Assembly: GCF_025153525.1 (NCBI RefSeq)
Contig: NZ_JANZNR010000007.1
Location: forward strand, 1-64,000
DNA length: 64,000 nucleotides
Source: Psychroserpens sp. SPM9
GTDB lineage: Bacteria; Bacteroidota; Bacteroidia; Flavobacteriales; Flavobacteriaceae
Reading direction: 5' to 3'
Shown: positions 1-64,000 of the stretch, piece after piece
How positions within the stretch are numbered: position 1 is the stretch's first letter
Layout of the letters: the number at the start of each line of letters is the position of its first letter
The notes under the pieces: generated by a model
Database searches by the model: none
The model's input: the letters and a program-made list of their open reading frames with translations, nothing else
What the model was told of the DNA's origin: nothing
Position numbers and translations under genes: made by a program

Positions 1-5
1 GGGTG

Positions 6-38
6 CAAATATACAACCCTTATTTTCTTCTTTCCAAA
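6..38 (-). promoter_or_regulatory. Predicted promoter for a gene left of the window
   Basis: Read on the minus strand, the window's left edge contains TATATTTG (6-13), a perfect match to the Bacteroidota -7 consensus TAnnTTTG, followed by CACCC. A TTTG at 35-38 sits 21 bases upstream, a fitting place for the -33 element. Transcription would run out of the window to the left. The rest of 1-156 is T-rich and no gene is seen in it. Confidence 0.6.
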
Positions 39-156
39 CCTTTTGATATCTTTTTTTTAATTCTTTTTTTTACAAACGCTTAACACCTTAATATATCGAC
101 TATTGGGTAATGAAATTTGTTTGAAAAACAGGAACTATTGATATACTATTGGGGTA

Positions 157-2148
157 TTAAAGGAAGAAATTCCAAACCAATCCAAATCGAACAGTAAAGT
201 CTCTATAAGGATTATTGGGTGCTGAAAAATAATCATAACCTGTAAATGAAGAATTAAAATGTTCGGCTTTTAAAAAGATTCTTGTTTGTCTTATTTTGGC
301 ATTAATAAAGAAGTCCAGCCTAGGGAAGCCTCCTATCTTAGTTTCATTTTGAGAATAAAACTCTGCGAGTAATGGATCATAGCCATCCATATAATAATCG
401 GTAAAATAATTAAATGTAATTCCTGTTTGAAGGTATAATGCCTTTTTTTCAAAAAAATGGTTAGAATAATATAATGTATTTCTAAGGATTAATTCTGGTA
501 AGTTAAGAGATTGAGTATCGTCATTAACTTTTTGGTATAGAATTGAATTATCTAAAGCGAACTTTCCGAATTTAATTTCTTTATCTAATCGTAATTTATA
601 TAGATTAATAGATTGAAGTAACTGTTCTGGTTTTATGATATTGAAACCATCTTCGGTACTCGTATCCACTTCCGAAGAAAAGAAAGCAAAATTATCTATC
701 GTTAGATGCTGAAAAGATGCATTAAACAGTTTTTTAGATTTTAGCTCTATGGTGAAGTTATAATTGTCTTGATTTTTAAAACCTTCAATATTATTCCAGT
801 TATAATTTATATAATCACTTTGGTAAAGCAGCAGGTTATAGTTTGGTGAATTAGAATTAAAACCAATACGCCCTTTTAGGTTTATATCATCGGTAATGGC
901 ATAGCTAGCTTCTGCTAAAAAGAAATTGCTATCAAACTGTCCTATAATATTAGCACCAATTTCCCCATTTAAAACAAACCCTCCAAATTGATTTGAGTAG
1001 CGCCCGTTTAAACTAACGATTTGATCTTTTAATCTATTAGGAATTTGCTGACCGTTTAAAATAGTGACCTTATCGTAACCGTAATTAATATCATTATAGC
1101 CTACACCAAAACTAACATCTCCTACAATTGGCGCTTTATAATTAACGAGCAGCTTTGTTTCAAAGTTTTCTAAGGTGACTCTATCTCTAAAATTACTCTG
1201 GTTAAACGATTCTCCAAAGTAATCTGAACTGGAAGTTTGTTCGTATTGAAAGTACTTATCCTCAAAATTAATAATATTCTTTATCGATAGTGATTTATTT
1301 ATCGAGTCGTTTTGAGGAATCAGTTGATATTCATGATTTAGGTAAAATCGCTTTCCAACTAAAATATTTTCTGCATCATCAAAGTTTGGGTCAAAAACAG
1401 ACCGGTCAATAAAATCTTCATCACCTGAAGTGAAATTGGGTAGATCTTCCGTTTTTAAACCTCCGTTCTCTTGATTTAATAAATCTTGAGTTACGATGTG
1501 TGCTTTAGCAAAATAACGTTCGTTCTTGGACTTAAAATTAGATGTAAAGCGTAAATTGCCTGTACTCGTTAATGTATTTTGATAGTTACCTAACGAACGA
1601 AGTCCTTTATACGCAATCGAAAAATTAAATTGCTTTGATGTATTAACTGTAAAAAAGGCATCCAGTAATTGCCCTTGCTGAAAAGCTGTTTTAAAAAACA
1701 ATTCGGTTAATGGAGTGGGAACTTCATAGTAGTTGACATCCTCAATTTCGAAATAGTTAAAATGTCTTGCTCGAGCACCAAATGCCGGTAACAAGTTAGT
1801 TGAATTAAATTCTTTGGTTAAGCTGTTATAGGTTTGTCCTAGATTAGCAAACTGAATCAAGCCAAAGTTATCCTTTCTTAAATAATTGAATTTATAGTCT
1901 TTAGTAATAGTCAAAGACGTATCAACATATTGAATATTGTTTGCTGCATCAATAATTTTGTATTGTTCTATTTTAGCTACTTTATTATTTACATTCTTAC
2001 CTTTTTTATCTACCAAACTACTGTCATTAGAATTTAAAGGTCTTGTTGTATCATTCCTAGTTAATTTCTTATTAGGGTCTAAAGTTTGAGCAGTAATACA
2101 ATTTGATAAGCATAAAAGTAAAATGAAGATATAAAAAGGCTTAATCAT
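157..2148 (-). CDS. Putative outer-membrane porin (Bacteroidota putative-porin family)
   Basis: A 663-aa secreted protein. Residues 1-20 form a signal peptide (charged start, hydrophobic core, cleavage after TA before Q). The mature protein has many alternating aromatic and polar strands and ends in VWNFFL, typical of a C-terminal barrel strand. The overall look and length match the flavobacterial 'putative porin' family (Porin_10-like), whose substrate is not known. A possible minus-strand -7 box TTAATTTG followed by CACCC lies just upstream (2166-2180), one mismatch from consensus. It is separated from the SusCD operon by that operon's terminator, so it is probably transcribed alone. Family assignment is from recall; substrate specificity cannot be told. 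Confidence 0.75.
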   Translation of the reverse strand: MIKPFYIFILLLCLSNCITAQTLDPNKKLTRNDTTRPLNSNDSSLVDKKGKNVNNKVAKIEQYKIIDAANNIQYVDTSLTITKDYKFNYLRKDNFGLIQFANLGQTYNSLTKEFNSTNLLPAFGARARHFNYFEIEDVNYYEVPTPLTELFFKTAFQQGQLLDAFFTVNTSKQFNFSIAYKGLRSLGNYQNTLTSTGNLRFTSNFKSKNERYFAKAHIVTQDLLNQENGGLKTEDLPNFTSGDEDFIDRSVFDPNFDDAENILVGKRFYLNHEYQLIPQNDSINKSLSIKNIINFEDKYFQYEQTSSSDYFGESFNQSNFRDRVTLENFETKLLVNYKAPIVGDVSFGVGYNDINYGYDKVTILNGQQIPNRLKDQIVSLNGRYSNQFGGFVLNGEIGANIIGQFDSNFFLAEASYAITDDINLKGRIGFNSNSPNYNLLLYQSDYINYNWNNIEGFKNQDNYNFTIELKSKKLFNASFQHLTIDNFAFFSSEVDTSTEDGFNIIKPEQLLQSINLYKLRLDKEIKFGKFALDNSILYQKVNDDTQSLNLPELILRNTLYYSNHFFEKKALYLQTGITFNYFTDYYMDGYDPLLAEFYSQNETKIGGFPRLDFFINAKIRQTRIFLKAEHFNSSFTGYDYFSAPNNPYRDFTVRFGLVWNFFL

Positions 2149-2214
2149 ATATTTCAGAATTCAATTTGGGTGCAAATTAATAATTCTAAATCAAGAAAAT
2201 CATAAAAAAAAAAC

Positions 2215-2246
2215 AAAACCCCGAGAATAATCATTCTCGGGGTTTT
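2215..2246 (-). terminator. Strong rho-independent terminator of the SusCD operon
   Basis: A perfect 14-bp inverted repeat (AAAACCCCGAGAAT at 2215-2228, its complement at 2233-2246) with a 4-base loop. On the minus strand it is followed by TTTTGTTTTTTTTTT, a long T tract, so it should end the SusC-SusD-lipoprotein transcript. It has a weaker T run on the plus strand. Confidence 0.9.
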
Positions 2247-2284
2247 AATATGGTATTTAAATTAGTTTAAAATAAACTAACTAA

Positions 2285-3067
2285 TTACGGATTCACTGTA
2301 AATGGCGTATCTTCGTAGCTTCCATTATCTAGCACACCTTCTCCTTGTGCATGAACAATGATTGAACATGTTACTGAGTAGTTACCTGTTAAAGTAACTC
2401 CTCCACCTGTTCCAACTTGACCATCACCATAAGTATCAATTAATCTAAACACATAATCACCATCAGGTAAAGTATACGTTTGTGTAAAGTTTTGAGATAC
2501 TGTAGCGTTTCCACCAAATGGGAATGTTTCAGGCACTACAAAATTACCAGCTGCATCTTTGATGCTAAATCCAGTTTCAGTAGCCCATACATCACTATTA
2601 ATCTCTACAACAACATCATTACAGATGATAGCTCTAAAGTAAGTAATAGTTACGGTGTCAAAGTAAGAAGCTTCACCTTCAGGAGCATCAATATTGATAA
2701 CTAAATCTTTAGTTTCTCCATCTTCTCCAGTAATACCAGAGAAATCTAAGTTTACATCTAAAGTCCCTAAATGAGATCCAGCAGGAATTGTAACTGAACC
2801 AATTGTGTATTCACCAGCTACACCAGTAGTTGCTTCGGCATCTACAGTAACTGCTACGTTTCTAGCTTCACTAGATACTGTTGTTACCTCTACAGGAACA
2901 GAGATTGTTAAATCTTCTGGCGGAACAGACACATTATAACTTTGAGTTGCAAAAGAGTATGCTGATTGACCATTAATATTGTCAAATACAACCGGATCCT
3001 CTTCACAGCTTGTATATGTAATAGTTACAAATAAAGCTAGAACTATTTTTAATATATTATTTTTCAT
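2285..3067 (-). CDS. SusCD-associated lipoprotein with Calx-beta-like region
   Basis: 260-aa lipoprotein: hydrophobic start, then TSC at residue 21 followed by EED, which fits export to the outer-membrane surface in Bacteroidota. Residues about 40-145 are rich in Val, Thr and Ser beta strands (e.g. SVPVEVTTVSSEARNVAVTV, then GxYTIxSVTIPAGS) and resemble a Calx-beta or DUF4843-type fold. The rest has short Gly/Asp-rich loops. It is the third gene of the SusC-SusD operon, 18 bases after susD, where SusE/SusF-like glycan-binding lipoproteins usually sit. I infer a ligand-binding role at the cell surface. No enzymatic motif was seen. Confidence 0.7.
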   Translation of the reverse strand: MKNNILKIVLALFVTITYTSCEEDPVVFDNINGQSAYSFATQSYNVSVPPEDLTISVPVEVTTVSSEARNVAVTVDAEATTGVAGEYTIGSVTIPAGSHLGTLDVNLDFSGITGEDGETKDLVINIDAPEGEASYFDTVTITYFRAIICNDVVVEINSDVWATETGFSIKDAAGNFVVPETFPFGGNATVSQNFTQTYTLPDGDYVFRLIDTYGDGQVGTGGGVTLTGNYSVTCSIIVHAQGEGVLDNGSYEDTPFTVNP

Positions 3068-3085
3068 AATTATAAGATTTTTTTA

Positions 3086-4582
3086 TTAGTAACCAGGGTT
3101 TTGTTGCCCACCAATTCCAGCATTTGCATTAATCTCTATAATAGGGATAGGTAATGTAAATCTGTAATCTGTAGCAGCTAAAGTACATGCTCCACTTTGA
3201 GCATTACAATCTGTAGGATCTCTATCAACCCCTCTATTAGCTGCAGGTCCTAAACGCTTTAAATCTTTATAACGGTGACCTTCAAAACATAATTCAATTC
3301 TTCTTTCATCAAGAATAGCTGCATAAGCTTCTTGAGCAGTACCATAAGAAGGCATTGCTTGAGCAGAACCAAAACGCGCATCTCTTAATTGTTTAATTAA
3401 AGTAGCTGCACCAGTTAAATCATTATTAGTAGCAACTCTAGCTTCAGCTAACATTAATAACATTTCAGATGATCTAAATACTTTTAAATCGTTCATTAAC
3501 GGCTTACCTTCTGAACCTGGATATTTTTGGATAATTAAAATATCAGTATTTACCGGATCAGGATCAGTATCATAATTTGGATTGATAATTGAAGAAGGTG
3601 CAACACTAACATCATATCTTACATCGTTAGTATCTAATAGGTTGAATAAACCTCTGTCCATTTCAAAATAAGATCCTCCTGTAATCGTAGCATCAACGAA
3701 AGCAAAACGAGCACCTGCCCATCCTCCAGCAGCTACAGAACCAGTAGTTCCTTGACCGTCATACGTATCAGTAAGAGTTCTTTCTAGTTTGAAAATAACT
3801 TCAGTATTATCAGCATCTAAAAACATTAATTGATATTGTGCTTGATTTGCTAATGGGTAACTAGCTAATAATTGACTAGATAAAGAAGCAACTTGCCCAT
3901 AATCTTTTCTTGTCAAAGCTGCTCTAGCTCTAATAGCATTAATACCATCTGCAGAAAGAAACGTTGGACTAGATTGCGTACTAATCATACTAGCAGCCAT
4001 TGTTAAATCTGAATTGATATAATCCCATAACTCTCCAGTAGTATTTCTAAGCGGTTGATAATCTAACGGTGCTACAAAATCAACAACAGGAGCTGCTAAA
4101 GTTGAATCATCCGTTGGATCTGGACTAAAATAAGTCATTAATTCTAAGTTAGCATAAGCTCTAATTGCATGTGCTTGTGCTAATACATCATCAAATAAAG
4201 CTTGTTCAGTAGCATCTTCAGGTGTAATGTTAGCAGCAGCTTCAATAAGTAATGTTGCTCTGTTATTAACTCTATAGTTTCTTACCCAGAAATCAGATGC
4301 TGCAGCACTACCTGCATTCAATACAAAGTCATATAATGCAAAACCTTGTCCACCACTATCAAAACTTACAGCTACTTCATCAGTAAAGTTAGAAGCTAAA
4401 GCTATTTCTGGCGATAAATCCCATTGGTTATATACAGCAAGTAAACCTTGTTGTAAATCATCAACCGATTGGAATGCATTTAATGCATCTAATCTACCCG
4501 GCTGTCTGATGTCAATTGCGTCGTTACAACCCATAACTATAGTTAGGAGTCCGACAAATAATATTTTACTAAATTTTTTCAT
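3086..4582 (-). CDS. SusD/RagB-family nutrient-binding outer-membrane lipoprotein
   Basis: 498 aa, with a lipoprotein signal (GLLTIVMGC, Cys19) and the SusD layout: N-terminal SusD-like helices (QSVDDLQQGLLAVYNQWD), TPR-type helices in the middle, and the C-terminal RagB/SusD region (ILDERRIELCFEGHRYKDLKRLG) that marks the family. SusD proteins cap the SusC barrel and bind the substrate. The gene lies 12 bases after the susC gene in the same operon. Nothing in the sequence names the ligand, and no glycoside hydrolase, sulfatase or peptidase is adjacent, so this is an orphan pair. Confidence 0.95.
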   Translation of the reverse strand: MKKFSKILFVGLLTIVMGCNDAIDIRQPGRLDALNAFQSVDDLQQGLLAVYNQWDLSPEIALASNFTDEVAVSFDSGGQGFALYDFVLNAGSAAASDFWVRNYRVNNRATLLIEAAANITPEDATEQALFDDVLAQAHAIRAYANLELMTYFSPDPTDDSTLAAPVVDFVAPLDYQPLRNTTGELWDYINSDLTMAASMISTQSSPTFLSADGINAIRARAALTRKDYGQVASLSSQLLASYPLANQAQYQLMFLDADNTEVIFKLERTLTDTYDGQGTTGSVAAGGWAGARFAFVDATITGGSYFEMDRGLFNLLDTNDVRYDVSVAPSSIINPNYDTDPDPVNTDILIIQKYPGSEGKPLMNDLKVFRSSEMLLMLAEARVATNNDLTGAATLIKQLRDARFGSAQAMPSYGTAQEAYAAILDERRIELCFEGHRYKDLKRLGPAANRGVDRDPTDCNAQSGACTLAATDYRFTLPIPIIEINANAGIGGQQNPGY

Positions 4583-4594
4583 GTGTTTTTTTTT

Positions 4595-7500
4595 TTAAAA
4601 TCCTAATTCGAATCCTACAGAGATTGTTTTTGGAGTTGGGTAAGATCTTTGTCCACCTAAAGATGAAGGATCAAATCCTCTCCATTCTGTCCATGTAAAT
4701 AAGTTTTCACCATTTACATATACTCGTGCGTTTGAAAGACCAGTATTCTCAAGGAATTTAGCTGGTACATTGTAACCAAAGCTAGCAAAACGTAATCTTA
4801 AGAAATCTGCGCTTTTTAAGAAACGATCAGATGCAAATGAATTTCTATTCGCTGCAGAAGGTGAAGGAATATCAGTAACATCACCTGGCTGAGACCATGC
4901 ATTTAAAACATCAGTCGATAAGTTGAACTGGCTAACATTATCAGTATTAATGGCATCAGAATAATCAAAATCAAATTGATCAACACCAAGAACATAGTTA
5001 AACTGTGTTTGTAAGAAGAAATTCTTATAGTCAATGTTTAGTTTGAAACTACCATTCCATTCTGGAATTGCACTTTTTCCTAACCAAACACGATCATTAT
5101 CAGCATCAGGGTTTTCAGTAACATCACCATCAGCTGTTAAATATAGAAGCTCACCATTTGCAGGGTTAACACCTACATATCTAAGTGAAAAGATTTCATT
5201 TAAAATTCCACCTTCACGTCCAAGACCTATAATTTCGCCATTTTCGCTAGGAATGTCTCTTAACTCAGTCTCATTGTAGTTACCTACAACCCCTACGTTA
5301 AGTTTAAATCCACCTTCAGTTTTAGGTAAGAAAATATCATAATCAACAATAAAATCTATACCTCGGTTATATAATTCACCTGTGTTTGCATTTTGTTGAG
5401 TTACCCCAGTTGTTGCAGATAAAGGTGTGCTTTGGAAAAGATCAGTTGTTTGTCTTTGGTAAACATCAACAGAACCTCTTAATCTACTATTCCAAACTCC
5501 AAAATCTACACCAATATTGCTAGAAGTAATTGTTTCCCATCTCAAAGAACGGTTACCTAATTGTGCTAAACCAATTGAGTTAGCATTTCCATAACCAGAA
5601 CCTGTAGCAAAGAAATCTTCAGTTAAATCTGGACCTCCAAAATAACCTAATCCAACGATATCTTGGTTACCCGCAGTACCGTAAGATGCTCTTAATTTAA
5701 GGTTATCAATTGCTGAACCGTCCATAAATGATTCGTTAGAGATGTTCCAACGTCCAGAAACAGACCAGAAAGTTGCCCATCTGTTAGATCCTGCAAAACG
5801 GTAAGATGCATCTCTACGTACTGTTGCAGAGAAACCATACTTTGTATCGTAATCGTAATCTAATGAAGCAAAGTAAGAGAATAAACCTGCGTTTAAGATT
5901 TCAGCATTTGCTGTATCAGCAAACAAACCATTTGCAGGAGCAATAAATCCACTACCATCTCCAGGAGAGAATGTCTTGGGATCTAAACCATTAGAAAAAT
6001 ATCCAAATTGTCTAAAGTGAGCTTTAAAGTACTCTGTATATAAACCTAAATCTACTGTATGCTTATCAGCAAACGTTTTATTAAAGTTTAATGACGTTAC
6101 TTGGTTATAAGAAAACTGTCTTGTTGTAGTTTGTTGTTGAAAACCAGAAGTTGGGTTCTCAGCACCACCGAATAACAATGCGTTAAAAGACGCAGGGTGC
6201 TCAGCACGAGTTAAGAATTCACTTTGGTAATCTCCAGCTAATACAACACCAGCTGTTAACCAGTCTGTAATATCATAGTTAAAGTTTGCACTTGCAATGG
6301 CTTTAACCTCTTCCTCAAAACGCGTATATGTTAATAATCTATCATATAAGAATAGAGGTGTATTTGTAAATGATAAAGGTGATAATAAATCTGCACCATT
6401 CGTATAATCATCAATAGAAATGTAAGGAACAGATTGGTAAGCTCCTAATACGTAGTTTCTGTTAATTGCTCCAGATGCAATACTGTTTGGCTCATTTGAT
6501 TTAGAGTAGTTAACACTTAAGTTAGCACCATATCTAAATTTTTCATTTGTAGATTTCCCAGTAACGTTTGTTCTTAAGTTGAAACGCTTTAAATCTGAAT
6601 CTTGTAACACACCTTCAGTATCTTGGAAACCAAAAGATGTAAATTGTGAAGTATTCTCACTACCACTAGTTAAAGATAAAGTATGACTCTGAGTTACACC
6701 TGTACGGAAAAAGAAGTCTCTCCAATCAAAATTTGGAGCCGCTGCAATTTGCGCGTCTGTTAAAGGCGTCCCATTCCCAGGGTTAAATACCCCTTGACTG
6801 TTACCAGCACCAGCACCATTACCACGATCTCTTTCATAAGTAAGTAACTGTTGCGAGTTCATCATGTTGTAGTCATTATCCTGAAGCGTACTGTAAGCTA
6901 CATATCCATTGTAGTTTACTTTAAGCCCCTCACCAAAGTTTCCTTGACGAGTTTTGATAATAATTACACCATTTGCACCTCTGTTACCGTAAATTGCTGT
7001 CGCACCTGCATCTTTCAATACATCAATAGACGCAATATCTTGTGGGTTAAGAGATCTAAAGTTGTCTTCGTCTACCGGAGCACCATCAATTATAAATAAT
7101 GGCTCAGTATTACCATTAATAGATCCAACTCCACGAAGTTGTACAAGTGAGTTACCACCTGGTTGACCTGTACTTGTCGTAATATTCAAACCTGGTGCCT
7201 GACCAGTTAATGTTTGAACAAAACTCGCATTCGGTCTGTTTTCAATAGTTTCTGCCGATACCCTTACGGTAGCAGCACTTGAAGTCGCTTTACTTTGATT
7301 TCTATAACCAACAACCACAACTTCATCTAAAACGGCAGCATCTTCTTCCATAACAACGTTGATAGCAGAATTACCTCCTACTAGTCTTTCAGCTGTTTTC
7401 ATACTTACGAAAGAAAAAACTAATGTTTCATTAGCACTTGCTTTGATTGAGTAATTCCCATCAAAATCTGTTTGAACTCCACGAGTAGTTCCTTTTACAA

Positions 7501-7636
7501 TTACATTTACACCAGGTAATGGCAAGCCATCCGCCTTAGCTGTAACTGTTCCTGTGACCGTTTTCTCTTGCGCGAAAGAGAGTTGCATCACAAACGCCAT
7601 AAAAAGCGTCATTAACCATGTTAACTTTAATTTCAT
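4595..7636 (-). CDS. SusC/RagA-family TonB-linked outer-membrane transporter
   Basis: 1013 aa. Signal peptide 1-22 (ending SFAQ), then a carboxypeptidase-regulatory-like domain at about 24-105 (VTGTVTAKADGLPLPGVNV), the linker DEVVVVGYR used as TonB-box region, a plug domain at about 120-235 (IDGAPVDE, IDVLKDAGATAIYGNRGANG) and a 22-strand-type barrel to the end (GFELGF). It imports a ligand captured by the SusD partner, powered by TonB. It is the first gene of the operon, and its upstream region carries several palindromes but no clean TAnnTTTG box. Length and order are normal for the family. Confidence 0.96.
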   Translation of the reverse strand: MKLKLTWLMTLFMAFVMQLSFAQEKTVTGTVTAKADGLPLPGVNVIVKGTTRGVQTDFDGNYSIKASANETLVFSFVSMKTAERLVGGNSAINVVMEEDAAVLDEVVVVGYRNQSKATSSAATVRVSAETIENRPNASFVQTLTGQAPGLNITTSTGQPGGNSLVQLRGVGSINGNTEPLFIIDGAPVDEDNFRSLNPQDIASIDVLKDAGATAIYGNRGANGVIIIKTRQGNFGEGLKVNYNGYVAYSTLQDNDYNMMNSQQLLTYERDRGNGAGAGNSQGVFNPGNGTPLTDAQIAAAPNFDWRDFFFRTGVTQSHTLSLTSGSENTSQFTSFGFQDTEGVLQDSDLKRFNLRTNVTGKSTNEKFRYGANLSVNYSKSNEPNSIASGAINRNYVLGAYQSVPYISIDDYTNGADLLSPLSFTNTPLFLYDRLLTYTRFEEEVKAIASANFNYDITDWLTAGVVLAGDYQSEFLTRAEHPASFNALLFGGAENPTSGFQQQTTTRQFSYNQVTSLNFNKTFADKHTVDLGLYTEYFKAHFRQFGYFSNGLDPKTFSPGDGSGFIAPANGLFADTANAEILNAGLFSYFASLDYDYDTKYGFSATVRRDASYRFAGSNRWATFWSVSGRWNISNESFMDGSAIDNLKLRASYGTAGNQDIVGLGYFGGPDLTEDFFATGSGYGNANSIGLAQLGNRSLRWETITSSNIGVDFGVWNSRLRGSVDVYQRQTTDLFQSTPLSATTGVTQQNANTGELYNRGIDFIVDYDIFLPKTEGGFKLNVGVVGNYNETELRDIPSENGEIIGLGREGGILNEIFSLRYVGVNPANGELLYLTADGDVTENPDADNDRVWLGKSAIPEWNGSFKLNIDYKNFFLQTQFNYVLGVDQFDFDYSDAINTDNVSQFNLSTDVLNAWSQPGDVTDIPSPSAANRNSFASDRFLKSADFLRLRFASFGYNVPAKFLENTGLSNARVYVNGENLFTWTEWRGFDPSSLGGQRSYPTPKTISVGFELGF

Positions 7637-7693
7637 AAAACAATTATTTGAGTTAGTCTAGCGCAAACATCTTAATAATATATTAAATAAACA

Positions 7694-7780
7694 AGTATTT
7701 ATACTAAAAAAATGTTAACATGCAACTAAATTATAAATAACGTTTTTTGGCATGCCAAGCCTTATAATTACTAGTAATTA
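7694..7780. promoter_or_regulatory. Cluster of palindromes between susC and rnhB
   Basis: The 203-bp divergent gap holds three perfect palindromic sites: AGTAT-TT-ATACT (7694-7705), TTGGCATGCCAA (7747-7758) and the 16-base TAATTACTAGTAATTA (7765-7780). They are candidates for operators of the SusCD operon. No regulator gene is adjacent, so the binding protein cannot be guessed. AT-rich palindromes can arise by chance; the GC-containing 12-mer and the 16-mer are less likely to. Confidence 0.4.
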
Positions 7781-7815
7781 GATACATAAACCTTAAAATG
7801 GTTGCGTTAAAATTT

Positions 7816-7823
7816 TAACTTTG
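7816..7823 (+). promoter_or_regulatory. Predicted -7 box for rnhB
   Basis: TAACTTTG matches TAnnTTTG exactly. The expected transcript start lies about 12 bases before the TTG start codon of rnhB, giving a short leader. No good -33 TTTG is seen. Confidence 0.5.
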
Positions 7824-7839
7824 TCCAAACTTTAACATT

Positions 7840-8442
7840 TTGAGTCTAAAACCAACTTTTTCGTATTTAAAATTAGAATGTGGCACAGATGAGGCTGGAA
7901 GAGGCTGTTTGGCCGGACCAGTAACTGCTGCTGCTGTAATTTTACCTTCTTCATTTAATAATAGCATGCTAAATGATTCTAAGCAACTTTCTGAATCAAA
8001 AAGGAATGCACTCAGACCTGAGATTGAACGTTTAGCTATCTCTCACTCCTATGTTCATATATTTCCAGATGTCATAGATAAAATCAATATTCTTAGTGCC
8101 TCTATTCTCGCAATGCATAAATCTATCGAACAACTTTCAACCACACCTGAGTTTATTATTGTTGATGGCAACAGATTTAAGCCTATATTAGATATTCCAT
8201 TTGAAACCATTATTAAAGGTGACAGCAAATACTTGTCTATTGCTGCTGCCTCTGTTTTGGCGAAAACATATAGAGATGATTATATGGAGAAGATTCACGA
8301 CGAATTCCCAATGTATAACTGGAAACAAAACAAAGGCTACCCAACAAAAGAACACAGAGCTGCAATAAAAAAATACGGCATTACTAAATACCATAGAAAA
8401 TCTTTTAGATTATTACCAGAACAGCTCAAATTAGAACTCTAA
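7840..8442 (+). CDS. rnhB: Ribonuclease HII
   Basis: 200 aa. Cleaves RNA in RNA-DNA hybrids and removes misincorporated ribonucleotides; cytoplasmic. The N-terminal motif [14 protein letters not shown] (from about residue 14) carries the first catalytic Asp-Glu pair, followed by [33 protein letters not shown] and the C-terminal KGYPT...H region, all classic for type II RNase H. Length is normal. The start is TTG; no in-frame ATG precedes the DEAGRG motif, and the predicted promoter lies only about 25 bases upstream. The next gene follows after 27 bases in the same direction. Confidence 0.95.
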
Positions 8443-8469
8443 CTTTTTATATTTGCAAAAACCCTATAT

Positions 8470-10905
8470 ATGAAAAAACTCTGGTTGATCTTATTCTGTT
8501 TTTCAATTATTGTAAGTTGTGATAATTCAAATCAAAAATCGGTGAACCCATTAGCTCTAGTTCCTGAGCATAGTGAAATTCTCATTAAGATCAATTCTTC
8601 AGAAGGCCTAAACAATGGCTTAAAAAACAACACACTCATTAAAGCGCTTAAAAGTTTTACCGAAGTTGACCAATTTAATGCGCTTCTACTTCCGCTTCAA
8701 CAAATTAGCACAAGTCAAAGTCTTATAGCACTTTCAAAAACGAACCATGACAGTCTTGAGATTAGCTATATTATCCCTTATAAAAACCTATCTTTACTAT
8801 TAGACTCTATTTCAGAACTTAAAATTGATACCACTTTTAATACTTCAGAAAACATTAAAAAATTGGTATATAATAATAAGGACTATTATTTTAAAAATAA
8901 TGACAGTACTCTTTTTCTATCTAATTCCTACGATTTAACAAAAGCGTCATTTTCTAAATTGGATGTCAATCCTGAATTAGAGACCATTTACAACACTTCT
9001 AATAATGAAAAAATGGTTTCTCTCCTTATTAATCATAAAAACAAAGCTCTAAATCCGTTAATATTCAGAGATTCTACATTAAATCATTTGCAATTTTCTA
9101 ATTATACTATGATTGATAGTGACATATCTCAAAACACCATTTTGATCAACGGTATTACAAAAGCAAATGATTCGTCAAAAAGTTTCATCACAGTTTTTGA
9201 CAAAACCATTCCTCAAGAAAATAAAGTCGCAACAATTTCTCCTTTTGATGTTTCAAGTTTTAAAAGCTTCACATTTCATAATTATGAACGGTTCAAGGAA
9301 AATATGATAAAACATCAGTTTCAAGATTCGACTACAACTTATCATGAGGTATTTCAAAATATTGTAGAAATTGCTGAAATCAGATCTGAAAACCAAACAG
9401 CGATTGCACTTAGATCCTTAGATCCTAGCACAACGTTTGATAATTTTAATAGCCAAATTATTTCAGAACAATTTAGAGGCATTGACATCTACAGCCTAGA
9501 CAACTCTACACTTTTCAATGAATTGCATCCTGCTATAGCCACATTTGAATCTGCTAACTACTTTATTGCGCTTGATGATTTCTTTATCGTTTCCAATGCG
9601 CCTTCATATTTAAAAGCGTTTATTTCTAATTATCAAAATAAAAGTGTGCTTTCAGAAAGCAATGCTTACAGCGATATTCAACAGAATTTAAGCGACGAAT
9701 CGTCTCTATTAATTTTTGTCAATTCTTCGGAATTAAAAAACGTGATTAATACTAATTTTGCTGACGATAAAAAATTAGACATATCCAACGGACAAATCAC
9801 AGCTATTCAATTTATATATGATACTGATTTTGCACATGTGAATGGGATTTCAAAAGCACACAAAAGTAAAGATGGTAGTAGTTCGGTTAGCGGAGAACTC
9901 AACATAACACTCGACGCTAATTTAATAACACCACCACAATTGGTAAAGAACCACACCAATAGTCAAATGGATATTGTAGCCCAAGACACCCAAAACAACT
10001 TGTACTTAATTTCGAACCAAGGCAAGGTGTTCTGGAAAAAACAACTTGAAGGAAAAATATTAGGCGCTATAAAACAGATGGATATCTACAAAAACGGTCG
10101 TCTACAACTTGTATTCAACACTTCAAAACGCCTTTATATTTTAGACAGAAATGGTAAAGATGTTGGAGCATTTCCTTTGAAGTTTAATGATGAAATCACA
10201 CAGCCAGTATCATTATTTGATTATGATAATAAGAAAAATTACCGATTAATGATTACCCAAGGCAAATCGGTTTTAATGTATGATAAAAATGGAAAAATCG
10301 TCACTGGTTTTACTTATAAATCTGCCGAAAACACCATATCATCTCAACCCAAACATTTTAGAATTGGCAGAAAAGATTACATCGTTTTTTCTCATGGCAA
10401 TCAGCTTGAGATTTTAGATCGTGTTGGAAAAACAAGAACCAAAGTCAAAGAAACTATCAGCTTTTCTGAAAATGAAATCTACCTATACAATAATAAATTT
10501 ACTACTTCAAACACCAATGGTGAACTTTTAGAAATTAGCAGTTCTAGCGGGTATGTTAATCACAAAAACCTCAATACCAATAGCGAACACAAAATTGCTA
10601 CAACAAGTAAAACACTTGTCGTAATGAATGACAATAAACTGACGATTAAATCTAAGACAGTCGAACTGGATTTTGGAGAATATACAGCACCAAAGATTTT
10701 TTATATTAATGATAAAATCTATGTCACTGTTACAGATTTACAATCTAAAAAGGGCTATCTGTTTGATAGCCAAGCCAAACCAATTGCAAACTTTCCTGTA
10801 TATGCCAACTCATCATTAGAGTTAAATAATATAGACAAAGATCGTGCGCTAGAAGTCATTACCAAAGGAGATGATGATGCGATAATTGTATACGAAATAC
10901 AGTAA
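8470..10905 (+). CDS. Large lipoprotein with C-terminal beta-propeller-like repeats, function unknown
   Basis: 811 aa. Lipoprotein signal with Cys17 (IIVSCDNS). The first ~450 residues form an alpha/beta region resembling DUF3352-type proteins (VPEHSEILIKINSS near residue 35). From about residue 490 there are repeated units such as NLYLISNQGKVFWKKQLEGKI, LYILDRNGKDVGAFPL and VLMYDKNGKIVTGF, which look like PQQ/WD-type beta-propeller blades. The gene sits 27 bases after rnhB and may be cotranscribed. It is commonly found as a 'hypothetical protein' in flavobacteria. I infer an outer-membrane or periplasmic scaffold role only; no catalytic motif was recognised. Confidence 0.7.
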   Translation: MKKLWLILFCFSIIVSCDNSNQKSVNPLALVPEHSEILIKINSSEGLNNGLKNNTLIKALKSFTEVDQFNALLLPLQQISTSQSLIALSKTNHDSLEISYIIPYKNLSLLLDSISELKIDTTFNTSENIKKLVYNNKDYYFKNNDSTLFLSNSYDLTKASFSKLDVNPELETIYNTSNNEKMVSLLINHKNKALNPLIFRDSTLNHLQFSNYTMIDSDISQNTILINGITKANDSSKSFITVFDKTIPQENKVATISPFDVSSFKSFTFHNYERFKENMIKHQFQDSTTTYHEVFQNIVEIAEIRSENQTAIALRSLDPSTTFDNFNSQIISEQFRGIDIYSLDNSTLFNELHPAIATFESANYFIALDDFFIVSNAPSYLKAFISNYQNKSVLSESNAYSDIQQNLSDESSLLIFVNSSELKNVINTNFADDKKLDISNGQITAIQFIYDTDFAHVNGISKAHKSKDGSSSVSGELNITLDANLITPPQLVKNHTNSQMDIVAQDTQNNLYLISNQGKVFWKKQLEGKILGAIKQMDIYKNGRLQLVFNTSKRLYILDRNGKDVGAFPLKFNDEITQPVSLFDYDNKKNYRLMITQGKSVLMYDKNGKIVTGFTYKSAENTISSQPKHFRIGRKDYIVFSHGNQLEILDRVGKTRTKVKETISFSENEIYLYNNKFTTSNTNGELLEISSSSGYVNHKNLNTNSEHKIATTSKTLVVMNDNKLTIKSKTVELDFGEYTAPKIFYINDKIYVTVTDLQSKKGYLFDSQAKPIANFPVYANSSLELNNIDKDRALEVITKGDDDAIIVYEIQ

Positions 10906-10962
10906 AAAGACCATTTTACTATAACCAACCACACACTAAAAGCGACAATTCACACATCATTT

Positions 10963-10993
10963 TTTGCCAAGTAACTAGGATTATTTACCTTTA
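10963..10993 (+). promoter_or_regulatory. Predicted promoter of the OmpA-family gene
   Basis: TTTG (10963-10966), 19 bases, then TACCTTTA (10986-10993), one mismatch from TAnnTTTG. The predicted start of transcription is about 25 bases before the ATG at 11026. Confidence 0.5.
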
Positions 10994-11025
10994 AAGATGC
11001 TATTAATCAATCTTTTATAATCCTC

Positions 11026-12582
11026 ATGTTAAACAAACCTTTACGCGCAAAGCTAGTCCTTATCGTTCTCGCTGTTATAGTTTTTGCTCCAGCAGCTTAT
11101 TCACAAACAAAAAAAATAAAGCGTCCTAAAAGCAGAGTCGGCATTTCAAGTGTCGATACATTTGTACAAGAATCTTTTGATTTGTACGATAAAGTATATA
11201 AATATGATGGCTATGCTGAAGCAGGCACACCATTAGATGACGAAGATATTGACGTTTTAGAAGAAGCACTTACCGAAATGACCGCTTTAAGTGATAGTGC
11301 TCCAGATATTATTGCAGATTTAGATGGTGTTGGTGTGCTTAAACAAGGAAAGGCTACACTACAAATAAACAAAGCAAAAAAGGCGTTAAAATATAGTATC
11401 ACTACAGCTAAAGAACTCTTATTAGGTGAACGCGAGCGAAAAGATGAGCAAGAAGACGATTCTGAAGACTCGTCAGAAGATAACAACACTTCTCCTAACG
11501 ATAATGATGATAACACCAACGATACAAATACTGAAAATGAAACACCTAAAAATATATCAGACAATTTAGAGGTTTTAAGCAAATACGATTACATTCCAGG
11601 TGATAAACTCTTATTTTTTGATGATTTCTCTCAGGATTTTGTGGGCGATTTACCAAGTAAATGGAACACCAACGGATCTGGAGCTATTGTAAAATTTAAT
11701 ACTGTAGAAGGCAATTGGTTTGAACTTAAAGCGGGTTACAGACTATATGTTATTCCTGATATTAACGAATTACCCGAAGACTATACCATCGAATTTGACA
11801 TTCTTACTTCTGGTCTTAACAACCAAACGTCATCTAGTGCTAGACTCTTTGTCGTACTTAGCGATAACAATATGTTTAATGACGGAAAGGAGCACTATGC
11901 AGCAGCATCCTTACCTCTAGGACAATATGGCGCCTTTGATATCAATGCCTTTAATTACTTTAACAGAGCTGGTGGTGCAATAAATTCCGGACTTACAGCC
12001 GACATTAGAGATGAAATAAAAAACCAACCACACATCGCTATTTCTGTGACAAAAAAACGCTACAGACTTTGGGTTAACGAGATTAAGTATATCGATATAC
12101 CTCGCTTTATTGAAGAATTAAACGTTCTTAACTTTTTAAAGTTTCATGTGTATGGTCTTAAAGATGGTGAAGAACGCATTTTTATTAAAAACCTTAAAGT
12201 TGCTGAAGGTGGCGTAGATTTACGTCGTAAGTTACTTTCGGAAGGTAAAATCTCAACTAATGGTATTCTTTTTGATTCAGGTTCGGCAACTATCAAAGCA
12301 CAATCTTATGGTATTATTCGTCAAATTTCTCAGGTTTTACAGCAAGATGCTGCTATTAAATTAAAAATTGTAGGGCATACTGATGCCGATGGTGGAGATG
12401 ATGTGAATTTAAAGTTATCACAATCGCGTGCTGAAGCCGTTAAGCAAGCATTAATTGACGTGTATAAGATTGATGCTAATCGACTTACTTCCGAAGGAAA
12501 AGGCGAAAGTCAACCTATTGCTGACAACTCAACAGCAGATGGAAAAGCTCAAAACAGACGTGTCGAATTTATAAAGCAATAA
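11026..12582 (+). CDS. OmpA-family outer-membrane protein with acidic linker and jellyroll-like domain
   Basis: 518 aa. Signal peptide to about residue 27 (FAPAAYSQ). A helical region to ~140 precedes a very acidic, Asn/Asp-rich linker (~142-178). Residues ~195-395 look like a lectin-type beta sandwich (DFSQDFVGDLPSKWN, YTIEFDIL, KRYRLWVNEIKYIDIPR). Residues ~411-518 are an OmpA C-terminal domain (ILFDSGSATIKAQ, IVGHTDADGG, LSQSRAEAVKQAL, RLTSEGKGESQP, NRRVEF), which binds peptidoglycan. It probably tethers the outer membrane to the wall while exposing or holding a binding domain. The linker might bind calcium (inference). A terminator follows. Confidence 0.85.
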   Translation: MLNKPLRAKLVLIVLAVIVFAPAAYSQTKKIKRPKSRVGISSVDTFVQESFDLYDKVYKYDGYAEAGTPLDDEDIDVLEEALTEMTALSDSAPDIIADLDGVGVLKQGKATLQINKAKKALKYSITTAKELLLGERERKDEQEDDSEDSSEDNNTSPNDNDDNTNDTNTENETPKNISDNLEVLSKYDYIPGDKLLFFDDFSQDFVGDLPSKWNTNGSGAIVKFNTVEGNWFELKAGYRLYVIPDINELPEDYTIEFDILTSGLNNQTSSSARLFVVLSDNNMFNDGKEHYAAASLPLGQYGAFDINAFNYFNRAGGAINSGLTADIRDEIKNQPHIAISVTKKRYRLWVNEIKYIDIPRFIEELNVLNFLKFHVYGLKDGEERIFIKNLKVAEGGVDLRRKLLSEGKISTNGILFDSGSATIKAQSYGIIRQISQVLQQDAAIKLKIVGHTDADGGDDVNLKLSQSRAEAVKQALIDVYKIDANRLTSEGKGESQPIADNSTADGKAQNRRVEFIKQ

Positions 12583-12625
12583 CGCATTTAACGCAACCAA
12601 ATCGCTGCCTCAATCTTAATGAAGG

Positions 12626-12660
12626 CGCCAAAGAGTTTTCTTTGGCGTTTTTTGTTTTTA
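12626..12660 (+). terminator. Rho-independent terminator after the OmpA-family gene
   Basis: Perfect 9-bp stem CGCCAAAGA/TCTTTGGCG (12626-12634 and 12639-12647) with a 4-base loop and a T-rich tail TTTTTTGTTTTT. Confidence 0.9.
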
Positions 12661-12700
12661 AACCTTAAATTTTAGTACTATTGTGCTTTAAATTTTAGCC

Positions 12701-13750
12701 ATGATTAAACGTACCAAAGCATCCATTTCTAAATGTATTCTTCATAAAGTTGGAAACAAATTTAACAGTACTAAAAACGCATTTTCAGAACAACCTATAG
12801 ACTTTGAAGAAGTGAGTTATGATTTAATGCTTCCTTATTTGCTTAGACCGTTTACCAGCCTTGCCGAATCCTATAGATTTAATCATCATTCCAATGTCGA
12901 GCTCAATGAAATTAATAGTTATGCTTCTCAATTATTACAAGATGACAGCGATTTTGTGGCTATTTCTAAGCATATCGTTATGCATCTATTCGAACAGTCT
13001 AATTCGTCACAAATCAAAACAGGTGATGTGATTGTTTGTTTGTTTCACGACATTCAATATGAAGATTATCAAACCGATGCCGTAGGCATTTTTAAAATTG
13101 AAAATAAATCTCACTTTTTTCAAACCTATTTAGAAAATGGGAGTTATGACATCATCACCCAAAAAGGAATTGCAACTAAAAAAGTAGATAAAGGAGTTTT
13201 AATACTGAATGCTGCCGATACCGAAGGCAAAATTGTGCTAAGTGTTGACAACAATAATTATGACGCACAATACTGGATTAAAAGCTTTTTAAATATCAAA
13301 TATCCTGACGATTCTAATCAGCACACCAAAAATTATATCGAAATGTGTCGTGAATTTTCAAAAGAGGTGATGCAGCCTCAATTTGGCGGACAAGAACAAA
13401 GTAATTTTCTAGCGAAAACTGTCGATTTTTTCAAAGAAAATGAGATTGTAAATATAGAATCTTTTAAATCTGAAGTTTTTGAAAAAGACGACGCTTTAGA
13501 ACTTTTTGAGGATTACAAAAAAACTTACGAAAGCGATCATAATGTTTTAATTAGAAACCAGTTTGATGTTTCTGAAGTTGTTCTTAAAAAACAAAAGCAG
13601 AAAATTAAAACCGAAATTAAGCTCGATACCAATATTCAGATAAAATTAGACGTTGACGCACCAGATGCTTCAGCCGAATATCTTGAGCGTGGTTATGATG
13701 AAGAAAAAAAGATGCACTATTACAAAGTGTTTTTTAATGAAGAAGGCTAA
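12701..13750 (+). CDS. Nucleoid-associated protein (NdpA/YejK, NA37 family)
   Basis: 349 aa, matching the length of the 37-kDa nucleoid-associated family. Features that recall the family: ISKCILHKVGNK at the start, the middle SKHIVMHLFEQSNSSQIKTGDVIVCLF, and the C-terminal-third motif YWIKSFLNIK...FSKEV. These proteins bind the nucleoid; their exact job is unclear. The gene stands alone after a terminator, with a possible -7 box TACTATTG (12676-12683, one mismatch). Its stop codon abuts the stop codon of the convergent gene with no gap and no terminator visible. Confidence 0.8.
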   Translation: MIKRTKASISKCILHKVGNKFNSTKNAFSEQPIDFEEVSYDLMLPYLLRPFTSLAESYRFNHHSNVELNEINSYASQLLQDDSDFVAISKHIVMHLFEQSNSSQIKTGDVIVCLFHDIQYEDYQTDAVGIFKIENKSHFFQTYLENGSYDIITQKGIATKKVDKGVLILNAADTEGKIVLSVDNNNYDAQYWIKSFLNIKYPDDSNQHTKNYIEMCREFSKEVMQPQFGGQEQSNFLAKTVDFFKENEIVNIESFKSEVFEKDDALELFEDYKKTYESDHNVLIRNQFDVSEVVLKKQKQKIKTEIKLDTNIQIKLDVDAPDASAEYLERGYDEEKKMHYYKVFFNEEG

Positions 13751-15067
13751 TCACTTCACTATAATTTTCACAAATTCATAGCCGTGATAGGTATAAAGCA
13801 CAACATAATAAGGGCCTTTTGATAGTGACTCCACGTTAAATGGAATTTTATAATTACCCGCTTTTCGCAAGCCTTGGACTATCGTTTTAACTCTTTGTCC
13901 ATTCGTATTATACAAGCTTAATTCGCAATAGGTATTATTGATTAAATCCAGCTCTAATACAGCATCATCTTCAATAATATTAGAGCCTTCAATTTTAACT
14001 TTATGGCCTTTAGGTTTTGTAATTTCAAAATCTTCGACACTTAGTGAAGCGTCGGTATACTTATAAACATTAATACCTGACGCATACATCAGTGTATCAT
14101 TAACCCGCTGAAATCGATTATAACTCGAACCAACAGTTGGCTTATAAGTCCAGCTCTGACCTTGATCGGTTGTTTCATAAAAGGTCGTATTAAATCCGCC
14201 TACCCAACCTAGGCTCTCATTTAAAAAACCAACACCTTGAATCGTTCCTGAAAATCCTGGCGGTGATACCGAATGCAGGCTCCAAGTTTGTCCGCCATCC
14301 TTAGATTTATAATATTCTGGTGTTGGAGTAAACGATTCTACGGAAGCATACATAACTGAATCTGTCAATTCTTGAATTTTCCAGATGCGTGTATTGGAAT
14401 CCGCTCCCAAAGTAACCGTTGACCATGTTTGTCCGCCATCGGTTGTTTTTACAATAATTCCTCTTAATCCTGTGCCCTGAGCACTCTGTCCACAAGCAAA
14501 TCCAACCATTTCATCTTTAAAATGAATATCTACTAAGGCATTACATAAATTTCCCATATCTGTATAAACCCAAGATTCACCCTGATCTGTTGATTTCATA
14601 ATATATGCCGATCCATAAAAGACACCTGTTACAAAAATGGTATTTTCATTGACCACATGCATACCACAAATACCTGGAACACTCTGCGGGATATTACTAG
14701 AAATATCAATCCACGTGTCGCCTCCATTGGTGGTTTTTAATAAGGTTGCTGAAGGGTTTCCATTAGCAAGCGTACCAGCAAAACCAATTTGGTCATTGTA
14801 AAACTCTACACTTCTAAAATACCGATCAGAATTGTAATACTGTTGCGTCCAGTTTAATCCGCCATTAGTCGTTTTCAAAATTTGCCCACCACCATCCACA
14901 ACCCAACCAACTTCGGGATCAACAAATTGCATGTCTTCAAAACGCCATCCAAAGGTAGTCGCATTAAGCACTTGCCAATCTTGAGAGACTACAATGTGAG
15001 GGTTTAAAATTAACAGGATTACAAAAACCAAACTGTATTTTTGAGCTAAATTCATGATTTTAAGCAT
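13751..15067 (-). CDS. T9SS-exported YCF48/BNR-repeat protein with type A sorting domain
   Basis: 438 aa. Signal peptide (SLVFVILLILNPHIVVSQ). The body consists of repeated blades with TTNGG.TW, STDQGESW, TTDGGQTW, SKDGGQTW and TTDQGQSW, the signature of BNR/sialidase-like Asp-box and YCF48-type propellers. The last ~80 residues (LELDLINNTYCELSLYNTNGQRVKTI...GPYYVVLYT..KIIVK) form a T9SS type A C-terminal sorting domain, so the protein should be secreted or anchored to the surface through PorU processing. The start may be Met1 or Met5; Met5 gives a more usual signal peptide. A perfect -7 box lies just upstream. Ligand or substrate unknown. Confidence 0.85.
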   Translation of the reverse strand: MLKIMNLAQKYSLVFVILLILNPHIVVSQDWQVLNATTFGWRFEDMQFVDPEVGWVVDGGGQILKTTNGGLNWTQQYYNSDRYFRSVEFYNDQIGFAGTLANGNPSATLLKTTNGGDTWIDISSNIPQSVPGICGMHVVNENTIFVTGVFYGSAYIMKSTDQGESWVYTDMGNLCNALVDIHFKDEMVGFACGQSAQGTGLRGIIVKTTDGGQTWSTVTLGADSNTRIWKIQELTDSVMYASVESFTPTPEYYKSKDGGQTWSLHSVSPPGFSGTIQGVGFLNESLGWVGGFNTTFYETTDQGQSWTYKPTVGSSYNRFQRVNDTLMYASGINVYKYTDASLSVEDFEITKPKGHKVKIEGSNIIEDDAVLELDLINNTYCELSLYNTNGQRVKTIVQGLRKAGNYKIPFNVESLSKGPYYVVLYTYHGYEFVKIIVK

Positions 15068-15081
15068 TATATGATTGTGCT

Positions 15082-15089
15082 CAAAACTA
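15082..15089 (-). promoter_or_regulatory. Predicted -7 box for the T9SS type A gene
   Basis: On the minus strand TAGTTTTG matches TAnnTTTG exactly, 15 bases before the first possible ATG. No clear -33 element. Confidence 0.45.
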
Positions 15090-15129
15090 AAAGGAATACG
15101 AGTTCTAAAATTGTAAAAAAGCGAAATTT

Positions 15130-15939
15130 TTAACCCACACGAAGATTGAGAATATCGCCATTTGGATTGATAGATTTCAAAAACTGAGAAGGATTACATC
15201 CCGTAAATTGTATAAAATCTTTTATAAAATGTGACTGGTCATAATAATGATGCTCTAAGGCTAATTGCGTTAACGATTGGTTAGATTTTACTTTCATCTT
15301 TTCAATTGCAGCATTTATTCTGCACGTACGTAAAAACAACTTAGGCGAAATCCCGATTTCATTTTTAAAACGCTGTTCTAAGCGGCGCATACCAATACCT
15401 ACATTAAGTGTTTTTAAATGATTAACATCTATGGTTAAACTGGAAAATATGTGTTTCAGGCTCTTGTGGTCGCTATAAGTTACAAAAGCAGACAGGTAGC
15501 GTTCAACATGCGCAATTTTGGTTGTGGTATCTTGAGCGGAATAAATCTGATCTTGTAAGGCCTTGATTCGTGGAGCTTCTAAATCACTTAAATCCAAACA
15601 ACTATCAGTAAGATAATGCATATCTATATTCCAAATTTTGCTCGCAACCCAAGGGTAAAATTTTACACCAAAAACATCCAGCCCATTACTGGGAAGTGTC
15701 AAATTTATGTATTTTTTGATTTGTCCAAAAACATGAAACCGACTCGTTTTGGCATTTATTTCAACATTTGGAAAATCACATTGCCAGAGCTTTCCTGAAT
15801 GAAAAACCCAATCGACATAAGCATCAGGAACAAACCGATATAAAGCCGTAGCATCATCACCTTCGGAAGATGTGATCGTCCAGAAATACGCAATGAGGTG
15901 CTCATAAGCCTTTGATGGTTTGTGTTTTTTAAATTGCAT
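15130..15939 (-). CDS. AraC-family transcriptional regulator
   Basis: 269 aa. The C-terminal ~95 residues form a double helix-turn-helix of AraC/XylS type (IGMRRLEQRFKNEIGISPKLFLRTCRI, then QSLTQLALEHHYYDQSHFIKDFIQFTGCNPSQF). The N-terminal ~130 residues (AYFWTI...RFVPDAYVDWVFH...FGQI) resemble the DUF6597 sensor domain found in many Bacteroidota AraC proteins. It probably activates or represses a nearby or distant gene in response to a small molecule; the ligand is not evident. It lies downstream of the cysteine synthase gene, separated by a terminator, so it is likely an independent unit. Confidence 0.88.
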   Translation of the reverse strand: MQFKKHKPSKAYEHLIAYFWTITSSEGDDATALYRFVPDAYVDWVFHSGKLWQCDFPNVEINAKTSRFHVFGQIKKYINLTLPSNGLDVFGVKFYPWVASKIWNIDMHYLTDSCLDLSDLEAPRIKALQDQIYSAQDTTTKIAHVERYLSAFVTYSDHKSLKHIFSSLTIDVNHLKTLNVGIGMRRLEQRFKNEIGISPKLFLRTCRINAAIEKMKVKSNQSLTQLALEHHYYDQSHFIKDFIQFTGCNPSQFLKSINPNGDILNLRVG

Positions 15940-16005
15940 ATCCTTTAAATCTGTTACTAAAATATGAAAATCTTAGCGTATTTATATGATTATCAATTTA
16001 GTAAA

Positions 16006-16038
16006 CAAAAAAAAAGCCTGAATAAAAATTCAAGCTTT
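16006..16038 (-). terminator. Terminator of the cysteine synthase gene
   Basis: On the minus strand: AAAGC-TTGAAT, short loop, ATTCA-GGCTTT, followed by a run of T (16006-16015 read as A on the plus strand). Stem of 10 pairs with one mismatch. It lies 31 bases past the stop codon at 16069. Confidence 0.8.
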
Positions 16039-16068
16039 AAAATTATATTACACTTATAGAGATAGGCA

Positions 16069-17049
16069 TTAATCTATATATCCCATCGCTTTCATCCATT
16101 CGTTATTAAACATTTTACCAACATAACGACTTCCATGATCATGAAACAATACAACCACGACGTCATCTTTTGTAAAGTGCTCTTTTAACTGCAACACCCC
16201 TTTAATAGCCGCTCCAGCACTGTTTCCTAAAAACATCCCTTCTTCTTTGGCTAAAAGCTGAGTATACACCGCAGCATCTTTATCGGTAACTTTTGTAAAA
16301 CCATCAATGATAGAAAAATCAACATTTTCGGGTAAAATATCTTCACCAATACCTTCGGTAACATAAGGGTAGATTTCATTTTCATCAAAAACACCTGTTT
16401 CGTGGTATTTTTTAAAGACACTTCCATAGGTGTCAATCCCCCAGACTTTAATATTTGGGTTTTGTTCTTTTAAATACTTTCCAACACCAGAAACGGTACC
16501 TCCTGTACCAACACCAACGACAAAATGTGTGATTTTACCATCGGTTTGTTTCCAGATTTCTGGACCAGTGCTTTCGTAATGTGCTTTGGCGTTACTTGGA
16601 TTATCATATTGATTCACATACCATGAATTTGGCGTCTCTTCTCCAAGGCGTTTAGACACCGAATAGTAGCTTCTAGGATCGTCGGGTTCAACATCGGTAG
16701 GACAAACAACGACCTCTGCTCCTACAGCTCTAAGGATGTCCATTTTTTCTTTAGATTGCTTGTCGCTAATCACAAAGATACATTTGTAACCTTTGACGAT
16801 GGCAGCTAAAGCTAAGCCCATTCCTGTATTACCAGAAGTTCCTTCAATGATGGTTCCTCCAGGCTGCAATCTACCATCGGCTTCGGCGTCTTCAATCATT
16901 TTAAGCGCCATGCGATCTTTAACTGAATTCCCGGGATTGAACGTTTCGTATTTTGACAGCACCAAGCATGGTAAGTCTGCGGTAAGCTTATTGAGTTTAA
17001 CAAGAGGTGTATTTCCAATTGTTTCTAAGATGTTTTTTGCGTAATCCAT
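16069..17049 (-). CDS. PLP-dependent cysteine synthase / cystathionine beta-synthase family enzyme
   Basis: 326 aa from ATG at 17049. Fold-type II PLP enzyme: IGNTPLVKLN near the start, the cofactor lysine in NPGNSVKDRMA, the substrate loop EGTSGNTGMGLA, and the glycine-rich phosphate loop VGVGTGGTVSGVGKYL. It should form cysteine from an activated serine and sulfide, or cystathionine from serine and homocysteine; the core alone does not decide. No CBS regulatory domain follows. The frame is open seven codons further up to a TTG (17068-17070), but that TTG is part of a perfect -7 promoter box, so ATG at 17049 is the better start. Confidence 0.9.
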   Translation of the reverse strand: MDYAKNILETIGNTPLVKLNKLTADLPCLVLSKYETFNPGNSVKDRMALKMIEDAEADGRLQPGGTIIEGTSGNTGMGLALAAIVKGYKCIFVISDKQSKEKMDILRAVGAEVVVCPTDVEPDDPRSYYSVSKRLGEETPNSWYVNQYDNPSNAKAHYESTGPEIWKQTDGKITHFVVGVGTGGTVSGVGKYLKEQNPNIKVWGIDTYGSVFKKYHETGVFDENEIYPYVTEGIGEDILPENVDFSIIDGFTKVTDKDAAVYTQLLAKEEGMFLGNSAGAAIKGVLQLKEHFTKDDVVVVLFHDHGSRYVGKMFNNEWMKAMGYID

Positions 17050-17067
17050 TATCTTTGTTTTGCCCAG

Positions 17068-17075
17068 CAAAAGTA
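17068..17075 (-). promoter_or_regulatory. Predicted -7 box for the cysteine synthase gene
   Basis: Minus-strand TACTTTTG matches TAnnTTTG. The expected transcription start falls about 14 bases before the ATG at 17049, which excludes the upstream TTG as a start codon. Confidence 0.55.
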
Positions 17076-17154
17076 ATTAAAACTTGAGATTAATGGCTAT
17101 TTTCTTTAGAAATCTTAACACTATAAAAGCAGTGAAGCTTTTCAATAAACACTT

Positions 17155-17162
17155 CTAATTTT
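17155..17162 (+). promoter_or_regulatory. Predicted -7 box for the small structured RNA
   Basis: TAATTTTG matches TAnnTTTG exactly. It ends eight bases before GCGTTA at 17171, the first base of the conserved RNA element, which is about where transcription should begin. Confidence 0.5.
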
Positions 17163-17170
17163 GATGTAAA

Positions 17171-17265
17171 TGCGTTAAGGATGGAAGCGGCATCCTCTAA
17201 CGTGACGTTAGAGATATAGCGTACTGCCTGACCAAGGCATTGCTTTTTAGCATGACTTGGTAACG
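17171..17265 (+). ncRNA. Structured flavobacterial small RNA, copy 1
   Basis: About 95 bases that fold by eye into a closed multi-branch structure. The outer stem is GCGTTA (17171-17176) with TAACGC (17260-17265). Hairpin 1 is AGGAT/ATCCT (17177-17195). Hairpin 2 is CTCTAAC/GTTAGAG (17194-17212). Hairpin 3 is ACCAAG/CTTGGT with an inner CAT-GCT/AGC-ATG stem (17230-17260). The strings GCGTTAAGGATGGAA and GCCTGACC recur in copy 2 near 63.2 kb. From memory it resembles a repeat RNA common in flavobacterial genomes, possibly Rfam's Flavo-1 motif; I cannot confirm the name. It lies between the cysteine synthase and LolC-like genes, pointing at the latter's 3' end. Confidence 0.6.
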
Positions 17266-17271
17266 CCCAAA

Positions 17272-18510
17272 TTATTCAAATCGGATGGCTTTGACAGGTG
17301 TTATTTTGGTGATGATAACTGACGGAATTAACAGCATTAACAAACAAGCTACAAAGGTGCCCATATTAAGTAAAATAATATAGTCTAAGCCAATATGAAC
17401 CGGGATGATAGACATGTAATAATCTTTTGCATTAGGGAATTCTAGAACACCGGAATATTTCTGAAAAAACAATAAAGCTAGACCGATAATATTACCCCAT
17501 AACAAGCCCAATCCAATTAGGTAAGTCGCGTTGTAAAGAAAGACTTTTCGAATGCTCCAGTTACTGCTTCCTAAGGCTTTGAGAATCCCAATCATTTGTG
17601 TGCGTTCTAAAATAAGAACCAGTAATGCAGTAATCATATTAATGCCAGCAACAATAATCATAATGGCAATAATTCCATAGGTATTATTATCAAATATTTT
17701 AATCCATTCAAAAGTTGTGGCAAATTTTTCTTCGATGTTTTGTGTATCTAAAAAGGAAGGCGTTTGTGCTCTAATTTCTAATTCTTTTGCTTGAAGTTGT
17801 GAGAAATCGTCTAAATAAATTTCAAAATTACCAACCTCGTTTTGCTCCCATTTGTTCATCCGTTGGATATGGCTCAAATCGCCAATCATAAACGTTTTAT
17901 CAATTTCTTGAAATCCGGAATTAAAGATTCCCACAATTTGAAAGCGTCGCTGAAAAGGAATCTCATCAATACTTTCTTTTCGAAATACTGTTTGGAATGC
18001 ATCGCCTACTTTAAAGCCTAATCGGTTAGCGAGATAGCTTGAAATTACGACGTCGTTACTCAATGTTCCTTCGTAGGCTGGAAGTTGACCTTCGACTAGA
18101 AAATCCTGAATATACGACCAGTCATAATCTGCACCAACACCTTTTAACACAATCCCTTCAAAATCGGTTTCTGTACGAATGACGCCAAACTTGGTCGCAA
18201 CACCTTGAATATGTTTAACACCTTCAACCGTATTGAATTCGGGATAAAATTTTTGTTGATTAGAAATCGGAACTATTGATTCGTTAGATTCGTTGGTACC
18301 GAAGCTATTTATAGTGACATGCCCATTAAAAGCCACAACTTTTTCGCGCACTTTTTTTTGAAGCCCGAGACCCGTTGCAATCGCAATAAGCATTACAATA
18401 ATGCCAATAGCAATTGCAGCAATACCAATTTTTATAATTGGTGCCGAAACACTACTTTTATACGCTTTACTACCAATAATGCGTTTAGCTATAAATAACT
18501 CGTAATTCAA
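17272..18510 (-). CDS. FtsX/LolC-family ABC transporter permease
   Basis: 412 aa. N-terminal FIAKRIIGSK, then a membrane segment at ~25-47 (IIKIGIAAIAIGIIVMLIAIA), a large periplasmic MacB/PCD-like domain (~50-265), and three C-terminal membrane segments (~280-300, 320-345, 380-405) with the FtsX signature GILKALGSSNWSIRKVFLYNA. This is the architecture of LolC/LolE lipoprotein-release permeases, which pull lipoproteins from the inner membrane with an LolD ATPase; no ATPase gene is adjacent. The start codon is TTG; no ATG is available. A perfect -7 box lies inside the 5' end of the divergent NamZ gene. Confidence 0.85.
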   Translation of the reverse strand: MNYELFIAKRIIGSKAYKSSVSAPIIKIGIAAIAIGIIVMLIAIATGLGLQKKVREKVVAFNGHVTINSFGTNESNESIVPISNQQKFYPEFNTVEGVKHIQGVATKFGVIRTETDFEGIVLKGVGADYDWSYIQDFLVEGQLPAYEGTLSNDVVISSYLANRLGFKVGDAFQTVFRKESIDEIPFQRRFQIVGIFNSGFQEIDKTFMIGDLSHIQRMNKWEQNEVGNFEIYLDDFSQLQAKELEIRAQTPSFLDTQNIEEKFATTFEWIKIFDNNTYGIIAIMIIVAGINMITALLVLILERTQMIGILKALGSSNWSIRKVFLYNATYLIGLGLLWGNIIGLALLFFQKYSGVLEFPNAKDYYMSIIPVHIGLDYIILLNMGTFVACLLMLLIPSVIITKITPVKAIRFE

Positions 18511-18520
18511 AATTCAAAAA

Positions 18521-19807
18521 ATGCGTTTATCGATGTTCAAAAATAGGGTTTTCCCGATAATTATAGTACTTGTTTTAGTGCTGATTTCCTGCGGAAATAA
18601 ATCTAGGAATGATTCTGCTCAAAATAATGGGATCCTGAAACAAGTTCAGGATGACCAAATAGCTAAATCTGATTCTAAAATTATTGTTGGAGCAAATCGA
18701 ACGAATCAGTATTTACCATTACTCAACGGAAAACGTATAGGAATTGTTGCCAATCAAACCAGTGTAATTTTTAAAGATGTTTCCGCCTCACAAAATAGGT
18801 CTCAGAATGAAAATTACACGCATTTAGTAGATTCTTTAATCGCTCAAAACGTCAACGTAAAAAAAGTATTTGCGCCAGAACATGGTTTTAGAGGCAAAGC
18901 GGATGCTGGCGAACTTCTTAAAGATGGTATCGACACCAAAACGGGTGTTCCGATAGTATCGATTTACGGAAAAAACAAAAAACCGTCTCCAGAACAACTT
19001 AAAGATTTAGACCTCGTTATTTTTGATATTCAAGATGTTGGTGCGCGTTTTTACACCTATATCTCAAGTTTACATTATGTCATGGAAGCCTGTGCTGAGG
19101 CTAATATTCCAGTGCTTATTTTAGATCGCCCCAACCCAAATGGTCATTATATTGATGGTCCTGTTTTAGAACCGAAACACCAAAGTTTCGTAGGTATGCA
19201 TCCTATTCCTGTGGTTCATGGTATGACGATTGGTGAGTATGCTAAAATGATTAATGGAGAAGGTTGGCTTGAAACGAACATTAAATGCGATATTACGGTT
19301 ATTGCTATGCAAAACTACAGTCACGATAAAGCCTACCATTTACCTATTTTACCATCACCAAACTTACCGAATGACCAAGCTATTAACCTATATCCCAGCC
19401 TATGTTTTTTTGAAGGTACGAATGTGAATGCTGGTCGCGGCACCTCAAAACAATTCCAGATTTATGGGAGTCCGTACTTAGATAAAACGGTTTATAGTTT
19501 TAAATACATTCCAATGCCAAATTTTGGTTCAAAACACCCTAAACATGATGGTGTGTTGTGTTATGGAGAAGATTTGAGTGAGACTGAAAAACGCCATCAG
19601 ATTGATTTAAGTTATTTGATTCGTGCTTACCAAAACTCAATAGACAAATCCCTGTTTTTTAATGATTATTTTAGCAATCTGGCTGGAACAACTCAGCTTC
19701 AGCAGCAAATTGTAGCGGGTGTTTCTGAAAAAGAAATTCGAAATACTTGGGTTGACGGACTTGAAAAATTCAAGACAACGAGAGCGAAATATTTAATGTA
19801 TAAGTAA
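18521..19807 (+). CDS. DUF1343 lipoprotein, NamZ-like exo-beta-N-acetylmuramidase
   Basis: 428 aa. Lipoprotein signal with Cys24 (VLVLISCGNKS). The mature part is DUF1343: GIVANQTS, FAPEHGFRGKADAGE, DTKTGVPIVSIYG, DLVIFDIQDVGARFYTYI, LDRPNPNG, PSPNLPN, FFEGTNVNAGRGT. This family includes NamZ, which removes terminal MurNAc from peptidoglycan fragments, so cell-wall recycling is likely. Met1 or Met5 may be the start. Between the lipobox and the domain, residues 38-45 (ILKQVQDD) are encoded by a dispersed palindromic repeat inserted in frame. Its start codon lies only 10 bases from that of the divergent permease gene. Confidence 0.88.
   Translation: MRLSMFKNRVFPIIIVLVLVLISCGNKSRNDSAQNNGILKQVQDDQIAKSDSKIIVGANRTNQYLPLLNGKRIGIVANQTSVIFKDVSASQNRSQNENYTHLVDSLIAQNVNVKKVFAPEHGFRGKADAGELLKDGIDTKTGVPIVSIYGKNKKPSPEQLKDLDLVIFDIQDVGARFYTYISSLHYVMEACAEANIPVLILDRPNPNGHYIDGPVLEPKHQSFVGMHPIPVVHGMTIGEYAKMINGEGWLETNIKCDITVIAMQNYSHDKAYHLPILPSPNLPNDQAINLYPSLCFFEGTNVNAGRGTSKQFQIYGSPYLDKTVYSFKYIPMPNFGSKHPKHDGVLCYGEDLSETEKRHQIDLSYLIRAYQNSIDKSLFFNDYFSNLAGTTQLQQQIVAGVSEKEIRNTWVDGLEKFKTTRAKYLMYK
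18632..18654 (+). repeat. Dispersed palindromic element inside the NamZ-like gene
   Basis: ATCCTGAA-ACAAG-TTCAGGAT is a perfect 8-bp inverted repeat with a 5-base loop, followed by GA. It lies in frame and encodes ILKQVQDD in the linker after the lipobox. A related element, 18 of 23 bases identical with the same spacing, lies at 63334-63356. Confidence 0.7.
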
Positions 19808-19815
19808 AATGGATC

Positions 19816-20211
19816 TTAGTCGTTCTTAGCGGTAAGTCGTTCGTCATGCATAGCAATTAACCATTCATTATCTCTAAATATTTTAACGACAAATACGATA
19901 CGTTTTGAAGATTGAACCGCTACAAACACATGTTTTCCTTTACTTAATCTATTGAGCGGAATTTTAGCCAGATTCGAATTCAAAACCAAATCGACTTCAC
20001 GATCGTACGCTGTATTTACAGAATATACTTTCTGAATTAAGGCCTTACTTTTAAGGATTAACGTATCTTTTGATGGATTGAGTTTATGGATTAAACCTTT
20101 AGCTCTTATATTGACATTTTGCTCCAGTTTGGCAAAATCATTTTGAGCTTCGGCAGTAAAGTTTAAAGATGTGATTAAACTAAAAAAGATCACAATACTA
20201 ACTATTTTCAT
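19816..20211 (-). CDS. Small secreted protein, paralogue of the neighbouring gene
   Basis: 131 aa with a signal peptide (IVIFFSLITSLNFTAEAQ, cut near residue 23). I do not recognise a family. It aligns along its length with the N-terminal half of the next gene: both share NVN...L..KL/NL..S.D.L.L, then KV, and LAKIPLNRLSKGKHVFVAVQ against TAKIPLDELPLGKYTVMFYQ, then IVFVVKI/IIVFQIN. The pattern suggests a small beta-sandwich with Pro-rich turns in the periplasm or on the surface. The two genes are 158 bases apart in the same direction, and a promoter for this one was not seen. Confidence 0.7.
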   Translation of the reverse strand: MKIVSIVIFFSLITSLNFTAEAQNDFAKLEQNVNIRAKGLIHKLNPSKDTLILKSKALIQKVYSVNTAYDREVDLVLNSNLAKIPLNRLSKGKHVFVAVQSSKRIVFVVKIFRDNEWLIAMHDERLTAKND

Positions 20212-20369
20212 ATGTAAACGTTGGTTAACGTCAACAAAAAATGAACTAATAGCGTTTTGTAATCCCGAACCTTAAAACTAATTTCTTTTTTGGTTTGCGA
20301 GCAAAAAAATCTATGAACGGTAAATAAAACCGAAGTACAGTTATTCTTTGTTGATTTTAAGGATGGTTA

Positions 20370-21032
20370 TTAATCGTTATAAGGCTTTCCGTTAGGACGT
20401 AGATGTGTACGTCTGTATTCGGCTCTGGTTTGCACTTTAGAACGATCGGGCTCAGAAATATTATAAGACATACTCACCCGTTCTTCAAAGGCTTCAAATT
20501 CCTTATCGTTTTTATTATTCGCTGAAGCACTACCTGCACTATCCATTTCTAAATCGATATCTTCAACATCGGCAGAAGCCACATCAGTATCTAAATCGGC
20601 TTCCTCCAATTCGGCAATGGCAACATCGCTATCGGATGGTTTCACATAATCGAATGGCAATTTTCTATTAATTTGAAATACAATAATTTTATCGGCTTGA
20701 TAAAACATGACCGTATACTTTCCAAGCGGCAATTCGTCTAAGGGAATTTTAGCGGTCTTTACAGCTGGTTTAAAATCAAAAACCTTTTCGGTTGTTTTAT
20801 TTAAAAAACGGACTTTCTTAAAATAATACTTGTTTTCAAGGACTAGGGAATCTTGGGAATCGGACAAATTGTGATCTAGCTCAAAAGCTAATGGATTCAC
20901 ATTTTTTCTAATCGTAGTGTACTCTTCTTGAGCAAAAACTGTGTTGCTGCTCATAAGTAGAAATATCACTATTACGCATAGGCGACTTATTGGCACGCCA
21001 AGGATAGTTAACTTGTTCATGATTGGGGTCAT
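20370..21032 (-). CDS. Secreted protein, longer paralogue with acidic tail
   Basis: 220 aa. Signal peptide ending TVFAQ near residue 35 from Met1 (Met5 gives a more usual signal). Residues ~40-125 match the 131-aa neighbour downstream (KIPL.EL..GK and the closing IIVFQINR). Residues ~130-180 form an acidic stretch (AELEEADLDTDVASADVEDI), followed by a basic end (RAEYRRTHLRPNGKPYND). No known family. The shared core plus an added tail suggests duplication and divergence. A predicted -7 box lies about 112 bases upstream. Confidence 0.7.
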   Translation of the reverse strand: MTPIMNKLTILGVPISRLCVIVIFLLMSSNTVFAQEEYTTIRKNVNPLAFELDHNLSDSQDSLVLENKYYFKKVRFLNKTTEKVFDFKPAVKTAKIPLDELPLGKYTVMFYQADKIIVFQINRKLPFDYVKPSDSDVAIAELEEADLDTDVASADVEDIDLEMDSAGSASANNKNDKEFEAFEERVSMSYNISEPDRSKVQTRAEYRRTHLRPNGKPYND

Positions 21033-21143
21033 TTAAAGATTAAACTAAAAATACTTCCAACCTCTGTTGAGGGAATTGGATTAATTTATGTTATGCATCA
21101 ATATTCATTTAAAATTTAAGCGGAAATAAACATTAATACACTA

Positions 21144-21151
21144 CAAAGTTA
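21144..21151 (-). promoter_or_regulatory. Predicted -7 box in the 285-bp gap 21033-21317
   Basis: Minus-strand TAACTTTG matches TAnnTTTG; it would give a leader of about 105 bases to the 220-aa secreted protein gene. Apart from this, the AT-rich gap between that gene and the phosphodiesterase gene shows nothing I recognise. Confidence 0.4.
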
Positions 21152-21317
21152 GACGAGGTCGATGTAGAAATCTAAGTTGTTGGATGTAATCAAAAAAAGA
21201 AACGATAAACGGAAAACAGATACATAAATAATAGACAAACAGCATGAATTGGAAAAAACTAAGACTAAAAACCAATCCGTAAATCGTTAAAAATGAACAC
21301 TTAAGCGAGCTAAGCTT

Positions 21318-22193
21318 TTATTTTTTCAATTGTTTAACCTGAATTACCTTATTGGGATAATCGGAAATAATACCATCAACATTAAGGTCAATCATCCAAT
21401 TAATATCACTCACCAAATTGACCGTCCATGGAATAATTTTAAAACCTTGATCTTGATATTTAGAAACGGTTTGCTGATCGAGTAATTTAAAATACGGACT
21501 CACAATTTCTGGCTTAAAAGAGAGTTGGGATAATTTGGTTTCTATATTTTCATTTTCATCAACCAACAGCGCTGTTTGCAATTTCGGATTTTGTTTTTTG
21601 GTCAACTCAAGCGCTCTCAAATCAAAAGACTGAATAACGGTTCTATCTTGAATACCTTTTGAATGAATCCTATTGAGAACCAGACTCACATAGTCTTCAA
21701 CTGGCGGCGAGTAAACTCCGTCATATTCTGGCTTACTTTTAATTTCAATATTATAAACTATTTGATGCTCAGATTTGGTTTCGGCTAAATCAATCACTTC
21801 AGAAAGTAATGGTTTATAGACTTTTTCTTTTTTCTGAAATGGATAAGCAGGATGCATTTTGGTTCCACAGTCGTACAACTTAATGCTGTCGTAAGGCATG
21901 GTATACAGGTTGAATGTCATTTCATTTTCTGATGTGATTTCATTTCCGAAGAGATCTAAAGCAATGGTATGATTAATAAACGGTTCATGAGAAACCACAA
22001 CCTCATGATCTTTAGAAATGACCACATCCATTTCTAAAGTTTGCACACCCAAATCGATAGCTTTTTTAAATGCAGGCAGCGAATTTTCGGGATGCAAACC
22101 TCTGCAACCTCTATGGCCTTGAACGTCTAATTCGTTTTTTGAACTACAACTTAGAAAGCCAACCACACAAAACAACCAAAAAAAACGCATCAC
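21318..22193 (-). CDS. Glycerophosphodiester phosphodiesterase lipoprotein
   Basis: 291 aa. Lipoprotein signal with Cys16 (VVGFLSCSS). GDPD signature at once after it: QGHRGCRGLHPENSLPAFKKAIDLG, then TLEMDVVISKDHEVVVSHEP, with the two catalytic histidines and the metal-binding Glu-x-Asp. Later NIEIKSKP, VIQSFDLRALE and the C-terminal PWTVN...DGIISDYP complete the TIM barrel. It splits glycerophosphodiesters from phospholipids into glycerol-3-phosphate and an alcohol. It is the last gene of a four-gene operon and overlaps the desaturase-like gene by four bases (ATGA), so translation is probably coupled. Confidence 0.92.
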   Translation of the reverse strand: MMRFFWLFCVVGFLSCSSKNELDVQGHRGCRGLHPENSLPAFKKAIDLGVQTLEMDVVISKDHEVVVSHEPFINHTIALDLFGNEITSENEMTFNLYTMPYDSIKLYDCGTKMHPAYPFQKKEKVYKPLLSEVIDLAETKSEHQIVYNIEIKSKPEYDGVYSPPVEDYVSLVLNRIHSKGIQDRTVIQSFDLRALELTKKQNPKLQTALLVDENENIETKLSQLSFKPEIVSPYFKLLDQQTVSKYQDQGFKIIPWTVNLVSDINWMIDLNVDGIISDYPNKVIQVKQLKK

Positions 22194-23029
22194 TCAGAAG
22201 AATTTATCGTTGTTGGTTTACGGTATTTATGAAAAGGCTGTTTGAGTAAAACGCCTAGTTTACCATTTGCTGTTGCATCAGGAAATGTATCGACACCGTA
22301 GACAATGGCTTCACGATCTAAAACCATAAACGTTCCAAACAGGCGATCCCAAATGGAGAAGATATTGCCATAATTAGAATCGGTGTAAGGCAACATATAA
22401 TGATGGTGCACCTTATGCATATCTGGAGAAACCAACACATAACTTAAGGCTTTATCTACTTTTTTAGGCAACTTAATATTTGCATGGCTAAATTGTGTTG
22501 CGATTAAAGACATGGATTGATACAACATCACAATTGCAATTGGAGTACCAACAATAAAAACGCCAAATAGGGTAAATACAAAGCGAATCACACTTTCTAA
22601 GGGATGATGTCTATTGGCAGTCGTTGTGTCGACGTTATGGTCTGTATGATGTACCAAATGCACCATCCAAAGCGGTTTTACTTTATGCTCAACATAATGC
22701 GCTAAATAAGCACCAAAAAAATCTAATAACAGCACTCCTAATAAGACATAAGCCCAAAGCGGAAGATTAGGTATCCAGTTGATAATTCCAAATTTGGTCG
22801 CCTTAACCCAATCTGCAGTCGCAACTAGCAAAAATGCCAATCCGAAGTTAATCACAATAGTTGTAAGTGTAAAAAAGAGATTAGGAAGCGCATGATTCCA
22901 TTTTTTGTATTTAAAATTAAACAGAGGCAGTGAACCTTCCAGAACCCAAAAAAAGGTTAGACCACCAACAAGAATTAAACTTCTATGCAGTGACGGAATG
23001 GTTTCAAAATAATTAATAATGGCTTCCAA
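22190..23029 (-). CDS. Sterol desaturase / fatty acid hydroxylase family membrane enzyme
   Basis: 279 aa with membrane helices at ~15-35, 45-70, 90-110 and 145-170. The di-iron histidine motifs of the superfamily are all present: HYVEH (~110), HLVHHTDH (~126) with NRHHP soon after, and HKVHHH (~204). It should hydroxylate or desaturate a membrane lipid using O2. The substrate is unknown. It lies four bases after the thioredoxin-like gene and overlaps the phosphodiesterase lipoprotein gene, which suggests a joint job in lipid remodelling (inference). Confidence 0.88.
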   Translation of the reverse strand: MEAIINYFETIPSLHRSLILVGGLTFFWVLEGSLPLFNFKYKKWNHALPNLFFTLTTIVINFGLAFLLVATADWVKATKFGIINWIPNLPLWAYVLLGVLLLDFFGAYLAHYVEHKVKPLWMVHLVHHTDHNVDTTTANRHHPLESVIRFVFTLFGVFIVGTPIAIVMLYQSMSLIATQFSHANIKLPKKVDKALSYVLVSPDMHKVHHHYMLPYTDSNYGNIFSIWDRLFGTFMVLDREAIVYGVDTFPDATANGKLGVLLKQPFHKYRKPTTINSSE

Positions 23030-23033
23030 TATT

Positions 23034-23936
23034 TTAAAGATTTGAATTAATAATTTGATTGGCTTTCTTCAAATTTACTAAAGAAAGTTTACTTCGCCAT
23101 ACACTGGCATTGTCTTCATCTTTTAAGAGTCCATACGCTGTATAATTTAGAAAATCGATCAGCGACTGATTAAAATCCTTTCCTTGATCTGTATCCATCT
23201 TTTTTAAGAGTCGTAACACACGTCTTGGTTTGTTTAAAATTAAGCTTTGCTTTAATTCTAACAATTCGAGTTGCAACAGATAACTTGGTTTATTTTCGGC
23301 ACTTACCTCATCGAGCCTGCGTTGAGCTTCTTCCAGATAAATGGTGGATAGCTCTATAATTTCTTTTCGCAAATCTTCGGAAATATAACTTGCAAACTCA
23401 ATATATTTATCAGCCAATCGATAGCTAGAATAATAATCATTAACTTTGGAATAGTTGAGCAATTCACCTTTTAAAAACGAGGTGTTAAGTCCGTATTTCT
23501 GAATAAATTTAGACATATTAAAATTGTAGTAGTCATTGGTATCATAGACATTGAGAATGTTTCCGTTAGCGTCTAAAACCTTCATAGAATCGTCATTAAA
23601 TTTATCAATATAACGCTGATTTTGGTGTGCTTCTACCGGTTCAATCATATCAGCATAAAAGGATTCACTCACTTTTACCGGAATAAAATACTCCCAGATA
23701 AGGTTACTTACAAACTCATTTTGAAAAAGATCGTCGATGTAAATCGATTTTCCTTCAGAAGTATTTATAACCACAGGAAAAGGAAACGAGGCCGATTCTT
23801 CCCACATCATCAAGACCATTTTATTTTGAACCAGCGCCAAACCTTTGGCAGCCTCAAGAGATGTATACCATTCTCTAGGTTGGCAAAAACCAAGCACAGG
23901 ACCTAACATTAAGAGATATAAGATGAGTTTTTTCAT
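23034..23936 (-). CDS. Secreted thioredoxin-fold-like protein without CxxC
   Basis: 300 aa. Signal peptide (LYLLMLGPVLGFCQ). Residues ~20-140 look like a DUF255/thioredoxin-like domain (WYTSLEAAKGLALVQNKMVLMMWEESASFPFP, later NEFVSNLIWEYFIPVKV and KVLDANGNILNVYD), but the place where CxxC should be reads EESASF, so it cannot be a normal disulfide oxidoreductase. The C-terminal half is helical and may hold TPR-like pairs. It is the second gene of the YkgJ-Trx-desaturase-GDPD operon, 10 bases after the first. Its function is unknown; a chaperone or sensor role is only a guess. Confidence 0.65.
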   Translation of the reverse strand: MKKLILYLLMLGPVLGFCQPREWYTSLEAAKGLALVQNKMVLMMWEESASFPFPVVINTSEGKSIYIDDLFQNEFVSNLIWEYFIPVKVSESFYADMIEPVEAHQNQRYIDKFNDDSMKVLDANGNILNVYDTNDYYNFNMSKFIQKYGLNTSFLKGELLNYSKVNDYYSSYRLADKYIEFASYISEDLRKEIIELSTIYLEEAQRRLDEVSAENKPSYLLQLELLELKQSLILNKPRRVLRLLKKMDTDQGKDFNQSLIDFLNYTAYGLLKDEDNASVWRSKLSLVNLKKANQIINSNL

Positions 23937-23946
23937 AAGGACTTAA

Positions 23947-24438
23947 TTATTTAATTCGTTTTTTCATGGCTTCCACAATATGGAATGCTGCTGGACAAAT
24001 CGCTACGTTTTTTAATGTTAAATTTGATATTTGCTGAAATTTCTTCCGATCAGTATGTGGAAATTCCCGACACGCTTTGGGTCTCACATCATAGATAGAA
24101 CAGTAATTATCGACACCTAAAAACGTACATGGCACCGTTTGCAACACGTAATCATTCTCTTCATCCAAACGCAAATAAGCATCAATAAATTGCTGTGGTT
24201 TCAACTTAAAATACTTAGCAATGCGCTCGATATCTTTCGTTGTAAACAAAGGACCAGTTGTTTTACAACAATTTGCACATTCTAAACAATCGGTTCGTTC
24301 AAATTCGGCTTCATGTAGTTCCTGCATTAAATAATCCAATTGTTTTGGTGGCTTTTTTTTAAGCTTGGTAAAGAAGGTTTTGTTTTCCTTATGCTTATCT
24401 TTGGCGAGTTTTGGAAGATGATTGATAAAGTCTTGCAT
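23947..24438 (-). CDS. YkgJ-family cysteine-cluster protein
   Basis: 163 aa. N-terminal Lys-rich helices, then the cluster motif CLECANCC (Cys51, 54, 57, 58), followed by a second set (VPCTFLG..NYCSIYDVRPKACREFPH). This spacing marks the YkgJ/UPF0153 family, thought to bind zinc or iron-sulfur; its role is not settled. It is the first gene of a four-gene operon. A perfect -7 box ends only five bases before the ATG, so the message may have almost no leader. The MTase gene is divergent. Confidence 0.85.
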   Translation of the reverse strand: MQDFINHLPKLAKDKHKENKTFFTKLKKKPPKQLDYLMQELHEAEFERTDCLECANCCKTTGPLFTTKDIERIAKYFKLKPQQFIDAYLRLDEENDYVLQTVPCTFLGVDNYCSIYDVRPKACREFPHTDRKKFQQISNLTLKNVAICPAAFHIVEAMKKRIK

Positions 24439-24442
24439 ACAA

Positions 24443-24450
24443 CAAAAATA
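24443..24450 (-). promoter_or_regulatory. Predicted -7 box of the YkgJ operon, possibly leaderless
   Basis: Minus-strand TATTTTTG matches TAnnTTTG. Its last base is at 24443 and the ATG begins at 24438, so transcription would start at or next to the start codon. Confidence 0.4.
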
Positions 24451-24482
24451 CTACTTTTATAAGATGCTGATTCAAGTTAGGC

Positions 24483-25193
24483 ATGACAAAAATTATGAAA
24501 AAAGATCTTTTCGGAAACGCATTACTGGATTTTCAAAACGGAAATTATACGGAAGACCTCATCACCTCTACAAATATTTCTGGTGAAGATGAATTACCAC
24601 TTCCGTATTTATTTAGAAATTTTTCTGAAATGCCCAAACTCGAGCAAAAAGCTTTGCAATTAGCTAAAGGAAGCATTTTAGATGTAGGCTGTGGTGCTGG
24701 AAGTCATAGTTTATACCTTCAAAAAAAAGAATGCAATGTCGCTGCTATAGATACCTCTGAAGGCGCTGTTAAAGTTGCAAAACAACGTGGTGTTTTAAAT
24801 GTAGAACTAAAGGATATCCTTGAAGAAACGCGCACATTTGATACTATTTTAGTATTAATGAATGGCACTGGTGTTTTTGAAGAATTATCAAAAATTTCTA
24901 TCTATCTCAAGCATTTAAAATCACTTTTAAATCCGAATGGTCAAATTTTAATCGACTCGTCGGATATCAAATATATGTATGAGGATGAGGATGGCGGACT
25001 CTGGATTGACACCAATGCCGACTATTATGGCGAATTGGATTATTACCTTAGCTACAAAGGCGAAGATGAAGCACCTATGAAATGGTTATATCTTGATTTT
25101 GAACGTTTACAAGTCGCATGTGAAGGTGTGGGCCTGCAGTGTGACAAGGTAATGGATGGCGAACACTTTGATTATCTGGCAAGGCTTTTTTAA
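24483..25193 (+). CDS. Class I SAM-dependent methyltransferase
   Basis: 236 aa. SAM-binding motif I ILDVGCGAGSHSLYL at ~60-75, acidic motif II VAAIDTSEGAVKVAKQRG, and motif post-I DTILVLMNGTGVFEEL. This is a Rossmann methyltransferase; the substrate cannot be told. The start may be Met1 or Met5 (MKKDLFGNALLDFQ reads like the family start). It is divergent from the YkgJ operon and convergent with a small lipoprotein gene (7-base gap). A possible -7 box TACTTTTA (one mismatch) lies near 24452. Confidence 0.85.
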   Translation: MTKIMKKDLFGNALLDFQNGNYTEDLITSTNISGEDELPLPYLFRNFSEMPKLEQKALQLAKGSILDVGCGAGSHSLYLQKKECNVAAIDTSEGAVKVAKQRGVLNVELKDILEETRTFDTILVLMNGTGVFEELSKISIYLKHLKSLLNPNGQILIDSSDIKYMYEDEDGGLWIDTNADYYGELDYYLSYKGEDEAPMKWLYLDFERLQVACEGVGLQCDKVMDGEHFDYLARLF

Positions 25194-25200
25194 TAGCTTG

Positions 25201-25575
25201 TTAATCCTGTTTTTCAAACTCTATTTTGGCTTGCTTCTTTGCAAGTTCAAATACATCTTCTCCAAACTTCTTTTTAATCAACGTCTCCATGGTATCACTA
25301 TAACATTTATCGTTTGGCATCACAGCATCTCCTTTATCAACTAACTTAATTTGATGTTTTTCTTGTAGATAGGTTTTATAAAAATCATGAAAACCACGAT
25401 CTTTAGATAGGTCTATCATGCCAAATCTATAGATTTTATAATGGTCGTTATTAAAGTCGGTTGTTGCCTGTTCAGTACCCGATTCACAACTCATTAGTTC
25501 TGGACCAGCCGTAACCTTTTGCGCACCACAAGCAAGGTTCAAAAAAATAAGTGCTATTAGTATAATTTGTTTCAT
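25201..25575 (-). CDS. Small lipoprotein, function unknown
   Basis: 124 aa. Lipoprotein signal MKQIILIALIFLNLACG with Cys16. The mature part has three more cysteines at wide spacing (MSCES, DKCYSD) and a helical, charged end. FNNDHYKIYRFGMIDL recalls domain-like 'hypothetical' lipoproteins of flavobacteria; I do not recognise a named family. It has its own perfect -7 box about 26 bases upstream and is probably a single-gene unit. Confidence is for being a real gene, not for a role. Confidence 0.7.
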   Translation of the reverse strand: MKQIILIALIFLNLACGAQKVTAGPELMSCESGTEQATTDFNNDHYKIYRFGMIDLSKDRGFHDFYKTYLQEKHQIKLVDKGDAVMPNDKCYSDTMETLIKKKFGEDVFELAKKQAKIEFEKQD

Positions 25576-25600
25576 AATTAAGTATTTGCAAGAAGTGTTC

Positions 25601-25608
25601 CAAAACTA
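25601..25608 (-). promoter_or_regulatory. Predicted -7 box for the small lipoprotein gene
   Basis: Minus-strand TAGTTTTG matches TAnnTTTG, 26 bases before the ATG at 25575. No clear -33. Confidence 0.45.
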
Positions 25609-25647
25609 TTAAGAAGCATCGCTTTAGTCAGAATGGTTTCTCAAATG

Positions 25648-27264
25648 CTATTGAACTTCTCCGTTAACAAAGGTTTGTTCGACTTTAATCGTTGGAATTT
25701 CATTTTGATTCACAGTCATAATATCTTTATCCAAAATGATAAAATCGGCAAATTTGCCTGCTTCAATACTTCCTTTTTCTTGTTCTTCAAAATTAGAATA
25801 CGCCGCCCAAATGGTCATTCCTTTTAGTGTTTCTTCTCTTGATAATTTGTTTTCTGCTTGAAATCCATCTTCAGGATAGTGTTCTAAATCCTGTCTTGCT
25901 ACGGCAGCGTAAAAGGTTAAAAACGGACTCACTTGCTCGACAGGGAAATCGGTTCCCAAGGCTACCTTTCCGTAGGAATCAAGCAATTGTTTATAAGCAT
26001 AAGCACCTTTGACACGCTCACTTCCTAAGCGGTCTTCAGCCCAATACATATCACTGGTTGCATGCGTTGGCTGAATCGAAGGCAATACATTTTTGTAAAG
26101 CTCAAAATCTTCAGGTGACACCACTTGTGCATGTTCTACACGCCAGCGTCTATCAGACTTGCCTTTAAGCACTTTATTATAAGTTTTTAATACGGCATGA
26201 TTAGCCGAATCGCCAATAGCATGTGTATTCATTTGATATTCAGAATTGGCTATTTTTTCAGCTGAAGCATTAAACGTCTGTAAATCGGTCACCAGTAAAC
26301 CAAAATGATTCGGTTTATCATTATAAGGCGCACGCAACATAGCGCCTCGAGATCCTAAAGCGCCATCGGCATAAAACTTAAAAGAACGCACATTTAAGCG
26401 ATCGGTTTTAATAATCCCTTTATTGGTATAATAATCAACATTAGCTTCTGAAAAGGACACCATAGCATACACGCGCATTTTTAAATCGCCTGTTTGTTGT
26501 AAACTGTCGATAATTTCAATAGAATTACGATCTAGCCCAGCGTCATCAACTGTTGTTAGTCCCAAATCAAAGCAAATATCCTGCGCATTTAATAAGGCTT
26601 TTACCATGTCATCACGTGTTGGTTTTGGCCAATAGTTCATCACTAAATTCTCGGCGTTATCTACCAATACACCTGTGAGTTCGCCGTTTTCAACAACAAC
26701 TTCTCCACCTTCAATTTTACTGTTAACTGTGACTTGACCTAAATCTAGAGCTGCTTGGTTACACAAAACGGCATGGCCGTCAATACGAGTCAACGCTACT
26801 GGAGTTTCAGGAAACATTTTGTCCAGAAGTGTTTTCTTCGGAAATACTTTCTCTTCCCAATCGTTTTGATCCCAACCTCTCCCAATAATGAAAGAAACAT
26901 TATTTTCATTCTGAAAGTCTAATACACGTTTCACCACATCTTCAAAACTCTTTGTTCCGACTAGATCTACTGCTTGCTGATTAAAGCCTAAACCCAGAAA
27001 ATGACAGTGGGCATCAATAAATCCTGGAGTAATGGTTTTGCCTTGTGCATCGATTATGTGTTCAGACGTATACTTTGCTTTGATCGCTTCGGAAGAACCA
27101 ACATCTATAAATTTACCGTCTTTGATAGCAAAAGCTTGAGCTTTAGAAAAATCGTCATCGACAGTATAAACAGTTCCATTGATAACAATAGAATCGACCG
27201 TTTGTTGTTCATTAGAACATGAATACAATACTATTAAAAGCAGAAGAATGGTTAGTTTTTTCAT
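25648..27264 (-). CDS. Amidohydrolase lipoprotein (YtcJ-like)
   Basis: 538 aa from ATG at 27264; the frame is open ten codons further upstream, but the later Met starts directly with a lipoprotein signal (MKKLTILLLLIVLYSCS, Cys17). Amidohydrolase superfamily: GTVYTVDDDFSKAQAFAI, the metal motif PGFIDAHCHFLGLG, DDAGLDR, MNTHAIGDSANHAVL, RVEHAQVV, LGTDFPVE and FADFIILDKDIM. It matches the Amidohydro_3/YtcJ group. It hydrolyses a C-N bond in an unknown exported or imported metabolite. A terminator of the upstream operon separates it from the outer-membrane barrel gene. Confidence 0.88.
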   Translation of the reverse strand: MKKLTILLLLIVLYSCSNEQQTVDSIVINGTVYTVDDDFSKAQAFAIKDGKFIDVGSSEAIKAKYTSEHIIDAQGKTITPGFIDAHCHFLGLGFNQQAVDLVGTKSFEDVVKRVLDFQNENNVSFIIGRGWDQNDWEEKVFPKKTLLDKMFPETPVALTRIDGHAVLCNQAALDLGQVTVNSKIEGGEVVVENGELTGVLVDNAENLVMNYWPKPTRDDMVKALLNAQDICFDLGLTTVDDAGLDRNSIEIIDSLQQTGDLKMRVYAMVSFSEANVDYYTNKGIIKTDRLNVRSFKFYADGALGSRGAMLRAPYNDKPNHFGLLVTDLQTFNASAEKIANSEYQMNTHAIGDSANHAVLKTYNKVLKGKSDRRWRVEHAQVVSPEDFELYKNVLPSIQPTHATSDMYWAEDRLGSERVKGAYAYKQLLDSYGKVALGTDFPVEQVSPFLTFYAAVARQDLEHYPEDGFQAENKLSREETLKGMTIWAAYSNFEEQEKGSIEAGKFADFIILDKDIMTVNQNEIPTIKVEQTFVNGEVQ

Positions 27265-27293
27265 GGTTGAAATTTTAGAAGTATAAAAGTACA

Positions 27294-27332
27294 AAAAGCA
27301 TTCAATCCCTAACTACTGGAGTGAATGCTTTT
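27294..27332 (-). terminator. Terminator after the TPR/barrel operon
   Basis: An 11-bp perfect stem AAAAGCATTCA/TGAATGCTTTT (27294-27304 and 27322-27332) with a 17-base loop. On the minus strand it is followed by TGTACTTTTA. It lies 48 bases past the stop of the barrel gene. A second small hairpin TTCTGA/TCAGAA follows the stop closely (about 27351-27369). Confidence 0.65.
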
Positions 27333-27380
27333 CTAAGTTTTTAAATGGAATTCTGAGTAATATTCAGAATAACAGACGTT

Positions 27381-29096
27381 TTAAAAATCGAACTGGAATG
27401 TGGCTCCAGCTAAAAACTGAATACCTTGAACCGGATAATTTAACCAGCGGTTATAATCTTGATTGACAATATTATTGGCTTTTGCAAACACAGATAATTC
27501 GTCACTAATTTTATAGCCTACGTGCGCATTAGCATCTAAATAACTATCTAAGGTAATGGTCATAGGTTCGGTAAAAACCAAAACGCCTTCTTCTCTATAT
27601 TCGTCTTTACGTTCGCCAACAAAAAACAGATTAGCTCCAGCAAACCAATGTTCATCGATTTGGTAATCTAAAAAGGCAGAAGCTTTAATGTCTGGTAAGT
27701 TCCACGCTTCGGCTTCGTTATTGGTATCGTAAGCAAAATATTCGGCTTTAAGTGCGAGTTTAAAATTTCGGTTGACATCAACATTCAATTCTCCAGCAAC
27801 AGAAAAAGTTGTGAGGTCATCGTAAACAACTCCGAAGGAATTACCATGTTGATAATTCTCTTCAGCAGTGCCTAGAAATGTATTGGCTTTATATAAGGCT
27901 TTATTATTATCTGCCAGATAATGACCACTAATATTATAGCTCATACTGTTAGATAACTTTCCTTTAATTCCTAAGGAAGTATTGTATGCCTGATCTGTTG
28001 GAGCTACAAATAAAGTTGGAGACACAAACGGATTGTCTTGTGCAAAATCATAATAAGAATTTTGAATCAAACCACCTTGAATACTACCATAAGCGATTAA
28101 TAATTCGTCAACTAAGCGGTAGCTCGCCATGATATTCGGATAGATAAAAAATTTGCTATCACTCGCTTCGTTATCGTTGAGATAGACTAAATTAAGTCCC
28201 AAATTAAGTGTCAAATCATCTTCTTTCATTTGATAACTTGGTGCTAAACCGAAATTGATATTGCTATAATTCAGTTCTTCATTAACAAAATAACTTCGGT
28301 CAAATGAACCGCCTAAGTAATCAATAGTTACTTCAGCATTTATCACTTCATCGGCAACAGGAACATCAAATCCAGATTTTAAAACAAATCGGTTTTCACC
28401 AGAATCTTGGTCGTCACCAAAGCGTCTGTAAAGAACGCTTCCGTTTTTAATAATAGCATCTTCAAAATTGATATTTCCTCCAAAATTTGCTGTATAGAAA
28501 GCATGATCGACATCAAAAACATCAATTGTTTGATCGGGCACGCCATACCAGTTAAAACTTTGTAATTGAAAACCGCCTTCTACTTTCCATGAGTAGTCTC
28601 GTAACTTCTGACTGTAATGAGCGTTAAGACCTGTTTCAGAAAAATTATTATCAAAATTAACACCCTCAATATCGCCAGCTGAAGAATGATGGCTAAAATA
28701 ACCTCCAACACGCTCGGTAGAACTCAAAGCGTGATTTAAGTATATTTCTCCAAGAATCGTGGTATAAGTTCCCACACCTAAAGAGGCATAATTATCGTAT
28801 AATTTAACTGGTTTTTCTTTATCAACGGTTGCTGCTTTCCCTTTGGCAGGTGTAAAAGTTGACGCGACAGGAATAGAAAAAATATTGTATTTAATAACTT
28901 TCTTTTTTCCAGTTGTAGAATCGTTAAGTGTAGCCGTTTCTTTAATCTTAAACGCATCAGAAATAGTTGGCGTATAAGGTTTAATCACATTCACCACATC
29001 GGTATCAATGGTATCATTTTCTCGCTCTTGGGCAAATGAGATCGACACTGTTAGAGTAAAAATGGCTAATGCTATATGTTTGAAAGTATGTTGCAT
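27381..29096 (-). CDS. Outer-membrane beta-barrel protein (TonB-receptor-like barrel, no plug)
   Basis: 571 aa from ATG at 29096 (MQHTFKHIALAIFTLTVSISFAQ signal). The frame opens 17 codons earlier, but that extension spoils the signal. After a short mature N-terminus (NVIKPYTPTISDAFKIKE) the rest is aromatic-rich alternating strands ending in GIQFLAGATFQFDF, the C-terminal barrel signature. The family is usually labelled TonB-dependent receptor, yet no plug domain is present, so import through it is doubtful. It directly follows the 1007-aa TPR gene, and the pair is common in flavobacteria. I infer that they act together at the outer membrane. Confidence 0.75.
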   Translation of the reverse strand: MQHTFKHIALAIFTLTVSISFAQERENDTIDTDVVNVIKPYTPTISDAFKIKETATLNDSTTGKKKVIKYNIFSIPVASTFTPAKGKAATVDKEKPVKLYDNYASLGVGTYTTILGEIYLNHALSSTERVGGYFSHHSSAGDIEGVNFDNNFSETGLNAHYSQKLRDYSWKVEGGFQLQSFNWYGVPDQTIDVFDVDHAFYTANFGGNINFEDAIIKNGSVLYRRFGDDQDSGENRFVLKSGFDVPVADEVINAEVTIDYLGGSFDRSYFVNEELNYSNINFGLAPSYQMKEDDLTLNLGLNLVYLNDNEASDSKFFIYPNIMASYRLVDELLIAYGSIQGGLIQNSYYDFAQDNPFVSPTLFVAPTDQAYNTSLGIKGKLSNSMSYNISGHYLADNNKALYKANTFLGTAEENYQHGNSFGVVYDDLTTFSVAGELNVDVNRNFKLALKAEYFAYDTNNEAEAWNLPDIKASAFLDYQIDEHWFAGANLFFVGERKDEYREEGVLVFTEPMTITLDSYLDANAHVGYKISDELSVFAKANNIVNQDYNRWLNYPVQGIQFLAGATFQFDF

Positions 29097-29162
29097 AGTA
29101 TCGTTTTGTTTCGCTTGTAAATCACTTTTAATGTATGGAGTGACCAAGCTTAAAATCTTTTT

Positions 29163-32100
29163 TTAATTTTCTTCAGATTGAACAGAAGCATTCGTTTTTG
29201 CTGCTTCCGATTTTATTCTATTGAGTTCTTGCTGCGCTTCAGCAACAACATCTTCAAATTCAGGGAAATTAGAAATAACACTTTCTAAAATGTATGTCGC
29301 CTGAAAAGCATCTCCTAAAGCATCATAATTTTTAGCCATAATAACTAAACCTTTAGCACTATAGTATTTGTAACTGCTATAATCTCTGGCCAGTTTTTGA
29401 ACCGTTGTATTAGACGCTTGATGCTTCCCTTCTTTGTGCTTGAAATACGCATTATAATACAAGGCTTCGGCAGCCAAAGCACCCGTTGCTATTTTTTCAA
29501 CCTGAGCATAAGCTTGTTTTGCCTTAGTTTCATCACCTGTTTTAATCGCTGAGCGTGCGATAATGATTTGTGCATCACTTTTTACTTTATTATCTATTTT
29601 AGTATTCTGAAGGACTTTTTCAGCATAACTCACCGCCTCAGCATACTGTTGTTGCTGGTAATAAGCATTCATCAAATTAGACTGTGCATAGGTGACATTT
29701 TGCGGATAATCGGCTTCGGTTTCTAAACGTTTTAACAATGCAATGGCTTTGCTCCAGTTTTTCGCACTGAGGTATATTTCAGAAAGTTTAACGACTGCCT
29801 GTTCTGTAAATTCGCCCTTTGGTTTACTCACAACATATTCATAATGTGGCTTAGCATTTTCGGGTAACTCCTTTTTGGAATACAATTCGGCTAAATAGAA
29901 ATGTGATTTAAGCGCGTGAATTCCGTTAGGAAATTCATTTAAATATTTATTAAACTGACGAATGGCATTGTCGGTTTTATTTTCTAAGTACTGTTTCTCT
30001 GCAGCTAAATAAGCTGTATTGTCTAGCTCTGCATCTGTAACATCGATATAATCCAGTGTTTTTACCCAAGCCGCATATTCGTCTACACGTCCTAAATCAA
30101 TATAAATCAAACGTGCTGTAGATACAGCCTGATTGGCTTCTTCGGTTCCAGGATAAGTGTTAGCGACACGCTTAAGTTTGGTCAAAGCCCGCTCATTATC
30201 ATTGGCGTTGTAATAAGAAAGTCCTTGACGTAGCAAGGCTTTTGAAATAAACACGCTATTGCTATGTTCTGAAATTAAACGGTCATACATCGTCATCGCC
30301 TTAGCCGTTTCATTTGCTTTTACATAAGAATTCGCCAATTCATACATGGCATCATCACGAAGTGAAGATTTAGGGAACGCACTAATAAACGATTCTAAAC
30401 CTTGAATTTTTTGAGAGCGCTGACCAATGTAGCCATAACTCATTGTTTTTTGAAAAGAGGCATAATCGGCTTCTATTTCGTTAATCGCAATCGCTTTATC
30501 ATAAGCCGCAATTGCCTTACTGTAATTTGTCGACACAAAATACCCATCGCCAAGTCTTAAGTAAGCGTCATTTAAACGCAATTTATCGTCTTTGTGGGTA
30601 TCTATAAATTTCTGAAAACTAGAAGTCGCCTGATCGTAATTTTTAAGTTTAAAATAGGTGTAGGCGATATTATAATCTATGTTTTCGATTTCCTGAACTT
30701 CGGAAGCTTCATTTTGTTGTATAAACTGTTTATATCCAATTAAAGCCTCATCAAAATTATTAAGATGATAATCGGTTTCTGCTTTCCAGAAGATACCTCG
30801 TGTTGTAAAAACCGGATCTTTAGCTTCTTTGACAGATTTATCAAAAAGCACTTTAGCTGCGTTGTAATTAACTTCGTTATAGACTTCTATACCTCTGTAA
30901 AAAGCCACTTTTTGATAGGCCAATCGGTTTTCGAAACTTGTTTTTCCATCAAGTAGTTTTAAGGCTTCCTGATAGTTTTTAGAAGTGATGTAAGAATCAA
31001 TCAGCAAGGTTTCAATTTCATCTTTATAACTTGTATCTGGATACTTATCTAAGTAACTTGTTAAGACCTGAGGAACCGATTGGTACGGATTTCCTATTTC
31101 GTAGCTGATTTTAGCATAATTGAGCCAAGCATCCTCTTGAATTTTTAAATCGTAATCCATTTGAGAGGCATTACGAAATGCATTTAATGCTTCCTGCTTT
31201 TTATCGAGGTTGATATAACTCTCTCCTAAATGGTAATAGGCATTTTGAGCCACACTGTTATCGCCTCCAATGATTTTATTAAATTCGGAAATGGCGCTTT
31301 CAAAATCATTTTGTTTGTAATACGCATAACCCAACTGGTAATAATCAACATTGTTCCATTTACCACGTTTGCCTTTATATGCTTTTAGATACGGAATCGC
31401 TTCATTGTACTGCTCCAAGTTAAAATAGCTCTCTCCAATGATTTTTGAAAGCTCAGATTTTTCCTGAGGCGTACTTTTATCTAATTGTTCTTGAGCAAGC
31501 TCAATCGCTTTTTCAAACTTGCCTAATTTGAAGTTTAAATCTGCCTGATAATACGATAGTTTTTCCTGATATTTTTCTTGATCACTTACTTGGTCAAAGT
31601 ACTCATTCGCCTTGTCATAATCATCACCTTCATAAGCCATAAAACCAATATAATACTTAGCCTGAGAACCATATTCTTTAGACGTTATAACGCGGTTTAA
31701 GTATTTATTTGCTCCTGTTTCATCACCTGTAGAATACAAGGTATACCCATAATTAAAGTTGAATTTATCACGTTCAGAACGTGCAATACTGGTTTCGTCA
31801 ACTTTATCATACCATTTTCTGGCATAGGCATATTTTCCATTCGCAAAATAGTAATCGGCAACATCTAAAAATGCCGTGTTTCGCTTTGTGCTTGTAGGAT
31901 ATTCGTCGACAAAATCTTGAATTAAGTCGTCGGCATTTTGCTGATTTAAACGCACCGCACAATTGGCAATATAATATGCACAATCGGATTCTACCGTTTC
32001 ATTAGGCGCATCATTTTTAATGGCTTCAAACAACGATTGAGCTGCCTGATATTGCTTATTATTATATAAGGTGAGCGCCTTTTGATAGTCTACCAAATCA

Positions 32101-32186
32101 CTGGTATAAGCAGCAGTTTGCTGGGCTTGCGCATAAGATGCAAACAGCAAAAAGCTTAATAAAAAACTTATTTTTCTGAAAGTCAT
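29163..32186 (-). CDS. 1007-aa periplasmic tetratricopeptide-repeat protein
   Basis: Signal peptide MTFRKISFLLSFLLFASYAQA, then tandem TPR units nearly to the end (e.g. YQKALTLYNNKQYQAAQSLF, YYQLGYAYYKQNDFESAISE, AYYHLGESYINLDKKQEALN, DAMYELANSYVKANETAKAM). More than twenty repeats can be counted loosely. The tail is Gln/Glu-rich and unstructured (SEAAKTNASVQSEEN). Such TPR solenoids hold protein complexes; in flavobacteria they often sit with outer-membrane assembly or gliding functions. It is the first gene of an operon with the plugless barrel gene, 66 bases before it, from a good promoter. Confidence 0.9.
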   Translation of the reverse strand: MTFRKISFLLSFLLFASYAQAQQTAAYTSDLVDYQKALTLYNNKQYQAAQSLFEAIKNDAPNETVESDCAYYIANCAVRLNQQNADDLIQDFVDEYPTSTKRNTAFLDVADYYFANGKYAYARKWYDKVDETSIARSERDKFNFNYGYTLYSTGDETGANKYLNRVITSKEYGSQAKYYIGFMAYEGDDYDKANEYFDQVSDQEKYQEKLSYYQADLNFKLGKFEKAIELAQEQLDKSTPQEKSELSKIIGESYFNLEQYNEAIPYLKAYKGKRGKWNNVDYYQLGYAYYKQNDFESAISEFNKIIGGDNSVAQNAYYHLGESYINLDKKQEALNAFRNASQMDYDLKIQEDAWLNYAKISYEIGNPYQSVPQVLTSYLDKYPDTSYKDEIETLLIDSYITSKNYQEALKLLDGKTSFENRLAYQKVAFYRGIEVYNEVNYNAAKVLFDKSVKEAKDPVFTTRGIFWKAETDYHLNNFDEALIGYKQFIQQNEASEVQEIENIDYNIAYTYFKLKNYDQATSSFQKFIDTHKDDKLRLNDAYLRLGDGYFVSTNYSKAIAAYDKAIAINEIEADYASFQKTMSYGYIGQRSQKIQGLESFISAFPKSSLRDDAMYELANSYVKANETAKAMTMYDRLISEHSNSVFISKALLRQGLSYYNANDNERALTKLKRVANTYPGTEEANQAVSTARLIYIDLGRVDEYAAWVKTLDYIDVTDAELDNTAYLAAEKQYLENKTDNAIRQFNKYLNEFPNGIHALKSHFYLAELYSKKELPENAKPHYEYVVSKPKGEFTEQAVVKLSEIYLSAKNWSKAIALLKRLETEADYPQNVTYAQSNLMNAYYQQQQYAEAVSYAEKVLQNTKIDNKVKSDAQIIIARSAIKTGDETKAKQAYAQVEKIATGALAAEALYYNAYFKHKEGKHQASNTTVQKLARDYSSYKYYSAKGLVIMAKNYDALGDAFQATYILESVISNFPEFEDVVAEAQQELNRIKSEAAKTNASVQSEEN

Positions 32187-32208
32187 TAAGTTCGATTTTT
32201 AATTGATG

Positions 32209-32241
32209 TCAAAGATAATTTATCTCAAAGCTATAACGCAA
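32209..32241 (-). promoter_or_regulatory. Promoter of the TPR/barrel operon
   Basis: Minus-strand TTG (32239-32241), 22 bases, then TATCTTTG (32209-32216), a perfect -7 box. The ATG is at 32186. The 230-bp gap 32187-32416 otherwise holds only an ACACT/AGTGT hairpin near 32301-32316. Confidence 0.6.
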
Positions 32242-32416
32242 GAATCGTGCTATAATTATAAACGTACTTATTAAAAAGACTTTCAACTTAAAAATATGTT
32301 ACACTTATAATAGTGTCGTCTTTATTTCCGTTGTAAATTACCTAGGTTCTAAATTATGCGATTTGATTTTTTTAAAATACATTTACAACTTAGAACACAA
32401 CTCTTAAAAACCTGAT

Positions 32417-33100
32417 ATGTCTGAAACTGTTTTACAACTCAAAAATGCTTCTATTTATCAAGGTGATAGCTTGGTATTATCTGATGTTAATTTTGAAATG
32501 AATAAAGGAGACTTTGTCTATCTCATTGGTAAAACAGGAAGTGGAAAAAGTAGTTTTATGAAAACCCTTTACGGCGATTTACAATTAACCGAAGGTGATG
32601 GTCATATTGTGGATTACGATTTGCGAACTTTAAAGGAAAAAGACATCCCTTTTTTAAGACGAAAACTAGGGATTGTATTTCAGGATTTTAAATTATTACC
32701 TGACCGAACAATTAATGGTAATTTAGAATTTGTTTTAAAAGCTACAGGCTGGAAAGACAAGACTAAAATTAAAGATCGCATTGAAGCTGTATTAGACAAA
32801 GTGGATATGAAAACCAAGGGCTTTAAGTTTCCGCATGAATTATCTGGAGGCGAGCAACAACGTATTGCAATTGCCAGAGCATTGCTTAATGACCCTGAAC
32901 TTATTCTGGCTGATGAACCTACTGGAAACCTGGACCCGCAAACCAGTATTGAAGTCATGGAAGTGCTTCGTGACATCAACAAAAACGGTAATACAATTTT
33001 AATGGCAACACATGATTATGCTTTGCTTTTAAAGTATCCTAGTAAGACGTTAAAGTGTGATGAAAACAAGGTGTTTGAAGTAGTACAACGCAAAAACTAG
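32417..33100 (+). CDS. ftsE: Cell-division ATP-binding protein FtsE
   Basis: 227 aa, full-length ABC ATPase: Walker A GKTGSGKSSF (~38-47), Q-loop FQDFKLL, signature LSGGEQQRIAIARAL, Walker B LILADEPTGNLDP and H-loop ATHDY. The short length, YLIGKTGSGKSSFMKTLYG and DFKLLPDRTINGNLEF are typical of FtsE. It powers FtsX to activate septal wall hydrolases. No ftsX gene is next to it, which is usual in Bacteroidota. The stop codon lies seven bases from the convergent beta-helix gene. Confidence 0.9.
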   Translation: MSETVLQLKNASIYQGDSLVLSDVNFEMNKGDFVYLIGKTGSGKSSFMKTLYGDLQLTEGDGHIVDYDLRTLKEKDIPFLRRKLGIVFQDFKLLPDRTINGNLEFVLKATGWKDKTKIKDRIEAVLDKVDMKTKGFKFPHELSGGEQQRIAIARALLNDPELILADEPTGNLDPQTSIEVMEVLRDINKNGNTILMATHDYALLLKYPSKTLKCDENKVFEVVQRKN

Positions 33101-33107
33101 AAACCTA

Positions 33108-34733
33108 CTAAAACCCGAGCCATTTAAAAAAACGCTGAATGGCATTGGACTTTTTTTCAGGTGTATCAACGCCATTTTCCTGAGGTTCAAATTCTACTAT
33201 AAACACCCCAAAATTTGATAGCGTTTTCCGCGCTTTTGAATTGTGTAACGGTTTTTCAAAATCGGTTAATTGCATCGGGAATGTTATCTTAGCATCTTCA
33301 AACAACTGACCAGATTTCAATACAACTTTAGGATTTTCGGCATCATACATTTTAAACGCAGTATTAGGTCGCATCTTATATTCTGAAAAATCTACAGTAA
33401 CGTCATTACCTTCAGTATTAAAAAGTGCTACGGTAAACTTATTTTTATTCTGACTGTGATTTATAACACGAAGCACATTGTTTATATCAAATGTTGAGGG
33501 TTCCTTAACCTGACTGTCTTTATCTAATTGAAATTTGTCACGCCATGTATCTAAAGAATGATCTTCAACCTTAATGATTCGCATCGGTGTTTTGAGCGTG
33601 GTGTAAATGGTATTCGAATTAAAGGTCCATTGCTTAAAAAAATCAGAGATTGTCGGGCTCACTTGAACCATTCCTGTATACACCAAATTATTAGTAAACT
33701 GTAAAGATTTGGCATGTAAAATCCTCAAGCCATTGTAGCCTCCAGTAATAATATTTCCATCGATAACGACATCTTCAATAGGCGCATTTTTATTAAAACC
33801 CAAAGTTAAAGATGGCGCATCACCAATCAAGCCGCCTCTGGGTTTACTCGTATTGTGATAAAACACATTATTAACAACCCATATATGCTTGGCACTATTG
33901 ATTCCGTTTCTATCATCGGAAGCAATAATGACGTTATCTCTATATTTTCCTGAAGGCGTTCCACTATTAAATATGAGGTTATTTTCTAGCCGTATATTTT
34001 TTACAAATTCAAATGTTGCTCGTTTTCCTGCGGACCAAACCTCGATTCCCTTGTAATAATTATTAAAAATGATATTGTTTTTTATCAAACGGACGTCGTC
34101 GCTACTATTTTGAACATAAATACCTTCACCTCCACCTTTTCCAACCTTAGACATGAAGCCATTATTGTAAATCATACAATTCTCAATAATCGTTCCTGCA
34201 CCATGTTTCCATGAGCCAATTCCGAGACCCGGATTGTTATAAATATTCAAACTATAGAACCGACAGTTTTCACCTGTAGTATGTCTAATTCCTGTAGCAT
34301 ATTCAAAATTATCATCATTAGCATCTCTGGAAAAATCTCCAAGCCAAGTCACATCAAAATTTTTATAAATAACCTGCTGCCCTTTAACTTCTAATACAGC
34401 ATCTCTTGTAGAAGATACATTTCCGTTTAAAACTACCTTATCATTTTTATAACCCGAAACTGTAATAAATTGATTGGGCTCAAGGCTTTCGAGTTTGCTT
34501 AAAAATCGTCCATTATACACACCTTCATGTAACCAAATGGTATCGCCAGATTTGACCACATTCGATTTTTGAATTAGTGCTGTTTGTAAATCCCAAGGCT
34601 GAGACAAGGTTCCGTTTCCATCTGATGTTCCAGGCGAAGTCTCATGATGTTCTGGAAAGACATGAAATTCCTGTTGCGCGTTTAAGCCCAAACTTAAAAA
34701 ATAGAAGATACTATATAAAAACAAAGATTTCAT
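33108..34733 (-). CDS. Secreted right-handed parallel beta-helix protein
   Basis: 541 aa from ATG at 34733; eleven more upstream codons are open but the later Met begins a proper signal peptide (MKSLFLYSIFYFLSLGLNAQ). Repeats such as NCMIYNNG, DDVRLIKNNIIFNNYYKGIEVW, IRLENNLIFNSG, HIWVVNNVFYHN and DVVIDGNIITGGYNGL are coils of a parallel beta-helix of the PbH1/Beta_helix type, seen in polysaccharide lyases and alginate epimerases. No catalytic residues are assignable. C-terminally a beta-rich domain and a short basic tail with Trp. It lies at the edge of the polysaccharide locus, 49 bases after the glycosyltransferase gene. Confidence 0.8.
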   Translation of the reverse strand: MKSLFLYSIFYFLSLGLNAQQEFHVFPEHHETSPGTSDGNGTLSQPWDLQTALIQKSNVVKSGDTIWLHEGVYNGRFLSKLESLEPNQFITVSGYKNDKVVLNGNVSSTRDAVLEVKGQQVIYKNFDVTWLGDFSRDANDDNFEYATGIRHTTGENCRFYSLNIYNNPGLGIGSWKHGAGTIIENCMIYNNGFMSKVGKGGGEGIYVQNSSDDVRLIKNNIIFNNYYKGIEVWSAGKRATFEFVKNIRLENNLIFNSGTPSGKYRDNVIIASDDRNGINSAKHIWVVNNVFYHNTSKPRGGLIGDAPSLTLGFNKNAPIEDVVIDGNIITGGYNGLRILHAKSLQFTNNLVYTGMVQVSPTISDFFKQWTFNSNTIYTTLKTPMRIIKVEDHSLDTWRDKFQLDKDSQVKEPSTFDINNVLRVINHSQNKNKFTVALFNTEGNDVTVDFSEYKMRPNTAFKMYDAENPKVVLKSGQLFEDAKITFPMQLTDFEKPLHNSKARKTLSNFGVFIVEFEPQENGVDTPEKKSNAIQRFFKWLGF

Positions 34734-34782
34734 ATCATAGGTTTTACAATTATCATACCATCCCATTTACTTGCATTTTTAG

Positions 34783-35532
34783 TTAAATTAATTTTAGTTT
34801 TTTTAAGGTGAATTTTAAAAAGACAATCACAAAAAACACAGGCTGAAGCAAGACCGAACTGTTTTCGGTTTTTAATCGCAGGTCTTCTGCATAGAGCTTC
34901 CAAGTATATGTTTTTGAAACTCCATCAGTTCCGCAGATAGCGACGATGGTATTGAGATGTTTTACTTGTATTTGCTTGTTATACAATTTCAAATTGAGAT
35001 TATAATCTGAAAGAATCTTATAATTCAAATCATATTGCAACGCCTTAAATAGTGAATGTTTATAAAACAAACCTTGGTGATGAACCGTATGTTTCAGCCA
35101 TAACTTAGACGACCATTTGGGTACAAATACACCATTATTTTGCTTAACCAAACGAGCATCATTCGCTTTGAAATCATATTTGATGCTACCAATAAGCAGC
35201 TCAACAGCATCTGCAATAGCATTCTCAAATACACGTGTAAGCACCTCGTCATCTGCTAATTGGTCATCTGCTCCAATAAAATAAAGCCATTGTCCTTTTG
35301 CTTTCTTTATGCCTTTATTCATGGCATCATAAATTCCGTTATCAGCCTCACTTGTCCAATAAAAAGGCGGTTGTAAAGTTTCCAAAAAGGCTAAGGTACC
35401 ATCTGTGGATTGCGCGTCCATAATTAAAACCTCAACATTTTTAAACGATTGATTTTGTATGCTCAGAATACAACTTTTTAGTTGCTCGCAGGCGTTATAA
35501 CTGGGAACGATTATAGACAGTAGTGGATTAAT
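34783..35532 (-). CDS. Family 2 glycosyltransferase with no ATG/GTG/TTG start (probable ATT start)
   Basis: The frame 34783-35532 encodes 249 aa. The N-terminus INPLLSIIVPSYNACEQLK is a textbook GT2 start, followed by NVEVLIMDAQSTDGTL, the UDP-sugar region ADNGIYDAMNKGIKKAKGQWLYFIGADD (D-x-D-like) and VHHQGLFYK. An upstream in-frame TGA stands at 35554-35556. Between it and the conserved region there is no ATG, GTG or TTG: the codon where Met is expected is ATT (35530-35532). The first ATG (35421) would remove ~37 residues, including the nucleotide-binding strand. Either ATT initiates, as in infC, or the start has been lost and the gene is dying. Confidence 0.8.
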   Translation of the reverse strand: MNPLLSIIVPSYNACEQLKSCILSIQNQSFKNVEVLIMDAQSTDGTLAFLETLQPPFYWTSEADNGIYDAMNKGIKKAKGQWLYFIGADDQLADDEVLTRVFENAIADAVELLIGSIKYDFKANDARLVKQNNGVFVPKWSSKLWLKHTVHHQGLFYKHSLFKALQYDLNYKILSDYNLNLKLYNKQIQVKHLNTIVAICGTDGVSKTYTWKLYAEDLRLKTENSSVLLQPVFFVIVFLKFTLKKLKLI

Positions 35533-35617
35533 ATGCGTATTTTTAGGATTAGCTCATTAAGCAACTTCAATTGTAAGGAGTTTTATATCTTTACGCTTGT
35601 TGTTTACTCATTAATGT

Positions 35618-35625
35618 CAAATCTA
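35618..35625 (-). promoter_or_regulatory. Predicted -7 box for the ATT-start glycosyltransferase gene
   Basis: Minus-strand TAGATTTG matches TAnnTTTG, giving a leader of about 80 bases to the ATT codon. On the plus strand TATCTTTA (35586-35593, one mismatch) could serve the divergent GT2 gene. Confidence 0.4.
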
Positions 35626-35635
35626 CAAAATAGTA

Positions 35636-36574
35636 ATGAAACCTTTCTTTTCTGTCGTTATTCCGCTTTACAATAAAGAAAGGCATATCAAAACCACCAT
35701 TGAAAGTGTTTTAAATCAGACGTTTAAAAATTTTGAAATCATTGTTATAAATGATGGTTCTACAGATGCAAGTGCGCATCAAATTGAAGCTTTTAATGAC
35801 TCTAGAATTCAATTATTTACTACAGAGAACCATGGTGTTTCCTATGCAAGAAACTATGGCGTAGAGCAATCGAGTGCCGATTATATATGTTTTTTAGATG
35901 CTGATGATATATGGCATCGTCATCATTTAGAACATATTAAAATGATGCTAGACAGACATCCAAAATGCGGCATGTACTGTAAGGCTTATGACAAAAAAAT
36001 CAATGGTACACATTACAAATGTCATTACCACACTATTTCGGACCCTGATTTTTTAGGGCCGATTGACGACTATTTTGAGGCGACTTTGGTAGATTCTATT
36101 GCTTATACTTCTAGTGTGATGATTCCGAAAATGATTTTTAAAACACTAGGCGGATTTAATGAAGCTATAGATTCGGGAGAAGATACGGAGCTATGGATTA
36201 GAATTGCATTAGATTTTGACATATGTTTTTATAATACCATAAGCGTCACTATAAATCAAGATGCCGATAATAGAATCTCTGAAAAGCATATCCGCAATCG
36301 AAAGGTGATGGATTTAGAGCAATTTGAAGCGCATACACAAACACATGCTTCGTTAAGAAAGTACTTAGATGCTAATAGATTTTCATTAGGAATGCAATGT
36401 AAACGCTCTGGTGAGAACGCTTTAGCAAAATATTATTTTGATAGGATTGATTTTAAGCATATGAATTTTAAGCAAAAACTTTTAATCTCTAGTCCGAAAT
36501 CTCTGTTGGTAATCTTAAAACGTCTTCAGAACTTACTGCGACAATTTCATATCAATCTAAGCGCGTTTCGATAG
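35636..36574 (+). CDS. Glycosyltransferase family 2
   Basis: 312 aa. Starts with FFSVVIPLYNKERHIKTTIESVLNQTFKNFEIIVINDGSTDAS and continues with SYARNYGVEQSSADYICFLDADDIWH, the GT-A fold nucleotide and metal (DAD) motifs, and an acceptor-side GEDTELWIRIAL. It transfers a sugar from a nucleotide sugar during assembly of the surface glycan. The C-terminal ~80 residues are basic and helical and may touch the membrane. Its 3' end overlaps the convergent ketoisomerase gene by 18 bases. Confidence 0.92.
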   Translation: MKPFFSVVIPLYNKERHIKTTIESVLNQTFKNFEIIVINDGSTDASAHQIEAFNDSRIQLFTTENHGVSYARNYGVEQSSADYICFLDADDIWHRHHLEHIKMMLDRHPKCGMYCKAYDKKINGTHYKCHYHTISDPDFLGPIDDYFEATLVDSIAYTSSVMIPKMIFKTLGGFNEAIDSGEDTELWIRIALDFDICFYNTISVTINQDADNRISEKHIRNRKVMDLEQFEAHTQTHASLRKYLDANRFSLGMQCKRSGENALAKYYFDRIDFKHMNFKQKLLISSPKSLLVILKRLQNLLRQFHINLSAFR

Positions 36575-36964
36575 TAAAAACTCATTGTATTCTCTGATAT
36601 AGTCTGCTTCTTCAAAAACATCAGAAGCAAGCACCAGACAAACAGCACCTGAAGAAAAATTACTGAGTTCTCTCCAAATTCCTGATTTAATGAGAAGTCC
36701 TTTATTGGGTTTATTAAGCATGATGGTTTCTTTAGATGTTCCATTATCCAGCAAGACATCAAAACTACCGCTAAGTGCTACCAACACCTCTTGTTGCTCG
36801 ATATGCGCATGACCGCCTCTAAAAGCATTACTAGGAATATCATATAAATAATAAACCCGTTTGATTTCAAAAGGAATTAAATCTTTTTCAATCACTGAAA
36901 GATTACCTCTTACGTCTTCAATTTTTGGAATGTCAAAAAGTGTGATGCTTTTATTACTGTTCAA
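36557..36964 (-). CDS. FdtA/QdtA-type dTDP-4-keto-6-deoxyhexose 3,4-ketoisomerase
   Basis: 135 aa from a TTG at 36962-36964; the longer frame starts deep inside the upstream gene. Cupin protein with the FdtA signature DVRGNLSVIE, RVYYLYDIPSNAFRGGHAHIEQQEVLVALSGSF, holding the HxH catalytic pair (His52, His54). It converts dTDP-4-keto-6-deoxyglucose to the 3-keto isomer, ahead of a 3-aminotransferase. The matching DegT aminotransferase and a possible N-acyltransferase lie at 42.8-44.9 kb. The TTG overlaps the stop codon of the GT4 gene (11-base overlap), which supports coupled translation. FdtA (galacto) and QdtA (gluco) cannot be told apart by eye. Confidence 0.88.
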   Translation of the reverse strand: MNSNKSITLFDIPKIEDVRGNLSVIEKDLIPFEIKRVYYLYDIPSNAFRGGHAHIEQQEVLVALSGSFDVLLDNGTSKETIMLNKPNKGLLIKSGIWRELSNFSSGAVCLVLASDVFEEADYIREYNEFLLSKRA

Positions 36965-38054
36965 TGCTTTCTTTTTTAGATAGTAAATCCTGCCAAGCTT
37001 TTCCAATGACTTCCAACGTAAATGGAGCCATACTTTCCTTAGCATTAGATTTACATTTCAAATATAATGCTTTATCTAATATCAAACGATTCATAGCTTC
37101 AGTGAGCTTTACTGAATTATGATTTTCTACCAATAGACCGTTGAATTCGTTAGTCACAATTTCTTTAGGGCCAGATTTACAGTCTACAGAAACGACAGGC
37201 GTCCCTAAGGCCAAAGACTCTAAAAGCACTCTCGGAAACCCTTCGTAGTAGCTTGTTAATACTGTAAATTTAGCATGGGCAACATAAGAAAAAGGATGTT
37301 CAGTAAATGGCTTAAAATAAACATTGTCTTTTAAACCATCGGCATCAACCTTATCTTTAATATGTTGTAAATCTGGACCATCACCTAAAATTAACAGTGC
37401 CACATTATGTTTTGGTAGCTGTGATGCTTTATAGGATTCTAATAATAAACTAATATTTTTAACGTCATCGACAATACGTCCGTAGAACATAATATAATCC
37501 CCTATATTTTGATCTACCTGTTCTAAATGATTACTATTCAATTCAACAGGATTATAAATTCTAGTAACATTTTGAAAACCATAGGTTGACTGGATCTCAT
37601 TTTTAATTTCGTTTGAAACTGCAACGAAACGATAGGCGTCTTTATACAGCCATTTCACAATAGATTTATATGGCGGAAAGTATAAATTCAGATTAAAACT
37701 TCTTACGCAGTAAATTGTGTTTATTGATTTGTAAAGCCATTTAGAAGCTATGAGCTCTTTTAATAAGTCATCTCTGGTATGATTATCAATAACAAAGTCG
37801 AAATTGTGCAATTTTAAATAGGCTTTAAACACTTTAAATTTCTTAAAGCGTCTTAGCAATGGTAGTTTTGATTGCACCTTGCCTAAATTTAATAAGTCAC
37901 CTTCAAAATCATAGACGATAGAATCTAGGATTGAAACCATATGAATCGTATATCCTAAGTCTTTCAACATTTTAGAAAGTAAGGCTGATGAGCGTTCAGC
38001 TCCACCAGAACCTAATGATGAAACTACAATACATATTTTTTTAGTATTGGGCAT
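36954..38054 (-). CDS. Glycosyltransferase family 4
   Basis: 366 aa, GT-B fold. N-terminal IVVSSLGSGGAERSSALLSKML (the glycine-rich acceptor loop), a central FYGRIVDDVKNISLLLESYK, ILGDGPDLQHIKDKV, and the donor site YEGFPRVLLESLALGTPVVSVDCKSGPKEIV with the E-x7-E pattern. It adds a sugar to the growing lipid-linked glycan on the cytoplasmic side. A perfect minus-strand -7 box is found about 23 bases upstream. The ketoisomerase gene follows with an 11-base overlap. Confidence 0.92.
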   Translation of the reverse strand: MPNTKKICIVVSSLGSGGAERSSALLSKMLKDLGYTIHMVSILDSIVYDFEGDLLNLGKVQSKLPLLRRFKKFKVFKAYLKLHNFDFVIDNHTRDDLLKELIASKWLYKSINTIYCVRSFNLNLYFPPYKSIVKWLYKDAYRFVAVSNEIKNEIQSTYGFQNVTRIYNPVELNSNHLEQVDQNIGDYIMFYGRIVDDVKNISLLLESYKASQLPKHNVALLILGDGPDLQHIKDKVDADGLKDNVYFKPFTEHPFSYVAHAKFTVLTSYYEGFPRVLLESLALGTPVVSVDCKSGPKEIVTNEFNGLLVENHNSVKLTEAMNRLILDKALYLKCKSNAKESMAPFTLEVIGKAWQDLLSKKESIEQ

Positions 38055-38065
38055 TTACAATTATT

Positions 38066-38084
38066 TATCTTTATGCCAAATATA
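38066..38084. promoter_or_regulatory. Overlapping divergent promoters
   Basis: The 36-base gap between two divergent glycosyltransferase genes holds minus-strand TATATTTG (38077-38084, perfect) for the GT4 gene and plus-strand TATCTTTA (38066-38073, one mismatch) for the gene at 38091. The two boxes are three bases apart, so the promoters should compete. Confidence 0.5.
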
Positions 38085-38090
38085 GGCTAA

Positions 38091-39242
38091 ATGAAGATAT
38101 TATTGGTTGGCGAATACAGTAGACTGCACAACTCTCTAAAAGAAGGATTAATTGCTCTTGGGCATGATGTCACTTTGATTGGTGATGGTGATGGCTTCAA
38201 GAATTTTCCAGTTGATATTAAAATTTACAATCGGTATCAAAAAGGCTTCCCAAAATTAATCAAGAGAATTATTTATAAGTTCTTTAATATCGATTTGAAT
38301 TCGTTAGCCATACAAAAGCAAATAAAAGCACACAGGCAACACTTAGTGCATTATGATATCGTTCAGGTGATTAACGAACGTGTGTTTAAAACCGTTCCTG
38401 CTATTGAGCGACAACTTTTTCAATTTATTTTCGAAAATAATGCCAAGGTCTTTCTTTTATCTTGTGGCACTGATTATCTAAGTGTAAAATACGCTTACGA
38501 CAAAAAATTTAAATACTCCATTTTAACACCATATTTTGAAGGCAAAGTTTCAAAGAAGGATTTTCAACATGTTTTTACATACTTAAAACCGAATCATATT
38601 GATTTACACAAGTATATATATAAAAACATAAACGGTGTTATCGCTACAGATATGGATTATCACTTACCAATGATTGGTCATCCTAAATATTTAGGTCTCA
38701 TTCCTAATCCGATTAATACAGATCGCATACCATTTGAAGCCCCTATGATTTCTGATAAGATTATCATTTTTCATGGTATTAATACTCAAAACTACTATAA
38801 GAAAGGGAATGATTTTTTTGAAAAAGCACTCGATTATATTCAGGAAAAACACAGTGACAAAGTTGAAATTATAACAACTAGAAGTATCCCTTATGAGGCG
38901 TATTTAAAGCACTACCAAAAAGCACATATTTTATTAGATATGGTTTACGCTTACGATCAAGGTTATAATGCTTTAGAGGCCATGGCTGCTGGGAAAGTCG
39001 TTTTTACTGGCGCAGAACAAGAATGGTTAGACTATTACAATTTAGAAAAAAATACGGTCGCCATAAATGCCGAACCTGATGTACAACAGATTATAGAGCA
39101 ATTAGAATGGCTTATTAATAATCCTGAACAGATTGGGATTATTTCAAAAAATGCTCGGCAATTTATTGAAGACAAGCATCACTACTTAAAGATTGGAAAA
39201 CAGTATTTGGATGCTTGGGATAAAAAAAATGCGAGTCTGTAA
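38091..39242 (+). CDS. Glycosyltransferase (GT-B fold, family 4-like)
   Basis: 383 aa. N-terminal MKILLVGEYSRLHNSLKEGLIALGHDVTLIGDGDG is a GT-B start; the C-terminal part has ILLDMVYAYDQGYNALEAMAAGKVVFTG, the usual donor-binding region with a conserved Glu. The middle part (IFENNAKVFLLSCGTDYLSVKYAY) is less standard. It opens a plus-strand block with a sulfotransferase and a flippase that interrupts the minus-strand sugar genes. Its acceptor and donor sugars are not known. Confidence 0.8.
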   Translation: MKILLVGEYSRLHNSLKEGLIALGHDVTLIGDGDGFKNFPVDIKIYNRYQKGFPKLIKRIIYKFFNIDLNSLAIQKQIKAHRQHLVHYDIVQVINERVFKTVPAIERQLFQFIFENNAKVFLLSCGTDYLSVKYAYDKKFKYSILTPYFEGKVSKKDFQHVFTYLKPNHIDLHKYIYKNINGVIATDMDYHLPMIGHPKYLGLIPNPINTDRIPFEAPMISDKIIIFHGINTQNYYKKGNDFFEKALDYIQEKHSDKVEIITTRSIPYEAYLKHYQKAHILLDMVYAYDQGYNALEAMAAGKVVFTGAEQEWLDYYNLEKNTVAINAEPDVQQIIEQLEWLINNPEQIGIISKNARQFIEDKHHYLKIGKQYLDAWDKKNASL

Positions 39243-39306
39243 TAACTGGTCATTTTATATTTATTACCGAAACTCTTTCCCATACAATGTTTGTAAAAGA
39301 ATTGTT

Positions 39307-39314
39307 TATTTTTG
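39307..39314 (+). promoter_or_regulatory. Predicted -7 box for the sulfotransferase gene
   Basis: TATTTTTG matches TAnnTTTG, 19 bases before the ATG at 39334. A properly spaced -33 element is not seen. Confidence 0.45.
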
Positions 39315-39333
39315 AAGGTGCTAATTTTTAAAT

Positions 39334-40266
39334 ATGCCAAAACCACAATATTTCCCTAATCTTTTTATTCCAGGTGCTGCCAAATCTGGGACTAGCACAT
39401 TGCACAACTTGTTACATCAACATCCAGACATATGTATGTCTACCAACAAAGAACCCTTTTATTTTGTGAATGAGGATTTTGAATCTGACTTAAACCTTTA
39501 TGATTCAAAGTACCACGACCTATTTACAAATTTAAATACTAGATATAAAGGCGAATCCAGTACATCGTACATGCTGTTCCCCAATTTTATTGAAAACGTT
39601 AAAAAACATGTGGATGAATCGGCAAAATTCATATTTATTTTAAGGAATCCTGTTGATAGAATTTACTCACATTATTGGTATCTTAAAGGAATTGGTAGTG
39701 AAACTAAAGGTTTTAGGGAGGCTGTATTAAAAGATATGGATGAAGAACCTAATATCCATTCTCGATTACCTGAAGGCCGATTTAAGCATTATTATCAATA
39801 CGGACTTTATGCTAAATGGCTAGCAAAGTTCTATGATTCATTTGAAAAGACTCAAATTAAAGTGGTCTTATTTGAAGATTTGAAGGAGTCTCCATTAGAC
39901 ACATTAAACCAATGCTTAGGTTTTTTAGAACTTAAAAAATTAGAAACAATTGAAAATACAGACACCAATAAAACGGTTGTACTTAAGTATCCTTATATTT
40001 ATAAATCTATTCAGCATGTTGTAAGTGGAAAATCAAAACTACTTAAACCCATACACAAAATAATACCAGAAAACATCAAAACGCATTTAAGGAATAACGC
40101 TTCAGAATATGTCATTAAAATGACAGACTCCAAAAAAGGATACTCGAAGCTTTCAATAAATGACAGAGAATGGATTAGCCAATTATACAAAGATGATTAT
40201 GTATTATTAAAAGAGCTAGTAGAAATCGATTTTAATAAATGGACTGATTTTAATCAATTTAAATGA
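39334..40266 (+). CDS. Sulfotransferase (PAPS-dependent)
   Basis: 310 aa. The 5'-phosphosulfate loop PGAAKSGTSTLHNLLHQHP (residues 13-31) and the 3'-phosphate-binding strand FIFILRNPVDRIYSHYW are both intact, as in bacterial heparan-sulfate-type sulfotransferases. KVVLFEDLKESP follows as expected. It moves sulfate from PAPS to a hydroxyl or amine, most likely on the glycan built by this locus, which would make a sulfated capsule or exopolysaccharide. The end overlaps the flippase start by four bases (ATGA). Confidence 0.9.
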   Translation: MPKPQYFPNLFIPGAAKSGTSTLHNLLHQHPDICMSTNKEPFYFVNEDFESDLNLYDSKYHDLFTNLNTRYKGESSTSYMLFPNFIENVKKHVDESAKFIFILRNPVDRIYSHYWYLKGIGSETKGFREAVLKDMDEEPNIHSRLPEGRFKHYYQYGLYAKWLAKFYDSFEKTQIKVVLFEDLKESPLDTLNQCLGFLELKKLETIENTDTNKTVVLKYPYIYKSIQHVVSGKSKLLKPIHKIIPENIKTHLRNNASEYVIKMTDSKKGYSKLSINDREWISQLYKDDYVLLKELVEIDFNKWTDFNQFK

Positions 40267-41510
40267 GTTTAATAAAAACATCTCTTTATTCTGTTGTTAG
40301 TACATCGGTTTCTTTAGTTACGAAACTAATTACCAACAAAATTACTGCTGTCTATCTAGGAACCAATGGAATATTCATTTTGGGACAACTGAAAGACTTT
40401 CTAAACATTGGTAAAGTTGCTAGCAATTTGGGAACAGATAATGGTGTTGTGAAGTATGTTGCCGAATATGAGACTACAGAAACACTCGAGCCGTTTATAG
40501 GATCTGCTTTAAAAATACACTTGATATTTTCAGTTATTGTATGCCTGTTAACCTTACTATTTAGCGAGCCTATTTCGATGTATTTATTTAACAATGCTGA
40601 GTATTCAAAAGGCATTGTGCTAGTGGCTTTTTCCTTTATCGCTCTCGCGATTCACAGCTTTATTATGTCGGTTTTAAACGGCCTAAAAAAAATAGAAACT
40701 TATGTACTCATAAATATTATAGCCACCATAATAACAGCTATAATTATGGTTTTAATGGTTATAAAATATGAAGTAATAGGAGCCATTTATGCTATGGCTT
40801 TTAATCAAATAGTGGCCTTTATAATTTCATTTTACTTTATTAGAAACAAGAAGCAATTTACGCTGACACTGCTTAAATCAAAGCTCGATGCTTTGCATTT
40901 CAAAAATTTAACGAAATTTTCGGTCATGGCCATTGTTGCTCCCATATGCTTGTTTGGTGCCACATTTTTTATTAGAACATTTTTAAATTCAAATCTCGGA
41001 GTTGATTACGCTGGTTCTTGGGAAGGAATGTGGAGAATATCGGCAATTTACTTAATGTTTATTACAACAACCTTTCAGTTTTACTTGATTCCAACATTCT
41101 CAAACATAGCTGGAAATAAACTCAAAAAAGAAGTTTTTAAAGTTTGGTCTTTAAGCTTTCCTTCAATAATCATTATCACATTTGTGATATATCTTTTAAA
41201 AGATTTTTTCATCCCGTTACTTTTTAGCAAAGAGTTCTTTTTAATTAATAATATAATTTTATTCCATCTGCTAGGAGACACCGTTAAAATAAACTCTTGG
41301 GTTTTAGGAAAAATCTTAGTTTCTAAAGCAAAAACAAAAGTTTTTGTCTTTTTTCAAATAGGTTGGGCTATTGTATTTTGTAGCCTTACAATTCTCTTTG
41401 TTAACATTTATGGCTTTGTAGGCGTGTCTATAGCCTACTTTCTAACCTACGTCTTTCATTTTATGGCTATGAATTTATACTTCAGAAAATTGTTATGGAT
41501 TAAAAGCTAA
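40263..41510 (+). CDS. Polysaccharide flippase (Wzx-like, O-antigen translocase)
   Basis: 415 aa with about twelve membrane helices. Starts MSLIKTSLYSVVSTSVSLVTKLITNKITAVYLGTNGIFILGQL, the amphipathic opening and Gly motif of MATE/MOP flippases, and has AGSWEGMWRISAIYLMF in the middle. It should move lipid-linked glycan units across the inner membrane. The neighbouring minus-strand gene is a paralogue of similar size (shared GNLRNFL/GQLKDFL, NGVVK, YWEAMNRISKYYLMF). The stop codons of the two genes abut with no spacer. Confidence 0.88.
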   Translation: MSLIKTSLYSVVSTSVSLVTKLITNKITAVYLGTNGIFILGQLKDFLNIGKVASNLGTDNGVVKYVAEYETTETLEPFIGSALKIHLIFSVIVCLLTLLFSEPISMYLFNNAEYSKGIVLVAFSFIALAIHSFIMSVLNGLKKIETYVLINIIATIITAIIMVLMVIKYEVIGAIYAMAFNQIVAFIISFYFIRNKKQFTLTLLKSKLDALHFKNLTKFSVMAIVAPICLFGATFFIRTFLNSNLGVDYAGSWEGMWRISAIYLMFITTTFQFYLIPTFSNIAGNKLKKEVFKVWSLSFPSIIIITFVIYLLKDFFIPLLFSKEFFLINNIILFHLLGDTVKINSWVLGKILVSKAKTKVFVFFQIGWAIVFCSLTILFVNIYGFVGVSIAYFLTYVFHFMAMNLYFRKLLWIKS

Positions 41511-42818
41511 TTATTTCTCAGTAGTCCCTTCAGAAATAATCCCAAATAGTGATGTCCCAAAAATAAGCAATACAATACCAAAATGCATCAAATAGCTAAT
41601 AAAATGCCCAATTACAGCACCTTTAACGCCAAATACATCAATAAGATAAACACTAGAAATATAGAGCATTATTACTAAAAATATTTCTACAATAATAAAG
41701 TGTGCAAACATCTTTTTAGCAAGAAACTGATAGGCAATCACGAGCGTTAACACTTTAACAAAATCGCCTAAAAGCTGCCAGAAAAACAAGTCTTGTACTG
41801 GCTTAAATTCATCTGAAAAAATAAGAGGTACAATAAGTGGCTTCAGAACATAAATCAGGATTAAGCCCAAACCAAAAATTGGCATGACCGACTTATAAAA
41901 CCCGAACACTTCTTTTCTAAACTCCGTTTTGCTTTCAATCTCACTAAAACGTGGTACGATATACAACGTAATGATTGAGGTAATAAACATGAGGTAGTAT
42001 TTCGAAATTCGGTTCATAGCTTCCCAATAACCTGCTTCTTTTATTCCCACTTCAGAAATGATATAATTACGAATACAAATTGAAATCAATGGTAAAGCTA
42101 TAGCCGTAACAGCTGCCATTGCGGCATAAGGTCCAAAAGACTTTAAAACACTAAACCTAATATGATCGGTTTTAATGTAAGTCATTAGGTTTCGCCTGTT
42201 GATGATACCAACTAAAGTAATCAGGAAAATAAGGGAAGGTGCCACTACAGCTGCAACTAAGGCGCCATCGATATTGTCGATATAAATTAAAAGCAAGGTT
42301 ACTAACAGCCCTAAAATTTGACCAATAATATTAATAATAAGCAGCATCTTGTAGTTTGAAAAGCCATTCATGATTGAAAAACTCATCATATTTACAGCAT
42401 AGAACGGGAGTGCCAAAGCCATGATTCTAATGACATATGCATAGTTGAAATTTGCAGAAAATAGCAAATCGTTGATATACTCGGCGTTGTAGTACGATAA
42501 AAACGACACGATTACTGTTGAAAAAAAGCAGAGATAGTAAGCAGTAGAAAGCGTTTCACTTAATTTTACAGTATCATTTTTAACCTTGGCGATGGTTTTA
42601 ACAACACCATTATAAAAACCAAGTATAGACATTGACTGTACTGCACTTAAGAAATTTCTAAGATTACCAATAAGTGCCATACCCTCGACACCAATAAAAA
42701 TGGCAATGGCTTTTGAAGTCAAAATGCCAGCAATAATTTTGGTAACAATAGTTGCAGAGTTTAAACGTGCAACCTTAAATAATACATTAGTATTAATGTA
42801 TTTTATAAAGCTCTTCAA
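41511..42818 (-). CDS. Second polysaccharide flippase (Wzx-like), tail to tail with the first
   Basis: 435 aa, about twelve membrane segments. Motifs TKIIAGILTSKAIAIFIGVEGMALIGNLRNFL, YNGVVKTIAKVK and EAGYWEAMNRISKYYLMFITSIITLYIVPRFSEIE are the O-antigen translocase type. It is the last gene of the GNAT-aminotransferase-flippase operon; the aminotransferase gene ends one base upstream. Its association with the 3-amino-sugar genes fits a flippase for a lipid-linked unit containing that sugar. Why the locus keeps two flippases is unclear; they may serve two glycans. Confidence 0.88.
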   Translation of the reverse strand: MKSFIKYINTNVLFKVARLNSATIVTKIIAGILTSKAIAIFIGVEGMALIGNLRNFLSAVQSMSILGFYNGVVKTIAKVKNDTVKLSETLSTAYYLCFFSTVIVSFLSYYNAEYINDLLFSANFNYAYVIRIMALALPFYAVNMMSFSIMNGFSNYKMLLIINIIGQILGLLVTLLLIYIDNIDGALVAAVVAPSLIFLITLVGIINRRNLMTYIKTDHIRFSVLKSFGPYAAMAAVTAIALPLISICIRNYIISEVGIKEAGYWEAMNRISKYYLMFITSIITLYIVPRFSEIESKTEFRKEVFGFYKSVMPIFGLGLILIYVLKPLIVPLIFSDEFKPVQDLFFWQLLGDFVKVLTLVIAYQFLAKKMFAHFIIVEIFLVIMLYISSVYLIDVFGVKGAVIGHFISYLMHFGIVLLIFGTSLFGIISEGTTEK

Positions 42819-43922
42819 TTAATAAAGGTTTAGGGCATTAATAATTGTTTCAATCTCTTCTGAAGACATGACAGGACTTAATGGAATACTTACCACAGTC
42901 TCATGAATAGCCTCTGTAATTGGCAAATATAGAGATTTATATGGCAATAAGGCTTTTTGATGGTGAGGCGCTATAGGATAATGAATAAGATAACCAATGC
43001 CTTTATCCTCCAAATAGGAAATGAATTTTGATCTATCATTAACTCTAACAACAAATACATGAAAGACATGATTATCACTAAAATTATAGAATGGCAGTTT
43101 AATTTTCGGATTGTCAATCGCTTTTAAATACTGTTGTGCAATACGTACTCGTATGGTATTATCGGCATCAAGATGCTTGAGTTTTATATTTAAAAAACCT
43201 GCCTGCAATTCATCTAAGCGACTATTAATGCCTATTTTTTCGTTGGTGTATTTTTTTGAACTTCCGTAATTATGCAATAATTTAATACATGCCGCCAAGT
43301 CATCATCGTTTGTGGTCACTGCTCCAGCGTCACCAAGTGCTCCTAAATTTTTAGTCGGATAAAAACTAAATCCTGCCGCATCTGATAAATTTCCTGCCTT
43401 TTTTTCTTCGGAAGACAGCACAGCACCATGCGCTTGTGCAGCATCTTCAACAACTAAAATATGATGTTGTTTTGCCAGTGTATTAATGGCGTCCATATCT
43501 GCCAATTGCCCATACAAATGCACTGCTAAGATGGCTTTTGTTTGTGCTGTAATATGGTTTTCAATTTCTAATGGCGAAATATTAAATGTAGCTTCATCAG
43601 GTTCGATAAAAACGGGTTTAAGCCCTGAATTAATGACAGATAAAATGCTGGCAATATAAGTGTTGGCAGGCACCAAAACTTCATCTCCAGGCGCTAGTTT
43701 CCCCAATTCAATATAAGCCTTAAAAATAAGCGTTAGTGCATCCAAACCATTGGCTACACCAATACAATGTTTGGTTCCGCAGTACTTGGCAAAGTTATAT
43801 TCAAAATGCTTGACCTCATCACCTTTGATGTAATAGCCTGAATTTAAAAACGTTTTGAACCATGATGCCAATTCATCTTCAAATCTGGTGTTGATTTTAT
43901 TTAAGTCTAAAAATTTTATCAT
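42819..43922 (-). CDS. DegT/DnrJ/EryC1/StrS aminotransferase (FdtB/QdtB-like)
   Basis: 367 aa, PLP fold type I. Cofactor lysine in [18 protein letters not shown] (Lys191), the PLP Asp-Glu region [11 protein letters not shown] (Asp160), and the C-terminal [15 protein letters not shown]. With the FdtA-like ketoisomerase in the same locus it should transaminate a dTDP-3-keto-6-deoxyhexose to a 3-amino sugar (Fuc3N or Qui3N). It overlaps the upstream FemAB/GNAT gene by four bases (ATGA). RmlA and RmlB, which would make the precursor, are not in this window. Confidence 0.9.
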
Positions 43923-44917
43923 CGCATTACATCATCTAACAACTTATAATTTTGAGTATTGACAGAATAAAAGTCCTGAGTTACGATTCGAGCGCCAAAT
44001 CCTTCTTTCCAATACTGCAATCCTTTATTGACATTTTTGCCATTATTTTCGTTTGAAATTCCAAAATCGAAATACTTTTTATCTTGAAAAACATTATCGA
44101 GTAAATGGATGTGCAAATAATCTAAACTTCCTAAAATATTCTTATCTGTGTTTCCAGAAATGTATTGCGAATGTGCCACATGCTTTGTTTCAAATATTGT
44201 AGTACCAGCAACAATAGTTTCATCTTTGTAAACATTAAATTGTCGTATTGAATTAGGGAATTTTTGCTTCAACAATCTAATGTCTTCTAAACTATGAACG
44301 GGATCAACCTGATGTTTCTCTTGTAGATTTACTTTTAATATTTCATTCCAGAACGCCTCAAAATCGTCAACTTCCTTAACAACTAGTTGTTGCTTTACTC
44401 CTCTTTTATAACCTTCAACTCTATCCTTAGAACGCTTTGGAGAATCTTTTAAATCTAAAACACCTAAAGCGTCTCTCCGTGTTAATTCTGCTTTAAGCAA
44501 AAACAATAAATACAATAATTCATCACTAGGTTGATCTGCATAAATTGAAGGTAATAATTTAAAATTTATGCCTTGTATCTTTTGATCTAATAAAAACTTT
44601 AAAACAGTTTTAAATACAAGTATAGTCTCTCTAAACTTCATATTTGCATTTAAGAGTAAACCACCATAGGTGAGACCTTGATGCGAATGTAAAGTTTCAC
44701 CTACCTTATTTGCTGGCAATAGAGCACACAGCTTGTCATTTTTATAAATGAGTAATGAAAAGTCTTCAAACCTATCTTTGTGGTACTCCATAAAGTCTCT
44801 ATGGAATAAAAAAGTGGCATTTTTAGAATGTAACACAAAGTCATTCCATGCTTCATATGCTTGCTGATTATATATCGCAACACGGTAGTCTAAAGTATGA
44901 TGAGTATTTGCAGTCAA
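43919..44917 (-). CDS. FemAB/GNAT-fold acyltransferase, probably N-acylating the amino sugar
   Basis: 332 aa. Two GNAT-like halves as in FemAB/BioF2-type proteins: N-terminal [20 protein letters not shown] and [21 protein letters not shown], a central INFKLLP, and a C-terminal [27 protein letters not shown], then [11 protein letters not shown] and [27 protein letters not shown]. It is the first gene of the operon with the aminotransferase and flippase genes. By position it replaces the hexapeptide acetyltransferase (FdtC) of known pathways. The acyl donor could be acyl-CoA or aminoacyl-tRNA; this cannot be told. Confidence 0.75.
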
Positions 44918-44997
44918 TACTATTTATCTTAAATGGTAATCGTGTAAAACTAAAATTTATTTTACTTTTACCTATAGTAATTAGCGAAAATTATTAA

Positions 44998-46287
44998 ATG
45001 TCAGACAAACAGATTAACTATACCACAGCCTTACTGTTCCTTATTGTGCTTGGTTTAGTTTTAAGTAAACCTATCCTACTTCTACCGGATTCTGATGGCT
45101 ATTTAGACATGTATATTATTCGCTCACCGGTCTATCCCCTATTTTTATACCTTATTAAATTTATCTTTGGATCTGCCGAAACCATTGCTACAGCTATTAT
45201 ACAATGCATCTTAGGATTCTATTCTATACATTATCTTGTAAAACGCTTGAGGCGCCATTTAAAGCTATCTAATATCTGGTATGCTCTTATCACTGGATTA
45301 TTACTACTCCCTTATATTTACAAACATCATCTCGCTAATACAATCATGTCTGAAGCCTTAGCATATCCGCTATATCTTATGGTTGTTGCTAGATATATTG
45401 ATGCTATTTATTACCAAAGATTTCAAAAATTCTACGGTACTGGCTTGTTAGTAATCGCTTTACTATTAACCCGAAATCAATTTCTTTTCATGATTCCTAT
45501 GGGAATTTTGATTGCCCTATACATAGCGTATAAAACCAAAGCCTATAAAAATTTAGCTATCATCGGAATTGCATTTTTAGCTTTACCGGTTTTATCAGGA
45601 TTATTGGATCGAAGTTTTCATAAACTAAAACACCAGCATTTTGTGAGTACGCCTTGGACAGGCATTGTGCTTATTTCTGCACCTTTATATGTGGCAGATG
45701 CCGAAGATTATAAGCTATTTGACACCCCAAATGAACGTGATTTTTTTCAGAAATCATATAGTGAGTTAACCCATAAATGCTTAACAATTAATTGTCTTGA
45801 AAAACAACCTGATGCCAATACGATATTTACCTACCACAATAGTTATGCAAACATTGCAAATCATACCGTTTTACCTGTCGCTAGTTCGCTTTTTAAAGAA
45901 AATGCTACAACAAACGAAACCTATATTAAAGTTGACCAATTAACTTATGGTATGTTTTTACCCTTAGTATTAGACAATTTCAAAGCTTGGATAAAACTCT
46001 ATTTGGAAAATATAAAAATGGGTTATCGCAATTCGGTATATATGTTACTGTCTTTTATACTAACAGCCTATTGTTTGTTTTACGGAATTAAAAACCAATC
46101 AAAAGTTCATATAATGATGGGATTTTTACTCCTGCTTATTATAGCCAATATCGCATTTATTGCCATAGGAATTCATACCATAAGCAGGTATACTTTTTAT
46201 AACGACTGGATTATTTTTATCATCATTTTTATATTGCTAAACCATTTCAAACCAACCGCTAATCAACCCATTAATCCCAGCGTATAA
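44998..46287 (+). CDS. Polytopic membrane protein, probable GT-C-type glycosyltransferase
   Basis: 429 aa with about ten membrane segments. Soon after the first one is LLPDSDGYLDMYIIRSPVYPLFLYL, an acidic first-loop motif followed by RSPVYP, as in the GT39/PMT-like and related GT-C enzymes that use polyprenyl-phosphate sugars. A periplasmic segment lies at ~215-315. I cannot name a family. The following gene is a polyprenyl-phosphate-sugar synthase-like GT2, a good supply partner. The stop lies 25 bases before it. Confidence 0.6.
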   Translation: MSDKQINYTTALLFLIVLGLVLSKPILLLPDSDGYLDMYIIRSPVYPLFLYLIKFIFGSAETIATAIIQCILGFYSIHYLVKRLRRHLKLSNIWYALITGLLLLPYIYKHHLANTIMSEALAYPLYLMVVARYIDAIYYQRFQKFYGTGLLVIALLLTRNQFLFMIPMGILIALYIAYKTKAYKNLAIIGIAFLALPVLSGLLDRSFHKLKHQHFVSTPWTGIVLISAPLYVADAEDYKLFDTPNERDFFQKSYSELTHKCLTINCLEKQPDANTIFTYHNSYANIANHTVLPVASSLFKENATTNETYIKVDQLTYGMFLPLVLDNFKAWIKLYLENIKMGYRNSVYMLLSFILTAYCLFYGIKNQSKVHIMMGFLLLLIIANIAFIAIGIHTISRYTFYNDWIIFIIIFILLNHFKPTANQPINPSV

Positions 46288-46312
46288 TGCCTAGAGCATT
46301 TGCACAACCACT

Positions 46313-47470
46313 ATGAAATCATCACTAGAATTATCGATAGTAATGCCTTGTCTTAATGAGGAAGAAACACTTGGTATTTGCATCAAAAAGGCACAAAGTT
46401 TTCTGAATACTAATGCTGTTTCGGGTGAAATTATTATTGCCGATAATGGTAGTACTGATCAATCTATTGCTATTGCAAAATCGCTAGATGCTAGAGTCGT
46501 TCCAGTTGAACAAAAAGGCTACGGCAATGCCTTAAAAGGTGGTATAAATGCTGCCCACGGAACCTACGTTATTATGGCTGATGCCGATGATAGTTATGAT
46601 TTTGAAGCGCTCTTACCTTTTCTTGAAAAACTCAGAGAAGGTTACGATCTTGTGATGGGAAACCGATTTAAAGGTGGTATCGAAAAAGGCGCAATGCCAT
46701 TTCTCCATAAATACCTTGGTAATCCTGTGTTATCCTTTATTGGTAGGTTATTTTTTAATATTAAAATCGGTGATTTTCACTGTGGCTTACGCGGTTTCTC
46801 AAAAGCAGCATTTCTTCAAATGAATTTAAAAACCACAGGAATGGAATTTGCTTCTGAAATGATTGTCAAATCCAAACTCAATAAGCTTTCCATTACTGAA
46901 GTCCCAACAAAACTTCATAAAGACGGAAGAAGCCGACCACCACATTTAAATACCTGGACCGACGGCTGGAGGCATTTGCGGTTTTTATTGCTGTATAGTC
47001 CAAAATGGCTATTCTTATATCCGAGTCTGATTCTTCTCTTTTTTGGCATATTAGCATCAATCGCACTCATTATAAAGCCTATAGCGATAGATACTGTTTT
47101 TTTTGATGTACACACACTTCTTTACACCTCAAGTATGGCGTTGATCGGATTTCAGTTTTTGGTGTTTTATGCGCTGACTAAAATTTTTGCTGTAGAAAAC
47201 GGCCTGCTACCCAAAAGCAACCGATATAATTCAATGTTTAAGTATTTAAATTTAGAACGCGGATTGATTATTGGCGCTTTATTGCTTACTCTGGGAATTG
47301 TATTAAGTTTTAAAGGCCTATTTTTCTGGGAATCTGTTGACTTCGGAAGCTTAGATACTTCAAAAACATTACGGCTTATCATTCCTGCAGTATTTACGAT
47401 ATTGTCGGGTATTCAAATTATTTTATTCAGCTTATTTTTCAGTATTCTGAGTTTAAAAAGTAAAGACTAA
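46313..47470 (+). CDS. Family 2 glycosyltransferase with C-terminal membrane helices (DPM1-like)
   Basis: 385 aa. N-terminal GT-A domain: ELSIVMPCLNEEETLGICIKKA, IIIADNGSTDQSIAIA, YVIMADADDSYDF, GFSKAAF and a DGRSRPPHLNTWTDGWRHLRFLL end, the dolichol/undecaprenyl-phosphate sugar synthase pattern. Four membrane segments follow (~235-255, 275-295, 315-335, 355-378). It probably loads a sugar onto a lipid carrier for the membrane transferase encoded just upstream (inference). The stop overlaps that of the convergent methyltransferase gene by four bases. Confidence 0.88.
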   Translation: MKSSLELSIVMPCLNEEETLGICIKKAQSFLNTNAVSGEIIIADNGSTDQSIAIAKSLDARVVPVEQKGYGNALKGGINAAHGTYVIMADADDSYDFEALLPFLEKLREGYDLVMGNRFKGGIEKGAMPFLHKYLGNPVLSFIGRLFFNIKIGDFHCGLRGFSKAAFLQMNLKTTGMEFASEMIVKSKLNKLSITEVPTKLHKDGRSRPPHLNTWTDGWRHLRFLLLYSPKWLFLYPSLILLFFGILASIALIIKPIAIDTVFFDVHTLLYTSSMALIGFQFLVFYALTKIFAVENGLLPKSNRYNSMFKYLNLERGLIIGALLLTLGIVLSFKGLFFWESVDFGSLDTSKTLRLIIPAVFTILSGIQIILFSLFFSILSLKSKD

Positions 47471-48021
47471 CTTCGTTTTTCAAATACGAATAAGTTATTT
47501 AATCCAAGCTGAAACTTTTTATGCTTTATTAATCTGAAGTTTTGTTTATCAAATAGATCAAAAACCTCTTCCGACTTGAAACCATAATGTTCTTCAACAG
47601 ACATTCCATCGATTAGTCTTAACCATCTTAAAACAGCTAAAATATGGTCTACAAATGGTGAGGGAACCGTAATTATAACACGCCCTGAAGGATTCAAATA
47701 TCTAAAAAATGAAGCATTAAACTGTTGCTGTTGCGGTCTGGGAATATGCTCTAAAACGGCAAGCATTACAACCGCATCAAAGGTTTCATCACTGGCCAAA
47801 CTTTCAGGAAACAAACCAGAAATCAACTGATGCTTACCCATATTCATATGGGTTTTGAGAAGTGGATCAATTCCTATACTGGGTTTAATAGGTTTATGCG
47901 CTAAAGCTTTAAATAAATACCCGTCAAAACAACCAAAATCAAGGATTTTATCATCGGGTCTTATGTAATGGCTTGCTACTTTGACACGCCAATGTCTTAA
48001 AACTTTATCTAGAAACTTCAT
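47467..48021 (-). CDS. Class I SAM-dependent methyltransferase
   Basis: 184 aa. Motif I ILDFGCFDGYLFKAL is a variant of the usual DxGxG (Phe-Gly-Cys-Phe-Asp-Gly), with GIDPLL as motif II and FDAVVMLAVLEHIPRP, then ITVPSPFVDHIL; the EHYGFKSEEVFDLF end is typical of Methyltransf_11/23 in glycan loci. It probably methylates a lipid-linked sugar or carrier lipid. It is alone on the minus strand, tail to tail with the GT2 gene. Confidence 0.85.
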   Translation of the reverse strand: MKFLDKVLRHWRVKVASHYIRPDDKILDFGCFDGYLFKALAHKPIKPSIGIDPLLKTHMNMGKHQLISGLFPESLASDETFDAVVMLAVLEHIPRPQQQQFNASFFRYLNPSGRVIITVPSPFVDHILAVLRWLRLIDGMSVEEHYGFKSEEVFDLFDKQNFRLIKHKKFQLGLNNLFVFEKRS

Positions 48022-48127
48022 TAATTATCTCTTTGAGCACACGCTTTGCCATTTAACCTTTATAGTACTTCAAAAAACACATGCAAAACGTTTTATTTTC
48101 TGTAAATATAGAAAACTCCAAAACAAA

Positions 48128-48155
48128 AAAAGGAACCCAGATATGGATTCCTTTT
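48128..48155 (-). terminator. Terminator of typA
   Basis: AAAAGGAA (48128-48135) pairs with TTCCTTTT (48148-48155), with an inner CCA/TGG. On the minus strand the hairpin is followed by TTTTTTTGTTT. It is 22 bases past the typA stop. Confidence 0.7.
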
Positions 48156-48176
48156 GCAATCTATTTCGATCTATTA

Positions 48177-49976
48177 TTAGATACTTTTGTTACGCTTACG
48201 CTCAACTTCAGTTAAGAAAATCTTACGTAATCTTAAGTGATTAGGAGTCACTTCAACATACTCATCTTTTTGAATATATTCTAAAGCTTCTTCTAATGAA
48301 AACTTAATTGCAGGTACAATTTTCGCTTTATCGTCTGCTCCAGAGCTACGTACATTACTCAACTTTTTAGTTTTAGTAACATTGACTGTCATATCATCAC
48401 CACGAGAATTTTCACCAATCACCTGACCTTCATAAATATCTTCGCCCGGATCGATAAAAAACTTACCTCTATCCTGTAGTTTATCAATAGAATAAGGAAT
48501 GGCTTGACCTTTTTCCATAGACACTAAACTTCCGTTTTGACGTTCAGGAATTCCCCCTTTTAAAGGTTGGTATTCTTTAAAACGGTGTGCCATAATAGCC
48601 TCACCAGCAGTAGCCGTTAATAATTGGTTACGCAAACCGATGATCCCTCTAGAAGGCACAATAAATTCGCAAACCATTCGCTCACCTTTAGCCTCCATAC
48701 TTAACATTTCACCCTTACGCATCGTCACCATTTCTATGGCTTTGCCTGAAACGGTTTCGGGTAAGTCAATAGTCATTTCTTCAACAGGTTCGCATTTGAC
48801 ACCATCAATTTCTTTGATAATTACTTGCGGCTGACCAATTTGTAATTCATAACCTTCACGACGCATGGTTTCGATTAAAACCGATAAGTGTAATACACCA
48901 CGACCAAAAACCATAAACTTATCTGCACTATCAGTTTCTTCAACTCGAAGTGCTAAGTTCTTCTCTAATTCTTTGGTTAAACGATCTTTAATATGACGAG
49001 AGGTCACAAACTTTCCATCTTTTCCGAAGAAAGGCGAATCGTTAATAGTGAACAACATACTCATTGTTGGTTCATCAATTGCAATGGTTTTTAAACCTTC
49101 AGGAGTTTCCCAATCGGCAACCGTATCACCAATTTCAAAACCTTCTAATCCAACAATCGCACAAATATCTCCAGTTTGAACTTCGTCAACTTTCTTTCGT
49201 CCTAAGCCTTCAAACACATGAAGTTCTTTAATTTTCGATTTTACAATACTCTTATCACGTTTTACCAAGGAGATATTTTGTCCCGCTTTTAATTGTCCGC
49301 GAGTCAAACGCCCAATAGCAATACGACCCGTAAATGATGAGAAATCAAGTGATGTAATCAACATTTGAGTAGTGCCTTCTTCAATTTTTGGCGCAGGAAT
49401 ATGGTCAATAACCATATCTAAAAGTGGTTCGATGTTTTCGGTTTCATTTTGCCAATCATCACTCATCCAGTTATTCTTTGCAGAACCATAAACTGTTGGG
49501 AAGTCTAATTGCCATTCTTCGGCACCTAATTCAAACATCAAATCAAACACTTTCTCATGTACTTCATCTGGCGTACAGTTTTCCTTATCAACTTTATTGA
49601 TGACCACACAAGGCTTTAAACCTAAATCGATAGCTTTTTGTAATACAAAACGCGTTTGAGGCATCGGACCTTCAAAAGCATCAACCAATAATAACACGCC
49701 ATCAGCCATGTTTAAAACACGTTCTACTTCACCTCCAAAATCGGCGTGACCTGGTGTATCAATGATATTTATTTTTGTATCCTTATAAATTACAGAAACG
49801 TTTTTAGATGTAATTGTAATTCCTCTTTCACGTTCTAAATCATTGTTATCCAAAATTAAATCACCTGTATTTTCGTTTTCACGAAATAGCTGACAATGGT
49901 ACATGATTTTATCAACCAAAGTGGTTTTACCGTGATCGACGTGTGCAATAATTGCAATGTTTTTAATATTAGCCAT
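48177..49976 (-). CDS. typA: Translational GTPase TypA/BipA
   Basis: 599 aa, the usual length. GTPase motifs: G1 AHVDHGKTTL (~11-20), G2 RGITI, G3 DTPGHADFGGEVERVL, G4 NKVDKENC, G5 GSAK. Then EF-Tu domain 2 (MLITSLDFSSFTGRIAIGRL), EF-G-like domains III and V, and the TypA-specific C-terminal domain. It binds the 70S ribosome and helps late assembly of the large subunit, mostly under cold or stress. Single gene with a good promoter and terminator. Confidence 0.97.
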   Translation of the reverse strand: MANIKNIAIIAHVDHGKTTLVDKIMYHCQLFRENENTGDLILDNNDLERERGITITSKNVSVIYKDTKINIIDTPGHADFGGEVERVLNMADGVLLLVDAFEGPMPQTRFVLQKAIDLGLKPCVVINKVDKENCTPDEVHEKVFDLMFELGAEEWQLDFPTVYGSAKNNWMSDDWQNETENIEPLLDMVIDHIPAPKIEEGTTQMLITSLDFSSFTGRIAIGRLTRGQLKAGQNISLVKRDKSIVKSKIKELHVFEGLGRKKVDEVQTGDICAIVGLEGFEIGDTVADWETPEGLKTIAIDEPTMSMLFTINDSPFFGKDGKFVTSRHIKDRLTKELEKNLALRVEETDSADKFMVFGRGVLHLSVLIETMRREGYELQIGQPQVIIKEIDGVKCEPVEEMTIDLPETVSGKAIEMVTMRKGEMLSMEAKGERMVCEFIVPSRGIIGLRNQLLTATAGEAIMAHRFKEYQPLKGGIPERQNGSLVSMEKGQAIPYSIDKLQDRGKFFIDPGEDIYEGQVIGENSRGDDMTVNVTKTKKLSNVRSSGADDKAKIVPAIKFSLEEALEYIQKDEYVEVTPNHLRLRKIFLTEVERKRNKSI

Positions 49977-50000
49977 AATTGATGCCTTATTTTAAGCGTG

Positions 50001-50033
50001 CAAAGGTACGTTAAATTCCGATTAATCAATCAA
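50001..50033 (-). promoter_or_regulatory. Promoter of typA
   Basis: Minus-strand TACCTTTG (50001-50008), extended by CACGC, is a perfect -7 box 25 bases from the ATG. TTG at 50031-50033 (22 bases away) or 50027-50029 (18 bases) could be the -33 element. The box TTTGCA also appears at four other promoters in the window. Confidence 0.65.
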
Positions 50034-50194
50034 TCTTTATAAATAATTAAAATCATGATTTTTATGTTCGTTTCAGAAAGTCTGCAAAACACCTAGCACG
50101 AACTAAACTATTGATACTTAAAGCCATTGGTAGGATGTGTTAAAATTTCTGAAGATAGCGTTAATAATTTGTTATACTCACGACCAATTATAAT

Positions 50195-50220
50195 TTCTAT
50201 ACGTATCTTACGTTATAGAA
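50195..50220. other. Unexplained hairpin in the 311-bp gap 49977-50287
   Basis: TTCTATACGTA (50195-50205) pairs with TACG-T-TATAGAA (50209-50220): 11 pairs with one bulged base and a 3-base loop. There is no T tract on either strand, so it is not a terminator. It lies between the divergent typA and a small membrane protein gene, about 70 bases before the latter. Nothing else was recognised in this gap apart from the typA promoter. Confidence 0.45.
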
Positions 50221-50287
50221 TTGATTAATAGTAAATAGCCTCTCAACCAGCCATTTTAGGCAATTTACATCTGAAAAATAGCAACAG

Positions 50288-50647
50288 ATGGAAACAATAA
50301 GCAACTATTCAAAATATGTGCCTTACTTTTATTTTTTAACTGTAATCGCCTATTGGTTTACAGACTTAAACAAAAGTTTTGGCCTCACTGCCTACCCTAT
50401 TCTTTTATTTGGAATTCCTTTTTTATGGCAACTCATAAAACCCAATAGAAAGCTCAACTTTACTTTAGGTATTACCTTTGTATGTTTATCATCGTATATG
50501 ATATTAGCGTATTTATCAGATATCTTAAACATCGTTAGTCTTTCTGATCAAGTTAAACAGTGGTTATTATTTAGCGGATTATTTATTGTTGGTAATTTTG
50601 TCATGGCACTTTGGATGATAAGAAATAGTCTTAATCGAAAGTTTTAA
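50288..50647 (+). CDS. Small four-helix membrane protein, function unknown
   Basis: 119 aa with four probable membrane segments: ~10-27, 31-50, 58-80 and 90-110. A basic end (MIRNSLNRKF) would lie in the cytoplasm. I do not recognise the family. It precedes kdsA by 38 bases, but kdsA has a perfect -7 box of its own in the gap, so the two need not be cotranscribed. Confidence 0.6.
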   Translation: METISNYSKYVPYFYFLTVIAYWFTDLNKSFGLTAYPILLFGIPFLWQLIKPNRKLNFTLGITFVCLSSYMILAYLSDILNIVSLSDQVKQWLLFSGLFIVGNFVMALWMIRNSLNRKF

Positions 50648-50651
50648 TACG

Positions 50652-50659
50652 TATCTTTG
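50652..50659 (+). promoter_or_regulatory. Predicted -7 box for kdsA
   Basis: TATCTTTG followed by CATC matches the extended -7 box TAnnTTTGCA. Expected leader about 22 bases. No -33 TTTG at the right distance. Confidence 0.55.
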
Positions 50660-50685
50660 CATCTGAAAATTGAAATACTAAACAG

Positions 50686-51504
50686 ATGCAGTTATCCGAG
50701 ATTCCTAAACTGAAACATACAAATTCTGACAACTTCTTTTTACTTTGCGGGCCATGTGCCATAGAAGGCGAAGATATGGCGCTTCGTATTGCCGAAAAAG
50801 TAGTTACTATAACCGATACCTTAAAAATTCCTTACGTATTTAAAGGCAGTTTTAAAAAAGCGAATCGAAGCCGAATTGATAGTTTTACTGGTATTGGTGA
50901 CGAAAAAGCGCTTAAAATTCTTCAGAAAGTATCACAGACTTTTGATATCCCGACAGTTACAGATATTCATGAATCTTCAGATGCAGAACGCGCAGCCGCC
51001 TATGTGGACGTATTGCAAATTCCTGCGTTTTTGGTTCGCCAAACCGATTTGGTTGTTGCTGCTGCTAAAACAGGCAAAGTAGTCAACCTGAAAAAAGGAC
51101 AATTTATGAGTCCGGAATCCATGAAACACGCCGTTCAGAAAGTCAAAGATTCTGGAAGTGATAAAGCGTGGATTACCGATCGCGGCACCATGTTTGGCTA
51201 CCAAGATATGATTGTTGATTTTAGAGGGATTCCAACCATGCGAGCCATAGCGCCAACCGTTTTAGATGTTACACATTCGTTACAGCAACCCAATCAAAGC
51301 GTTGGTGTAACCGGAGGGCGACCAGATATGATTGAAACCATTGCAAGAGCTGGAATTGTAAATCATGTAGATGGCTTATTTATAGAAACACATTTTGATC
51401 CTGCCAATGCCAAAAGTGATGGTGCTAATATGTTGCATTTAGACAATTTAGAACGCTTACTCACCAATTTGGTTGCGATTAGAAAAACCATCAACAGTTT
51501 ATAA
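50686..51504 (+). CDS. kdsA: 3-deoxy-8-phosphooctulonate (Kdo-8-P) synthase
   Basis: 272 aa. Joins phosphoenolpyruvate and arabinose-5-phosphate to Kdo-8-phosphate for the LPS inner core; cytoplasmic. Motifs: FLLCGPCAIEGED, PYVFKGSFKKANRSRIDSFTGIG, TDIHESSDA, LQIPAFLVRQTDL, VNLKKGQFMSPESM, TDRGTMFGYQDMIVDFRGIP, DVTHSLQQPN, FIETHFDP. Length is normal. CGPC at the metal-ligand position (Cys22) suggests a metal-dependent type, although the pattern needs structural checking. The next gene starts four bases after the stop. Confidence 0.96.
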   Translation: MQLSEIPKLKHTNSDNFFLLCGPCAIEGEDMALRIAEKVVTITDTLKIPYVFKGSFKKANRSRIDSFTGIGDEKALKILQKVSQTFDIPTVTDIHESSDAERAAAYVDVLQIPAFLVRQTDLVVAAAKTGKVVNLKKGQFMSPESMKHAVQKVKDSGSDKAWITDRGTMFGYQDMIVDFRGIPTMRAIAPTVLDVTHSLQQPNQSVGVTGGRPDMIETIARAGIVNHVDGLFIETHFDPANAKSDGANMLHLDNLERLLTNLVAIRKTINSL

Positions 51505-51508
51505 GTTT

Positions 51509-51982
51509 ATGATTGACGATATCGAAATTAGGGAAGCAACTTTAGACGATTTACCCGAAATTACGTCCATTTTTAGAGACACCATTTTAGCTGTAAATAG
51601 TAGAGATTATTCGGAAGCTCAAGTAAAAGCCTGGTCATCTGGTGCCAATGATATTGAAAAATGGGAAGAACGAATTAAAAAAACCTATTTTATTGTGGCT
51701 CATGTTGGGGAGACCATCGTTGGTTTTTCTTACCTAACCAAAGGCTATTACTTAGATGGCTTGTTTGTGCATAAAGATTTTCAGAGACGTACTATCGCCT
51801 CAAAACTATTGCGTATCATGGAATCAAAAGTATCAATAAATGGTTTTGACACGATTAAATCTGATGTAAGCATCACAGCTTTAGATTTTTTTGATTCACA
51901 CTTTTACGAAGTTGAAAAAAAGCAAAAAAAGTCACTCAAAGGACTCGTTTTTGAAAATTACATCGTTTATAAAGATTTATAA
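51509..51982 (+). CDS. GNAT-family N-acetyltransferase
   Basis: 157 aa from ATG at 51509; the frame is open further up, but that extension overlaps kdsA. GNAT fold: IEIREATLDDLPEITSIFRDT at the N-terminus, YFIVAHVGETIVGFSYL (beta 4) and YYLDGLFVHKDFQRRTIASKLLRIME, the acetyl-CoA loop with Q/RxxG/A variant QRRTIA. Typical of small-molecule or protein-N-terminal acetyltransferases. Follows kdsA by four bases, so likely in the same transcript. Substrate unknown. Confidence 0.85.
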   Translation: MIDDIEIREATLDDLPEITSIFRDTILAVNSRDYSEAQVKAWSSGANDIEKWEERIKKTYFIVAHVGETIVGFSYLTKGYYLDGLFVHKDFQRRTIASKLLRIMESKVSINGFDTIKSDVSITALDFFDSHFYEVEKKQKKSLKGLVFENYIVYKDL

Positions 51983-51984
51983 TT

Positions 51985-52344
51985 CTATTTGAGAAAGGAC
52001 TTATTTTTATGTTTCTCTACTTCTTTCAGAATCGCAATAAAAAGATCGTCATCAATAGCATCTAAGGTTTTATAACGCATTGATCTTACCACTTTCCGAT
52101 TTTCAGACACCATATACTCGGTATATTGTGTTAAATGAGCAGAGTGCCAAAAACCCACATCGACATAATCTTTGCTTTGATTGAGGTAGCAAATAGGACG
52201 CTTATCAAAATAATAACAGGGAATACGCCATTTGTATTTCAGCTCTGCTTCAGTAAACGTATGCTCAATTAGCATCTGCAAATGCAACAAAATAGATCTG
52301 AAGGGTTCGGCTTGTTTTAATATATATGCTTCGGCTGGTTTCAT
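51985..52344 (-). CDS. DUF1801 protein (YdhG/YjbR-like fold)
   Basis: 119 aa. Features of DUF1801: an N-terminal helix pair with PFRSILLHLQMLIEHTFTEAELKYKWRIPCYYF, then RPICYLNQSKDYVDVGFWHSAHL and RSMRYKTLDAIDDDLFIAILKEV. Members are small cytoplasmic proteins of unknown function. It is convergent with the GNAT gene, two bases apart, and divergent from the membrane-protein cluster. Confidence 0.75.
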   Translation of the reverse strand: MKPAEAYILKQAEPFRSILLHLQMLIEHTFTEAELKYKWRIPCYYFDKRPICYLNQSKDYVDVGFWHSAHLTQYTEYMVSENRKVVRSMRYKTLDAIDDDLFIAILKEVEKHKNKSFLK

Positions 52345-52410
52345 CGTGAAATTTATTTACACATTTAAAATTAACAAAAATTTAATTGCGATTATTCAAT
52401 AATATTTATT

Positions 52411-52429
52411 TACTTTGTAATTCAAAGTA
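52411..52429. promoter_or_regulatory. Inverted-repeat operator, site 1
   Basis: TACTTTG-TAATT-CAAAGTA, a perfect 7-bp inverted repeat with a 5-base centre, followed by CTTTA. The left arm overlaps a near-consensus -7 box (TTACTTTG), so a bound repressor would block transcription start. It ends seven bases before the ATG at 52437. A near copy is site 2 at 54214-54230. Confidence 0.65.
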
Positions 52430-52436
52430 CTTTACT

Positions 52437-53066
52437 ATGGAATCAAAAAACTATCTACAAGATATCAATGAGATAAAAAACATGATGACTAAATCATCTC
52501 GCTTTTTATCCATTAGTGGTTTATCTGGAACGCTAGCAGGAATCTATGCGCTTATTGGCGCTTACCTTGGTTACCAAATTATTTATAAAGATAATATTGT
52601 CAATTTTGATGGTTATCGTGCTCTAGTAGTATCGGATCAAGAACTTCTAAACATTTTTATCATTGCTATGAGTGTATTTGTACTTTCGGTAATTACTGGT
52701 ATTGCATTTAGCTATAGTAAAGCGAAGAAACAAAACGAAAGCATGTGGGATTCTACCTCTAAGCGATTGATCATTAATTTTATGATTCCATTAGCGGCTG
52801 GAGGTATTTTCATTTTATTACTTATGGAGAAAAACCTCTATGCCTTTGTAGCGCCTTTGACCTTAATCTTTTATGGCTTGGCTTGTGTTAATGCAAGTAA
52901 GTACACATTAGGTTATATTAGATATTTAGGAATTACTGTCATTATTCTTGGCTTATTAGCCACCTATTTTTTAGGTTACGGATTATTCTTTTGGGCTTTA
53001 GGTTTTGGTGTTTGCCACATCATTTATGGCACCATTATGCATTTTAAATACGATCGGTTAAATTAG
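52437..53066 (+). CDS. Six-helix membrane protein next to a winged-helix regulator
   Basis: 209 aa from ATG at 52437 (the upstream extension runs into the operator and is not likely translated). Cytoplasmic N-terminus (SKNYLQDINEIKNMMTKSSRFLS), then about six membrane helices: SLSGTLAGIYALIGAYLGYQ, IFIIAMSVFVLSVITGIAF, FMIPLAAGGIFILLL, FVAPLTLIFYGLACVN and two near the end (GITVIILGLLATYFLGYGL, WALGFGVCHIIYGTIM). Family unnamed to me. It precedes a regulator gene by 51 bases and is preceded by operator site 1; I infer a regulator-target pair. Confidence 0.7.
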   Translation: MESKNYLQDINEIKNMMTKSSRFLSISGLSGTLAGIYALIGAYLGYQIIYKDNIVNFDGYRALVVSDQELLNIFIIAMSVFVLSVITGIAFSYSKAKKQNESMWDSTSKRLIINFMIPLAAGGIFILLLMEKNLYAFVAPLTLIFYGLACVNASKYTLGYIRYLGITVIILGLLATYFLGYGLFFWALGFGVCHIIYGTIMHFKYDRLN

Positions 53067-53117
53067 TTATAGTCTTTTTAATTTTAAAAATTTTATACAG
53101 AACACAACACATTCAAT

Positions 53118-53411
53118 TTGAGCATCATCAACAACATAAACAAAGCATTTGATCATCGCATTAGATTAGGCATCATGTCAATTTTAATGGTTAATGAATA
53201 TGCTGATTTTAACATGCTGAAAGAGATGCTTGGTGCAACAGACGGTAATCTTGCTAGTCACACTAAAGCCCTTGAAAAAGCAGATTATATAAAAGTTGAA
53301 AAACAGTTTATAGGCCGAAAGCCAAACACGCGCTACTCGACTACTAAACTCGGAAGAGCAGAATTTAAAAAACATATTGAAGCTCTAGAAAAACTGATAA
53401 ACAAACAATAA
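53118..53411 (+). CDS. Small winged-helix transcriptional regulator (HTH_34-type)
   Basis: 97 aa, essentially one winged-helix domain: FDHRIRLGIMSILMVNEYADFNMLKEMLGATDGNLASHTKALEKADYIKVEKQFIGRKPNTRYSTTKLGRAEFKKHIE. This matches the PF13601-type family (MarR/ArsR-related), often placed beside membrane proteins of Bacteroidota. It starts with TTG; no ATG is near. It probably binds the repeated ACTTTG-N5-CAAAGT operators found on both sides (52411 and 54214) and so controls its own unit and the next one. That link is inference from position and repeat identity. Confidence 0.8.
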   Translation: MSIINNINKAFDHRIRLGIMSILMVNEYADFNMLKEMLGATDGNLASHTKALEKADYIKVEKQFIGRKPNTRYSTTKLGRAEFKKHIEALEKLINKQ

Positions 53412-53419
53412 GATAACCA

Positions 53420-54220
53420 ATGGAATATTTCGTAGATAAACAGTCGATAGTACGAGAAATTTGGGGAGATAGCGATACAATTCTACTCATTTTTGCTGGA
53501 GCTTCTGCAGAGTTTGCATTAAACAAAGCTGTAGATTGGTTATACTTTACTGGTCAACTTCCAAAAGATCCTTTAGGTCGTTTATTCTCTACGGTTTCCT
53601 ATGCTCGAACCATCGTATTTGCCGAAAAACAAGTTGCTTTTAATGCTATTGACAAAATTAATGCTATACATGGATCGGTTGAAAAAAGTCGTGGTAAGGT
53701 CATTCCCAACTGGGCTTATAAAGATGTACTCTTTATGCTTATTGACTATTCTATACGTGCTTATGAAATTTTAGAGAGAAAACTGGAAAGACAGGAACGT
53801 GAAGCTGTTTTTAAGGTATTTTATGAAGTTGGCAAACGCATGCATATCTCGGATTTACCTAAAGATTATGAAGCGTTTAAAGTCATGCGTCATGCACATA
53901 TCAAACAACATCTTTACAATAGTGATTTCACAAAAGATTTATATAAACAATACCGAAAACACTTAGGACTTATACGTTTCAAGCTTCTCATTGAAACTCA
54001 AATTATGCTAACACCTCAAACGGTTGTTAGGCTTTTAGAACTAAGAAAAATTTCAATGTTGAAGCCTCTAATTTCTGTGTACAAAATGAGTCGAATCATC
54101 AAATTAGATGGTGTATTGAAGTCGGTCATTTTACCATCAGCATACAAAAAACAGATCAAAGCTATGAACATCTCAAAACACAAATCATCACATCGCATTT
54201 TTTTTAATCAATCACTTTGA
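53420..54220 (+). CDS. MpaB-family oxygenase (DUF2236)
   Basis: 266 aa. N-terminal SIVREIWGDSDTILLIFAGASAEFALNKAVDWL, then RLFSTVSYARTIVFAEKQVAFNAIDKINAIHGSV and PNWAYKDVLFMLIDYSIRAYEIL, as in DUF2236/MpaB heme or rubber-oxygenase-like proteins. Several histidines (INAIHG, VMRHAHIKQHL) could bind the cofactor, but the heme ligand cannot be confirmed. It follows the regulator gene by eight bases in the same operon. Its stop codon overlaps operator site 2 of the next unit. Confidence 0.78.
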   Translation: MEYFVDKQSIVREIWGDSDTILLIFAGASAEFALNKAVDWLYFTGQLPKDPLGRLFSTVSYARTIVFAEKQVAFNAIDKINAIHGSVEKSRGKVIPNWAYKDVLFMLIDYSIRAYEILERKLERQEREAVFKVFYEVGKRMHISDLPKDYEAFKVMRHAHIKQHLYNSDFTKDLYKQYRKHLGLIRFKLLIETQIMLTPQTVVRLLELRKISMLKPLISVYKMSRIIKLDGVLKSVILPSAYKKQIKAMNISKHKSSHRIFFNQSL

Positions 54221-54230
54221 AATACAAAGT
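54214..54230. promoter_or_regulatory. Inverted-repeat operator, site 2
   Basis: ACTTTG-AAATA-CAAAGT, followed by ACTTTA, repeating site 1 with the same centre length and the same flank (CAAAGTACTTTA in both). The left arm overlaps TCACTTTG, a possible -7 box, and the stop codon of the oxygenase gene. It is 18 bases before the ATG of the DUF4173 gene. Confidence 0.65.
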
Positions 54231-54248
54231 ACTTTAAATACATAAATT

Positions 54249-55649
54249 ATGAAACCACTGTTCACCATTATCGCCTCAATACTATTTAGTATGCTTTTCT
54301 ACGGAAAGCATATCGGACTCAACCTCAGCATTTTTTCTGTTCTGGCCATTTTATTCCTAGGTTTATATCAGCCTAAAAAAATTAAGGACAAACGGATTGT
54401 ATTACACGCACTTGCCTACCTTCTCACAGCTGTAGTAGTCTTTATTCAGCATTCATCATTGGCTATTATTGCAAATTGTGTCGCATTTTTCACTTTGGTA
54501 GGCGCCATCTCTAACAGCAACACCTCAATTTACGTGCATTGGCTCAACGGTTTATATACGAGTATTGCCGGATTTTTCTATAGAACTTTTGAAGTGGATT
54601 CTGAAGCTGAAAAAGTAAACTGGAAAAAGGATATCGATGTCGTTCATTGGATTAAGCTTATCGCGATTCCGTTGGTATTTATCATCATTTTCATTCTGTT
54701 ATACAAAAATGGAAATCCCATGTTTAGTGATTTAGTTAATATGATCAATTTTGATTTTATCAATTTTCAATGGGTATTATTTACCGTTTTAGGCTACTTT
54801 TTATTCAGTAATATTTCGAAACCTCTTACTGTAGAACCTGCAACTTCAACAGATTTAAAAATTAATAATGACTTATCTAAATCGGATTCATTTTCCGAAG
54901 ACACCTTAAAAAAAGAAAAACAATTAGGAACCGTTTTATTGGGTCTTCTCAACCTACTAATTCTGTTTTATATCATTACAGATATCACCTATTTGGTCAC
55001 CACTGAAACTTCTAGTGCTTCAGCCTTATCAAATCAGGTTCATAGTGGAATCAACACACTCATTGCTTCAATTCTAATAGCAATTGTCATTATTCTTTAC
55101 TTTTTTAGAGGTGACCTCAATTTCTATTCAGATAATAAAACCTTGAAAAACTTAACGTTTTTATGGATTGGACTTAATGTGTTACTCATAATTTTAATTG
55201 CCATTAAAAATCAAACGTATATCACATCCTTTGGTTTGACTTACAAACGTATTGGGGTTCATGTGTATATCTTTTTGACACTTGTTGGGCTTGTTACCAC
55301 CTTTTTAAAGGTGATGAATATAAAAAACATGGTTTTCCTCTTTAGAAGAAATACACAAATTGCCTTTATCGTTCTTTTGCTTTGTAGTACTATTAATTGG
55401 GATCGTATCATCACCAAATACAATCTCAACCACGCTGCTGCTTTTGATATGGATTACCTCATCAAACTTTCGGATAGAAATGCCATTTTACTATATCAAA
55501 AAAAGGACGACATCGCTATTTCTGATGAAAACAAAAACAGGATTGACACCAAATACAGAGCCTATATCAATAAGCTCAATATAAGAGCATGGCAAGAATA
55601 TAGTTATGAAAATTTTAATGTTGAACTAGATCCTAAAACTTCAGATTAA
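54249..55649 (+). CDS. DUF4173 polytopic membrane protein
   Basis: 466 aa with about eleven membrane segments. Key strings that recall DUF4173 (DUF4153-like): VALAYLLTAVVVFIQHSSLAIIA-type N-terminus, VHWIKLIAIPLVFIIIFILLYKNGNPMF, NFQWVLFTVLGYFLFSNIS, ITSFGLTYKRIGVHVYIFLTLVGL and a soluble end (IRAWQEYSYENFNVE). The family is widespread in Bacteroidota and has no known function. It begins a run of eight tightly packed genes and is preceded by operator site 2, the target of the upstream regulator (inference). Confidence 0.8.
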   Translation: MKPLFTIIASILFSMLFYGKHIGLNLSIFSVLAILFLGLYQPKKIKDKRIVLHALAYLLTAVVVFIQHSSLAIIANCVAFFTLVGAISNSNTSIYVHWLNGLYTSIAGFFYRTFEVDSEAEKVNWKKDIDVVHWIKLIAIPLVFIIIFILLYKNGNPMFSDLVNMINFDFINFQWVLFTVLGYFLFSNISKPLTVEPATSTDLKINNDLSKSDSFSEDTLKKEKQLGTVLLGLLNLLILFYIITDITYLVTTETSSASALSNQVHSGINTLIASILIAIVIILYFFRGDLNFYSDNKTLKNLTFLWIGLNVLLIILIAIKNQTYITSFGLTYKRIGVHVYIFLTLVGLVTTFLKVMNIKNMVFLFRRNTQIAFIVLLLCSTINWDRIITKYNLNHAAAFDMDYLIKLSDRNAILLYQKKDDIAISDENKNRIDTKYRAYINKLNIRAWQEYSYENFNVELDPKTSD

Positions 55650-55650
55650 G

Positions 55651-56025
55651 ATGAATGTCCCTTCCAATCTCGCAAAATCCTGTAGTCTGGCAACCATTAT
55701 TTTTTGGGCTGTTATAGCGATTGAACCCATAGAATTTAATGCTTTACCATTTGTAATACTATCTGTAATTCCTGTTTTTTTCTGCACTTCATTAGTGATT
55801 GTTCTAACGATTTGTCCGTTTTTTTGGACAGCAAAAACCAAAGGAGCAAATCCGGTTAAAGTCTTTAAAACATGGCATCCCTACTATACAATTATCTGCT
55901 TTGGAATAAGTATTTCTGTGATAGTTTTGGCAGATTTTGAGTCTTTCATTATTGCATTTTTCACCTCAGCCTTTATCACGACAAATCAATCTTGGGTTTG
56001 GTTTGCAAAAGCCAATCCAAAATGA
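55651..56025 (+). CDS. Small membrane protein (three to four helices), function unknown
   Basis: 124 aa: helices at ~13-32, 35-58, 77-94 and 97-114. No signal peptide, no recognised family. One base separates it from the DUF4173 stop, and its own stop overlaps the start of the Coq4-like gene (ATGA), so it is translated within the operon. Confidence 0.6.
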   Translation: MNVPSNLAKSCSLATIIFWAVIAIEPIEFNALPFVILSVIPVFFCTSLVIVLTICPFFWTAKTKGANPVKVFKTWHPYYTIICFGISISVIVLADFESFIIAFFTSAFITTNQSWVWFAKANPK

Positions 56026-56528
56026 AACAGTTTAAGCGCTATAGAAAACAAGTTATTGAATGGCTTTTTGAACATACACAAAAAGTGTACACACGTTACT
56101 TTAAATCTCATGAACCTTGGAATGTCTCACGTCGTGATTTATTAAACTTTCCAAAGAATTCTTTTGGCTATCATTTAGGTTTGTTTTTAACAGAACATCA
56201 TTTTGAACTCATTCCTAAAGTAGAACGTCATGATGCTTACCACACCTTAACTGGTTTTGGTATTAAAGTAGAGGATGAAATTGCTTTGCAATGCCTTTGC
56301 TATGGTAACGGAAAACGCAGTTTATACTTGTATGGCGCTATGATTTTAGGCATTATCATTCTTCCCGATTATTATAAGTATTATTACAAATCTTATCGCT
56401 TAGGACAACAAGCTAATCCATTTCATCACTTTAATTATGAGGAATTATTACCGGTTAATATTACCGATTTAAGAGCTGCTGTTTTCACGGATTCACAACA
56501 AAAAAAGCTGAAAATATCATGGCAATAG
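56022..56528 (+). CDS. Coq4-like protein with HDxxHx11E motif
   Basis: 168 aa from ATG at 56022 (the frame opens ten codons earlier, but this ATG overlaps the previous stop as ATGA). It has the Coq4 signature His70-Asp71-x-x-His74-x11-Glu86 (VERHDAYHTLTGFG, then KVEDEIALQ), which binds zinc in Coq4. Eukaryotic Coq4 helps ubiquinone synthesis, but flavobacteria use menaquinone and have no ubiquinone pathway, so the role here must differ. The N-terminal helices are basic and the rest is hydrophobic and aromatic (DYYKYYYKSYRL). Fits the membrane-protein operon. Confidence 0.72.
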   Translation: MKQFKRYRKQVIEWLFEHTQKVYTRYFKSHEPWNVSRRDLLNFPKNSFGYHLGLFLTEHHFELIPKVERHDAYHTLTGFGIKVEDEIALQCLCYGNGKRSLYLYGAMILGIIILPDYYKYYYKSYRLGQQANPFHHFNYEELLPVNITDLRAAVFTDSQQKKLKISWQ

Positions 56529-56812
56529 ATCGACTAAAAATGGCGCTATGGACAGCCTTTATCTTTTTGTGTTTTGGAACCCTGCTTTTAATCCTACAAC
56601 TTTGTTATCAAAAAGGATATAGCATTACAATATTTGGACTCTATTATGTGTTATTTTCAATAGTATTTAATGGTATCATTGTTTTAATTTTACTAGGCGT
56701 ATTAATTTTTAAAACCAACCGCATAAAAACCTTAAAATCTATAGGCGTTTTATTGCTTAATATTCCAATAGCTTATTTGTATTATCACTTAGTTATTAAA
56801 ATCCTTATTTAA
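56519..56812 (+). CDS. Small membrane protein, function unknown
   Basis: 97 aa with three membrane helices (~8-30, 37-63, 72-95) and a short basic loop (KTNRIKTLKS). The start codon lies ten bases inside the end of the Coq4-like gene, which argues for coupled translation. No recognised family. Confidence 0.6.
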   Translation: MAIDRLKMALWTAFIFLCFGTLLLILQLCYQKGYSITIFGLYYVLFSIVFNGIIVLILLGVLIFKTNRIKTLKSIGVLLLNIPIAYLYYHLVIKILI

Positions 56813-56813
56813 A

Positions 56814-57446
56814 ATGACAAAAAAACTTAAATGGCTCGCCTTATTAGCACTACTTATAGTAACAGCACTTTTACTCACCAATTACTGGATTAGTTATCAA
56901 GCTAAAGACAAACTTTATAGTACTGTTGATACGATTCCGAAGAATAAAGTAGGTTTACTTTTAGGAACTTCTAAATTTTTATCAAACGGAAATATCAACC
57001 TCTATTACACTTACCGTATCAATGCTGCAGTAGCCTTGTTTAATGCTAATAAAATAGATTTTATACTCATTAGCGGAGATAATGGCAGTAAATCTTACGA
57101 TGAGCCTACCACCTTTAAAGAGGATTTAATAGCAAGAGGAATTCCTGAAGATCGTATAGTCTTAGACTACGCTGGCTTTAGAACTTTAGATTCTGTAGTT
57201 AGAGCCAAGGCCATTTTTGGTCAAGAATCTATCACTATAATATCACAACAATTTCACAATGAACGTGCACTTTATTTAGCCAGTCACAACGCTATTAATG
57301 CGGTTGCTTTTAATGCAAAAGATGTTTCGGGACGTTATGGGTTAAAAGTTCAGCTTAGAGAATACCTAGCCAGAGCTAAAGCATCGAGCGATATTTTATT
57401 TAATGTAGAACCTAAATTTTTTGGAGATCCCATAGAAATCAAATGA
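56814..57446 (+). CDS. SanA/YdcF-family protein (DUF218)
   Basis: 210 aa. N-terminal membrane anchor (LALLALLIVTALLLTNYWIS), then the DUF218 domain: VGLLLGTSKFLSNGNINLYYTYRINAAVALF, FILISGDNGSKSYDEPTTFKEDLIARGIPEDRIVLDYAGFRTLDSVVRAKAIFG and ITIISQQFHNERALYLA. This matches SanA (vancomycin exclusion at high temperature), thought to keep the envelope barrier intact. It is one base from the gene before it and overlaps the DUF2809 gene by four bases. Confidence 0.88.
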   Translation: MTKKLKWLALLALLIVTALLLTNYWISYQAKDKLYSTVDTIPKNKVGLLLGTSKFLSNGNINLYYTYRINAAVALFNANKIDFILISGDNGSKSYDEPTTFKEDLIARGIPEDRIVLDYAGFRTLDSVVRAKAIFGQESITIISQQFHNERALYLASHNAINAVAFNAKDVSGRYGLKVQLREYLARAKASSDILFNVEPKFFGDPIEIK

Positions 57447-57826
57447 CCATCAAATTCAACAAACCCTTTTTTGCTTCAAGTCTGCTGCTATTTTCAGTAG
57501 AAGTCTGTATTGCAGTATTTTTATCCGAAGGTTTTATAAGACACACCTTTGGTGATTTTTTGGTGGTCATTTTAATGTATTGCGCTATCAAAAGTTTTAT
57601 CAAAGTCAAACCTTTAAAAATTGCTATTGCTGTTTTAGCTTTTGCCTTTTTAATTGAATTTTTACAATGGTTCAATCTCCTCGATTATTTAAACTTAAGA
57701 CAGAGTTCATTAGCTGTCATTATTTTAGGCAGCACTTTTGAAATTACAGACCTTATCGCCTATACGCTAGGCGTGATTACCATTTATTTAATAGACACTA
57801 AAATTAGCATCTCATGGAAACCATAA
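57443..57826 (+). CDS. DUF2809 membrane protein
   Basis: 127 aa with four membrane helices. RHTFGDFLVVILMYCAIKSFIKVKP, FAFLIEFLQWFNL and LGSTFEITDLIAYTLGV are the DUF2809 hallmarks. Function unknown. It overlaps SanA by four bases and the next gene by thirteen, so the three are probably translated together. Confidence 0.8.
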   Translation: MTIKFNKPFFASSLLLFSVEVCIAVFLSEGFIRHTFGDFLVVILMYCAIKSFIKVKPLKIAIAVLAFAFLIEFLQWFNLLDYLNLRQSSLAVIILGSTFEITDLIAYTLGVITIYLIDTKISISWKP

Positions 57827-58473
57827 AAACACTTATTTTCAACAGGTTTAGAATCTTATCATTGCTCACTATTTCTATGGTATTGAGTATTGTATTGCTT
57901 ATGATTAGAATGAAGCTACATCAGTCATTTTATTTATTGTTTTTAGTATGGAATTTGTTTCTGGCCTGTATTCCGTTTGCTATTACAACAGGCTTGGCAA
58001 CGACATCTAAAATTAGCAAACTAACTCTGTTTGTTTCTTTTGGCGTCTGGTTATTATTCTTGCCAAACGCTCCATACATTGTCACCGATTTGCTACATTT
58101 AATGCATTCTGAACGTCATTTGATGTGGCTGGATGTATTGGTTATTTTATCGTTTGCTTTTAACGGATTGATTCTGTTTTTCTTATCGCTTTCTGATATG
58201 GAAACAATATTAAAGCAGCAACTTAAGCCAAAATTTATTGTCCCGATAATGTTGTCTGTTTTTGGCCTAACAGCTTTTGGTATTTACCTCGGAAGGTTTC
58301 TAAGGTATAACTCATGGGAAATTATAAACAATCCACTAGGTATTTTCTCTGATATGTTTCAACTTATTTTTGAACCTAACCTTGAAGCCTGGATTTTCAC
58401 TCTAACCTTTGCCTCTTTTTTAGCCATTAGTTATTGGCTACTAAAAGCTTTTTCTAATTCTAAATGTAACTAA
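57814..58473 (+). CDS. DUF1361 membrane protein
   Basis: 219 aa with about six membrane helices. The family motif LFLPNAPYIVTDLLHLM (with the conserved Pro-Asn-Ala-Pro-Tyr) and LYLVWNLFLACIPF-like N-terminal region fit DUF1361. These proteins are often beside DUF2809. Function unknown; the operon position suggests a shared envelope role. Confidence 0.82.
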   Translation: METIKTLIFNRFRILSLLTISMVLSIVLLMIRMKLHQSFYLLFLVWNLFLACIPFAITTGLATTSKISKLTLFVSFGVWLLFLPNAPYIVTDLLHLMHSERHLMWLDVLVILSFAFNGLILFFLSLSDMETILKQQLKPKFIVPIMLSVFGLTAFGIYLGRFLRYNSWEIINNPLGIFSDMFQLIFEPNLEAWIFTLTFASFLAISYWLLKAFSNSKCN

Positions 58474-58475
58474 TC

Positions 58476-59180
58476 ATGAAATATTACAGCCTTATACTCT
58501 TGTGTTTCTTATCTTGTTTAGCGTGTAAAAAACAAGATCGTCGAAAAGTGGTCGACGACACAAAAACTAGCACTGAAGCACTCAGTGAACAAAAAACGGT
58601 AGCAATTGCAGACTTACCAATTCTCATCGATAGCACTTCAATTATCATTCATCCAATTGGGAACTATATCAAATCTAAAAACAGGTCTGATTATTTTAAA
58701 TCCAGCAGTTATGAGTCTGATAGCTTTTCAACTGTAAATCATACAAGAAATCAAATCCGTGGATTGATGTCTAATATCAAATTTCAGCATATAGATTCAA
58801 ATGCGCTAAAACCTCTAACAGACAAAAAGATCTGTATTAGTTCTATGAATTTCCTACGTGAAGTCTTCGAAGCAACAGCACAGGGTTATTTTCTTTACCT
58901 TGTTTATGACAAAGACACGAATGTAGATGGCGTTCTTAATTACAAAGATTTAGAGTCCCTTTATATGAGTAATTTAGACGGAACTGCTTTTAGAAAATTG
59001 TCGCCCGACAATCAAGATTTAAAGCAATGGAAAATTATTATTGAAGCCAAAAAACTCTATTTTAAGAGCATTGAAGACAGTGATAAAAATGGTGAGTTTG
59101 ACAACAAAGATACCCTCCATTATTTCTATTTAGATTTAAACGCAATCAATTCTCAAGTTACTGAATACTACCCTATTTAG
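58476..59180 (+). CDS. Lipoprotein, function unknown, last gene of the membrane-protein operon
   Basis: 234 aa. Lipoprotein signal with Cys17 (CFLSCLACKKQ). The middle contains DKDTNVDGVLNYKDLESLYMSNLDGTAFRKLSPDNQDL, Asp-rich loops that resemble calcium-binding dockerin- or EF-hand-like loops, and repeats the idea at EDSDKNGEFDNKDTLHYF. These may bind a metal ion (inference). It starts two bases after the DUF1361 stop, so it belongs to the operon, followed by an 86-base gap. Confidence 0.65.
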   Translation: MKYYSLILLCFLSCLACKKQDRRKVVDDTKTSTEALSEQKTVAIADLPILIDSTSIIIHPIGNYIKSKNRSDYFKSSSYESDSFSTVNHTRNQIRGLMSNIKFQHIDSNALKPLTDKKICISSMNFLREVFEATAQGYFLYLVYDKDTNVDGVLNYKDLESLYMSNLDGTAFRKLSPDNQDLKQWKIIIEAKKLYFKSIEDSDKNGEFDNKDTLHYFYLDLNAINSQVTEYYPI

Positions 59181-59266
59181 GTTTTAATTTGTTATTAAAC
59201 GAATTTAAAATACAAGCGTCTAAGATGTAGGAATGTTTCTATATTTATTGCTATATTGACCCTAAC

Positions 59267-61627
59267 ATGGATAGGACATTAAAGACTAACAAAGTATTAC
59301 AGCTCTGTTGTATTTTGCTATTGACTCTTATGCCTTTGGAATGCTTACAAGCTCAAAAGGAAAGAAATCAATGGTATTTTGGCTTGCTCTCAGGTATGAA
59401 ATACGACGGTAGCAACTACAGCAGTTTGGATGACAATTCCATCGAAAGGCAAATCGCTTTTGGAATGATTGAAGGTCCAGATAATATTATCTGTGCCAAT
59501 GACGAAGATGGAAACCTCATGTTCTATTCTGATGGTCGAATTTTCAGAAATAAACTACATCAAAATTTACTTAACTCTCCAACAGATGAATATGCCGTTC
59601 GTGAATCGCAGGCTGCAGTAGCTCGTGATCCTGGCAATCCTAATAGATACTATGTCTTTGTAACCATTTATGATGGTATTAGACAAAAATTAAGCTACTC
59701 TGTGGTAGACATGTCACTCGATGATGGTTTAGGCGGATTAGTTCCAGACAAAAAACATATATTATTAACAAGCAGAGTTGGTCAACACATGGTCACTGCC
59801 AGGCATGCAAATGGTAGAGATATATGGTTAATTGTGATACGCGAAGGCACTTATCTTTCTTATTTAATTACAGAAAACGGTATCTCAAATACACCAGTAA
59901 CATCTAATGAAGGCATCAGTTTTTTTGATGGTAATGCCACACAATTTGGAGTGATGGAAATATCGCCTGATAACAAACTCATTGCTGCAGGGTTTCCTGT
60001 TCTTAAAAAATTATTTATTCTGACATTTAATGACTTAACCGGCAAGTTGGATTTGATTTATGAAGAAGAAGAAACCGAATTAACTATTGATGACGGGGCT
60101 TTTACCAGTGTGGAATTTGCGCCTAATAGTAAAGTCCTTTATACTACGTATTTATTTGATGGGATACAACAGTACGATTTATCTGATTTAGATAATATTC
60201 CACCAAGAATAGACATTACTACAACACCTTCGCATTACCCTTATTTAAAACGCGGTCCAGACGGCCAGGTGTTTAGTGTCGAGACTAGAAAACCTTATAT
60301 TGGTGCGATTCAAAATCCGAATGTGATTGGTGATGGCTGTAATTATAATCCCAATGTGCTAAGTCTGAGTGGTTCGACACTTTTAGATTTACCAACATTT
60401 CTATTGCCTAAATATCCAGAAGGCATTTCGTTTATCAATATCTGTGAAGGAGAAACCACAGAGTTAACCTGTAGCGTTTCTATTGGACGGCCTTTGTACC
60501 ATTGGGATTTAGGCGATGGAACCACTGCATCTGAGGAACATGTTTCACATACCTATGCAGCTCCTGGAACCTACACGGTTTCGGTGGTGGTGACCGATCT
60601 CTATTCTGGGGATTTACTCTATACAGAAACCAAAGAGATTACTATATATGCGACACCCAACATTACTGAATTGGATGATATATATGCCTGTTTTGAAGAA
60701 GACACTACAATTTTCTTTTCAGATTATAACGAAGATATCCTCAATGGTTTAGATCCAAATATCTATTCTGTTTCTTATTATTTTACTGAAACTGACGCCT
60801 TATTAAAAGACAATAAAGTGATAGAGTACATACCTGAATTAGGTTCGAAAACCGTATGGGCCCGATTAGAAAACTCATTAAACACAACCTGTTACGATAT
60901 TGCTCATTTTGATATCGTTACCCCAGAATTTATAACAATCGATTTGCCTTCAGATTATTATATATGTGATGACAGAACCACAATTACTCTAAATGCGCCT
61001 GATGGTTTTACAAGTTATGAATGGTCTACAGGAGAAACCACGCAAAGCATTACCGTAAACACTATAGGTGATTACGTTTTGTATGTTGTTAAAGATTTTG
61101 GTGATTTTACTTGCGAATCGCAAACAGTTATTTCAGTAAAAATACCCGATCCGCCTCCTATTATTCAAGAAGTAAACGTTATCGATTGGAGCCAAGACCA
61201 CAACTCAATTGAAATTATTCTTGAGGAAGAAGGAGCTTATGAATACTCTGTAGATGGTATCAATTATCAAAGTTCGCCTCAGTTTTTTAATTTACCATTG
61301 GCTGATTATATCGCTTATGTAAGAGAGGTAAATTGTTTAGAAGAAGTGAGTAGCGACCCATTATTTCTTCTCTATTACAATAAGTTTTTCACCCCTAACA
61401 ATGATGGTTATAATGACTATTGGCAAATTATTAATTCGCGACAAGACGAAGCCATTGAAGTTTATATTTTTAATCGCTACGGAAAACAACTGGCACAACT
61501 AAAGTCTACCGACAAAGGATGGGATGGCACTTATAATGGTGTGCCTTTACCTAAATCAGATTATTGGTTTAAAGTTGTACGATCTAATGGTAAAATTCAT
61601 CATGGCCATTTTACGTTGAAGCGATAG
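59267..61627 (+). CDS. T9SS type B protein with PKD domain (gliding-associated C-terminal domain)
   Basis: 786 aa. Signal peptide MDRTLKTNKVLQLCCILLLTLMPLECLQAQ. Residues ~35-390 form a propeller-like body (WYFGLLSGMKYDGSN; VELAPNSKVLYTTYLF-like blades). A PKD domain at ~400-460 (LYHWDLGDGTTASEEHVSHTYAAPGTYTVSVVVTD) is followed by Ig-like repeats and, at ~705-786, the T9SS type B sorting domain (YNKFFTPNNDGYNDYWQI, IFNRYGKQLAQL, GWDGTYNG, SDYWFKVVR). It is exported through T9SS and kept at the surface; adhesion or gliding is likely. The ligand is not known. Confidence 0.92.
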   Translation: MDRTLKTNKVLQLCCILLLTLMPLECLQAQKERNQWYFGLLSGMKYDGSNYSSLDDNSIERQIAFGMIEGPDNIICANDEDGNLMFYSDGRIFRNKLHQNLLNSPTDEYAVRESQAAVARDPGNPNRYYVFVTIYDGIRQKLSYSVVDMSLDDGLGGLVPDKKHILLTSRVGQHMVTARHANGRDIWLIVIREGTYLSYLITENGISNTPVTSNEGISFFDGNATQFGVMEISPDNKLIAAGFPVLKKLFILTFNDLTGKLDLIYEEEETELTIDDGAFTSVEFAPNSKVLYTTYLFDGIQQYDLSDLDNIPPRIDITTTPSHYPYLKRGPDGQVFSVETRKPYIGAIQNPNVIGDGCNYNPNVLSLSGSTLLDLPTFLLPKYPEGISFINICEGETTELTCSVSIGRPLYHWDLGDGTTASEEHVSHTYAAPGTYTVSVVVTDLYSGDLLYTETKEITIYATPNITELDDIYACFEEDTTIFFSDYNEDILNGLDPNIYSVSYYFTETDALLKDNKVIEYIPELGSKTVWARLENSLNTTCYDIAHFDIVTPEFITIDLPSDYYICDDRTTITLNAPDGFTSYEWSTGETTQSITVNTIGDYVLYVVKDFGDFTCESQTVISVKIPDPPPIIQEVNVIDWSQDHNSIEIILEEEGAYEYSVDGINYQSSPQFFNLPLADYIAYVREVNCLEEVSSDPLFLLYYNKFFTPNNDGYNDYWQIINSRQDEAIEVYIFNRYGKQLAQLKSTDKGWDGTYNGVPLPKSDYWFKVVRSNGKIHHGHFTLKR

Positions 61628-61661
61628 CCTACACAAATGATTTAAATGAAGTACTTACTTA

Positions 61662-62867
61662 CTACTCACCATCGACATAGTCTTGAAGGTATTTAAAACG
61701 TGCTGTTAATTGACCATCAGCCGTTGTGATTTTAGCACGTTTTAAGATGCCGCGTTCGTCACCATTAAAAAATGCTGGAATGACATGTTCTAAAAACATA
61801 TCGCCAAAACCTTCACTGGCATCTTTTGGTAATTCGCAAGGCAAATTATCGACAGCCATAACAGTTATTGCATCTTTGGCATCAAAAGCGACTTCGCTTT
61901 CGGTTTGCGGATCGTAGCCATAAAACGGATCTGCAATTGTAGATGGCTTTATCGTACTAGCCACAGGACCATCAATATCACAGGAAACATCTGCCACCAA
62001 ATTGATTCTAAAATCTGACTGTTTGGCATCGTTTCTTGTAAACAAATAAGGAGCATTATTGCCATAGAAATGGCCTGCTATAAAATAATCGGTTTCTTTG
62101 GCATAAGGCATAAAATTGCTCTCATAACCTGAAGGGTCTTTGTAAAACTCCCACTTATCACCTACTTTACCATCTTTACGTTTGGCGTATTCCATGACAT
62201 CTGCCATGACATAAACAGGCTCGGTAAATTGCGATGTGAGATACAAGGCATCACTAACTTCTTTAATCTTTAAATGGTCTAAAATTTCTTTAGCACCATA
62301 GGCCACTTTTCCTGTTCCGGTGAGAAGTATTTTGATATTTGGTAATTTGATTTTATCTAATTCGGCCTTAACAGCGTCTAAATCGGCGAGCGTTTCTACC
62401 TTAGGCAATTCAAACAATTGGTCTCTTAAACCCAAAGCTCTAAATCCGTTATAAGCACCAACCAAACCAGCGTAGCGTCCAAAACCTATCAATCTTGCTC
62501 CGCTTTGCTTAACTATGGTTTCGTGATCGTACATTTCGATATGCTTATCAAGCATGTCTAGTAACAACTTCCGGTTATAAGGTTGTTTTTTTATGGTATG
62601 TGAAAAGAAAAAATATTTTTTATTCGGAATTAAATGGTCCAAAGGCACTTCTTTTACACCAATCATCACCTCGCAATCTGACACATCGTTAGTTACTGTA
62701 AAGCCTTGTGCTCTATAGGCATCGTCTGAAAACACGCGAATATCTGAAGACTCCACAACAAACTCGGCTTGTGGAAACAGAGCTCTTGCTTCGGCTAATT
62801 TTTCGGGAGAAAAAACCACACGTCGATCTGGCGGATTTTTACGTTCTTTTATGATGGCGAATTTCAT
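61662..62867 (-). CDS. Saccharopine-dehydrogenase / alanine-dehydrogenase-like NAD(P) oxidoreductase
   Basis: 401 aa. N-terminal AlaDh/PNT region (FAIIKERKNPPDRRVVFSPEKLAEARALFPQAEFVVESSDIRVF, then VMIGVKEVPLDHLIPNKKYFFFSHTIKKQ), and the NAD-binding strand IKILLTGTGKVAYGAKEILDHLKIKEV near 180. FRINLVADVSCDIDGPVASTIKPSTI and DNLPCELPKDAS are family marks of the lysine/saccharopine dehydrogenase group. The NAD loop GxGxxxxG is present as GTGKVAYG. It may act in lysine or alanine-type amino acid turnover; the substrate is not defined by the sequence. Confidence 0.82.
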   Translation of the reverse strand: MKFAIIKERKNPPDRRVVFSPEKLAEARALFPQAEFVVESSDIRVFSDDAYRAQGFTVTNDVSDCEVMIGVKEVPLDHLIPNKKYFFFSHTIKKQPYNRKLLLDMLDKHIEMYDHETIVKQSGARLIGFGRYAGLVGAYNGFRALGLRDQLFELPKVETLADLDAVKAELDKIKLPNIKILLTGTGKVAYGAKEILDHLKIKEVSDALYLTSQFTEPVYVMADVMEYAKRKDGKVGDKWEFYKDPSGYESNFMPYAKETDYFIAGHFYGNNAPYLFTRNDAKQSDFRINLVADVSCDIDGPVASTIKPSTIADPFYGYDPQTESEVAFDAKDAITVMAVDNLPCELPKDASEGFGDMFLEHVIPAFFNGDERGILKRAKITTADGQLTARFKYLQDYVDGE

Positions 62868-62893
62868 ATATTTATAATCATCTATTATTAAAA

Positions 62894-63091
62894 ATGAAAA
62901 AAGGTATTATACTTCTAATTTACGGAACAATTGCTTGTGTTTCGTCAATTTTATTTTTCGCTTTTTTATTTGAATTAATACTATCAGACGGTTACATCTC
63001 AAACGAAAATTGGATTAAAGTATTTATAATACTGGCTATTTCGGTTTGGTATATAAGCGCAACTATTCGAATAATAAACAAAATGAATTGA
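62894..63091 (+). CDS. Small two-helix membrane protein
   Basis: 65 aa with two membrane helices (~5-29 and 42-58) and a charged loop (LSDGYISNENWIK). No recognised family. ATG at 62894 is preceded by an AT-rich leader. It lies between the saccharopine-like dehydrogenase gene (divergent, 26 bases away) and the ssrA region. Short membrane proteins are hard to confirm without homologues. Confidence 0.45.
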   Translation: MKKGIILLIYGTIACVSSILFFAFLFELILSDGYISNENWIKVFIILAISVWYISATIRIINKMN

Positions 63092-63167
63092 AACTACTGT
63101 CAATTCAAGTATGGAATACTTTTTGCACGAAAATACTATGAAATGTAGGGTTATACAAACTTTTTGA

Positions 63168-63175
63168 TAACTTTG
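63168..63175 (+). promoter_or_regulatory. Predicted -7 box driving the structured RNA and possibly ssrA
   Basis: TAACTTTG, extended by CACTC, matches the extended -7 box. Transcription would begin near 63180. No good -7 box was found in the ~60 bases before the mature tmRNA, so this promoter may make a precursor that includes the RNA element and the tmRNA. Confidence 0.5.
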
Positions 63176-63226
63176 CACTCCTTCATTAAAGCTACGAAGC
63201 ATATAAGCTTTAAGCGTTGGTGAAGT

Positions 63227-63301
63227 GCGTTAAGGATGGAACGGTTTGTTTGAGCTCCTCGTAGAGAGCGAGTAGTGAGAGCCTGACCTGAAAGGGAACG
63301 C
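63227..63301 (+). ncRNA. Structured flavobacterial small RNA element, copy 2
   Basis: Repeats the conserved parts of copy 1 at 17.2 kb: GCGTTAAGGATGGAA at the start, GCCTGACC further on, and a closing AACGC (63297-63301) that pairs with GCGTT (63227-63231). Here the AGGAT hairpin lacks its ATCCT partner, and the third hairpin is short (CCT-GAA-AGG). Just upstream, TTAAAGCT (63186-63193) pairs with AGCTTTAA (63206-63213). It lies about 95 bases before ssrA. The 305-bp gap 63092-63396 also holds the promoter and a palindromic repeat. Confidence 0.55.
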
Positions 63302-63333
63302 TATAATAAATTACTAACAGAGATACAGATGAC

Positions 63334-63356
63334 ATCCTGAAATGTGTTTGGGATGA
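63334..63356 (+). repeat. Degenerate dispersed palindromic element
   Basis: CATCC (63333-63337) pairs with GGATG (63351-63355). Along 23 bases it matches the perfect palindrome in the NamZ-like gene (18632-18654) at 18 positions with no gaps. It lies between the RNA element and ssrA. Confidence 0.5.
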
Positions 63357-63396
63357 AATCGAGGACGTAAATTAAAATTTACTATCTCATTAGAAT

Positions 63397-63789
63397 GGGG
63401 TCGACTGGTTTTGACAGCGAGACTCATTAAACGGTAAGCACGTCGTGTAATGACTTTGAAACACGTAAAAGGCTAGGTCAACTTTTTAAACGGCGAGAAT
63501 AACTACGCTTTAGCTGCCTAATCTGAATTACAGTAAGATTAAGCCACGTCCTACTAGGTAGGAAAGCTAAATGTCTCCAGAAAGCCTTGGTTAATGGCGT
63601 TCTTAATAGAGGCATCGTAAATATTAACTTAGATGGTGTAGCGCTTTGATGCACTTTCGAGATTAAAAAGCTAAGTGTTGAGTAGGTTGTCTTTTGCCAG
63701 CTTAACATCGAAAACCTAATAATAGAATAAACGTGTAGAAAGCTCTTTAATAGCTTGTTTGGACGAGAGTTCGATTCTCTCCGACTCCA
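63397..63789 (+). ncRNA. ssrA: Transfer-messenger RNA (tmRNA)
   Basis: Mature length about 393 bases. The 5' end GGGGTCGACTGGTTTTGACAGC is classic tmRNA, and GGGGTCG pairs with CGACTCC at the 3' end (seven pairs, one G-U). The T-arm has GAGAGTTCGATTCTCTC. The tag frame, 63492-63521, reads GENNYALAA then TAA, with the ALAA degradation end. CCA is not encoded; only the discriminator A follows. It rescues stalled ribosomes and marks the unfinished protein for degradation. A strong terminator follows. Some short open frames on the other strand here are shadows. Confidence 0.97.
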
Positions 63790-63796
63790 CAATTAA

Positions 63797-63833
63797 CCCT
63801 GTAAATTGATTATTTACAGGGTTTTATGTTTTT
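63797..63833 (+). terminator. Terminator of ssrA
   Basis: CCCTGTAAAT (63797-63806) pairs with ATTTACAGGG (63812-63821), 10 perfect pairs, then TTTTATGTTTTT. It starts eight bases past the tmRNA 3' end. Confidence 0.92.
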
Positions 63834-63898
63834 AGGTGACAACTTTTAGTCTAGACTATTAAAAAAAGCGTCAATTTTAATAAAATAACGAAACACAA

Positions 63899-64000
63899 TC
63901 ACCGCTTAACCATGAAGTTTAATAGGAGTCCGATGAGAATTAATAAAATCCCGATTAAGCTAATCATTGAATAAATTTCATCCAACCAGATGACGCCAAT
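63899..64000 (-). CDS. C-terminal end of an EamA/DMT-family transporter (partial)
   Basis: Reading the minus strand from the right edge gives 33 residues then TGA: GVIWLDEIYSMISLIGILLI and GLLLNFMVKR. This is the last membrane helix and basic tail of EamA-type drug/metabolite transporters (the usual pattern is WLGE...LIG..LIL.G). The rest lies outside the window. The stop codon is at 63899-63901, 66 bases from the ssrA terminator, which faces it. Confidence 0.75.
   Translation of the reverse strand: MGVIWLDEIYSMISLIGILLILIGLLLNFMVKR

Follow-up and report, generated by a model that had tools for sequence, protein, structure and literature searches.

A recurring HTH_34 regulator, six-helix membrane protein and operator point to a putative envelope control circuit in Bacteroidota

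To our knowledge, envelope-stress control is poorly known in Bacteroidota next to Proteobacteria and Firmicutes. In the CreBC-CreD system of E. coli, CreD is a cell-envelope integrity protein. The locus described here is similar in that CreD lies behind the regulator gene in many relatives, but control would come from a linked winged-helix protein, and our window (the whole stretch of 64,000 nucleotides that was analysed) has a DUF4153 protein and not CreD. The dyad of a HAAS protein and a PadR-like winged-helix (wHTH) protein has been proposed as an alternative to two-component systems and occurs in envelope-stress neighbourhoods, and HAAS is also fused to multi-TM parts, including an uncharacterised 6TM part and VanZ, according to the available part of PMC11237479. 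In the same part of that paper, no operator for the dyad was seen described. Our locus resembles the dyad (PMC11237479, same part) in that a membrane-linked partner, here called M6, always adjoins a standalone wHTH gene, here called REG: M6 is the gene immediately before REG in each of the 121 loci selected by REG, and REG adjoins M6 in 20 of 20 loci outside the class that were taken by M6. Both partners differ from those of the dyad. M6 has no DUF1700, DUF1129 or DUF1048 among the matches listed, and its model has one N-terminal helix and not a three-helix domain; for 36 M6 members these HAAS models were absent at E ≤ 0.1 among the best 25 of 26 families. REG falls into HTH_34 in Pfam, and it shares its fold and length with PH1061 of Pyrococcus (PDB 1ub9, HTH_34-like; 32% identity in the structural alignment), which is archaeal. 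Among the matches listed, no description of the locus, the operator or M6 was found in the open-licence literature by title or start of abstract, and the available part of PMC12316311 held nothing relevant to the locus.

The window covers positions 1 to 64,000 of contig NZ_JANZNR010000007.1 of Psychroserpens sp. SPM9 (Flavobacteriaceae; assembly GCF_025153525.1, genome of 3.8 Mb), and its features are collected in Table 1. We propose, with a probability of roughly two in three, that this is an autoregulated envelope circuit of Bacteroidota, in which REG represses the M6-REG unit and an envelope unit, and M6 acts as an envelope sensor that releases REG. REG would bind as a winged-helix dimer to ACTTTG-N5-CAAAGT-ACTTT before M6-REG and before the envelope-maintenance unit, and would repress both units, as the -7 box and the start point would lie under the bound protein. 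M6, made with REG in a fixed order, would respond to the condition of the membrane or envelope by pulling REG off the DNA, probably via its conserved N-terminal segment, and the release of REG would jointly induce M6-REG and the envelope genes (DUF4153 or CreD, SanA-like, DUF2809, DUF1361 and others). In this scheme, dimer formation by REG, its DNA binding and the repression are inferred, and the entry of the signal through M6 most of all.

Table 1. Positions of the proposed regulatory elements and genes in the window
Feature	Position	Strand	Basis or remark
TTG, candidate -33 element of promoter 1	52386..52388	+	sequence; 26-24 nt upstream of operator 1
Operator 1, ACTTTG-N5-CAAAGT	52412..52428	+	overlaps -7 box and predicted M6-REG unit start point
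Third half-site ACTTT of operator 1	52429..52433	+	sequence
M6, 209-aa membrane protein, proposed sensor partner of REG	52437..53066	+	no Pfam family; structure model
REG, 97-aa HTH_34 winged-helix regulator, TTG start	53118..53411	+	PF13601
MpaB-type (MPAB_Lcp_cat) protein, optional member	53420..54220	+	PF09995, 49 bits vs cut-off 23
A-tract (TTTTTTTT, then A)	54198..54206	+	7 nt before operator 2, in fixed register
Operator 2	54214..54230	+	overlaps MpaB stop codon and predicted unit 2 promoter
Third half-site ACTTT of operator 2	54231..54235	+	sequence
DUF4153 membrane protein, 466 aa, first unit 2 gene	54249..55649	+	PF13687, 143 bits, 2e-41
SM1, small membrane protein	55651..56025	+	no Pfam; 28/81 family loci
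Coq4-like protein	56022..56528	+	PF05019 partial match, 34.9 bits vs 22.9
SM2, small membrane protein	56519..56812	+	no Pfam; 20/81 family loci
SanA-like DUF218 protein	56814..57446	+	PF02698, 67 bits; 30/81 family loci
DUF2809 (VanZ-like) membrane protein	57443..57826	+	PF10990, 86.6 bits; 55/81 family loci
DUF1361 membrane protein	57814..58473	+	PF07099, 141 bits; 55/81 family, 9/40 class loci
Putative lipoprotein, final unit 2 gene	58476..59180	+	lipobox-like start by eye; 9/81 family loci

A preliminary description of this DNA had placed a small regulator between two repeats, and this arrangement was found again, with the 97-aa REG flanked by both operators. Of its two repeat positions, 54214 was correct (54214-54230), while the one given as 52411 truly starts at 52412 (52412-52428); the ACTTTA reported directly 3' of each repeat is present at both sites. 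The tight packing claimed for unit 2 (-13 to +2) agrees with the measured gaps of +1, -4, -10, +1, -4, -13 and +2, and the gaps in unit 1 are 51 and 8 nt. Two of its gene names need revision. The protein labelled DUF4173 has DUF4153 as its sole Pfam match at E 0.001, and the SanA label holds as far as the DUF218 cut-off, which is passed, but not for the NCBIfam SanA equivalog (203 vs 363 bits). The match to the Coq4 profile is above its cut-off and covers only positions 124-214 of 221.

The repeat ACTTTG-N5-CAAAGT has exactly two exact matches in the genome, both flanking REG. With one mismatch allowed, the plus strand of the whole genome gave 18 matches against 30 for the reversed control, and with up to two mismatches the window gave 7 against 6.5 expected. 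Such background counts are what would be seen if the repeats were chance or ordinary promoter letters, but the genome has no other exact copies, and the same two positions are kept across families. Moreover, when ACTTTA was added and up to three mismatches were allowed, the window gave 4 matches against 0.22 expected, a number reached by 0 of 100 shuffles, and these were the two operator sites and their echoes on the opposite strand. In 40 chosen genomes, the three-half-site form gave 71 matches against 3 for the reversed control. Chance is thus ruled out as the origin of the repeat by its uniqueness in the genome, positional conservation, control counts and shuffles. A general promoter element was also rejected, because the exact sites are confined to the locus in this genome and their presence follows the regulator. 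Taken together, we give chance or ordinary promoter letters a negligible probability.

The preliminary description had made its case depend on whether the repeat is conserved next to orthologous genes. On this point it stands, as both positions keep the repeat in genus-, family- and class-level comparisons, and the first of them also keeps it beyond the class. At least two exact copies were found in 21/21 genomes with REG against 0/2 without it in the genus, and in 129/144 against 5/155 in the family (Fisher 1e-59, kinship ignored), where the reversed pattern gave 22/144 and 10/155; in the class, the corresponding counts were 58/79 genomes with M6-REG against 6/168 without, all of these being raw genome counts that ignore relatedness. 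A single exact site is present in the other 15 of the 144 REG-bearing family genomes, and one of the five that were scored without REG and have two sites carries a weak REG relative only. Among the 79 class genomes with M6-REG, eight lack an exact site; those of the eight that were read differ from it by one letter before M6. It might be argued that another regulator binds the repeats and that REG is merely a linked gene. However, in family genomes without REG the operator count falls to the reversed-control level or lower, and REG is the only DNA-binding protein of the locus recognised by Pfam and NCBIfam profiles. Its predicted recognition region is also nearly constant in the family, with T41, D42, G43, N44, A46, S47 and H48 invariant in 28 aligned rows, and shows some variation in class loci. 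We therefore consider another regulator very improbable. Co-variation of operator changes with the recognition residues gave no clear result when class loci were compared by eye. An operator rule for HTH_34 proteins at large was ruled out, since the site is missing from 12 of the 13 family genomes whose sole REG relative is a weak one.

The loci were read in 81 of the 162 family genomes with a strong orthologue, 40 of 79 in the class and 20 of 32 outside it. Operator 1 is exact in 79/81 family loci, and the other two keep 11 of 12 letters. Of the 40 class loci, 24 are exact, 14 have 11 letters and 2 are at background, with shuffled segments reaching 9 at most; one class locus (L172) had no operator directly before M6, and another (L210) has one before DUF1361 and none directly before M6. 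In all 20 loci outside the class, an operator with 10-12 of 12 letters precedes M6, including those in which the M6 score is as low as 54-57 bits. Operator 2, searched up to 150 nt from the end of REG (900 nt for the window), is exact in 74/81 family and 21/40 class loci; in the remaining class loci, 9 have 11 letters, 1 has 10, which shuffles reach too, and 9 are background. In L179 and L187, operator 1 is kept though no unit 2 family or operator 2 follows REG. Judged by the loci compared, the invariant core is M6, REG and operator 1, the content of unit 2 is variable, and autoregulation is the most constant part of the system.

REG matches PF13601 (HTH_34) with 106 bits against a cut-off of 27, over positions 1-80 of 80, and this is its sole Pfam match at E 0.001; PadR proteins appear only among its fold neighbours. 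Its score of 22.1 bits with NCBIfam HTH_metalloreg (ArsR/SmtB) is under the 55-bit cut-off. REG starts with TTG, and relatives use ATG, GTG or TTG, either at the corresponding codon or 1-2 codons earlier. The structure model (pLDDT 90.5) has 1ub9 as its nearest solved fold, and the MarR, PadR and ArsR-type repressors among its neighbours include several that bind ligands. The model of M6 (pLDDT 85) has an N-terminal helix (residues 3-24) and six long helices. No Pfam family was found for M6 at E 0.001, no match to solved and viral structures at E ≤ 0.001, and, by sequence, no PDB entry at E ≤ 1. The proposed sensor role of M6 rests on linkage and analogy, because it shows no detectable homology to any known sensor.

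These fold neighbours would also suit a circuit in which REG represses both units and, like many MarR-like proteins, is controlled by a small ligand in the cytoplasm, with M6 as a regulated effector such as a transporter; in favour of this, M6 has no known signalling domain among the matches listed. Nevertheless, M6 and strong REG form identical sets in 247 class genomes (79 = 79) and were never found apart, while all other members come and go. In addition, eight residues of the N-terminal segment of M6 (M17, S20, F23, S25, S27, G28, S30 and G31) are invariant in 36 rows, and the 97-aa REG is modelled as little more than a winged helix and a C-terminal helix, which would leave scant room for a ligand pocket. 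This ligand-responsive alternative is unlikely in our view, and we prefer M6 as the candidate sensor.

The sigma-A promoter of Bacteroidota has TAnnTTTG at -12 to -5, according to the available part of PMC9723704. As claimed earlier, each repeat overlaps a predicted -7 box, and of the letters that TAnnTTTG specifies, 5 of 6 are matched at both sites (TTACTTTG, TCACTTTG; consensus position from the same part of PMC9723704). If TAnnTTTG lies at -12 to -5 as stated there, the operator would span about -10 to +7. It would then cover the predicted -7 box and start point, which is the layout expected of an autorepressor.

The two sites differ further upstream. Between -26 and -20, 47/79 family and 20/24 class exact copies of site 1 have a TTG, against 0/85 and 1/22 copies of site 2. 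On the other hand, an A*T* 7-mer at -15 to -9 is found at 103/107 copies of site 2, against 1.5% of shuffles and 3/103 copies of site 1. Only 0.9% of 224 other TAnnTTTG promoter-like sites have this tract, and by these counts it is not a general promoter feature. A U-tract terminator before operator 2 was ruled out: a considerable number of copies have AAAAATTT or a similar tract in place of T7-T8, so what the copies have in common is an unbroken A*T* tract at the DNA level, not a run of U in the transcript. The rarity of the tract elsewhere and the often present TTG at site 1 would fit an activation of promoter 2 by REG, or its remodelling together with the A-tract, with repression of promoter 1 only. 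However, the register of the operator with the -7-like ACTTTG is identical at both sites, and a protein over the start region would normally block the polymerase, which makes this reading quite improbable next to repression of both units.

The third half-site ACTTT follows operator 1 in 78/79 family and 14/24 class exact sites (NCTTT in 20/24 class) and operator 2 in 68/85 family and 14/22 class copies (NCTTT in 75/85 and 21/22). Its use as the -7 box of promoter 2 was dropped, as the nearest first ATG, in any frame and in some relatives, is only 22 nt from the start of the operator. Simple repression by one dimer does not explain the third half-site or the A-tract of operator 2.

Unit 2 families were counted in all 81 family and 40 class loci. 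The ORF caller missed REG in 3/81 family and 4/40 class loci, and for this reason the MpaB-type counts have bases of 78 and 36. The MpaB-type protein occurs in 15/78 family loci examined and has its own operator copy in five congeners; by this distribution, it is an optional member of the locus. As far as these loci go, unit 2 is a variable envelope set that usually has DUF4153 or CreD. Among 80 named relatives, 28 have DUF4153, 44 have CreD, 8 have neither and 0 have both. CreD, counted with a profile of 28 relatives of which one was identified by Pfam and NCBIfam, follows REG in 34/81 family and 7/40 class loci, and the Coq4-like protein occurs in 35/81 and 5/40. Other accompanying families are SanA-like, DUF2809, DUF1361, DgkA and exosortases K or N. 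When 49 family genomes lacking REG were checked, a full-length DUF1361 was present in only 2, and there were 2 further matches that were weak and fragmentary. Exosortase K/MSEP-CTERM and exosortase N/VIT genes (NCBIfam TIGR04287/TIGR04286 and TIGR04476/TIGR04477, one or two members of each identified) lie behind REG in 5/81 family and 3/40 class loci and are missing from unit 2 of the window; no paper on exosortase N was found in the open-licence literature.

CreD, DgkA, XrtK/MSEP-CTERM and XrtN/VIT behind REG, and polysaccharide export at an unlinked site, would speak for an envelope role. The co-regulated envelope gene set suggested in the preliminary description is well supported by comparative genomics, namely conservation, occurrence together with REG and unlinked copies. 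What the genomes themselves establish are the operators, their promoter register, the M6-REG pair, its co-inheritance and the common families behind unlinked operators. M6-REG spreads over 32 family labels in the class search, and 32 genomes with M6 were found outside the class. The recurrence of REG, M6 and the operator across the phylum points to an envelope control circuit of which no description was found among the papers listed. Tentatively, and with somewhat less than even confidence, M6-REG may be an ancestral phylum-wide envelope sensor, a counterpart of Cpx, Psp or Lia. Here a six-helix M6 of a new family would directly control a repressor, and the three-half-site operator would have hardly changed since before the class Bacteroidia. 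The outputs (CreD, DUF4153, DgkA, exosortases, polysaccharide export) would be swapped by lineage, and the promoters of linked outputs would form a separate class, marked by the rigid fixed-register A-tract. In dozens of families, the DNA switch, the regulator that goes with it and the likely membrane sensor can be recognised from the genome sequence, and the circuit offers a handle on DUF4153, DUF2809, DUF1361, X96 and M6, whose functions are unassigned, and on two exosortase systems.

Operator copies elsewhere in other genomes precede related genes. Eight unlinked places, drawn from 24 hits and chosen before their genes were known, were read, and six of them lead into families of the linked unit, with X96, DUF4153 or a cluster-18 protein within two genes. 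Polysaccharide export genes lie behind one unlinked operator, and in another genome DUF2809 is the second gene behind such an operator.

Exact copies of the palindrome ACTTTG-N5-CAAAGT occurred at only two places in the 3.8-Mb host genome, both in the arrangement ACTTTG-N5-CAAAGT-ACTTTA (table below). The first precedes unit 1, which comprises the six-helix membrane protein gene (M6), the 97-aa winged-helix regulator gene (REG) and an MpaB-type gene, and the second precedes the envelope gene run of unit 2, whose intergenic gaps were +1, -4, -10, +1, -4, -13 and +2. The locus gave Pfam matches to HTH_34, MPAB_Lcp_cat, DUF4153, Coq4 (partial), DUF218, DUF2809 and DUF1361. A 786-aa PKD-type protein is encoded 86 bp past unit 2, outside the conserved unit; its C-terminus resembles, by eye, a type IX secretion sorting domain.

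Features of the regulator locus and their positions
Feature	Position	Remark
Operator 1 (ACTTTG-N5-CAAAGT-ACTTTA)	52412	before M6
M6	52437-53066	between the two operators
REG	53118-53411	between the two operators
MpaB-type gene	53420-54220	between the two operators
AnTm tract	54198-54206	uninterrupted, at a constant distance before operator 2
Operator 2 (ACTTTG-N5-CAAAGT-ACTTTA)	54214	before unit 2
Unit 2	ending 59180	eight tightly packed genes behind operator 2
PKD-type protein	59267-61627	outside the conserved unit

We consider REG to be the cognate regulator of these sites with a probability of about 0.95. Counted as raw genomes with shared ancestry ignored, as in all the genus, family and class comparisons of sites with REG, the 21 of 23 genus genomes with a REG orthologue were the same 21 that carried at least two exact sites, and the two genomes without REG had none. 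A strong orthologue (all at least 55% identity) was found in 144 of 299 Flavobacteriaceae genomes; 129 of these had at least two sites and 15 had one, and two sites were found in 5 of the 155 others. The reversed-pattern control gave 22/144 and 10/155, respectively. Among 247 genomes of the class, the strong-REG set and the M6 set were the identical 79 genomes, of which 58 had at least two exact sites and eight had none, as compared with at least two in 6 of the 168 others. The five family genomes with two exact palindromes and no strong REG orthologue were G142, which has a weak REG relative, G035, G056, G203 and G233; these pairs may reflect either chance or a diverged system.

The operator also kept its place and form. 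In 81 family loci (80 fetched, plus the window, from 162 genomes with a strong orthologue), operator 1 was exact in 79 and matched 11 of 12 letters in two, and operator 2 was exact in 74 within the stretch searched. For 40 class loci, drawn from the 79 genomes with M6 and strong REG, operator 1 was exact in 24, had 11 letters in 14 and was at background in two; the corresponding numbers for operator 2 were 21, nine and nine, with 10 letters in one. In these family and class loci, the maximum in shuffled segments was 9 letters for site 1 and 10 for site 2. A further 80 named loci from another collection, overlapping the family loci, all contained M6; exact operators flanked both sides in 74, and the other six had one exact operator at the expected place. 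Outside the class, 20 loci were chosen by M6 from 32 such genomes; REG adjoined M6 in all 20, operator 1 had 12 letters in five, 11 in 14 and 10 in one, and operator 2 was exact in seven. Among family copies, a third half-site, ACTTT, directly followed the palindrome in 78/79 cases at site 1 and 68/85 at site 2. In family label f16 (G332 at locus L175, G474 at L202, and G530), AAAAGT replaced the usual right half-site in one or both operators at the REG locus, and recognition-helix residues also varied (H48N in L175). These sequence changes would be compatible with a possible co-evolution of operator and regulator.

A report on Flavobacterium psychrophilum (PMC9723704) places the -7 box at -12 to -5. 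If so, the left half-site would form the core of this box, and the operator would cover about -10 to +7, which is the place where a repressor acts. At site 1 the -7 box was often preceded, at a distance of about 20 nt, by a TTG that was almost never present at site 2. Site 2 instead had a 7-8 bp AnTm tract ending exactly at -9 in 103/107 copies (1.5% expected), against 3/103 at site 1 and 0.9% among a further 224 TAnnTTTG sites from these loci. This tract is a real feature of the output promoter.

In 121/121 loci M6 preceded REG in the same orientation, at no more than 350 nt in 118 of them. In L210 the order was DUF1361, a 125-aa ORF, M6 and REG with the operator before DUF1361, so that regulator and output apparently share one unit. 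The M6 model (mean pLDDT 85) showed six long helices preceded by an N-terminal one, and had no match among solved and viral folds at E up to 0.001. Pfam matches of 36 members were weak and scattered, the commonest being DUF308 (8/36, best E 0.002). The REG model combined a winged helix and a long helix at the C-terminus, and its closest structure was 1ub9.

While sequence comparison establishes the operator, its register, the co-inheritance and the shared outputs, we infer the binding, the sign of regulation and the signal. Most likely, REG would act through the common operator as a repressor of both its own unit and the envelope unit, and M6, being the only invariant partner, would be the natural candidate for signal input. 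That REG is an autorepressor relieved by M6 seems reasonably probable. A similar signal-input role is proposed for the membrane partner of HAAS-PadR dyads in PMC11237479. REG is a member of the HTH_34 regulators, and none of the HAAS and PadR characters examined was found here. In its mode of action M6-REG would resemble a membrane-protein/winged-helix dyad, its membrane family being new and its operator unusually conserved. The titles and abstract openings among the literature matches listed contained no description of this system.

DUF4153 (37/81 family and 18/40 class loci) and CreD (34/81 and 7/40) are alternatives in unit 2. The 80 named loci never had both and eight had neither; the class locus L185, carrying both, is an exception. 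Other members were DUF1361, DUF2809, Coq4-like, SanA-like, MpaB and DgkA (PF01219) proteins. MpaB, found in 15 of 78 family loci examined, varied in place (in unit 1 in the window; elsewhere in unit 2, or with its own operator on either side), with an operator upstream in 15/15. Among 49 checked family genomes without REG, DUF1361 was full-length in two, and two more, including the genus genome G002, had weak fragmentary matches; this rarity indicates that the output mostly accompanies the regulator. Exosortase systems stood behind REG in different lineages: XrtK with MSEP-CTERM in 5/81 family loci (L055, L066, L077, L080, L084) and XrtN with a VIT protein in 3/40 class loci (L191, L205, L209), one or two members of each being identified and the others assigned by similarity and length.

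The pattern ACTTTG-N5-MAAAGT-N-CTT had 71 matches in 40 chosen genomes, 36 of which contained it, versus 3 for the reversed control. By our own count, 24 of the 71 lay away from the REG locus, in 14 genomes. Eight such places, holding nine of the 24 matches, were examined, and a family of the linked unit appeared within the next two genes in six. X96, a small membrane protein present in 16/121 linked loci, followed four places (E 6e-42 to 2e-15), and cluster 18 was the second gene behind one (E 1e-73). At L323 the second gene after the operator was DUF2809. Two complete tandem operators 99 bp apart on the reverse strand of L327 preceded a DUF4153-like gene (own profile 3e-19; a partial ORF with no Pfam match). 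These families are a handful among thousands of genes. The remaining two places preceded a protein without a Pfam match and a polysaccharide export protein (PF02563). The latter operator, on the reverse strand of L329, starts 30 nt before the Poly_export/SLBB gene, hinting that surface polysaccharide may have joined the regulon in this lineage.
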